DNA of 32,371 nt from Hyphomicrobiales bacterium (GTDB taxonomy: Bacteria; Pseudomonadota; Alphaproteobacteria; Rhizobiales; Aestuariivirgaceae): the NCBI GenBank assembly GCA_016792865.1, contig JAEUMJ010000086.1, positions 1-32,371 of the forward strand, given 5' to 3'. The translations under genes and the position numbers were made by a program. Below are positions 1-32,371 of the stretch, piece by piece (the stretch's first letter is position 1; each line of letters starts with the position of its first letter). The notes under the pieces are model-generated. The model was not told the origin of the DNA, did not search any database, and saw only the letters and a program-made list of their open reading frames with translations.

Positions 1-1463
1 AGCGCACCGGTGTGGCGCGTGGGAATCTCACCCATGTGCGGCGCATAGGCATGGAACAGGCGGTTCATGATCGCCGTGCCACGCGTGTCCGACAGCAGTT
101 CCGACTGGTAGCCGATGAGGCCGCGTGTCGGCGCGTGGAAGACGAGGCGTTGGCGGCCCGTGCCCGACGGGCGCATGTCGCGGAGTTCGCCCTTGCGTTC
201 GGAGACCTTCTGCACCACCACACCGGCATAATCCTCATCGACGTCGATGATGACCTCCTCCACCGGCTCCAGCTTTTCGCCGGTCGCTTCATCCATCTTG
301 AAGACGACGCGGGGGCGACCCACCGTGAGTTCGAAACCTTCACGGCGCATGGTTTCGATCAGGATGCCGAGCTGCAGTTCTCCACGGCCCGCCACTTCGA
401 ATGCGTCTGTTTCGGTTTCGGAAGGCGTCACGCGAAGCGCGATGTTCCCTTCCGCTTCACGCATCAGGCGTTCACGGATGACGCGCGACTGCACCTTGTC
501 GCCTTCGCGGCCTGCCAGCGGGCCGTCATTGATGCGGAAGGCCATGGCCAGCGTCGGCGGGTCGATCGGGGTTGCCGCAATGGGGTCGGTCACGGCGGGA
601 TCACAGAAGGTGTCCGACACGGTTGCCTTCACCAGGCCGGCAATGGCAACGATGTCACCGGCGGAGGCTTCCTCCACCGGAACGCGGTCAATGCCGCGGA
701 ATGACAGCACCTTGGAAACACGACCGGTTTCGACAACCGAGCCGTCACGCGAGAGAATCTTCACCGCCTGGTTGGGCTTCACCGTGCCGGAGCGGATGCG
801 CCCTGTCAGGATGCGGCCAAGGAAGTTGTTCGCCTCCAGCGTCGTTGCCAGCATGCGGAACGGACCTTCCTCCACCACCGGCGGCGCGACATGACGCACG
901 ATGAGGTCGAACAGCGCGTTCATGTTGTCTTGCGGGCCTTCCGGCTTTTCGGCCATCCAGCCGTGCTTGGCGGAACCGTAGATGATCGGGAAGTCGAGTT
1001 GCTCCTCGCTGGCATCCAGCGCGGCGAAAAGATCGAACACCTCGTTCACCACCTCGATGTGGCGCTCGTCCGGGCGGTCGATCTTGTTGATGCAGACGAT
1101 CGGCTTCAGGCCGATCTTGAGGGCCTTCTGCAACACGAACTTGGTTTGCGGCATGGGCCCTTCGGCAGCATCCACCAGCAGCACGGCACCGTCCACCATG
1201 TTGAGGATACGCTCCACCTCACCGCCGAAGTCGGCGTGTCCGGGCGTATCGACGATGTTGATGCGCGTGTCCTTCCAGTTGAGCGATGTCACCTTGGCGA
1301 GAATGGTGATGCCGCGCTCCCGTTCCAGATCGTTGGAATCCATGACGCGTTCGGCCACCTTCTGGTTGTCGCGGAAGGTGCCCGACTGGGTCAGCAGCCG
1401 GTCGATGAGCGTGGTCTTGCCGTGGTCAACGTGGGCAATAATGGCGATGTTGCGCAGATTCAT
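1..1463 (-). CDS. typA: Translational GTPase TypA/BipA (3' end outside window)
   Basis: This gene encodes the ribosome-associated GTPase TypA (BipA), an EF-G-like factor linked to 50S assembly and stress adaptation. The start at 1463 reads [18 protein letters not shown], which contains the G1 loop (AHVDHGKT, residues 10-17). Further on are the switch region RERGITI, the G3 motif DTPGH and the G4 motif NKID. These are followed by the domain II beta barrel and the EF-G-like domain containing [12 protein letters not shown]. About 487 codons are present; the family is usually about 605-610 residues, so roughly the last 120 codons (the TypA-specific C-terminal domain) lie beyond base 1. The frame is intact throughout. 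The gene is divergent from the J-domain gene at 1609. Family identification is very secure. Confidence 0.97.
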
Positions 1464-1556
1464 GGGGTTGCGCCTGACTTTCTGAAAACAAGCTACGGGG
1501 GAATTTGCGCCGCCGTTAGCACATGCAGCAAGGCTTTGGCAATTTTTCTCGGATAG

Positions 1557-1598
1557 CCTCTCCCCCCGGAAACTGCCGCAATCCGGCCTCCGGGGAGG
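1557..1598 (+). promoter_or_regulatory. Possible SD-masking hairpin before the J-domain gene
   Basis: The Shine-Dalgarno sequence ggggagga (1592-1599), nine bases before the ATG at 1609, lies in the 3' arm tccggggagg (1589-1598). That arm can pair with cctctccccccgga (1557-1570), giving about ten pairs with a two-base bulge. Pairing is seen by eye only. It could modulate translation, or could simply reflect high GC content. Confidence 0.25.
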
Positions 1599-1608
1599 AT
1601 CGTCAACC

Positions 1609-2073
1609 ATGTTCGAGAAAAGCGGCCCGCAACGCGCCCTGGTGCACCTCACGCTGGCCGGGGGCAAGACCATGATGGTGAGCCTGAAACTGCCCATGTC
1701 GGGCAAACTTGCCGATGGCCTGAACAACGCCGAGCGTTACCTCGATGTGCTGGGGCCGGAGGGCGAACAGTTCTTTCTCGCCAAGGACATGGTGCACCGC
1801 ATTGCCGCGGCCGACCCGCCACAAGCCAAGCTGAACATGAACCGCCGCTCTTCGGACCAGATGGGCTTCAACCCGTGGGCCGTGCTGGGCGTGACCAGGG
1901 AAGCGAGCCCCGACGAGATCCGCCAGGCGTGGCTTTCACTGGTGAAGATGTATCATCCCGACCGTTATGCCAATCTGGAACTGCCGCAGGAAATGAAGGA
2001 TTATGCGGCAGCCATGCTGGCCCGCATCAATGTGGCGCACGATCAGCTTGTGGCTTCGGTGACACCGAGATAG
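1609..2073 (+). CDS. Small J-domain (DnaJ-like) protein
   Basis: This 154-residue protein has a J domain at its C-terminal end. NPWAVLGV (residues 88-95) begins the domain, helix II follows, and the diagnostic HPD tripeptide that stimulates Hsp70 ATPase is at 116-118 (YHPDRYAN). The N-terminal 80 residues are a short domain I do not recognise (TMMVSLKLP, then AERYLDVLGPEGEQFFLAKD). There is no signal peptide, membrane segment, Gly/Phe linker or zinc finger, so this is a type III J protein, probably a cytosolic DnaK partner with a specialised client. The start ATG at 1609 has a strong SD, GGGGAGGA. Its 3' end overlaps the convergent hydrolase gene by 31 bases. The J-domain assignment is secure; the client is unknown. 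Confidence 0.88.
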   Translation: MFEKSGPQRALVHLTLAGGKTMMVSLKLPMSGKLADGLNNAERYLDVLGPEGEQFFLAKDMVHRIAAADPPQAKLNMNRRSSDQMGFNPWAVLGVTREASPDEIRQAWLSLVKMYHPDRYANLELPQEMKDYAAAMLARINVAHDQLVASVTPR

Positions 2074-2984
2074 CTGTCGAGCCCGGCCAGGAATTCCTGC
2101 CGAATGACATCGCGCTCCATCATGATTTCGTGCAGCGCGTCCTGGATATAGACAAGCGACACACCGGGAACCCGTCGGGCGAAATCCTGGGCGGCAGCGT
2201 TATCGACCACCCGTTCGCGACCGGCCAGGACCATCAGCACCGGACACTTCGGGCCCTTTGGCCAGTTGCTGCCGCGGATGGAATGCACGCTGTCCATGGT
2301 GGCATTGAGCCAGCCGTAGGTGGCCCCGCCCAGGCCCAGTTCGGGGTGACGTTGCAGCGTGATCTGGTCGCGCTCCCACCGGCGCGGATCAAGCGTGAGC
2401 GGATTTTCCACATAGTCACGCGCCATCAGGGGTTCACGCCGCATGCCGGGAAGGAGGATCCAGGAAAAGCCCAGGCGGGTCATGACATAGCTCAGGAAGC
2501 GGGCAACGGGCCTCGGCCAGAGCTGGTAATTGAGATCGATGAGAGGGGCCGTGACAATGGCCTTCGAGAACCAGGTTTCGCGCAGGATGCTGCGCAGGAG
2601 AATGTGCCCGCCGGTTGAATGGGCAAGGGCATAGTAAGGGCCGGGGCAATGGGTGCGCACCAATTGGTCCATGGCCGTGCGCAGGTCTTCGTCGAAGGCG
2701 CGGAAATTACCGATGTGGCCGCGCAGGGTGTCTTTCAGGAGGCGCTGCGAACCGCCCTGCCCGCGCCAGTCGAAGCTGGCCACACAGAAGCCGCGGGCCA
2801 CCAGATCCCGCATGGTTTCAAAGTAACGCTCCATGTAATCGCTGCGCCCGGTGAGCAAGACGATGGTGCCGCGTTCGCCGGTGCCGCATTTCATGCCGCG
2901 CAATTCGATTCCATCCGCGGTCTTGAGCGTATGGACTTCGGCCTGCGGCGGCAGGCGGTTTTCAAGGGTGGGATAAAGCTCCAT
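2043..2984 (-). CDS. Alpha/beta hydrolase, lysophospholipase-like
   Basis: This 313-residue protein is an alpha/beta-hydrolase of the lysophospholipase/monoglyceride-lipase group (PldB-like). The oxyanion strand TIVLLTGRSDYMERYFE (residues 40-56) and FDWRGQGGS (71-79) are typical. The nucleophile elbow is AHSTGG with Ser123; the first glycine of the usual GxSxG is alanine here. The likely acid is Asp261 (RVVDN) and the likely catalytic His is His285 (ALHEIM). No signal peptide is evident, so it is probably cytosolic or peripheral, acting on lysophospholipids or other carboxylic esters. The ATG at 2984 lacks a clear SD. The gene is convergent with the J-domain gene and their 3' ends overlap. 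The family is secure; the substrate is not known. Confidence 0.88.
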   Translation of the reverse strand: MELYPTLENRLPPQAEVHTLKTADGIELRGMKCGTGERGTIVLLTGRSDYMERYFETMRDLVARGFCVASFDWRGQGGSQRLLKDTLRGHIGNFRAFDEDLRTAMDQLVRTHCPGPYYALAHSTGGHILLRSILRETWFSKAIVTAPLIDLNYQLWPRPVARFLSYVMTRLGFSWILLPGMRREPLMARDYVENPLTLDPRRWERDQITLQRHPELGLGGATYGWLNATMDSVHSIRGSNWPKGPKCPVLMVLAGRERVVDNAAAQDFARRVPGVSLVYIQDALHEIMMERDVIRQEFLAGLDSYLGVTEATS

Positions 2985-3028
2985 GCCGGGGCCAGCTATA
3001 GCAAGCCCACGGCATTGAACAAGCCGCG

Positions 3029-3892
3029 TTATTTCACCTTCTGCACATCGGTGATTTCGCCCGTCGCGGACGACACCTTGATGACATAGGCATTGGCCGC
3101 CCGGCTGGCGTCAAAACTGTAGGTGGCGCCGTTGCAGAGCTTCGGCTTGACGCTGGTAAAACCATAGCCGGAGACGATTTCCGCGCCCTTGCTGCAGGCG
3201 ATTGCACCCTTGGGGGTGGCACCGGTCGCAGCAGGCGAAGCGGCGCTGGCCACCTTTGCCGGTGCCGGATTTGCCTTGGCCGCATTTGTCTGCGTGGCGG
3301 GCTTCACGGCAGCCCCTGAGGTGACGGCAGCAGGCTTGGATGCAGTGGTTGCCTTGGGAGCAACCGGCACTGGCGCACTGCCTTTGGTCGAAAGGGTGGT
3401 GGTGGGTGAAACCGCATCCGTGCCGCCCTTGATCTCGAAATCGGGCAATGCCTTCGGACTCGGCGTGAGCGCCGACTTCGTCACCGGCGCAGCCTCGGTT
3501 TTCGCAAGGCTGGCCGTCTCCACCGGCTTGGTGGCGGGCTTGACCTTCGGCTTCACCACCACGGTAGCGGTGGAACCGGGCTTCGCTGCCGGCTTGGACG
3601 CAACGGCCTTCTTTTTCTTCTTCGGCTTCACCGGCTCTTCATAGACCGGCTCAAGATCCTGCTCGTCATAATAGTCACGCACCACATCGCGGTGACGCTT
3701 GCGGCGCGGATAGACCACCACATCCTCTTGCTCGTCGTAGTAGTAGTCCGACGGGCCATCGAATTCATTGAAGAACGGCACATAGACGCGCGGCCAGATG
3801 CGGTGGCGATGATCGGCGAAAGCCTCGGCGGTCGTCTCGACGATGGCGAACATCGCAAGCAGCGAAATGGCGGTGGTACGAACGATACTCAT
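3029..3892 (-). CDS. Secreted Ala/Pro/Lys-rich protein with C-terminal two-cysteine module
   Basis: The start is placed at the ATG at 3892 (MSIVRTTAISLLAM), preceded by GGGGA at a good distance; an upstream in-frame start at 3925 would add 11 residues before the signal peptide. The 287-residue product has a signal peptide ending near AEAFA, then a tyrosine- and acid-rich stretch (PSDYYYDEQED), a basic KPKKKKK patch, and a long Ala/Thr/Pro/Lys linker. It ends in a compact domain with two cysteines separated by 19 residues followed by GATYSF and IKVSSATGEI. That last domain matches the C-termini of the two proteins encoded upstream (3939-4262 and 4443-4829). It is probably periplasmic or surface-associated, with the linker spanning the wall. 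I do not recognise the family and assign no function. Confidence 0.75.
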   Translation of the reverse strand: MSIVRTTAISLLAMFAIVETTAEAFADHRHRIWPRVYVPFFNEFDGPSDYYYDEQEDVVVYPRRKRHRDVVRDYYDEQDLEPVYEEPVKPKKKKKAVASKPAAKPGSTATVVVKPKVKPATKPVETASLAKTEAAPVTKSALTPSPKALPDFEIKGGTDAVSPTTTLSTKGSAPVPVAPKATTASKPAAVTSGAAVKPATQTNAAKANPAPAKVASAASPAATGATPKGAIACSKGAEIVSGYGFTSVKPKLCNGATYSFDASRAANAYVIKVSSATGEITDVQKVK

Positions 3893-3938
3893 GACAGTGT
3901 CCCCAAAAAAACCTTCTATGCCCAAACCTCTCAGCAGC

Positions 3939-4262
3939 TCAGATCCTGCTGATGCTCATGAAACCTGTTCTGCCGCTGACCTTGATATGATAGCGCTTGC
4001 CCTTCTTGCTGCCAGTGAAGGCATAGGTCGAGCCTGCGCAATTCCGGGTCACGACCTTGGTGAAACCGCGCACGGCCACCCGGTAGCGGGCCTCGCCACA
4101 GGTGATGCGATTGTCACCAAAGGAGTCGCGGCAATGGCGGCCAATGCCCATGCAGAAGGGATCGCTGAAGCCATGGCGCATCGGCTTCTTTGCTTCCGCC
4201 ACGTCCGCAAGCCCGGTCAGGGCCAGGGCGGCAAGGGCTGCGATCACGAGTTTGCTGGTCAT
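3939..4262 (-). CDS. Small secreted protein with two-cysteine module
   Basis: The ATG at 4262 (MTSKLVIAALAALALTG) is preceded by GGAGG and begins a clear signal peptide cleaved near VAEA. The product is 107 residues, so the mature protein is about 83 residues. An earlier in-frame start at 4301 would place 13 basic residues ahead of the signal and is less likely. The mature part has an N-terminal pair of cysteines (FCMGIGRHC), then the shared module: Cys, 19 residues, Cys, then GSTYAF and IKVSGRTG. Phe 12 residues and Val 15 residues after the first module Cys are conserved in all three neighbours. It is basic and probably periplasmic. Family and function are not recognised. Confidence 0.75.
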   Translation of the reverse strand: MTSKLVIAALAALALTGLADVAEAKKPMRHGFSDPFCMGIGRHCRDSFGDNRITCGEARYRVAVRGFTKVVTRNCAGSTYAFTGSKKGKRYHIKVSGRTGFMSISRI

Positions 4263-4383
4263 TGGGTTTCGCCTCCGGTTCAGGAACGCGCCTGAACGCA
4301 AGCTGTTCCTAAGGGCCGAAAATGGCAGAAACTTGCTGAATGTTAACCGACATTAACGTTCATCTGCGGTTCAGCAACATGAC

Positions 4384-4419
4384 AAGAAAAAGGCAGGACC
4401 GGATTTCTCCGGACCTGCC
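4384..4419 (-). terminator. Rho-independent terminator
   Basis: Read on the minus strand this is an 11-bp stem (GGCAGGTCCGG / CCGGTCCTGCC, one A-A type mismatch) with a six-base loop, followed at once by TTTTTCTT. It lies 24 bases after the stop of the gene at 4443-4829 and separates that gene from the paralogue downstream. Confidence 0.8.
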
Positions 4420-4442
4420 AAGAGGTTGGCCGAGTGAGCTAC

Positions 4443-4829
4443 TCAGTAGATCCGGCGCACCGAAATGATGTCGCCGTCGCGGCGGCTCACGCGGATACGG
4501 AACCGGTCGCCATGCTTCCAGCCGGAAAAGATGTAGGTCCGGCCCGTGCAATCGATGGCGCGAACGTCGCGGAAGTGGGCGCTCCTCACCTGCCAGCGGG
4601 CTTCGCGGCAGGACACGCCCCAGCTATGCGACGGATAATCGGGTTCGTCATAGATGGGGTACGGCTCAGCAACCGGATACGGACCATCGATCGGATAGGG
4701 ATCGTAGTAACCGCCGCCGACCACCCCCAGGCCCACATCCACGTGGACCTTTCCGGCCTGGGCCGAAGAGGCCGAAAATCCGGCAACAGCCGCAGCAAGT
4801 GCGGCAACGGCAATGAGTGACTTCTTCAT
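4443..4829 (-). CDS. Small secreted protein with two-cysteine module
   Basis: The ATG at 4829 (MKKSLIAVAALAAAVAG) has AGGAGA eight bases upstream and starts a textbook signal peptide ending at AQA. The open frame runs upstream to 5054, but those 75 codons lack a plausible start signal and precede the signal peptide. The 128-residue product has a glycine-, tyrosine- and proline-rich N-terminal stretch after cleavage (PYPIDGPYPVAEPYPIYDEP), then the same module as its two neighbours: Cys, 19 residues, Cys, GRTYIF, then IRVSRRDGDI. It is probably periplasmic. It has its own terminator (4384-4419) and is divergent from the Hsp20 gene. Function is not recognised. Confidence 0.78.
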   Translation of the reverse strand: MKKSLIAVAALAAAVAGFSASSAQAGKVHVDVGLGVVGGGYYDPYPIDGPYPVAEPYPIYDEPDYPSHSWGVSCREARWQVRSAHFRDVRAIDCTGRTYIFSGWKHGDRFRIRVSRRDGDIISVRRIY

Positions 4830-4952
4830 GAAACTTCTCCTGGAAACGGGCGACGGCCCCGACGGCCATCTTTGAATCCGATAATGGTGGATACATCCTG
4901 AACATGGTCCGAAGATGGCATTCATCGCGCGTTCATTTTCAGCATCACCCCT

Positions 4953-4978
4953 CTTGAACTCCGCATCTCGCACCCTAC
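4953..4978 (+). promoter_or_regulatory. Candidate RpoH (sigma-32) promoter of hsp20
   Basis: CTTGAA (4953-4958), a 14-base spacer and CCCTAC (4973-4978) resemble the alphaproteobacterial heat-shock promoter pattern (CTTGAA, 13-17 bases, CCCCAT-like). It would give a leader of about 85-90 bases containing the hairpins before the Hsp20 start. The assignment is by eye. Confidence 0.5.
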
Positions 4979-5050
4979 CTCTGGATCGTGGCCGCCACGC
5001 GGGGCCGCACCAAACCAGTGAAACCCGGCCATTCCGGCGGGTCCGATGCA

Positions 5051-5070
5051 ACACTGCTCAAGGAGAGTGT
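5051..5070 (+). promoter_or_regulatory. ROSE-like RNA thermometer hairpin masking the hsp20 SD
   Basis: The bases form an 8-bp stem around a three-base loop (5060-5062), with a single bulged G at 5056. Pairs are 5051-5055 with 5066-5070, and 5057-5059 with 5063-5065. The 3' arm holds the Shine-Dalgarno sequence AAGGAGAG, so the ribosome site is closed when folded. The ROSE family of thermometers, common upstream of rhizobial and other proteobacterial small heat-shock genes, has just this arrangement: a U(U/C)GCU-type strand pairing with AGGA and a bulged G. Here the strand is CUGCU, one base off that consensus. GC-rich segments at about 4988-5045 can form further hairpins, as in ROSE leaders. 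Confidence 0.6.
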
Positions 5071-5073
5071 AAC

Positions 5074-5523
5074 ATGTTCGACTATTCCCCCTTCAACCGT
5101 TCTTCCGTTGGCTTCGACCGCCTGTTCCGTTTGCTCGATGAAGCCGCAAACGTCGAAAACCAGGCTTGGCCGCCCTACAACATCGAGCGCCTCGGCGAGA
5201 ACGATTACCGTATCACCATTGCTGTCGCCGGCTTCGGCCCGTCCGACATTTCCATCGAAGCCAAGGGCAACACCCTCACGGTTGCGGGCAAGAAGTCCGA
5301 GAAGCCCGACCCATCGGTCGAAGTCCTTCATCAGGGCATCGCGGGACGCAGCTTCGAGCGCCGCTTCCAGCTTGCCGACTACGTGGAAGTGAAGGGCGCG
5401 GACATGGTCAACGGCCTTCTCCATATCGCGCTGGTGCGCGTCCTGCCGGAGGCCATGAAGCCGCGGCAGATCGCCATCAACAGCGGCGACAAGCCAAAGG
5501 CCATTGAAGCCAAGGCGGCTTGA
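5074..5523 (+). CDS. Small heat-shock protein, Hsp20/IbpA family
   Basis: This ATP-independent holdase binds unfolding proteins in the cytosol and passes them to DnaK/ClpB. The 149-residue product has the N-terminal arm FNRSSVGFDRLF typical of IbpA-type class A proteins. An alpha-crystallin domain follows at about residues 35-124 (PYNIERLGENDYRITIAVAGF, then SFERRFQLADYVEVKGADMVNGLLHI). The C-terminal IxI anchor is IAI at 133-135. The ATG at 5074 is chosen over the upstream in-frame start at 4915 because it has an SD and gives the normal family length. An RpoH-like promoter and a ROSE-like hairpin lie upstream, and a terminator directly follows, so it is a single-gene unit induced by heat at two levels (inference). 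Confidence 0.95.
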   Translation: MFDYSPFNRSSVGFDRLFRLLDEAANVENQAWPPYNIERLGENDYRITIAVAGFGPSDISIEAKGNTLTVAGKKSEKPDPSVEVLHQGIAGRSFERRFQLADYVEVKGADMVNGLLHIALVRVLPEAMKPRQIAINSGDKPKAIEAKAA

Positions 5524-5561
5524 TCCGACGGCGCCTGTCCATACGGCGAATGGCAGGAAGG

Positions 5562-5591
5562 AAGGGCAGCATGGAATGTGCTGCCCTTTTT
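5562..5591 (+). terminator. Rho-independent terminator after hsp20
   Basis: GGGCAGCA (5564-5571) pairs perfectly with TGCTGCCC (5579-5586) across a seven-base loop, followed by TTTTT (5587-5591). Two more A-T pairs can extend the stem. The convergent MFS gene ends five bases further on, so this also sits at that gene's 3' end. Confidence 0.88.
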
Positions 5592-5595
5592 CATT

Positions 5596-6744
5596 TCACG
5601 TGGCCCGCAAGCGGTGACCGGCCCGTGCAAAGGCAAGGACGACGAGAACAAGCGCGGCCAACGCGAGAATGGCACAGGCCGAGAAAACCGTATGCACCGA
5701 ATTGGAAGCCGCGAGGATGCCGAGCATCCACGGCAGGGTGACGCGGGGCAGGCCGCCCACCAGCGCGGTATAGCTCATCGCGGCGGCACGGGCGTTGGGA
5801 GCAAGCCGCCCGGCCATGGAAAAGAGGCAGGGGAAGACGAGAGCAAGCCCTACGCCCACCGCCGCGAAGGCCAGAGCCGACATCCAGAATCCGGGAGCGA
5901 GGCCCAGCCCGGCGAACCCGGCAACCGCAAGTGAAAGGCCGACCGCCATCACGCGGAGATCACCGAAAGTGGTGCGCAGGTAATCACCGAAAAGCCGCAT
6001 GGTTCCGCTGCACAGGCCGAAGAAGCAAAGCCCGAGGCCGGAGATGGCTGCAAGCTCCGGGGCAATCGCCGCCAGCAACTGGCCCGACCACTGGATTGCC
6101 GCCACTTCACAGGTCACGTTGAAACCGGCAGCCAGCCCGATGATGGTGAGAATGCCGCGCGGCATGGGGGCCTGGCTCTTGCGGATCACGGGCACAACGG
6201 GATCGCGTTCCGGCAGGTGCTTCAGGACACCCGCCCAGCCCAGGAACAGCGGCACGCCGGCAAGCAGCGCCCCGAACCACGGCGAGAGCAGAACCGAAGT
6301 GAGGCTGCCCAGCAGGGCAAAACCCGCGATCGAAAGCATGGCACAGGCGTGATAGGTGCTGAACACCGGTCGCTGCAATTCATGTTCGACGAGCGAGGCT
6401 TCCGCATTCATGAAGATGTCGAGCGTGCCGATGCAGGCGCTCAGCAACAGGAAGCTGACGAAGAATCCCGTCACGGAGGTGGTGAGGAGTGCACCGAGCA
6501 GGACCAGGAAAGCCGATGGCAGCACGTAGAGCAGTATGGTGCGCGGGCTTGCGAAACGGTTGATGTAGCCGCCCGCCGCCATGCAGCCGATGTTGATCAG
6601 CATGCCGAGACTGCCCGCGATGCCGAAAGCATAGGGCGACATGCCGCTGCGCGTCACCAGGGTGGGAATGGCCCCCGTATGCGTGCCGACGATGGAACCG
6701 AAGCCGACGAAGGTCAGGATGATCGCGAGGTGGATGCGCTGCAA
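5596..6744 (-). CDS. MFS transporter
   Basis: This 382-residue protein of the major facilitator superfamily has about 12 hydrophobic segments spread over its length, starting with IHLAIILTFVGFGSIVGTHT. It has the usual basic loop after the second segment (GGYINRFASPRTILL) and a central hydrophilic loop near residues 190-210 (LPERDPVVPVIRKSQ) between two six-helix halves. The start appears to be TTG at 6744, with AGGGG upstream and only four bases after the stop of the SDR gene. The next in-frame ATG would remove the first helix. As last gene of a sugar-acid operon it probably imports the sugar or sugar acid processed by the preceding enzymes. The substrate is an inference from context. Confidence 0.85.
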   Translation of the reverse strand: MQRIHLAIILTFVGFGSIVGTHTGAIPTLVTRSGMSPYAFGIAGSLGMLINIGCMAAGGYINRFASPRTILLYVLPSAFLVLLGALLTTSVTGFFVSFLLLSACIGTLDIFMNAEASLVEHELQRPVFSTYHACAMLSIAGFALLGSLTSVLLSPWFGALLAGVPLFLGWAGVLKHLPERDPVVPVIRKSQAPMPRGILTIIGLAAGFNVTCEVAAIQWSGQLLAAIAPELAAISGLGLCFFGLCSGTMRLFGDYLRTTFGDLRVMAVGLSLAVAGFAGLGLAPGFWMSALAFAAVGVGLALVFPCLFSMAGRLAPNARAAAMSYTALVGGLPRVTLPWMLGILAASNSVHTVFSACAILALAALVLVVLAFARAGHRLRAT

Positions 6745-6748
6745 GACG

Positions 6749-7492
6749 TCAGCCCCTGCCGACCAGCGGCATCCTGGTTGCCATCACGGTCATGAACAGC
6801 ACGTTGGCGTCGAGCGGAAGCTGGGCCATGTGGACAACCGACGAGGCCACGTGGGCAACATCCATGCGCGGTTCCGGTGCCAGCCGGCCGTCGGCCTGCG
6901 GCACGCCATCGGTCATTTTCGCGGTCATGTCGGTTGCTGCGTTACCGATGTCGATCTGCCCGCAGGCGATGTTGTATTTCCGGCCATCGAGCGAGGTGGA
7001 TTTCGTCAGGCCGGTGATGGCGTGCTTGGTTGAGGTATAGGGCGCGGAATTGGGGCGCGGAGCCGTTGCCGAGATCGAGCCGTTGTTGATGATGCGGCCC
7101 CCCATCGGCGTTTGCGCCTTCATGATCCTGAAGGCTTCCTGGGTGCAGAGGAAAGGCCCGGTGAGATTGGTGTTCACCACCGCCGACCACTGCTCGAAGG
7201 TGAGATCCTCCAGCAGTACCGTGCCCGGCGCTCCCGTGCCCGCATTGTTGAAGAGCACATCGAGGCGGCCAAAGGTCTCCACCGTCCGGGCGAAAAGCGC
7301 TTTCACGCTCACCGGATCGGTGACATCCGCCGTCACGCACAGGGCTTTGCCCTTGATCCTCGCCTTCGTCTCCTCCAGCGCCTCCATCCGGCGACCGGTG
7401 AGAACGACATCATATCCCGCCTCCGACAAGGCAATGGCGCAGGCCCTGCCAATGCCCGTGCCGGCACCCGTAATCAAAGCAACCTTGTTCAT
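6749..7492 (-). CDS. SDR family oxidoreductase
   Basis: This 247-residue classical short-chain dehydrogenase/reductase has a Rossmann motif TGAGTGIG (residues 8-15) and NNAG at 82-85. Its catalytic Ser is about 139-141 (NNGSIS), with Tyr152 and Lys156 (YTSTK). An Arg pair after the second strand (TGRRMEAL) suggests NADP use. The start ATG at 7492 lies 29 bases after the kinase stop. In this operon it could oxidise an aldose to its lactone, giving the substrate of the SMP-30 lactonase, or act on a keto-sugar acid. Sequence alone does not decide this. Confidence 0.88.
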
Positions 7493-7521
7493 GTGCAATC
7501 CGCCCTGAAAGAGGAAAGTGT

Positions 7522-8409
7522 TCAGATGAGTCCGGCCGCCCGCCCGATGGCCGACAGGCCGGCGACAATTGCCAAGGGCTCTCCATAGCGTGCCTTGGCA
7601 CCCGCCACCTCCAACGCGGACGCATAGGCGCCCCCGATCTTTGGCGAGGCAAGGATGAGATAGTCTGCCGTGGCATCCCGGCTCATCAGGGCGTGGGCGA
7701 CCTCCGCCCCAATGACGAGGCCGGAGAGGTAGGAGGCAATCGCCTCGCCCGGAAGCTCGTTGTAGAGGCCAAGACTGCGGGCAGAGAACAGCAGATGGGT
7801 CAGCCCGGCCGGGTCGCCCAGCGACGCCTCGACACCCCGGCGAAAGGCAGCGGCATCCATGGACTCTCCGGTGATGAGCCGTCCCAGGATACTGTGCGCC
7901 TTCAGCACCGAGTAGGTCTCGCCTGTCACATAGGTGTCGAAGTGAACGATGCGGCCCTGCTCCACATCGATCCACTTGGAGTGGGTTCCCGGCGTGATGA
8001 AATGTTTCGCGCCCGAATCGAGCGCCCCGAACACCTGGGTTTCCTCGCTGCGCATCACGTCGTGGCCGAGGCTGGGGCTGGCGTAGTGCAGCCCGGTCGA
8101 GAAATGCACCACGCGCCCCGATGCAAGCGGGTGGCGGCGGAGCGCCTTCGCCAGATCGGCAGGTCCGGCCGGGCAATCCACGTAAGGAAGTTCCACCCAT
8201 CCCTGCCGCGAGGTGATCATGCCGGCGGCAAGAACGGGCAGCCCCACATCCCAGCCCGCCAGCTTCTGCTCCAGGGCCGTCTCGAAGGCGCCGTCCTTGA
8301 CGGAAAGTATGCCACCCGCATCGGCACGCTCGTCCACCACCTTGCCCGCACCATCGACATGATAGGCGCGGAACGAGGTGGTTCCCCAATCGACCGCAAT
8401 GAAGCCCAT
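7522..8409 (-). CDS. dgoK: 2-dehydro-3-deoxygalactonokinase (DgoK)
   Basis: This enzyme phosphorylates 2-keto-3-deoxy-galactonate to the 6-phosphate in galactonate breakdown. The 295-residue protein has the DgoK features: [16 protein letters not shown] at the start, [14 protein letters not shown], the central block [20 protein letters not shown], and a C-terminal [11 protein letters not shown]-like tail. ATG at 8409 is chosen because it overlaps the upstream stop as TGATG (translational coupling with the GguC-like gene); a GTG one codon earlier is also possible. Neither a KDPGal aldolase (DgoA) nor a recognisable galactonate dehydratase (DgoD) is in the window, so the phosphorylated product must be cleaved by an enzyme encoded elsewhere. 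Confidence 0.92.
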
Positions 8410-9404
8410 CACAGAGCCTTCACGCCACCGGGCTTGAAGTCGGGCTTCATCTGCTTCAGCGGATTGCGCAGCGGCGCACCGAAGGGCGCAGCTTCGATTT
8501 CGAAGATGTCGCCTTCTTCCGTCGCGATGCCGTCGGCAATCGACAGTGTGGCGGTGCCGAAATAGTGGATGTGCAGGTCGCCCGGCTTGCGGAAGGGTTC
8601 GTACTTGAAGTGATGGTACTCGAGGTTGGCGAGCGTGTGGGACATGTTGCCCTCGCCCGTGAGGAACGGCTTTTCCCAGATCACCTTGCCCTTGCGGATG
8701 ATGCGGCTCCGGCCTTCAATGTGCTGCGGCAATGCACCCGTGATCATTTCCGGCCCGATGGAGGAGTGGCGCAGCTTCGAATGCGCGAGATAGAGATAGT
8801 TCTGCCGCTCGGTCACATGGTCGGAGTATTCATTGCCCAGCGCGAAGCCCAGGCGCACCGGGCGGCCCTTCCCGTCGATGAGGTAGAGGCCGGCGATTTC
8901 CGGCTCCTCGCCGCCATCGAGCGCAAAGCTCGGCTTCGGAAGCGGCGCACCCGGAGCGACCAGCCAGCGGCCATCGCCCTTGTAGAACCATTCCGGCTGC
9001 ACGCCCGCCGTGCCCTTGGCGGGCTTGCCGCCTTCGAGGCCCATCTTGAACATCTTCAGGCTGTCGGTGAGTTCCGTTTCCTTCGTGTCGAGCTTCTTGT
9101 GCATGGAGTCACGCGCCGAGGCCGACCCCAGATGGGTCAGGCCCGTGCCGGTGACGATGCAGTGGGCAGGATCGGGATGATCGACCGGCGGAAGCACCCG
9201 GCGCTCCTTCAGGGCGGCAGCATAGCTTTCCCCCTTGGCGGCGGCGAGCTGCTTCACCAGTGACGCAAGGCTGGCACGTTCCACCAGCGCATGTTCCGCA
9301 AGCTCCAGCGTGCTGCGCAGGCCCTTGATGGGATGTAGCAAGCCGTTCTTCACGGCGGCGACCTGACGCTTGCCCTTTTCGTTCGTGTACTGAACAATGT
9401 TCAT
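8409..9404 (-). CDS. GguC/AraD1 family protein (fumarylacetoacetate hydrolase fold)
   Basis: This 331-residue protein resembles the GguC/AraD1 group of the fumarylacetoacetate-hydrolase superfamily, found next to sugar transport and sugar-acid genes in rhizobia. It begins [18 protein letters not shown]. It has the conserved central stretch [20 protein letters not shown], then [26 protein letters not shown] with metal-binding acids, and [11 protein letters not shown]. Members are inferred to dehydrate sugar acids or act on keto-sugar acids, and the precise reaction is not well established. Its coupling to dgoK (TGATG overlap) and position 12 bases after the lactonase gene support a role between lactone opening and keto-deoxy acid phosphorylation. 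The start ATG at 9404 has GAGAGG upstream. Confidence 0.8.
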
Positions 9405-9416
9405 TCTCGATGCCTC

Positions 9417-10322
9417 TCAACCAGCAAATGAAAACTTGGGTGTCCCCCTGACACCCGGATGGAAACAGAACAGCCCCCCTTGCAGCGGATAGCGCGCCAT
9501 GGAGACCTGATCCAGATGCGCCCGCGACGAGGTGACATACATCGTATCGAGATTCGGTCCACCGAAACAAACGCAGGTCGGCCTTTGGGCGGGCATGGCG
9601 ATCACCCGGTCGATGCGGCCCCTGGGATCGATCCGGAGGACACAGCCCCCTTCCCAGCGGGCGCTCCAGACAAACCCCTCGGCATCGACGGTCGCCCCGT
9701 CGGGGTAGCCATGGGCCTTGCTGTCATTCAGCACCCTGCGGTTCGATAGGTTGCCCGAGGCACCATCGAAGTCGTAGGCGTAGATGATCTGGTTCTTGCT
9801 GTCCGAGAAATAGAAGGTGCGGCCATCGGGCGACCAGCAAGGCCCATTCGAGACGCCCACATTGTCTTCCAGCCGGGTGGAAACACCCTGGGCATCGACA
9901 CGGTAAAGTGCCCCCGTGTCGGCGGGAATGGGCAGGTCTTCACCCTTGGGGCCGATGTTCTGGTGCATGGTGCCGACCCAGAAACGGCCCTGCGGGTCTG
10001 CCGCGCCATCGTTGAAGCGGTTGCCGGGGCGGTCCGTCTCCGGCTTGCAGAAGGGGCTGATCGCACCCGTTACGGGGTCGAAACGGTAAAGCCCGTCCTC
10101 GCCCGCCAGGAGGATGCCGCCGGATTTGCGGATCGCCATGGCCGTGATGGTGAGGGTCATGTGCCAGAGGCGGTGGGCACCCGTGGCGGGGTCCAGCCGG
10201 TGCAGACGCGATGGGCGGGCGATGTCGAGCCACCACAGGCACTGGGCCTTTTCATCCCACATGCACCCTTCACCCAGGCTGTCTGCGGCTGGGACAAGGC
10301 AGGTGACCGGAAGAATTTCCAT
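9417..10322 (-). CDS. SMP-30/gluconolactonase family lactonase
   Basis: This 301-residue six-bladed beta-propeller hydrolase opens sugar lactones. The metal ligands of the family are visible: Glu18 (LGEGCMWD), Asn159 (GVSNGPCWSPDG) and Asp208 (GYPDGATVD). The substrate-pocket Asn105 is in RFNDGAADPQGRFWVGTM. ATG at 10322 is chosen because GGAG lies six bases upstream; an in-frame TTG four codons earlier would overlap that SD. It is the first gene of the minus-strand operon lactonase, GguC-like, DgoK, SDR, MFS, and probably hydrolyses an aldonolactone such as galactonolactone. There is no signal peptide, so it is cytosolic. Confidence 0.9.
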   Translation of the reverse strand: MEILPVTCLVPAADSLGEGCMWDEKAQCLWWLDIARPSRLHRLDPATGAHRLWHMTLTITAMAIRKSGGILLAGEDGLYRFDPVTGAISPFCKPETDRPGNRFNDGAADPQGRFWVGTMHQNIGPKGEDLPIPADTGALYRVDAQGVSTRLEDNVGVSNGPCWSPDGRTFYFSDSKNQIIYAYDFDGASGNLSNRRVLNDSKAHGYPDGATVDAEGFVWSARWEGGCVLRIDPRGRIDRVIAMPAQRPTCVCFGGPNLDTMYVTSSRAHLDQVSMARYPLQGGLFCFHPGVRGTPKFSFAG

Positions 10323-10420
10323 CAGGAACTCCAAAGAAGACAGGCAAATAGAGCCAGAGTTCCAACCTTACAAACCTTTAATGCAGGGTCACCTTGAATA
10401 TTCGTAATGCACACCCAAGT

Positions 10421-10473
10421 CCGGAGGAAGCCGGCGCCGGGCCCCTCTGGCAGGAAAGCATCCCCTTTCCTGC
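10421..10473 (+). promoter_or_regulatory. Structured leader upstream of the TerC family gene
   Basis: Two adjacent hairpins lie 53-105 bases before the start. CCGGAGG (10421-10427) pairs with CCTCTGG (10444-10450) around a GC-rich inner helix, and GCAGGAAA (10450-10457) pairs perfectly with TTTCCTGC (10466-10473) around an eight-base loop. No T-run follows, so this is not a plain terminator. Some terC/alx genes carry a manganese riboswitch, but I cannot match its consensus here. Confidence 0.35.
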
Positions 10474-10525
10474 GATGTCGGAGCTGGAAAAAAGACCAAC
10501 ATCATAAAGAGAGTGAGCGCCCGGC

Positions 10526-11521
10526 ATGGATTTCATGTTCGCCGTATTGCAGGCCGATGTTTTCGGCACCCCGGCCTATTTCTGGATGGTTTTCATCACG
10601 ATCGTGGTGGCCCTCCTCGCCTTTGACCTCGGCGTCCTTCACAAGGATGACCATGAAATCTCCGCCCGCGAGAGCTTCCTCATGTATGGTGGCTACGTGG
10701 CCATCGCCTTTGCCTTCGGCGCCTGGGTCTGGTGGTCGCGCGGCGCCCAAAGCGGGCTTGAATTCTATACCGGCTACGTGATCGAGCAATCGCTGGCGAT
10801 GGACAACATCTTCGTCATCGCGACCATCTTCACCTATTTTGCGGTCCCGCGCGCCTACCAGCACCGCGTGCTGTTCTGGGGCATCCTCGGCGCCATCGCC
10901 ATGCGCGCCGTCATGATCGGCCTGGGAGCGGCCCTCGTCACCCAGTTCAGCTGGATCCTTTATGTCTTCGGTGCCTTCCTCGTCTTCACCGGCCTCAAGA
11001 TGTTCAAGGCCGGAGACGAACCCGCCGATTTCGAGAGCAATCCTGTCCTCACGTTCCTGCGCAAGCACTTCCGCATCACCAAGGAACTGCATGGTCACGA
11101 CTTCACCGTGAAGAAGCCGGATCCCAAGACGGGCAAGCTCGTCACCTGGCTCACGCCGCTCGCCGTCGCCCTCATCCTGGTGGAATTCGTGGACCTCATC
11201 TTCGCGGTCGACTCGGTTCCGGCGATCTTTGCGGTGACGCTTGACCCCTTCATCGTCTATACCTCGAACATCTTCGCCATCCTCGGCCTGCGCTCTCTCT
11301 ACTTCGCGCTGGCTGCCGCAATGCACCGCTTCAAGTATCTCAAGGTGGCCCTTGCCACGATCCTGGTGCTGGTCGGCATCAAGATCTTCCTTGTGCCGCT
11401 GGGCGTGAAGATCGACACCCTGCTGTCGCTGGTGGTGACGGTCTCGATCCTCGCCGCGGGCATCCTGTTCTCGCTCTGGAAGACGAGCCGGGAAGCCCGG
11501 CAGGAGACACTTGCAAACTGA
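10526..11521 (+). CDS. TerC family integral membrane protein
   Basis: This 331-residue TerC/Alx-type inner-membrane protein has about nine hydrophobic helices. The family signature acids sit within membrane segments: AFDLGVLH near residue 33, EQSLAMDNIFVIA near 90, and LVEFVDLIFAVDSVPAIFAVT near 230. A charged cytoplasmic loop (about 165-205, including HGHDFTVKKPDPKTGK) separates the halves, as in Alx. Homologues have been linked to manganese export, and TerC itself to tellurite resistance. The exact ion here is not shown. The gene is divergent from the lactonase operon, and a structured leader precedes it. A UPF0114 gene follows 49 bases later. Confidence 0.92.
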   Translation: MDFMFAVLQADVFGTPAYFWMVFITIVVALLAFDLGVLHKDDHEISARESFLMYGGYVAIAFAFGAWVWWSRGAQSGLEFYTGYVIEQSLAMDNIFVIATIFTYFAVPRAYQHRVLFWGILGAIAMRAVMIGLGAALVTQFSWILYVFGAFLVFTGLKMFKAGDEPADFESNPVLTFLRKHFRITKELHGHDFTVKKPDPKTGKLVTWLTPLAVALILVEFVDLIFAVDSVPAIFAVTLDPFIVYTSNIFAILGLRSLYFALAAAMHRFKYLKVALATILVLVGIKIFLVPLGVKIDTLLSLVVTVSILAAGILFSLWKTSREARQETLAN

Positions 11522-11570
11522 GGCGAAGAAGCTAGATCTTTGCCTCGGCAAGAGGTGAGCAGGGAATCCC

Positions 11571-12095
11571 ATGAAACAGCTTGAACTGATGATAGAACGC
11601 GTCATCCTGGCGTCGCGCTGGCTCCTGGTGGTGTTCTACCTCGGCCTGACGCTGGCCCTGCTCCTCTACGGCATTTCCTTTGCCCGCAAGCTCTGGGAGT
11701 TCCTCGCCAAGGTCTGGACCATCGAGGAGACGGACGCGATCCTGAAGATCCTGTCTTTGATCGACGCCAGCCTGGTGGCCAGCCTCGTGGTGATGGTCAT
11801 CATCTCAGGCTACGAGAACTTCGTCAGCCGCTTCGATGAAGCCGAAGGCAAGGAAGGCGAATTGTCGTGGCTGGGCAAGATCGATGCGGGTTCGCTCAAG
11901 ATCAAGGTGGCGTCCACCATCGTGGCGATTTCGTCCATCCATCTGTTGCAGGTGTTCCTCAACGCCAACCAGTACACCAGCGACAAGATCATGTGGCTGA
12001 CGATCGTGCACATGGCCTTCGTCTTCTCTGCCCTGTTGCTGGCCTATATCGACCGCATCATGGCCCAGACCAAGAAGGGGAAGGACGGGGATTGA
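11571..12095 (+). CDS. UPF0114 (YqhA) family membrane protein
   Basis: This 174-residue protein has the features of the UPF0114/YqhA family: three to four membrane segments (RWLLVVFYLGLTLALLLYG, LIDASLVASLVVMVIISGYENF, IHLLQVFLNA, IVHMAFVFSALLLAYIDRIM) and the family motif SGYENFVSRFD in the middle. The function of the family is unknown. ATG at 11571 has AGGGA upstream. Between this gene and the TerC gene a hairpin (GAGGCGAA 11520-11527 with TTTGCCTC 11539-11546) lacks a T-run, so the two genes may be co-transcribed. The 3' end faces the glutamine synthetase homologue with a 34-base gap. Confidence 0.88.
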   Translation: MKQLELMIERVILASRWLLVVFYLGLTLALLLYGISFARKLWEFLAKVWTIEETDAILKILSLIDASLVASLVVMVIISGYENFVSRFDEAEGKEGELSWLGKIDAGSLKIKVASTIVAISSIHLLQVFLNANQYTSDKIMWLTIVHMAFVFSALLLAYIDRIMAQTKKGKDGD

Positions 12096-12129
12096 TCCCC
12101 CGCCCTCCTGACTCTTGCCACGCCGGTCA

Positions 12130-13509
12130 TCAGACCGTGCGCAGGTACCATTCGAAATCGCGCACCGTCGGCTCGGCGAAGAACCGGTCTGCTTCCACTT
12201 CCTTGAGGGTGCAGAAGGTGTCCACGAATTCCTTGCCGAAGTATTCCTTGAGGATCGAGGCGCGCCAGAAGGCGTCGATGGCATCGAACCAGTTGCCGGG
12301 AATGTACTTCGCCCGCTTTTCGTAGCCGTTGCCGACAACCGGATTGCCCGGATCTTCCTTCTCGGAAATGCCGTAGTGCATGCCCGCCAGGATGGCCGCC
12401 ATGACCAGATAGGGGTTGGCATCGGCTCCCGACGGGCGGTGCTCGATATGGCAGGCCTTGGCAGACCCCGCCGGAATGCGGAGCGAAACCGTGCGGTTGT
12501 TGACACCCCAGTTGGCGGCAACCGGGGCATAGGAATTGCGGCGGAACCGGCGGTAGGAATTGGCGTTGGGCGCGAAGATCAGCATCGACTCAGCCATCGC
12601 CGCCTTCAGCCCGCCGATGGCATGCATGAGAAGCTGGTTATCGGCCGGGTTGTCGGCAGCAAAGAGGTTGTTGCCCGCATCGTCCCCCAGGGAAACGTGG
12701 ACGTGCATGCCTGATCCCGTCCACTGGGAATAGGGCTTGGCCATGAAGGTGGCGCAGAGGCCGTGCTTCTCCGCCGCCGCCTTGATGACCCGCTTCAGCA
12801 TGATCGCCTCGTCACAGGCCTTGAGGACATCGGCGCGATGGCGCAACACGATTTCCATCTGTCCCGGCGCATATTCCGAGATCAGGGTCTTGGCGGGAAG
12901 CCCCTGCAGCTCGCACCACTCATAGAGATCCTTGAAGAAGGGCCCGAAATCATCCGTGTCCTGAAGATAGTAGGCCTGATAATGCTGCGGCCGGGCCTCG
13001 TTGATGAGGGAGCGCGGCGGCACCGGCTTGCCCGCCATCGCGGAGGCCCGGTCCATCAGGAAGAATTCCAGCTCGATTGCGCCGACCGGAGTCATGTTGA
13101 GGTCGGCCTTGAAGCGGTTGATGATCTTCTCCAGCGCATTGCGCGGATCGGCATAGGCGGGCATGCCGTCGAGATCGTGGATGGAGGCCACGTATTGCGC
13201 GGTCTTGTCGAGCCACGGAACGCGATGCAACGTCCCGCTCACCGGCCAGAGCAGCAGGTCACGGTCGCCCTCGTCGAAGACCAGGCCCGTTTCGGGGACA
13301 TCCTGCCCCGTGGCGTCCAGCACCAGGGCGGAGATCGGGAAGAAGCGGCCATCGTTCCATGCCGGCACCACTTCATCGCGGCGCAGGACCTTGCCGCGGG
13401 CCACGCCGCAAAGATCGGTCCAGACGATCTGCACGCTTTCGATGTCAGGATTGGCATCGAGGAAAGCCTGCGCTTCGGCGCCACGCTTCGGGGTTACATA
13501 GGTTGACAT
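12130..13509 (-). CDS. Glutamine synthetase family protein (PuuA-type)
   Basis: This 459-residue ATP-dependent amide ligase of the glutamine-synthetase superfamily most resembles gamma-glutamylpolyamine synthetases. Visible motifs are VWTDLCGVARGK (residues 29-40), the metal-binding IELEFF (145-150), YAPGQMEI (213-220), GSGMHVH (265-271) and EHRPSGADANPYL (356-368). The C-terminal adenylylation loop of GlnA is not recognisable. ATG at 13509 has GGGAGGA upstream; an in-frame start at 13539 would overlap the preceding gene. It lies 26 bases after the class III aminotransferase gene, a pairing seen in polyamine (Puu-like) and amine catabolism. It probably gamma-glutamylates an amine or amino acid; the substrate is unknown. 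Confidence 0.88.
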   Translation of the reverse strand: MSTYVTPKRGAEAQAFLDANPDIESVQIVWTDLCGVARGKVLRRDEVVPAWNDGRFFPISALVLDATGQDVPETGLVFDEGDRDLLLWPVSGTLHRVPWLDKTAQYVASIHDLDGMPAYADPRNALEKIINRFKADLNMTPVGAIELEFFLMDRASAMAGKPVPPRSLINEARPQHYQAYYLQDTDDFGPFFKDLYEWCELQGLPAKTLISEYAPGQMEIVLRHRADVLKACDEAIMLKRVIKAAAEKHGLCATFMAKPYSQWTGSGMHVHVSLGDDAGNNLFAADNPADNQLLMHAIGGLKAAMAESMLIFAPNANSYRRFRRNSYAPVAANWGVNNRTVSLRIPAGSAKACHIEHRPSGADANPYLVMAAILAGMHYGISEKEDPGNPVVGNGYEKRAKYIPGNWFDAIDAFWRASILKEYFGKEFVDTFCTLKEVEADRFFAEPTVRDFEWYLRTV

Positions 13510-13535
13510 TTTTTCGTCCTCCCTTTCGGGGAAGT

Positions 13536-14891
13536 TCAACTCTTCAGTTCGGCAAGGCAGCGGTCAAGCCCGCTGATCAGGGTTTCGACGTGCATATCGG
13601 TCGTTGCCGGGCAGATGAGCATCATGTTGTGGAACGGCGTGATCACCACGCCGCGGTTCAGAAGGAAGTGATGCACCGCCTCGTCAATGGGCCGGTGGAT
13701 CACCTTCGACGCCTCGAAGCCGTTTTTCGGACGTTCGGGGCAGCACATGAATTCCACGCGGGCACCCACGCGGGTCACGTGCCAGGGCACACCATGTTTG
13801 ATGATGACATCCGCGATACCCTTTTCGAGCCGACGGGCGCGGTCGATCAGGGGCACGAAAGCCTCCTCTGTGAAGAATTCCCTGAGCACGGCCTTGATCA
13901 GCGCGAGCTGGATCCTGGAGCCGGACAGTGTGGTTCCGATGCCGGAGCGGCCTTCGCCGCGCCTCGACAGGTAATCGCGGATGCGGGCTGCGGCATCCGC
14001 GGAGAAGCCATAGGCGGCGGCAGGAATGCCCCCGGCGATGGGCTTGCCGAAGACCAGGCCATCGGGTTTCAGCCCGGCAAGGCGGGCATAGCCGCCGGGA
14101 CCGGAGGACAGCGTGTGCGTCTCATCCAGGATCAGGAGCGTGCCGGATTTTTCCGTCAGCACACGGAGCTTTTCGAGGAAGCCCGGCGCGGGCAGCACCA
14201 TGCCGATGTTGGTCATCACCGGTTCGGCAAGGACACAGGCCACATCGCCCGGCGCAAGAGCGGCTTCGAGCGCAGCCTCGTCGTTGAACTCGACCACCTT
14301 GGTGAACTGCGTGAGATCGCGGGGTTCGCCGACGAGGCCGCCCACCATCTTCACCTCGCCGCCATCGGCGGTCACGAAGGTATCATCCACGCAGCCATGA
14401 TAGCAGTGGTTGAAAACGAGGATCTTGCTCCGCCCGGTGATGGCGCGGCACCAGCGCAGCACGGCGCGATTGGCGTCCGATGCCGTTGCCGTTACCTGCC
14501 AGAAGGGCAATCCGAAACGGTCTTCCAGGAGAGCGCCCACCTCGGCGGCATCCTCGGAGGGCAGCATGGTGGTCAGGCCGTTCGCGCCTTCCGCCTGCAG
14601 GGCCTTGACCACGGCGGGTGGCGAGTGCCCGAACATGGCGCCCGTGTCGCCCAGGCAGAAATCAATGTAGGCATTGCCATCCGCGTCGATGATATCGACC
14701 CCGCTCGCCCGGCTCACGAACAGGGGAAAGGGTGTGCCCCAGTCAACCATCCAATGCATGGGAACGCCGCGCAACCAGTTCCGGGCTGCCTTGCCAGCGA
14801 GGGCTTTTGAATTCGGATTGCGCTGATCGAAGAGGTTCTTTTCCCGCTTGAGCATTGCCTCGACGGCGGCATCCGAGATGGGTGAACGCAA
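13536..14891 (-). CDS. Class III PLP-dependent aminotransferase
   Basis: This 451-residue aminotransferase is of the omega/glutamate-1-semialdehyde class. PLP contacts are visible: Asp256 in LDETHT and the Schiff-base Lys283 in FGKPIAGG. Early in the protein are GVDIIDADGNAYIDF and FGHSPP; the ring-stacking region is NHCYHGCVDD. The start is taken as TTG at 14891, since no convincing SD precedes the next ATG at 14855; this choice is uncertain. The PuuA-type gene follows 26 bases later, so the pair probably moves amino groups off an amine or amino acid and onto an oxo-acid. It is divergent from the class IV aminotransferase. Confidence 0.85.
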   Translation of the reverse strand: MRSPISDAAVEAMLKREKNLFDQRNPNSKALAGKAARNWLRGVPMHWMVDWGTPFPLFVSRASGVDIIDADGNAYIDFCLGDTGAMFGHSPPAVVKALQAEGANGLTTMLPSEDAAEVGALLEDRFGLPFWQVTATASDANRAVLRWCRAITGRSKILVFNHCYHGCVDDTFVTADGGEVKMVGGLVGEPRDLTQFTKVVEFNDEAALEAALAPGDVACVLAEPVMTNIGMVLPAPGFLEKLRVLTEKSGTLLILDETHTLSSGPGGYARLAGLKPDGLVFGKPIAGGIPAAAYGFSADAAARIRDYLSRRGEGRSGIGTTLSGSRIQLALIKAVLREFFTEEAFVPLIDRARRLEKGIADVIIKHGVPWHVTRVGARVEFMCCPERPKNGFEASKVIHRPIDEAVHHFLLNRGVVITPFHNMMLICPATTDMHVETLISGLDRCLAELKS

Positions 14892-14995
14892 GATGGACCT
14901 GACTGTTGTTACCGTTGACCAAGGGCTTAGCCGGGTTTAAGGGGCCACCTCAACCCCTCAAGTTTGCAGTGCAACATTCCCCAGGAAAATCAAGC

Positions 14996-15841
14996 ATGAG
15001 CCGCATCGTTTTCGTGAATGGCGCCTTCGTCCCCGAAGCGGACGCGAAGATCTCGATCTTCGATCGCGGCTTTCTCTTTGCCGACGGTGTGTATGAGGTG
15101 ACGCCCGTGGTCAATGGCAGGCTGGTGGACTACGACGCCCACATGGAGCGCCTTGACCGCTCGCTGAAGGAACTGCGCATGGCTGCACCCTGCCCGGCTG
15201 CCGAGATGCGCACCATGCACGAGGAACTGGTGAAGCGGAACAGGCTTGGGGAAGGCATCATCTACATGCAGGTCACACGGGGCGTGGCCGACCGCCAGTT
15301 CAATTTTCCGAAGGATGCAAGGTCGTCTCTCGTCGGCTTCACCCAAACCATGGCGCTGATCGACAACCCCAACGCCCGCACCGGCGTGAAGGTGGTAACG
15401 ACGCCGGACATTCGCTGGCTCCGCCGCGACATCAAGTCGGTGATGCTGCTTGCGCCGGTCCTCGGCAAGCAGGAGGCCTATGAAAAGGGCGCCGCTGAAG
15501 GCTGGATGGTGGAGGACGGCTTCGTCACCGAGGGCACCTCGTCGAACGCCTATATCGTGAAGGACAACACCATCATCACCCGCCCCCTCTCCAACCGCAT
15601 CCTGGCGGGCTGCACGCGAAAGGCGCTGTTCCGTCTCGCCCGCGAGCATGGCGTGCGAATCGAGGAACGCGCCTTCACACCGGAAGAGGCGCTCGCTGCC
15701 GACGAAGCCTTCCTCACCTCTGCCTCCCAATTCGTCATGCCGATTGTGGAAATCGACGGTCAGCGCATCGGAGGCGGGCAGCCCGGACCCATCACTCGCC
15801 GCATGCGCGAATTTTTTCTTCAGGAAGCCCAAAAAGCCTGA
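14996..15841 (+). CDS. Class IV aminotransferase, D-amino-acid transaminase-like
   Basis: This 281-residue fold-type IV PLP enzyme resembles D-amino acid transaminase (Dat). It shows FVNGAFVPEADAKISIFDRGF at the start, FADGVYEV (28-35), Lys147 (DIKSVMLL) as the PLP lysine, Glu179 in TEGTSSN, and LAGCTRKALF. The substrate-carboxylate trap of classical D-transaminases (RxH before FP) reads R100-Q-F here, so the His is replaced and the substrate may differ. ATG at 14996 has AGGA upstream; the in-frame start at 14906 is less likely because it would begin close to the divergent gene. The adjacent regulator and the racemase-like operon fit D-amino acid metabolism (inference). Confidence 0.87.
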   Translation: MSRIVFVNGAFVPEADAKISIFDRGFLFADGVYEVTPVVNGRLVDYDAHMERLDRSLKELRMAAPCPAAEMRTMHEELVKRNRLGEGIIYMQVTRGVADRQFNFPKDARSSLVGFTQTMALIDNPNARTGVKVVTTPDIRWLRRDIKSVMLLAPVLGKQEAYEKGAAEGWMVEDGFVTEGTSSNAYIVKDNTIITRPLSNRILAGCTRKALFRLAREHGVRIEERAFTPEEALAADEAFLTSASQFVMPIVEIDGQRIGGGQPGPITRRMREFFLQEAQKA

Positions 15842-15900
15842 CAACCCAATAAATTCAAGGGTTGAACATGGTGCAAACAGGCAATCGAAAATTGCAACAC

Positions 15901-15929
15901 AGATGCGATTTTCTTGGTTTATCGCATCT
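15901..15929. repeat. Perfect inverted repeat, candidate operator
   Basis: AGATGCGAT (15901-15909) and ATCGCATCT (15921-15929) are exact inverted copies with an 11-base AT-rich centre, 23 bases before the regulator ATG. This is a likely operator for the GntR-type protein encoded next, though a hairpin acting at RNA level cannot be excluded. Confidence 0.5.
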
Positions 15930-15952
15930 CCTGAGTTGTGATACGCTGGCGC

Positions 15953-16690
15953 ATGGACAAGTTGCCCAGCGCCATCACTTCAGCCGGACCTGACAGGATC
16001 CATCGCCGGAAACTCTCCGACGAAGTGTTCGACCGCCTCAAGGAACTGATCGCCAGCGATGCCCACCCACCCGGCAGCCTGATGCCGTCGGAACGGGATC
16101 TCATGGCCCGCTTCGGGGTGGGCCGACCGGTTGTGCGCGAGGCCATGCAGCAACTTGAGGTTCTGGGAATGGTGGCCATCAATCATGGCGAGCGGGCAAG
16201 GGTTCTGGAAGTCACGCCGCAATCCCTGTTCCAGCGCATGCAAGACCCCGCCCGGCTCATGCTGGCGCGGTCGGCGCAATCACTCGAAAACATGAAATGC
16301 GCCCGCATCTTTTTCGAACGCGGCATGGTGCGGGAAGCAGCCCTCAAGGCAACTGCCGACGAGGTGGAACACCTTCGCGCCATTCTCGAAGAGCAGCACA
16401 GCCACTTCGGCAATCCCCCGGCCTTCATCGACACCGACATGCGCTTCCACACCGCGATTGCCGCCATTTCCGGCAATCCGCTGTTTGCGGCCTGGAGCGA
16501 GGCGATGCTTGGCTGGCTGAAGATCCACCATCAGGAATTGCTGATCTGGACCGGCAAGGAGCACTTCGCGCTTCAGGAACATGCCGAGGTCATTTCGCAC
16601 ATTGCCGCCCATGATCCCGACATGGCGGAACAGGCCATGGTGAAGCATCTCGAACGCACCCGTCCGCTTTACGTGCCGCGCAGCAACTAG
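15953..16690 (+). CDS. GntR family (FadR/FCD) transcriptional regulator
   Basis: This 245-residue regulator has an N-terminal winged helix at about residues 18-85 (KLSDEVFDRLKELI, then PSERDLMARFGVGRPVVREAMQQLEVLGMV) and a C-terminal FCD ligand domain at about 100-240. Metal/ligand residues include DMRFHTAIAAISGNP, with further histidines in EHAEVISHI and KHLER. ATG at 15953 is chosen; a GTG at 15938 would add five residues. Overall it resembles NanR-like FCD regulators, which bind organic or sugar acids. It follows the class IV aminotransferase and faces the acyltransferase, sharing a CTAG at the stop codons. It likely controls itself and the minus-strand BKACE operon or the aminotransferase (inference). 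Confidence 0.9.
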   Translation: MDKLPSAITSAGPDRIHRRKLSDEVFDRLKELIASDAHPPGSLMPSERDLMARFGVGRPVVREAMQQLEVLGMVAINHGERARVLEVTPQSLFQRMQDPARLMLARSAQSLENMKCARIFFERGMVREAALKATADEVEHLRAILEEQHSHFGNPPAFIDTDMRFHTAIAAISGNPLFAAWSEAMLGWLKIHHQELLIWTGKEHFALQEHAEVISHIAAHDPDMAEQAMVKHLERTRPLYVPRSN

Positions 16691-17394
16691 GCGCGGGTCA
16701 GCAGGTAGGCCGGTGCAGCGCGATCAAAGCCGGTAACGACATAACCGTCCTGAAGGCATGCGGAAAGCTCCGCCCGCACCCGCAACCGTTCCGACAGGGC
16801 TTCGGCGGGAGACTGTGCCAGCAGGCGATCGATATCAGCGGGGATGACGACACGCTCCACGTCACCTGCGGCGGGCAGGCGCTGGTCCTGCGCCAAGCCG
16901 GCGGCGCGCGGCGTATCCAGCAGCCACTCCGCCAGCAGCCGGTCCGACGGCAGCCCGGCATTGATGCCCGCCATGACCCCGTAATAGTCGCTGTGATAGC
17001 TGCGCACGATGGCACCGAGCCGGGCAATGTTGAGATGGGCATTGGTGACGCGCAGGGGATCGAAGGTCCAGCGCACCTCGCGGATGCCGCGCTCCAGGCA
17101 CCAGGTCCGCTGGTAACGCTTCAGTTGGATGGAAAGCCCGCCGCCACGCATCGACGGATGCACCGCAAGACGATGTGAATGCTGCACATGGGGTTCGCGC
17201 GTCGGAAAGGCAAACACGTAGCCCACGAGGTTGCCGGTGTCGAAGGCGCCCGCGACAAGCCCGCCCTCATGCTGGATCACCATCATCAGGTCGGCGGGAT
17301 CGGCGGTGTCATCCGCACCCCACACCTGCCGCTGCAACTCCTCTGCCGCAAGGAACTCCGGCATTCCAGATAGGTCGCGCAAGACAAGGCTCAC
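16687..17394 (-). CDS. GNAT family N-acyltransferase (COG3375-like)
   Basis: This 235-residue protein has a GNAT fold: [30 protein letters not shown] (63-92) contains the beta4 strand and the pyrophosphate loop R83-GGG. Also visible are [22 protein letters not shown] (108-129) and [21 protein letters not shown] (137-157), hallmarks of the acyltransferases that travel with N-acylamino acid racemases. The start is the GTG at 17394, overlapping the racemase-like stop by four bases (GTGA) with GAGAGG upstream; longer readings of the frame run into that gene. It probably acylates (succinyl or other acyl) an amino acid amine using a CoA thioester. Order and overlaps (BKACE, racemase-like, GNAT) imply one pathway. 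Confidence 0.82.
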
Positions 17395-18500
17395 GCCGGA
17401 AACCTCTCGCGCGATTCCGTGACGCGATCGAGATAGGCCCAGTCGAGGGTAACACCGATGCCGGCGCCTGCCGGCACGGGCATGAGGCCGTCCTTCGTCT
17501 CCAGCTTTTCGTTGGTGATGTCGCGGGCGAAGTAGCGGCTGGCACTGGACGTGTCGCCGGGCTTGCGGAAATTGGCGAGTGCGGAGAGGTGGATATTGTG
17601 GGCCCGTCCGATGCCCGCTTCCAGCATGCCGCCGCACCAGACCGGCACGGACCACGCGGCACACAGGTCATGCACGCGGCGTGATTCCAGATGACCGCCC
17701 ACCCGGCCCGCCTTGATGTTGATGACGCGCGCCGCACCGGACGCCAGCGCCTTCCGTGCATCGGCAACGCTGCGGATGCATTCATCAAGGCAGATGGCCG
17801 TCTTCATGCGCTTCTGCAACTCGGCGTGATCGTGGATGTCGTCCCAGGCCAGCGGCTGCTCGATATAGTCGAGCGCGAAGTCGTCGAGGGCCATCATCAC
17901 GTCGGCATCGGCCAGCGTGTAGGCGCTGTTGGCATCGACAGTGAGGTGAATGTCCGGGAACGCCTTGCGCACGGCCGCGACGATTGCAACATCGTGCCCC
18001 GGCATGATCTTGAGCTTGATGCGCCTGTAGCCCAGCGCGACATGCTGTGCCACGCGCTCCATCACCACGTCGAGCGGGGCAATGCCCAGCGACACGCCCA
18101 CTTCGATCTCGCTCTTGCTTCCACCCAGCACGGTCTTGAGCGGGAGGTCGAGAGACTTCGCCCATAAATCCCAGAAGGCCATTTCGATGCAGGCCCGCGC
18201 CATGGTGAAGCCGCGCCAGGGCGAAAGGTGCTGGGCCAGGGCTTCCGGATTGTCGAATGACTTGCCGATGACCTGCGGCAACAGCACCGCCCGCAACAGG
18301 TCCATTGCGCCTGCCAGGCTTTCGTCGAGATAGTCGGGATAGGGGTCCATCACCCCTTCGCCATAGCCTTCAACGCCATTGCCTTTCAGCACCAGGAGCG
18401 GAAAGAGCTTTTCATGCATCGTGCCCGTGGCGATGGTGAAGGGCGTGAGCAACGGCAGGCGCACGACCCGAAGTTCGGCGCTATCGATCTTCAGGGGCAT
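17391..18500 (-). CDS. Enolase-superfamily N-acylamino acid racemase / o-succinylbenzoate synthase-like
   Basis: This 369-residue member of the enolase superfamily (MenC/NSAR branch) has KxK catalytic lysines at 162 and 164 (RIKLKI), metal ligands Asp189 (TVDAN), Glu214 (IEQPL) and Asp239 (LDECI), and the opposing base Lys263 (NIKAGRVGG). These are the residues used for 1,1-proton transfer. No other menaquinone genes are nearby, and a GNAT gene overlaps its 3' end. The pairing of this family with a GNAT enzyme is the known signature of N-succinylamino acid racemase pathways, so racemisation of an N-acylamino acid is more likely than OSB synthesis. It is translationally coupled to the BKACE gene by TGATG. 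Confidence 0.85.
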
Positions 18501-19429
18501 CAGAAGCCCACCCTGTCGCCGCCCTTGAGGGCCAGCATCTCGCGGGCCTCTGCCGGGGTTGCCACGTCAAGGCCGAGTTCCTCGATGATGCGGCGGATCT
18601 TCGCCACCTGGTCGGCATTGCTGGTGGCAAGCTGGCCTTTTCCGAGCCAGAGCGAATCCTCAAGCCCGACGCGCACGTTGCCGCCCATCATGGCCGCCTG
18701 GGTGCAGAAGGCCATCTGGTTCTTGCCCGCCGCCAGCACAGACCAGCGGTAGCTGTTTCCGAAAAGCTTGTCGGCGGTTTCCTTCATGAACATGAGGTTG
18801 CGCATGTCGGCACCGATGCCGCCAAGGATGCCGAAGATCATCTGCACGAAGAAGGGCGGCTTCACCAGTCCCCGGTCAACAAAATGGGCGAGGGTATAGA
18901 GATGGCCCACATCGTAGCACTCATGCTCGAAGCGCGTGCCATGGGCCTCGCCGAGGTCTTTCAGGATGCGGGCGATGTCGCCGAAGGTGTTGCGGAAGAT
19001 GAAGTTGTCGGTGCCGCGCAGGAACGGCTCCTCCCAATCGTGCTTCCACGACTTGTAGCGGTCGGCAAGGCCGAAAATGCCGAAGTTCATCGAACCCATG
19101 TTGAGGGAACACATTTCGGGCCTGGCCACCAGTGGTGCAGCCATGCGCTGGTCAACCGTCATGTTGGAGCCGCCGCCCGTTGTGATGTTGATGACGGCAT
19201 CGCAATTCTGCTTGATGCGCGGCAGGAACTGCATGAACACGTCCGGGTCCGGTGTCGGGCGGCCGTCCTTCGGGTCACGGGCATGGAGGTGAATGATCGA
19301 TGCGCCCGCCTTGGCCGCCGCAATGGATTGCTCGGCGATTTCGTCCGGCGTCACCGGCAGGTGCGGCGACATGGTGGGCGTGTGGATGGAACCCGTCACA
19401 GCGACGGAGATGATGACCTTGTTTGCCAT
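18500..19429 (-). CDS. Beta-keto acid cleavage enzyme (BKACE, DUF849)
   Basis: This 309-residue zinc enzyme belongs to the family of 3-keto-5-aminohexanoate cleavage protein (Kce). The family reaction joins a beta-keto acid with acetyl-CoA to give acetoacetate and a new CoA ester. Zinc-binding His47 and His49 lie in [14 protein letters not shown], and Glu257 in VGLEDSLWL is a probable third ligand. [13 protein letters not shown] and [12 protein letters not shown]-like loops are typical. ATG at 19429 is chosen over 19435 because AAGGA then lies at a normal distance. It is first in a coupled operon with a racemase-like enolase and a GNAT. The beta-keto acid used is unknown; family members act on dehydrocarnitine, beta-keto-adipate and amino-keto acids. 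Confidence 0.92.
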
Positions 19430-19505
19430 GCGCATTTTCCTTCGGCGTTCTGTTTCAATACCCTAACGCGGGATTGGGCGCTTGTCACGGCGGCGCAGCG
19501 GCCAT

Positions 19506-21044
19506 TCAGCCTGTGGACCGCTGTTCCCGGCTGATCTGGTGCATCAGGTCGGCGTTGCGGCGGTACAGTTCGAGATAGGTGGCCATGCGCCGCTCATACA
19601 CCGGATAATGCTCCGGGTTCGGCTCGACCGTGCGCTCCATCGCCACCCACGTGTTGATTGCGGAAGCGTCCGTGATCAGTCCCGCCGCATAGGCGGCAAT
19701 GAAGCAATTGCCGTAGGAGGCTCCCATGGTCATCGCGGGAATCCGCTGCGGCACCCTGGTGATGTCCGACACGGCTTGCAGCCACGCCGCATTCTTCGTT
19801 CCGCCGCCGACCGAGGTCATGACATTGGCCTTGGCCCCCGCCCTCGCCATCACCTGCAGCGAGTGGTTGATGGAATAGCCCACACCTTCCATGCCGGCGC
19901 GGTAGAGATGCGCCCGCGTGTGACCGATATCCAGTCCGAAGATCACGCCGCGCGCGTCCGCGTCGTTGAGCGGCGAGCGTTCGCCGGAGAAGTAGGGCAG
20001 CACCACGATGCCGTCGGATCCCGGCGCGACCTTCGCCGCTTCCGCTGAAATGACGCTGTAGGAGTCAGGCCCGCCCGCCCGTTCCGCGGCCACGAGGTCG
20101 GCCCCCACGATGTCCCGGAACCAGCGCGTCAGAGAGCCGCTCGTCGCCATGCCGCCATGAAGGCAATAAGTGCCCGGAAAGATGTAGGGCGTGGCGAACA
20201 GTTTCTCGTCCATCATCGGCGCATCGCTGAGGAGCGTGATCCACGCCGTCGAGCCATACATCAGCATCATGTCGCCGGGTGAGCGCACGCCAATGCTCAT
20301 CGCCTCGCTTGCCACATCGCAGGTGCCGATGGTGACGGCGGTCCCTTGCGCAAGGCCGGTGCGCCGGGCGGCCTCTGCCGTCACATGACCGGCCAGTTCG
20401 GTTGCCCAGCGCGGTTCCGGCAGGCGGGCGGGATCGACGATGCCTTCGCACAGGTCCGGCGCCCAGGCGAGCTTGTCCGGTTCATAAAGCGGCCCGAAAA
20501 AACCGGCCGTCAGGTGATCGATGCAGAAATTTCCGGTGAGGCGTGCCGCAATGAAATTCGCACAGGGCAGGAAGCTGTGCGCCTTCCTGAACACCTCCGG
20601 CTCGTGACGCGCCAGCCAGAGGATTTTGGGCCCCATGGATTGCGCCGAAAGGCCATTGCCCGTGCGCCTGAAAATCTGCTCGGCTCCCAGTTTCTTCAGG
20701 AGATCATCGATCTCCACGACCGAGCGCGTGTCCACGCCGTACATGATGCCGCCGGAGCGCAGGGGATCGGCATTGGCATCGACGGGCACCATGGAATAGA
20801 TGCCGCTCAGGCCCACGCTCTTCACGTCTTCCTTCTTCACCCCGGCCTGCTCGATGAGCCGCCGGCAGAGCGTCACGAATTCCCCCCACCAGACCTTCTC
20901 CACGTCCTGTTCGACAAAGCCCGGCTTGAGGAATTGCAGTTCATGCTTGATCGCGGCCTGGGCCAGGACCTTTCCTTCGACATCGGAGAGAACGCCCTTC
21001 GATTCATAGGAGCCGATGTCAATTCCGATCAGGCAGGTGGGCAT
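19506..21044 (-). CDS. FGGY carbohydrate kinase (xylulokinase-like)
   Basis: This 512-residue sugar kinase is the first of three FGGY kinases in the locus. The N-terminal phosphate motif is IGIDIGSYESKG (6-17), substrate-side acids are in GVDTRS (103-108), and the catalytic base is Asp243 (GTCDVASEA). The C-terminal FGGY signature region includes LPYFSGERSPLNDADARGVIFGL, as in xylulokinases, and VGGGTKNAAWLQ. It phosphorylates a ketose or polyol with ATP. It is divergent from the SDR/EryA-like operon, with a 143-base shared promoter region, and lies 76 bases upstream of the BKACE gene on the same strand. It could belong to either system; family resemblance favours the polyol locus. Confidence 0.9.
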   Translation of the reverse strand: MPTCLIGIDIGSYESKGVLSDVEGKVLAQAAIKHELQFLKPGFVEQDVEKVWWGEFVTLCRRLIEQAGVKKEDVKSVGLSGIYSMVPVDANADPLRSGGIMYGVDTRSVVEIDDLLKKLGAEQIFRRTGNGLSAQSMGPKILWLARHEPEVFRKAHSFLPCANFIAARLTGNFCIDHLTAGFFGPLYEPDKLAWAPDLCEGIVDPARLPEPRWATELAGHVTAEAARRTGLAQGTAVTIGTCDVASEAMSIGVRSPGDMMLMYGSTAWITLLSDAPMMDEKLFATPYIFPGTYCLHGGMATSGSLTRWFRDIVGADLVAAERAGGPDSYSVISAEAAKVAPGSDGIVVLPYFSGERSPLNDADARGVIFGLDIGHTRAHLYRAGMEGVGYSINHSLQVMARAGAKANVMTSVGGGTKNAAWLQAVSDITRVPQRIPAMTMGASYGNCFIAAYAAGLITDASAINTWVAMERTVEPNPEHYPVYERRMATYLELYRRNADLMHQISREQRSTG

Positions 21045-21187
21045 ATGGTTCCTCGCGGGTTTTCATCCATGCTGCCAGAAAATGGACGAAGGGCAAGGGT
21101 GCCACAGCGCAGATGCGAGACAGTGCCCTTTGCCTTTCCTTCAGGTCTGCTACCTTCCGGCCCGTTTGCAGCACCACAGAGGATCAC
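21045..21187. promoter_or_regulatory. Divergent intergenic region between FGGY kinase and SDR genes
   Basis: This region must hold promoters for both directions. The only structure I see is an imperfect inverted repeat, GGCAAGGG (21092-21099) against CCCTTTGCC (21126-21134), about 26 bases apart, which could be a weak operator. No clear -10/-35 pair stands out. Confidence 0.25.
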
Positions 21188-21943
21188 ATGAGCCAGTCTC
21201 CCTTCTCCATCAGCGGCCGCACGGCACTTGTCACGGGCGGCGCAAGGGGCATTGGCCGGGCCTGTGCCGAAGCCCTTGCAGCGGCGGGCGCGAAACTGAT
21301 CATCGCAGATATGGATGAGATGGCGGGAAGCGCCACCGCACGAGACCTCGACGGCGCGTTCGTGAAACTCGATGTCACCGACAAGGCCGGGGTGGACCGC
21401 ATCGCCGCCGGGATCACCGCGCGTCACGGCGCACTCGACATTCTCGTCAACAATGCGGGCATCGTGCAGAACGGGCCATCCGAATCCGTGGCCGCTGAGG
21501 ACTGGCGGCGCGTCATCGACGTGAACCTGCATGGCGTGTTCCATTGTGCGCAGGCTTTCGGCAAGGAGATGGTGAAGGCGGGCAAGGGATCAATCGTCTC
21601 GATTTCCTCCATCTGCGGCAGCGTCACGGTCCATCCCCAGCCGCAGGCGGCTTACAATGCCTCGAAGGCCGCCGTGAACCTGCTCACCAAATCCCTCGCC
21701 GTGGAGTGGGCGCAGAAGGGCGTGCGGGTCAATGCGGTTGCGCCCGGCTACACCGCAACGGAACTCACCCTGGCCGGGCGCTCCAGGCCGGAATGGTATG
21801 ACACATGGATGCGCATGACCCCCATGGGCCGCCTCGGCGAACCGCGCGAGGTTGCCAATGCCGTGGTCTTCCTGGCCTCCGACGCCGCAAGCTACATCAC
21901 CGGTACGGTGCTGATGGTCGATGGCGGCTACACCGCGATGTAA
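21188..21943 (+). CDS. SDR family polyol/sugar dehydrogenase
   Basis: This 251-residue classical SDR has TGGARGIG (16-23), Asp41 after the second strand (IADMDE) suggesting NAD preference, and NNAG (88-91). Its catalytic residues are Ser140/141, Tyr156 and Lys160 (YNASK), and it has a normal C-terminus (GTVLMVDGGYTAM). ATG at 21188 has GAGG upstream; the in-frame start at 21113 would add 25 atypical residues. The EryA-like kinase follows 31 bases later, so it probably oxidises the polyol or ketose handled by that kinase. The exact substrate is not determined. Confidence 0.9.
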   Translation: MSQSPFSISGRTALVTGGARGIGRACAEALAAAGAKLIIADMDEMAGSATARDLDGAFVKLDVTDKAGVDRIAAGITARHGALDILVNNAGIVQNGPSESVAAEDWRRVIDVNLHGVFHCAQAFGKEMVKAGKGSIVSISSICGSVTVHPQPQAAYNASKAAVNLLTKSLAVEWAQKGVRVNAVAPGYTATELTLAGRSRPEWYDTWMRMTPMGRLGEPREVANAVVFLASDAASYITGTVLMVDGGYTAM

Positions 21944-21974
21944 CCGGCACGGCCATGCCTGAGGGGAGAATGCG

Positions 21975-23525
21975 ATGAATGACGGCATCCTGATCGGCAT
22001 CGACGCGGGGACTTCGGTGATCAAGTCCGTCGCCTTCGCGCCCGACGGTACCCAGCTTGCCGTGGCCGCCATTGCCAACGCCTACGACACCCATTCCGAT
22101 GGCGGTGTGGAGCAGGACATGGGCCGCACCTGGGCTTCCGTTGCCGCCACGCTTCGTGAACTGGGCGAGCGCATTCCCGGGCTGGCTTCCCGCGTGATTG
22201 CACTTTCCGTCACCGCACAGGGCGACGGCATGTGGCTCATCGACAAGGCGGGCGAGCCTGTCGGCCCGGCCAGCATCTGGCTCGATAACCGCGCCGCGCC
22301 CATCATTGAAGACTACGTGGCAACGCCCGAATATGCGGCCCACTACGAGCGCACCGGAACGGGCCTCACCGTGGTGCAGATGAGCGGCAAGCTCGCCTGG
22401 ATGCAACGTCACCGCCCGGAGATGCTGGCCCGCGCGACGCATGCCTTCCACTGCAAGGACTGGATCTATTTCAGGCTGACCGGTTCCCGCGTCACCGATC
22501 CATCGGAAGCGAACTTCACCTTCGGGAACTTCCGCACCCTGCAATACCAGCCCGACATCCTCGATCATCTGGGCTGCCCAGATGCCCGTCGGCTCCTGAC
22601 GCCGGTGGTCGATGGCACGGTGGATTGCGGCAAGCTCACCGCCGCTGCCGCCAGGGAGACGGGACTGAAGGACGGCACGCCGGTTTGCCTTGGCTACATT
22701 GACATCGTCTGTTCCGGACTGGGCGGCGGGCTCTTCGATCCGTCCGGACGCTCCGGCTGCACCATTGTCGGCTCGACCGGCATGCACCAGCGCCTCCGCA
22801 TCAGGGCCGACGATGTGCAGTTGAACGATGAGCGCTCCGGCTTCACCACCATCTTCCCGGTGCCGGGCATGGTGGCGCAGATGCAATCCAACATGGCTTC
22901 GACACTCAACATCGACTGGCTGCTCGATGTGGCGGCCGGGCTTCTTGCAGAACACGGAACCAAGAAATCCCGCGCCGAACTCCTTGCCGGCATGGATGCG
23001 CGCATCATGGATCGGGAGCCGTCCAGGCTGCTCTATCATCCCTATATCTCGCGGGCGGGTGAGCGTGGCCCCTTCATGGACCTTGCAGCACGGGCAAGTT
23101 TCAACGGCCTCGACACCACCACGACCTATGACGACATGATGCGCGCCGTTTTCGAGGGCCTCGCCTTTGCCTCGCGTGATTGTTACGCGGTGATGGGGCC
23201 GGTGCCGCAGGAAGTGCGCATGACCGGAGGGGCGGCGCGATCGGCGGCGTTGCGCCTCATCCTCGCAAGTGCCCTCAATGCCGAAGTCCGCAGCGTGACG
23301 CGAGAAGAGGCCGGGGCCGCAGGGGCGGCGATGATCGCCGCCGTCCAGCAAGGAATTTTCACGGACATGGCGGCCTGTGCCGCACAGTGGATTGACCCCC
23401 ATCTTGGTCCTCCGGTGAAACCCGATGCAGCGCTGGCCCGCACCTACGACACGGTCTTTCCGCACTATGTGACGGCCAGAAAAGCTCTGCGGCCCGTGTG
23501 GCGGGCACTTCGGGACAAGACATAA
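21975..23525 (+). CDS. FGGY kinase, erythritol kinase (EryA)-like
   Basis: This 516-residue FGGY kinase closely follows the pattern of EryA erythritol kinases of Brucella and rhizobia: ILIGIDAGTSVIKSVAF at the N-terminus, GGVEQDM, the substrate block KDWIYFRLTG then DPSEANFTFGNFR, Asp243 in GYIDIVCSGLGGG, and QMQSNMASTLNIDWLLD. The family transfers phosphate from ATP to a four-carbon polyol (erythritol or threitol). No eryB (FAD-linked erythritol-phosphate dehydrogenase) or eryC homologue is in the window, so the polyol may be a different one. ATG at 21975 has GGGGAGA upstream. It forms a short operon with the SDR before it; a promoter-like gap follows. Confidence 0.85.
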   Translation: MNDGILIGIDAGTSVIKSVAFAPDGTQLAVAAIANAYDTHSDGGVEQDMGRTWASVAATLRELGERIPGLASRVIALSVTAQGDGMWLIDKAGEPVGPASIWLDNRAAPIIEDYVATPEYAAHYERTGTGLTVVQMSGKLAWMQRHRPEMLARATHAFHCKDWIYFRLTGSRVTDPSEANFTFGNFRTLQYQPDILDHLGCPDARRLLTPVVDGTVDCGKLTAAAARETGLKDGTPVCLGYIDIVCSGLGGGLFDPSGRSGCTIVGSTGMHQRLRIRADDVQLNDERSGFTTIFPVPGMVAQMQSNMASTLNIDWLLDVAAGLLAEHGTKKSRAELLAGMDARIMDREPSRLLYHPYISRAGERGPFMDLAARASFNGLDTTTTYDDMMRAVFEGLAFASRDCYAVMGPVPQEVRMTGGAARSAALRLILASALNAEVRSVTREEAGAAGAAMIAAVQQGIFTDMAACAAQWIDPHLGPPVKPDAALARTYDTVFPHYVTARKALRPVWRALRDKT

Positions 23526-23566
23526 GCCGCTGAAAAAAGACAAAAAAGCAGGTTTCATCCTTCGCG

Positions 23567-23581
23567 TGAAAAGAATTTTCA
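23567..23581. repeat. 15-bp palindrome, candidate operator
   Basis: TGAAAA-GAA-TTTTCA is a perfect inverted repeat (6-bp arms, 3-base centre). It lies just upstream of the promoter-like repeats at 23601-23635, in a short AT-rich patch of an otherwise GC-rich locus. Confidence 0.45.
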
Positions 23582-23599
23582 GATTCTCGCACAGGCGTC

Positions 23600-23627
23600 T
23601 TGTATAAAAATCCGATATATGTATAAA
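23600..23627 (+). promoter_or_regulatory. Candidate sigma-70-type promoter
   Basis: TTGTAT (23600-23605), a 16-base spacer and TATAAA (23622-23627) resemble a housekeeping promoter. It is about 80 bases before the dehydrogenase start and overlaps the direct repeats, so any protein bound there would control the operon from 23708 onward. The assignment is by eye. Confidence 0.45.
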
Positions 23628-23635
23628 AATCCGAT
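23601..23635. repeat. Tandem 16-bp direct repeat, 19-bp period
   Basis: TGTATAAAAATCCGAT occurs at 23601-23616 and again, without a mismatch, at 23620-23635, separated by ATA. The 19-bp period is close to two helical turns, as expected for a protein binding two sites on one face of the DNA. The SorC-type regulator encoded at 26646-27668 is the obvious candidate. Confidence 0.6.
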
Positions 23636-23707
23636 CACGATGGATGTCTGGTCGAAGAGCCTGAATGGGCCGCGTTCCGGGTGTCGCAATGGGAGCCACG
23701 CCATATC

Positions 23708-25141
23708 ATGACGCGCCACATCAACTTGTCCGATCCCACCGATCTTGTCGGTCTCCGCCGCTACCTGGCGGACGAGGACAAGGATCACCGCCTCTATCCG
23801 CTCGACATGATGGGGGTCACCATTTCAGCGGATGCACATCTTGGAGTCGCGGCCGCCGTGAAGCAGGCGCTGGCGGCGGCAGGCAAGCCGGGCCGCGCAC
23901 AGATCGTGGTGCTGGTGGACACGTCTGCCATCAGGCGGAAAGGCGAGAGCCTGCGCCGGATCGTTGAAGGGCAACTCGCCCCGGATCATGACGTGCGCAC
24001 CGAAGTGCTCGATGACGGCCACCCCACCCTGCACGCCCACGAACAGACACTGGATGCCGCGGCAGCGGCGGTGAAGGGCGCCGACCTCGTCGTCACCATC
24101 GGCTCGGGCACCATGACCGATGTGGGAAAGGTCGCAACCAACCGCAACGGCGACATCCCGCTCGTCGCCGTGCAGACCGCCGCCTCGGTTGACGGCTTCA
24201 CCGACAATGTCTCCGTCGTTCTCAAGAACGGCGTGAAGCGCACCATTCCCTCCCGCTGGCCCACCTTCGTGCTGGCCGATGCGGTGACCATTGCCGACGC
24301 TCCGCTGGAACTGAACACGTCCGGCTTCGGGGAGGCGATCTCCCTCTTCACCGCTCCCGCCGACTGGTATCTCGCCAATCTCGCGGGCCTCGACAACACC
24401 TTCCATCCCGCCTCGATGGCACTGCTCAAGGCCGCTGCCGCCGAACCGCCGAGCTGGGCCGACGGCATCTCAAAGGGCGAGACAAACGCGATCCAGAATC
24501 TCACGCGGCTTCTGGCGCTGCGTGGCATCGTCTCCGGCGTCTCCAACACCACCGCATGCCTGTCAGGCGTGGAGCACGTCATCAGCCACATGCTCGACCT
24601 CCATCACGCTGCCCATCACAAGCCCATCGGCCTGCACGGTGCACAGGTGGGCGTTGCCACACTCGTCGCCACGCGCCTGTGGCGCCGCGCAATCGAAACC
24701 GATCTCATCCGCCCGGAGCTGCTGCGAAAGCCAGATGCCGCCACCATGGAAAGGCGCATCACGGCGGCTTTCGGCCACCTCGACCAGACAGGTGCGATTG
24801 CCGCCGAATGCTGGCGCGATTGCCAGAAGAAGCTGCAACTTGTCGAAGCCAACTGGGCGCGCATCCAGTCGGTGGTGTCCAACTGGCGCGGGCACGCCAC
24901 GGAATTCGACCGCATGGTGCAGCCCCCCGAAACCTTGCGCCCTGCCCTCATTGCCTCAGGCGCACCGGCACGCTTTGAAAGCCTCACGCCCGTCATCACT
25001 CCGGAACTGGCACGCTGGGCCGTTGCCAACTGTCACCTCATGCGCAATCGCTTCAACCTCGTTGACCTTCTCGACATGATGGGCCTGTGGACGCCTGAGC
25101 TGATCGACTGGGTGATGGCAGACATGAAAGCCGGAGCATGA
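23708..25141 (+). CDS. Iron/zinc-type alcohol dehydrogenase, glycerol-1-phosphate dehydrogenase (AraM/EgsA)-like
   Basis: This 477-residue protein resembles the AraM/glycerol-1-phosphate dehydrogenase branch of the dehydroquinate-synthase-like superfamily. The NAD-binding loop is GSGTMTDVGK (132-141), substrate contacts are QTAASVDGFTDN (156-167), and metal ligands are likely His290 (GVEHVISH) and His310 (LHGAQVG). The usual metal Asp of the GxGD motif appears as Glu209 (GFGEAISLFTAPADW). It is longer than typical members (about 350-400), with extra helices at the C-terminus. It probably oxidises a polyol phosphate at C2 to a ketose phosphate. ATG at 23708 is chosen; an in-frame GTG at 23681 is possible. 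It overlaps the next kinase by ATGA. Confidence 0.82.
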   Translation: MTRHINLSDPTDLVGLRRYLADEDKDHRLYPLDMMGVTISADAHLGVAAAVKQALAAAGKPGRAQIVVLVDTSAIRRKGESLRRIVEGQLAPDHDVRTEVLDDGHPTLHAHEQTLDAAAAAVKGADLVVTIGSGTMTDVGKVATNRNGDIPLVAVQTAASVDGFTDNVSVVLKNGVKRTIPSRWPTFVLADAVTIADAPLELNTSGFGEAISLFTAPADWYLANLAGLDNTFHPASMALLKAAAAEPPSWADGISKGETNAIQNLTRLLALRGIVSGVSNTTACLSGVEHVISHMLDLHHAAHHKPIGLHGAQVGVATLVATRLWRRAIETDLIRPELLRKPDAATMERRITAAFGHLDQTGAIAAECWRDCQKKLQLVEANWARIQSVVSNWRGHATEFDRMVQPPETLRPALIASGAPARFESLTPVITPELARWAVANCHLMRNRFNLVDLLDMMGLWTPELIDWVMADMKAGA

Positions 25142-26649
25142 GCCGCGACCTCGTCATCGGTGTGGATTGTTCCACCACCGCCAGCAAGGCGGTGGTCTGG
25201 GACACGGGCGGCAAGGCCATTGCCACGGGCCGCCGCACCTATGGCCTCCAGCATGTGCGCTCCGGCTGGGTGGAGCAGGACGCTTCCGACTGGTGGAGTG
25301 CCACCTCCGGCGCCATCGCCGAAGCAGTGAAGGCCGCAGGAGCCGAGCGCATCGCCGCCATCGCCATCACCCATCAGCGCGAAACCTTTGCCTGCCTCGA
25401 TGAGTCCGGCAGGCCGCTGCGCCCAGGGATCACATGGATGGACATCCGCGCCACCGCCGAGGTGGAGGAGCATGGCAGCGAGGAGGTTCATCGCATCACC
25501 GGAAAGCCGCCGAACCCTACTCCGGCCTGGTACAAGCTTCTCTGGCTCAGGAAGCACGAGCCCGAAACGATCAGGCGCACCGCCCATGTCGTCGATGTCG
25601 CGGGTTATCTCATCCGGCAATTGACCGGCGAATGGGCCACATCATGGGCCTGTGCCGATCCCCTCGGCCTTGTTGATCTCACCCGCTTCGATTACGACGA
25701 CGCCTTGCTGGACAAGGCGGGCCTCGCCCGTGGGCAGGTGAGCAGGCTCCTGCCGCCGGGGGCTGTTGCGGGCCGGTTGCGTCCCGCCGTGGCGCAGGAA
25801 CTTGGCCTGCCGGCGGGGATACCGGTTGTGGCCGGTGCGGGCGATGGGCAATCGGCAGGACTGGGCTGCAACGTCACGCGACCGGGCCGGGCCTATCTCA
25901 ACATCGGCACCGGCACCGTTTCCGGCGTCCATGCCGACAGCTACAGCCACGGCATGGCCTACCGCACCATGGGTGGTCCCCTGCCCGGCACATACATCCT
26001 CGAAACCTTCATCGGCGGCGGCACGCAAAACGTGGTCTGGTTCGTGGAACAGCTTTCCGGCATCGATGCGGCCTCCCTCCCCAAAGGTGAAACGCCAGAA
26101 CAGGTTCTCGAAGCCATGGCGGCAGGCATTGCCGAAGGTTCAGACAGGCTCATGTGCCTGCCCTATTGGACCGGAGCCATGACTCCCTACTGGGATGGTC
26201 ATGCGCGTGGCGCTTTCGTCGGGCTGTCGGGATTGCACGGCAAGGGCCACATGTACCGCGCCATCCTTGAGGCGATTGCGCTGGAAGAACGTTTGCTCAC
26301 CACCGGCGTCGAGAAAGCGACGGGTCGCGTGCTCGACGAGATCGTCCTGCTCGGCGGCGGCGCAAGAAGTCCGCTCTGGTGCCAGATCATCGCCAATGTG
26401 CTGGGACGGACCGTGCGACTCGCACGGGAACAGGAAAGCACGGCACTGGGCGCGGGCATTCACGCCGCTGCGGCAGCCGGGCTGTTCGCGGGCATTCGCG
26501 AGGCTGCCGACGGCATGACCGGCGTCAGCAGGAGCTTCGAACCCGACCCTGCTGCGCATGAGCGCTACAGCGGGATCTTTGAAGCCTATCGCAGCATTTA
26601 TCCCGGACTCAAGACAACCTTCCGACTTATGACGGAGACCATGCCATGA
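25138..26649 (+). CDS. FGGY carbohydrate kinase
   Basis: This 503-residue kinase is the third FGGY kinase of the locus and is distinct from the other two. It has VIGVDCSTTASKAVVWD (6-22), ITHQRETF (77-84), the substrate acids in TWMDIRA (99-105), catalytic Asp236 in GAGDGQSAGLG, and LLGGGARSPLWCQIIANVLG near the C-terminus. The frame overlaps the preceding dehydrogenase and the following regulator by ATGA, so translation of the three is coupled. It probably phosphorylates the polyol whose phosphate the upstream dehydrogenase oxidises. Xylulokinase- or glycerol-kinase-like substrates cannot be told apart by eye. Confidence 0.9.
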   Translation: MSRDLVIGVDCSTTASKAVVWDTGGKAIATGRRTYGLQHVRSGWVEQDASDWWSATSGAIAEAVKAAGAERIAAIAITHQRETFACLDESGRPLRPGITWMDIRATAEVEEHGSEEVHRITGKPPNPTPAWYKLLWLRKHEPETIRRTAHVVDVAGYLIRQLTGEWATSWACADPLGLVDLTRFDYDDALLDKAGLARGQVSRLLPPGAVAGRLRPAVAQELGLPAGIPVVAGAGDGQSAGLGCNVTRPGRAYLNIGTGTVSGVHADSYSHGMAYRTMGGPLPGTYILETFIGGGTQNVVWFVEQLSGIDAASLPKGETPEQVLEAMAAGIAEGSDRLMCLPYWTGAMTPYWDGHARGAFVGLSGLHGKGHMYRAILEAIALEERLLTTGVEKATGRVLDEIVLLGGGARSPLWCQIIANVLGRTVRLAREQESTALGAGIHAAAAAGLFAGIREAADGMTGVSRSFEPDPAAHERYSGIFEAYRSIYPGLKTTFRLMTETMP

Positions 26650-27668
26650 AACGTTCAACGGCAACCCTCTCGCGTGTCTCGCGCCTTGATGTCCAGCAGA
26701 TGCGCCTCATCACCCGGACGGCGAGGCTGCATTACCTGCAGGGAAAGCGCCAGGCGGAAATCGCGGAGGAGATGGGCATTTCCCAGGCCAGCGTCTCGCG
26801 CTTTCTCAGCATGGCGGAGGAGCATGGCATTGTCCGCACCATCGTGATTCCGCCGGAAGGGCTCTATCCCGAGCTTGAGGAGAGTCTGGTCGAGCGCTAC
26901 GGCCTGCAATCCGCCTACGTCGTCGATATCACCTCGCGCGAGAGCGGTTTGGAGATGGCGCTTGGCGCGGCTGCCGCGCAATGCCTCGCCGGTGAACTGA
27001 AGGGGGGCACCGTTCTCGGCCTCACATCCTGGAGCACGACCCTGCGCGAAATGGCCCGGCAACTGGAGCACCGCAGCAAGACAGGCATCACCAAGGTCGT
27101 GGAACTGCTGGGCGATCTCGGCTCACCCCGGTTGCAGCACGAAGCGGCCCTTGCCACCCAGCAGGTGGCGCGGGCCTATGACGCCGAACCGGTATTCCTG
27201 CGCACGCCCGGCGTGATCCAGAATCCGGAACTGCTGAAACTTGCCATGAACGACGTCCACACCGCCGCCGCGCTGAAGCTGATGGACTCGATCGACATCG
27301 CCCTTGTCGGGGTCGGACCCGCTGACGTGCACGGCCCCCTTGAAGTGGGCGACAATTTCTTCACCGCCGAACAATTGGCCGAGGTGCGCAAGGCGGGCGC
27401 CGTGGGCCAGCTCCACCAGCGTTACATCGACGCCAACGGCAACCCCGTGAAGACCGATCTCGACAGCAAGGTGATCAGCATCACGCTGGAGCAGTTGCGC
27501 CGGGTGAAGCGCAAGATCGCCGTCGCCGGTGGTGCAGCGAAGCATCAGGCTCTCGCCGGCGCACTTGCCGGAAGATGGATCGACGTTCTCGTCACTGACG
27601 TGAATACCGCCAATTACCTCATGGCTGCCCCGCGCCCTTCCCCGGACGCCGCGAAAGGAATTGCATGA
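26646..27668 (+). CDS. SorC family sugar-binding transcriptional regulator (EryD-like)
   Basis: This 340-residue regulator has an N-terminal helix-turn-helix at about residues 34-60 (KRQAEIAEEMGISQASVSRFLSMAEEHGIV). A large SorC/DeoR-type sugar-phosphate-binding domain follows, with LELLGD-like VVELLGDLGS, DIALVGVGPAD and a C-terminal KRKIAVAGGAAKHQALAGALAGRWIDVLVTD. EryD, the regulator of Brucella erythritol genes, belongs to this family, matching the EryA-like kinase upstream. The gene sits inside the operon, overlapping both neighbours by ATGA. The likely targets are the repeats at 23601-23635 and the palindrome at 23567; the likely effector is a polyol or ketose phosphate (inference). Confidence 0.92.
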   Translation: MKRSTATLSRVSRLDVQQMRLITRTARLHYLQGKRQAEIAEEMGISQASVSRFLSMAEEHGIVRTIVIPPEGLYPELEESLVERYGLQSAYVVDITSRESGLEMALGAAAAQCLAGELKGGTVLGLTSWSTTLREMARQLEHRSKTGITKVVELLGDLGSPRLQHEAALATQQVARAYDAEPVFLRTPGVIQNPELLKLAMNDVHTAAALKLMDSIDIALVGVGPADVHGPLEVGDNFFTAEQLAEVRKAGAVGQLHQRYIDANGNPVKTDLDSKVISITLEQLRRVKRKIAVAGGAAKHQALAGALAGRWIDVLVTDVNTANYLMAAPRPSPDAAKGIA

Positions 27669-28651
27669 CACTCGCAAACGACACGCTGCTTGAGATGCAG
27701 AGACGGATGCTGCGCATCCGCTACTTCGACGAACGCGCTTCCAAGATGGTGAAGCGCGGCGAAATTCCCGGAACCGTGCACACGTCGATCGGGCAGGAGG
27801 CGCAGGTCGTGGGCGCCTGCATGGCGCTGGGCGACGGCGACTACATGACCGGCAACCATCGCAGCCACGGCCACCCCATCGGCAAGGGCGCGGCTCTCGG
27901 CCCCTTGATGGCCGAACTCGTGGGCAAGGCCTGGGGCGTGTGCGAGGGCAAGGGCGGCTCCATGCACCTTGCCGATTTCAAGGTGGGGAGTCTGGGTGAA
28001 TCCGGCATCGTCGGCTCATCGATCCCGATCGCAACAGGTGCGGCGCTGTCCAGCAAGGTGCTGGGCACCGGGAAGGTGTCACTCGCCTTCTTCGGCGACG
28101 GCGCTGCCAATCAGGGCTGCCTCTATGAAGCCATGAACCTTGCGTCCGTATGGAAGCTGCCCATCGTTTTCCTCTGCGAGAACAACCAGTATGCCCTGTC
28201 CACGCCCGCCCATACGGTAACGGCAGGCGTCGTGGCGGAACGCGCCCATGGCTTCGGCATGCCGGGCCTGCGCGTGGAGGACGGCCAGAGCGTGCTCACC
28301 GTCCATGACGCCGTACGCGAGGCGGTGGATCGCGCCCGCGCGGGCAAGGGGCCGACGCTGGTGGAAGTCCTCACCTACCGCTTCAACGAGCATTCGGAAG
28401 GACTGCGCCTTGCCGTCGATTATCGCAACGCCGCCGAAAAGGAAGCGTGGCTGAAACGCGATCCCGTGAAGATGTTCCGCAGCTACCTCGAAGAGCAAGG
28501 CATTGCCGATGCGGCCATGCTGACGGCGATGGAGGCGGAAATCATGGCGGAAGTCGATGCCGCCGTGCAGTTCGCGGAAGAAAGCCCGTTTCCGGAGCCG
28601 TCCGTCGCCTTCAAGGACATCTACACCGAACCCTTCGGAGCAGGCCAATGA
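27665..28651 (+). CDS. Thiamine-diphosphate dehydrogenase E1 component, alpha subunit
   Basis: This 328-residue E1 alpha is of the pyruvate/acetoin dehydrogenase type. The thiamine-diphosphate motif runs from GDG (144-146) to NN (173-174) in CENNQYALS. Other conserved parts are GNHRSHGHPIGKG (63-75) and GKGGSMHLADF (95-105). It is closest in style to acetoin dehydrogenase AcoA, whose substrate is an alpha-hydroxyketone, though substrate cannot be read from sequence. It is coupled at both ends: ATGA with the regulator and ATGA with E1 beta. A free lipoyl protein follows E1 beta. No E2 acyltransferase or E3 is present in the window. Confidence 0.92.
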   Translation: MTLANDTLLEMQRRMLRIRYFDERASKMVKRGEIPGTVHTSIGQEAQVVGACMALGDGDYMTGNHRSHGHPIGKGAALGPLMAELVGKAWGVCEGKGGSMHLADFKVGSLGESGIVGSSIPIATGAALSSKVLGTGKVSLAFFGDGAANQGCLYEAMNLASVWKLPIVFLCENNQYALSTPAHTVTAGVVAERAHGFGMPGLRVEDGQSVLTVHDAVREAVDRARAGKGPTLVEVLTYRFNEHSEGLRLAVDYRNAAEKEAWLKRDPVKMFRSYLEEQGIADAAMLTAMEAEIMAEVDAAVQFAEESPFPEPSVAFKDIYTEPFGAGQ

Positions 28652-29655
28652 CAGTGATGAGTTATCTCGGTGCCATCGGTGCAGCACAGCGCGAGGCCAT
28701 GGAGGCCGACGAACGCGTGATCATTTTCGGCGAGGATGTGGAAGCCAACGTCTATGGCACCATGGGCGGCAAGTCCCGCGCCGACAAGGGCGACTTCCTC
28801 CAGATGTTCGGTTCAAACCGCATCCGCAACACGCCGATTTCGGAAGAGGTGATGGTGGGAACCGCAGCAGGTGCGGCGATGACGGGCCTCCGCCCCATCG
28901 TTGACCTGTCCTATTCCACCTTCCTCTACATGGCGATGGACCAGTTCGTGAATCAGGTGGCCAAGAGTCGCTACATGTTCGGCGGCCAGGCTTCGCTGCC
29001 TGTGGTGTTCCGCTCGGCCATGTTCTACGGCCTGTCGACGGCAGCACATCACTCCGACCGCCCCTACCCCATGTTCATGAACGTGCCGGGCCTCAAGATC
29101 ATGGCACCGGCGTCGCCCACCGATGCCAAGGGCCTGTTGCGCACGGCCATCGACATGGACGATCCGGTGATGTCGTTCGAAGCCTGCATGCTCTGGGGCA
29201 TGAAGGAGGAGGTCGAGGATGGCGCCTTCCACATTCCCTTCGGCGTCGCCCGAACGGTGAGGACGGGAAATGATGTCACCATCGTTGCCATCTCGTCTGC
29301 CGTTCCTGCCGCGGTTCAGGCAGCCTCCAGGCTGGAGGCGGAAGGCATTTCCGTCGAGATCATCGATCCGCGCACGCTGGTTCCATTCGATTGGGAAACG
29401 GTGCTGAATTCGGTCGCCCGGACCGGACGCCTCGTTGTCGCCGATCCGGCCAACCGCACATGCGGTGCTGCCGCCGAAGTGTCGGCTGTCGTGGCGGAGA
29501 AAGCCTTTGACAGCCTCAAGGCCCCGATCATGCGCGTCACCACGCCCGACACGCACATTCCCTTCAGCCCCGTGCTGGAGAAGCCGCTCTATCCCAACGC
29601 CGACACAATCGCCGAGGCCGTTCGCAAGGTCACCGGCACATCAGGAAGGGCCTGA
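28648..29655 (+). CDS. Thiamine-diphosphate dehydrogenase E1 component, beta subunit
   Basis: This 335-residue E1 beta pairs with the preceding alpha subunit as an alpha2-beta2 enzyme. It has VIIFGEDV (24-31), NTPISEEVMVGTAAGAAMTG (61-80), the catalytic histidine region TAAHHSDRPYPMF (131-143), and the C-terminal transketolase domain with VTIVAIS and VEIIDPRTLVPFDWETV. Where E1 beta of ordinary complexes usually has QHSQ this one has HHSD, which may bear on substrate. The start at 28648 overlaps the alpha stop (ATGA) and has GGAG eight bases upstream; the longer frame upstream lies within the alpha gene. The lipoyl carrier begins five bases after its stop. Confidence 0.92.
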   Translation: MTVMSYLGAIGAAQREAMEADERVIIFGEDVEANVYGTMGGKSRADKGDFLQMFGSNRIRNTPISEEVMVGTAAGAAMTGLRPIVDLSYSTFLYMAMDQFVNQVAKSRYMFGGQASLPVVFRSAMFYGLSTAAHHSDRPYPMFMNVPGLKIMAPASPTDAKGLLRTAIDMDDPVMSFEACMLWGMKEEVEDGAFHIPFGVARTVRTGNDVTIVAISSAVPAAVQAASRLEAEGISVEIIDPRTLVPFDWETVLNSVARTGRLVVADPANRTCGAAAEVSAVVAEKAFDSLKAPIMRVTTPDTHIPFSPVLEKPLYPNADTIAEAVRKVTGTSGRA

Positions 29656-29660
29656 CTCCC

Positions 29661-29903
29661 ATGGCACGCATCACGGTACTGCTCCCCCAGTGGGGCATGG
29701 GCATGAGCGAAGGCACGATCGTCAAGTGGCTGAAGGCCGTGGGCGACAGCGTTGCCGAGGACGAACCGCTTGCCGAAGTCGAATCCGAGAAGACGGTGGA
29801 AGTGATCGAAGCGCCCGCTGCGGGAACGCTGAGCGGGATCCTCGTCGAGGCCGGCACCGTGGTGCCCGTCCGCACGCCCGTCGCCATCATCGAAAAAGCC
29901 TGA
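29661..29903 (+). CDS. Stand-alone lipoyl-carrier protein
   Basis: This 80-residue protein is a single biotinyl/lipoyl domain and nothing more. It starts LLPQWGMGMSEGTIVKWL as in AcoC and PDH E2 lipoyl domains. It carries the modifiable Lys44 in ESEKTVEV rather than the biotin AMKM motif, and ends VVPVRTPVAIIEKA as a complete beta-barrel. An E2 would continue with a peripheral-subunit-binding domain and an acyltransferase domain (about 350 more residues); here a stop and an unrelated aldolase follow, with no sign of a frameshifted remnant. It probably accepts the product of the adjacent E1 as an acyl or hydroxyalkyl group on its lipoamide. A lipoate ligase-like gene two positions downstream may modify it. 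Confidence 0.9.
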   Translation: MARITVLLPQWGMGMSEGTIVKWLKAVGDSVAEDEPLAEVESEKTVEVIEAPAAGTLSGILVEAGTVVPVRTPVAIIEKA

Positions 29904-29929
29904 CCAGAGAAGAAGAGGAAGAAGAACAC

Positions 29930-30784
29930 ATGCCCTGGGTCGATCCCCGCAAGCTCATCGCAGATGCCCGCGCCGGCGGCTATGCCGTGGGCGCCTTCAA
30001 CATGCACAATGACGAGACGACAGAAGCACTTGTGATCGCCGCCGAGCAGGCCCAGGCCCCCGTCTTCCTGCAGGTTGGCCGCGCCATCGTTCCGCACATG
30101 GGGCTGCGTCGCGCCTTCGAGATGACCAGGCGCATCGCGGAACAGTCGAACGCCGATTTCGTGATTCATCTCGATCACGGTCCCTGGGACGAATGCCTCG
30201 AAGCCATCAAGCTCGGCTTCAACTCCATCATGTATGACGGCGCCCATCTGCCGTTCGAGGAGAACATCCGCACCACCCGCCGGATTGTCGAGATCGCCCA
30301 TGACTTCGGCATTCCGGTTGAAGCCGAACTCGGCAAGATTCCCGATGCCGGCGAGAGCGTGAACTGGGAGGATTATTACACCGACGTTGGCGAGGCGAAA
30401 CGCTTCGTGGAAGAAACAGGCGTGGACTCTCTTGCCATCTCGGTGGGCATTGTCCACGGCGTGGTGCCGGGCGTGAAGCCGCAACCGCTCGCCATCAGGC
30501 GCACGCTGGAAATTCGCGACGCAGTGGGAATTCCACTGGTGCTGCACGGAGCGTCGGGCATTCCGGAGGACGAAGTCGAAGCCGCGAAGGCCGCGGGCGT
30601 TCACAAGTTCAACGCCGACACCGACTTGCGCCACGCCTTCCGCGCGGGCATGGAAGCTGTCTGGAGCAAGGGCGACGCCCAGCTCGAAGACGCCATGGCC
30701 GAAGGACGCACGCGCATGATCGCAGCGACGGTTGAGAAGATGAAGCTCTATGGTTGCGCCGGAAAGGCGCCAGCCAGGCGCTGA
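29930..30784 (+). CDS. Class II fructose/tagatose-bisphosphate aldolase family protein
   Basis: This 284-residue zinc-dependent class II aldolase has catalytic Asp82 and zinc His83 in HLDHG, the signature DGAHLPFEEN (103-112), Glu133 (AELGK), zinc His176 (IVHG) and His206 (LHGASG). The phosphate-binding NADTDLR is at 228-234. Family members cleave ketose 1-phosphates or 1,6-bisphosphates to dihydroxyacetone phosphate and an aldehyde. Together with the kinases and the polyol-phosphate dehydrogenase-like gene it would complete a route from polyol to triose phosphate (inference). ATG at 29930 has AGAGGAAG upstream; the longer upstream frame is within E1 beta and the lipoyl gene. Confidence 0.92.
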   Translation: MPWVDPRKLIADARAGGYAVGAFNMHNDETTEALVIAAEQAQAPVFLQVGRAIVPHMGLRRAFEMTRRIAEQSNADFVIHLDHGPWDECLEAIKLGFNSIMYDGAHLPFEENIRTTRRIVEIAHDFGIPVEAELGKIPDAGESVNWEDYYTDVGEAKRFVEETGVDSLAISVGIVHGVVPGVKPQPLAIRRTLEIRDAVGIPLVLHGASGIPEDEVEAAKAAGVHKFNADTDLRHAFRAGMEAVWSKGDAQLEDAMAEGRTRMIAATVEKMKLYGCAGKAPARR

Positions 30785-30790
30785 TCCGGC

Positions 30791-31507
30791 GTGTTCGCGG
30801 CGTTCGGCACAAGCCTGTCGTCCCTTGCTCCGGTGGAGGTGGAGGCCCCGTCACCGCTTGCTCCGGCGGAAGACATGGCCCGCGTTCGCAGCGCCCTTTC
30901 CGGGCTGACACAAGCCTCCATGGCCTCGCTCCGCTTCTACAGGCCGCAAGCGACGGCGGCCTTCTCGCCCCGCGACACGAGTCATCCCGCCCATGGGGCC
31001 GTGATGGCGATGCTTGCGGCCAGGGGTTTTCAGCCGGGGGAACGTGGTGCGGGCGGTCAGCTTGCCGTCTATGACGAGGCCGCGCTTGTGATCGATCTCA
31101 TTGCGCCACATCCCGATCCACGTGAAAACACCCGCGACCGTTACCGCCATTTCTCCGCACTGATGGTGAAGGCAATCTCCTCGCTCGGCATAGACGCCCG
31201 CGTGGGCGAAGTGGCAGGTGAGTATTGCCCTGGCGACTACAGCGTGAACGCCGGAGGCCGGGTGAAGCTGGCGGGTCTGGCGCAACGCATCGGCAAGCAC
31301 GGCTATCACATGGGGGCGGTGATCTCGATCGCGCCGTCGCCGGCTGCCCGTGACGCCGTGACGGAAGCCTACCGGATGATGGACATTCCGTTTGCGCCTG
31401 AAACCTTCGGTGCCATCACCGATCTTGCGCCGGGAGTTTCTGCGGAGGAAACTTGCCGTCACATTGCGCACATCATGACGGAAGGACTGACCCGCAATGC
31501 TCCATGA
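30791..31507 (+). CDS. Lipoate-protein ligase A-like (BPL/LplA/LipB domain) protein
   Basis: This 238-residue protein has the features of the BPL/LplA/LipB catalytic fold. RGAGGQLAVYDE (85-96) matches the RxxGGxxVYHD-type substrate loop, and the activating lysine is Lys159 in GGRVKLAGLAQR. The sequence RYRHFSALMVKAISSLGI (117-134) matches the helix before it. There is no LplA C-terminal accessory domain. It probably attaches lipoate or octanoate to Lys44 of the nearby lipoyl carrier. It lies six bases after the aldolase stop. The start is taken as GTG at 30791; ATG at 30875 is an alternative that would drop a 28-residue alanine-proline-rich N-terminus. Confidence 0.8.
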   Translation: MFAAFGTSLSSLAPVEVEAPSPLAPAEDMARVRSALSGLTQASMASLRFYRPQATAAFSPRDTSHPAHGAVMAMLAARGFQPGERGAGGQLAVYDEAALVIDLIAPHPDPRENTRDRYRHFSALMVKAISSLGIDARVGEVAGEYCPGDYSVNAGGRVKLAGLAQRIGKHGYHMGAVISIAPSPAARDAVTEAYRMMDIPFAPETFGAITDLAPGVSAEETCRHIAHIMTEGLTRNAP

Positions 31508-31543
31508 CAACAGCCCATCGCCGCGCGACAGGGGAGGCAGGCC

Positions 31544-32371
31544 GTGAAGGCCGCTGTCCTGAAGGCCGTCAACGAGATCGGGTGCGAGACGGTGGCAGAC
31601 CCCCGGCTGTCAAGCGGCGATCTTCTGGTGAAGGTCCGCGCCGCCACCATTTGCGGCACCGACATCCGCATCCTGCGCGGCCGCAAGACGGCGGGCGTGC
31701 GCTACCCCTCCATTCTGGGCCACGAGTTTTCCGGCGAGATTGTTGATGCGGGCGGGCACCCGCAATTCCATGTCGGACAGGCCGTTGCCGTTTGCCCTGC
31801 CTTCGCCTGCGGTCATTGCGATGCCTGCGCGCGCGGCGCCGAAAACCTCTGCCGCAACCTGATTGCCATGGGCTACGAGATCGACGGCGCCTTCGCGGAA
31901 TACGTGCGCGTGCCTGCACAGGGGGTTGCAACGGGCAATGTCTTTCCGCTGCCACCGGGCCTCTCGTTCGAGGAGGCGGCGCTGGCCGAGCCGCTGGCCT
32001 GTGTGATCAACGGGCAGGAACGCGTCGCCCTCTCGCACGGTGATACAGTGGCCGTGCTGGGGGCCGGTCCCATCGGTCTGCTGCATGTGCAGCTTGCGAA
32101 GCACGCCGGGGCCGGAAAGATCATTGTCAGCCAGCGCAGTGCGCTCCGCCGCGATGCGGCCCGCGCCGCGGGCGCCGACCACGTCATCAATCCGCAGGAT
32201 GAAGACGTGGTGGAACGCGTGCGCGCACTCACCGGTGGGGCGGGCGTGGATGTCGCCATCTGCGCCATTGGCGATCCTGCCCTTGCGCGTGACGCCATCC
32301 GCATGGTCCGACCCCGCGGGCGGGTCAGTCTTTTTGCGGGCTTCGTGAAGGGGATGGAGGCCGCGCTTGAC
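31544..32371 (+). CDS. Zinc-dependent medium-chain alcohol/polyol dehydrogenase (3' end outside window)
   Basis: The first 276 residues of an MDR family dehydrogenase are present. The start is GTG at 31544 with GGGGAGG upstream. The catalytic zinc site includes Cys in TICGTDIR and His/Glu in LGHEFSG; four cysteines in CGHCDACARGAENLC bind the structural zinc; the NAD loop is LGAGPIG. The pattern fits sorbitol/threonine dehydrogenase-like enzymes, which oxidise polyols at a secondary hydroxyl. Typical length is about 340-350 residues, so some 70 are missing. It is 36 bases after the lipoate ligase gene and probably belongs to the same operon, oxidising the polyol substrate. Confidence 0.92.
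   Translation, partial: MKAAVLKAVNEIGCETVADPRLSSGDLLVKVRAATICGTDIRILRGRKTAGVRYPSILGHEFSGEIVDAGGHPQFHVGQAVAVCPAFACGHCDACARGAENLCRNLIAMGYEIDGAFAEYVRVPAQGVATGNVFPLPPGLSFEEAALAEPLACVINGQERVALSHGDTVAVLGAGPIGLLHVQLAKHAGAGKIIVSQRSALRRDAARAAGADHVINPQDEDVVERVRALTGGAGVDVAICAIGDPALARDAIRMVRPRGRVSLFAGFVKGMEAALD

Follow-up and report, generated by a model that had tools for sequence, protein, structure and literature searches.

In this study, we have described an operon of polyol genes in which E1 alpha and E1 beta subunits of the 2-oxoacid/acetoin dehydrogenase kind are encoded beside a free-standing lipoyl carrier, and comparison of gene content across related loci indicates that the E2 of this E1 clade is divided into separate carrier and core proteins. 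The cassette is real, conserved and not ordinary, yet it is made of known parts. We favor, at a probability of roughly 60%, the reading that it encodes a ThDP-dependent dehydrogenase complex with a split E2, that the core was lost in the lineage of the window, where a housekeeping E2 would act in trans, and that the carrier is lipoylated by a LipL-like enzyme.

The window, which is the whole stretch of DNA analyzed, is the entire contig C184 (32,371 bp) of a 3.38-Mb assembly in 214 contigs. Between positions 23681 and 31507, eight genes run in the same direction on the forward strand, with 4-base overlaps or gaps of 5 to 26 bases. They encode, in order, a G1P dehydrogenase-like Fe-ADH (23681..25141; Pfam Fe-ADH_2, 75.8 bits; G1P dehydrogenase model NF002022, 107.5 bits, under the cut-off of 413), a XylB-like FGGY kinase (25138..26649; Pfam FGGY_N/C; TIGR01312, 275 bits, missing the cut-off of 380), a SorC/DeoR-type sugar-binding regulator (26646..27668; Pfam Sugar-bind, 174 bits), E1 alpha of a 2-oxoacid/acetoin dehydrogenase-type ThDP enzyme (27665..28651; Pfam E1_dh, 264 bits), E1 beta (28648..29655; Pfam Transket_pyr and Transketolase_C), the lipoyl carrier of 80 residues (29661..29903; Biotin_lipoyl, 64 bits, residues 6 to 77), a class II ketose-bisphosphate-type aldolase (29930, an ATG, to 30784; F_bP_aldolase, 275.5 bits; TIGR00167, 218.9 bits, above the cut-off of 215.6), and a LipL-like lipoyl/octanoyl transferase (30791, a GTG, to 31507; LplA-B_cat, 44 bits with a cut-off of 27; NF053589, 48.5 bits with a cut-off of 400). 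A 4-base overlap (ATGA) joins E1 alpha to E1 beta, overlaps of the same length link the G1P dehydrogenase-like, FGGY, SorC and E1 alpha genes, and the carrier gene begins 5 bases behind E1 beta; from this chain of overlaps and short gaps, at least eight genes look co-transcribed. Re-reading of the window bore out the initial annotation in its coordinates, the ATGA overlap, the 5-base gap and the 80-residue lipoyl-only protein, and Pfam and NCBIfam profiles agreed with the class II aldolase, FGGY and SorC context that it had proposed. The G1P dehydrogenase-like gene may start instead at an ATG 27 bases in, and it adjoins FGGY_C in many relatives. A zinc dehydrogenase gene (31544..32371, forward strand; Pfam ADH_N/ADH_zinc_N) begins 36 bases past the transferase gene and runs off the contig end; its link to the cassette is loose, since in two related loci (L025 and L030) it lies on the opposite strand.

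No E2 and no E3 were detected in the operon by ORF and Pfam analysis of the 32,371-bp contig; because the window ends with the contig, this result depends on what was found in related loci and by searching genomes. Seven other genomes of the genus share the gene order (up to 20 kb around the cassette was examined in each, and one locus, L023, begins inside the G1P dehydrogenase-like gene), and therefore the cassette is not a product of chance. By eye or by tblastn, what lies past the transferase gene differs among these genomes: L025 and L030 have a GlpD-like oxidase and the zinc dehydrogenase on the opposite strand, L023 reaches only the edge of a GlpD-like gene, L027 and L029 have a sugar ABC transporter, and L026 and L028 have unrelated genes. 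Neither naming of the ORFs by eye nor tblastn revealed an E2 or E3 beyond the cassette in any of the seven. The proposal that the carrier is separate and the operon shows no E2 or E3 gene thus holds in the window and in all seven same-genus loci.

The cassette is rare and patchy. At an E value of 1e-125, the E1 alpha query matched 9 of 37 genomes of the genus, 5 of 198 genomes of the order of Cryobacterium flavum, C. flavum included, and, among 240 genomes sampled across the class, just the one that contains the window. Matches to the transferase came from 10 of 61 genomes, every one of them of the same genus; eight were strong (own genome included) and two were weak and partial. A scan with the E1 alpha alignment and two short peptide patterns, at one genome per species, considered the best 80 of 536 matches and so undercounts these loci; among those 80, E1 identities of 70 to 86% were found in the genus, actinobacteria, Rhodobacter and Palleronia, followed by one match at 63% and then a drop to 55%. 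The actinobacteria among the matches listed were Arthrobacter, Nocardioides, Cryobacterium, Herbiconiux, Geodermatophilus, Streptosporangium, Nonomuraea, Streptomyces and others. The clade set comprises at least 33 loci from actinobacteria and alphaproteobacteria, of which 31 are readable and two (L058 and L139) break off within E1 beta or shortly after it. Duplicates (L036 to L039, identical to L030, L029, L028 and L027, respectively, and L138, from the L053 contig) and a second Shinella record (H2, with the length and scores of H1) were left out, and L072 (E1, 63%) and L118 (an E2 core without a clade E1) stand outside the clade count. Within the stretches examined by tblastn, none of the 33 clade loci encodes a full one-chain E2 or an E3; the same E3 query did detect E3 in five other loci, at 36 to 47% identity. 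The initial annotation had called for a check of homologous loci for a normal E2 and E3, and the idea of a split carrier survives that check.

When the genes from 26 loci were clustered, a short ORF that carries the E2 catalytic signature emerged. This free E2 core is 214 to 236 residues long as read, with DHRxxDG present in all 17 operon cores aligned; it has no lipoyl domain, and its N-terminal stretch is too short to accommodate a subunit-binding domain. Structure prediction (pLDDT 91) gave a fold that resembles PDH E2 cores, with a TM score of ~0.86. The core is present in 21 of the 31 readable loci (L040 to L048, L050 to L057, L116 on a Shinella plasmid, and L135 to L137) and was not found in the window, the seven same-genus loci, L049 (a Rhodobacter MAG) or L117 (a Rubrobacter plasmid stretch). 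It is this separate encoding of a lipoyl piece and a core piece that identifies the E2 as split. Co-occurrence of the cassette genes without any E2, which the initial annotation had suggested surveying, is seen in the window lineage, but most relatives outside that lineage encode a core. The dedicated core in those relatives also points to ordinary acyl transfer to CoA there, and it argues against the earlier suggestion that the carrier hands electrons elsewhere; its companion suggestion, docking on a housekeeping E2 and E3, is the most economical idea left. An E3 gene lies beside the free core of L118, on an Arthrobacter plasmid on which no clade E1 (60% or more) was found. A hydrophobic C-terminal tail was seen by eye in 14 of the 16 full E2s compared but in none of 17 free cores. 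In canonical E2s the C-terminal helix makes trimer-trimer contacts (PMC10415282), and on this analogy we predict that the free core forms trimers rather than a large cage.

The carrier itself is strongly conserved. A free lipoyl gene was present in all 26 loci aligned, encoding 79 to 81 residues with lysine at the position of Lys44, which in the window lies in ESEK, and identity within the genus is 72 to 90%. Its top NCBIfam match is the acetoin dehydrogenase E2, and it scores 64 bits against PF00364 and 20.5 bits against GCV_H, below the latter's cut-off of 22.2. The LbpA proteins of sHdr sulfur oxidation are likewise small, free-standing lipoyl proteins that have an attachment enzyme of their own, sLpl(AB); however, LbpA is GcvH-like and partners Hdr-like proteins (PMC10332631), whereas the carrier here is of the E2 type and sits with an E1. 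Membership of that group was rejected on the profile scores. Outside the E1 clade, 32 of 58 loci had a lipoyl match, which in 29 was in one frame with an E2 core; of the other three, two are cut by contig edges and one, L119 on a Sphingobium plasmid (E1, 56%), encodes a free 79-residue lipoyl protein beside a PQQ dehydrogenase. Judging by L119, detachment of the carrier may predate this E1 clade.

Phylogenetic trees were built for E1 alpha (90 rows kept) and the E2 core (52 rows kept), with rows that contained stops or were too short dropped. The nine window-type loci formed a single E1 alpha clade (98/97) nested in the core-bearing set, although the branches that place it (85/85 and 89/82) fell below the starred level. 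Most simply, the window lineage would have lost the core, the nesting being moderately supported; given the sub-threshold branches, a gain of the core is conceivable but less probable. The core-less L117 groups with L116 and L057, away from the window type, and if real, its loss of the core would be a separate one. In the E2 tree, 19 free cores formed one clade (100/100) as against 32 full-length E2s, which is compatible with a single splitting event. The distant standalone core-like ORF of L072 was placed within the full E2s and has a long branch.

The last gene of the cassette had been annotated as an LplA-like ligase. LplA lipoate-protein ligases combine an LplA profile with an accessory domain; the protein encoded here has 238 residues in a single domain (predicted structure, pLDDT 91), and at an E value of 0.001 its sole NCBIfam matches were two LipL models (48.5 of 400 bits and 32 of 450 bits), with no LplA model among them. 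The transferases of three relatives also matched these two models only. The ligase reading was therefore rejected, and the attachment enzyme is nearer, in its single domain, its invariant Cys and Lys and its profile matches, to LipL-type transferases, being LipL-like by resemblance rather than a proven LipL. Two residues, Lys159 and Cys146 (the latter within YCPG), do not vary among the 23 sequences compared. Cys146 aligns with the YCPG of 2p0l and 2p5i; it is a candidate counterpart of Cys150 of Bacillus subtilis LipL, which we take to be the catalytic residue. The nearest solved structures by sequence and by fold are 2p0l and 2p5i (fold ranks 1 and 2), but LplA-type structures follow closely from rank 3, so that fold alone does not decide the family. 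LipL, a GcvH-to-E2 lipoyl/octanoyl amidotransferase, thus provides the nearest profile and probably shares the invariant Cys and Lys, but the enzyme described here scores far under the LipL cut-offs, is bound to an operon and is found in alphaproteobacteria. It was found in 22 of the 31 readable clade loci and not in the other 9, in 4 of which the contig ends ~150 bases or less from the core; the Shinella locus has, in its place, a lipA gene close by. Since the window's own genome encodes LipB and GcvH, a lipoyl relay from GcvH to the carrier is a possible route. A LipL-like transferase in alphaproteobacteria runs against a recent general statement, made in a 2026 paper, that Gram-negative bacteria do not encode LipL-type amidotransferases (PMC13155669).

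If the product in the window lineage is an acyl-CoA, the core must come from elsewhere. The window's own genome encodes three full-length E2s, all in long frames outside the window, with no free-standing core among the E2 matches. Whole-genome searches of eight carriers from the genus and of the L049 genome (G006 left out) likewise gave no clear free core, and the idea of a core elsewhere in the carrier genomes was rejected because, besides two short frames, only long-frame E2s were found; these two, G012:C251 (297 residues) and G025:C71 (120 residues), were taken as putative contig-edge pieces. Full-length E2s were present in all cassette carriers searched, and in seven of the eight genus carriers searched the free core was best matched by the full E2 encoded at C85 or by an ortholog of it (39 to 43%). 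That E2 type occurred in 8 of 9 cassette carriers versus 7 of 13 noncarriers chosen from 28 (Fisher two-sided P = 0.16) and was missing from G026, a cassette carrier whose genome is 99% complete. It was therefore rejected as a fixed partner, and these data single out no specific partner in trans. There is a precedent for such an arrangement: actinobacterial OdhA performs E2 catalysis with a chain that bears no lipoyl carrier itself and uses lipoyl-lysine supplied in trans, although its carrier is AceF, a full E2, and not a dedicated small protein (PMC10415282).

The absence of the core from the examined stretches of all nine window-type loci, together with the whole-genome searches, could also mean that the complex of this lineage no longer makes acyl-CoA and that the carrier instead shuttles electrons or acyl groups to some other acceptor, in line with the earlier suggestion of electrons handed elsewhere. 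However, both E1 and the well-conserved carrier have been retained, no gene common to the window-type loci was seen to replace the core, and full-length E2s are present in every carrier searched; we therefore regard a shuttle as unlikely. Still more improbable is that the window-type cassette is a decaying remnant left after loss of the core. Although the core is missing in one clade and the cassette E1 occurs in just 9 of 37 genomes of the genus, Lys44, the transferase Cys and Lys, the GDG...NN residues of E1 and the gene order are all kept in the window and the seven other genomes.

A further question is what the E1 acts on. In E1 alpha, G144, D145, G146, N173 and N174 are invariant in the eight sequences aligned, and we take these residues to be the ThDP motif; profiles and invariant residues together thus reveal the E1 alpha/beta pair of canonical complexes. 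The best NCBIfam models, PDH E1 alpha (324 bits) and PDH E1 beta (287 bits), would fit an ordinary 2-oxoacid dehydrogenase that uses a pyruvate-like acid of the pathway and does not cleave ketols. Both scores are nevertheless below the cut-offs (394 and 321), and in four loci (L042, L048, L052 and L054) the stretch examined suggests no evident path to a 2-oxoacid, so that we consider this reading possible but doubtful. These four loci encode an importer (by eye), an FGGY kinase, an SDR, a regulator, E1, carrier and core; three of the four also have the transferase, and L042 has a transketolase-like pair (by eye). No aldolase, GlpD or G1P dehydrogenase-like gene was found within the stretch examined. 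A gene set pared down to importer, dehydrogenase, kinase and E1 is consistent with a ketose phosphate or 1-deoxyketose being cleaved oxidatively. In L045, the sole core-bearing locus in which these enzymes were scored against curated cut-offs, a second FGGY kinase passes one glycerol kinase model (564 bits; cut-off, 498) and misses another (545 of 590), and an FAD enzyme passes one glycerol-3-phosphate dehydrogenase model (363 bits; cut-off, 360) and misses another (338 of 352). A GlpK-like piece, below the cut-off, lies 5' of the cassette in L028. An autoinducer-2-like pathway, suggested by resemblance to LsrK and LsrR, was dropped on scores of 193 of 528 bits for the kinase and 98 of 486 bits for the regulator, and the open PMC literature yielded nothing relevant on 1-deoxyxylulose or methylerythritol catabolism.

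Cleavage of a ketose or alpha-hydroxyketone by E1 is a plausible prediction. In the split-E2 complex that we favor, E1 alpha/beta would cleave a polyol-pathway substrate, with alpha-ketols (for example, a ketose, ketose phosphate or 1-deoxyketose) as the most likely type, and reductively acylate the free carrier. In actinobacteria and some alphaproteobacteria, the free E2 core would pass the acyl group to CoA, a step that a housekeeping E2 core most likely performs in trans in the window lineage, and housekeeping E3 would reoxidize the carrier. The LipL-like transferase, judging from its family and invariant residues, would serve lipoylation of the carrier, as may the lipA gene in one relative. 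Such a complex would share with the acetoin and pyruvate dehydrogenase complexes E1 alpha/beta, the type of lipoyl domain and, in the relatives' cores, the E2 catalytic fold and DHRxxDG. Unlike them, it has in place of the canonical one-chain E2 either a lipoyl piece only (window type) or, in 21 loci, two pieces, the small carrier and a core that lacks lipoyl and subunit-binding domains as well as the hydrophobic tail seen by eye in most full E2s; it also has its own attachment enzyme and polyol genes, and no E3 in any of the 33 locus stretches, an E3 in the operon being common but not universal in canonical complexes. It can be envisioned, as a bolder and rather unlikely proposal, that a fully untethered ketol dehydrogenase oxidatively converts a ketose, ketose phosphate or 1-deoxyketose to glycolyl- or acetyl-CoA and a triose, with the acyl group borne by a freely diffusing, dedicated carrier that feeds a housekeeping E2 core in the window lineage. 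If this is true, a single small protein connects polyol breakdown to the pyruvate dehydrogenase machinery.

Our search of the open PMC literature turned up no polyol operon that pairs a free lipoyl protein with a free E2 core, a search result that does not prove absence. The 2-oxoacid dehydrogenase complexes are the textbook illustration of how a swinging arm serves catalysis while tethered to a giant core. In the present loci the arm is detached, and in one lineage the core gene has apparently been dropped as well. These loci, at least ~30 in two phyla, are natural cases for asking what tethering is for, and they may open the way to an oxidative pathway, so far undescribed, that turns sugar alcohols into acyl-CoA.

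Two neighbouring genes of the window, at 18503-19435 (-) and 17394-18500 (-), both scored above the cut-off in profile models, those for 3,5-dioxohexanoate:acetyl-CoA acetone transferase and o-succinylbenzoate synthase, respectively. Elsewhere in the window's own genome, a further set of E1 alpha/beta and a full E2 (L032:8929-12240 (-)) adjoins genes that, as identified by eye, resemble those for a DeoR regulator, GlpD, and glycerol kinase.

A lipA gene or a LipA-like match lies in two core-bearing loci of the E1 clade. The Shinella plasmid locus (L116) includes a plasmid-borne lipA gene (11078-12031), and no match to the LipL-like gene was found within this locus. In L041, a short frame of 142 aa near 19364, with a LipA-like match (38%), lies immediately upstream of the LipL-like gene. 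The same-genus genome G007 carries, in addition to its cassette, a second, solitary LipL-like copy at a contig end (L024:16479-17168 (-)); this copy resembles that of the window (60%) more than the copy in the cassette of G007 itself (44-46%).

Outside the clade count, the Arthrobacter sp. FW306-07-I plasmid (L118:2202-6390) has an E3 gene immediately 5' of a free E2 core, with thiC adjoining; an E1 of the window's clade was not found in this record. At L072:203-790, a distant (36%), standalone E2-core-like ORF is located ~9 kb upstream of an E1 pair at 63-68%, and this locus gave no lipoyl match.

In the Sphingobium sp. RAC03 plasmid (L119:7986-12253), the genes after E1 alpha/beta encode a free-standing lipoyl protein of 79 aa and then a PQQ-dependent dehydrogenase, and within 8 kb an E2 was neither annotated nor matched. 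This plasmid is a second setting for a detached lipoyl carrier, one that differs from the window's cassette.
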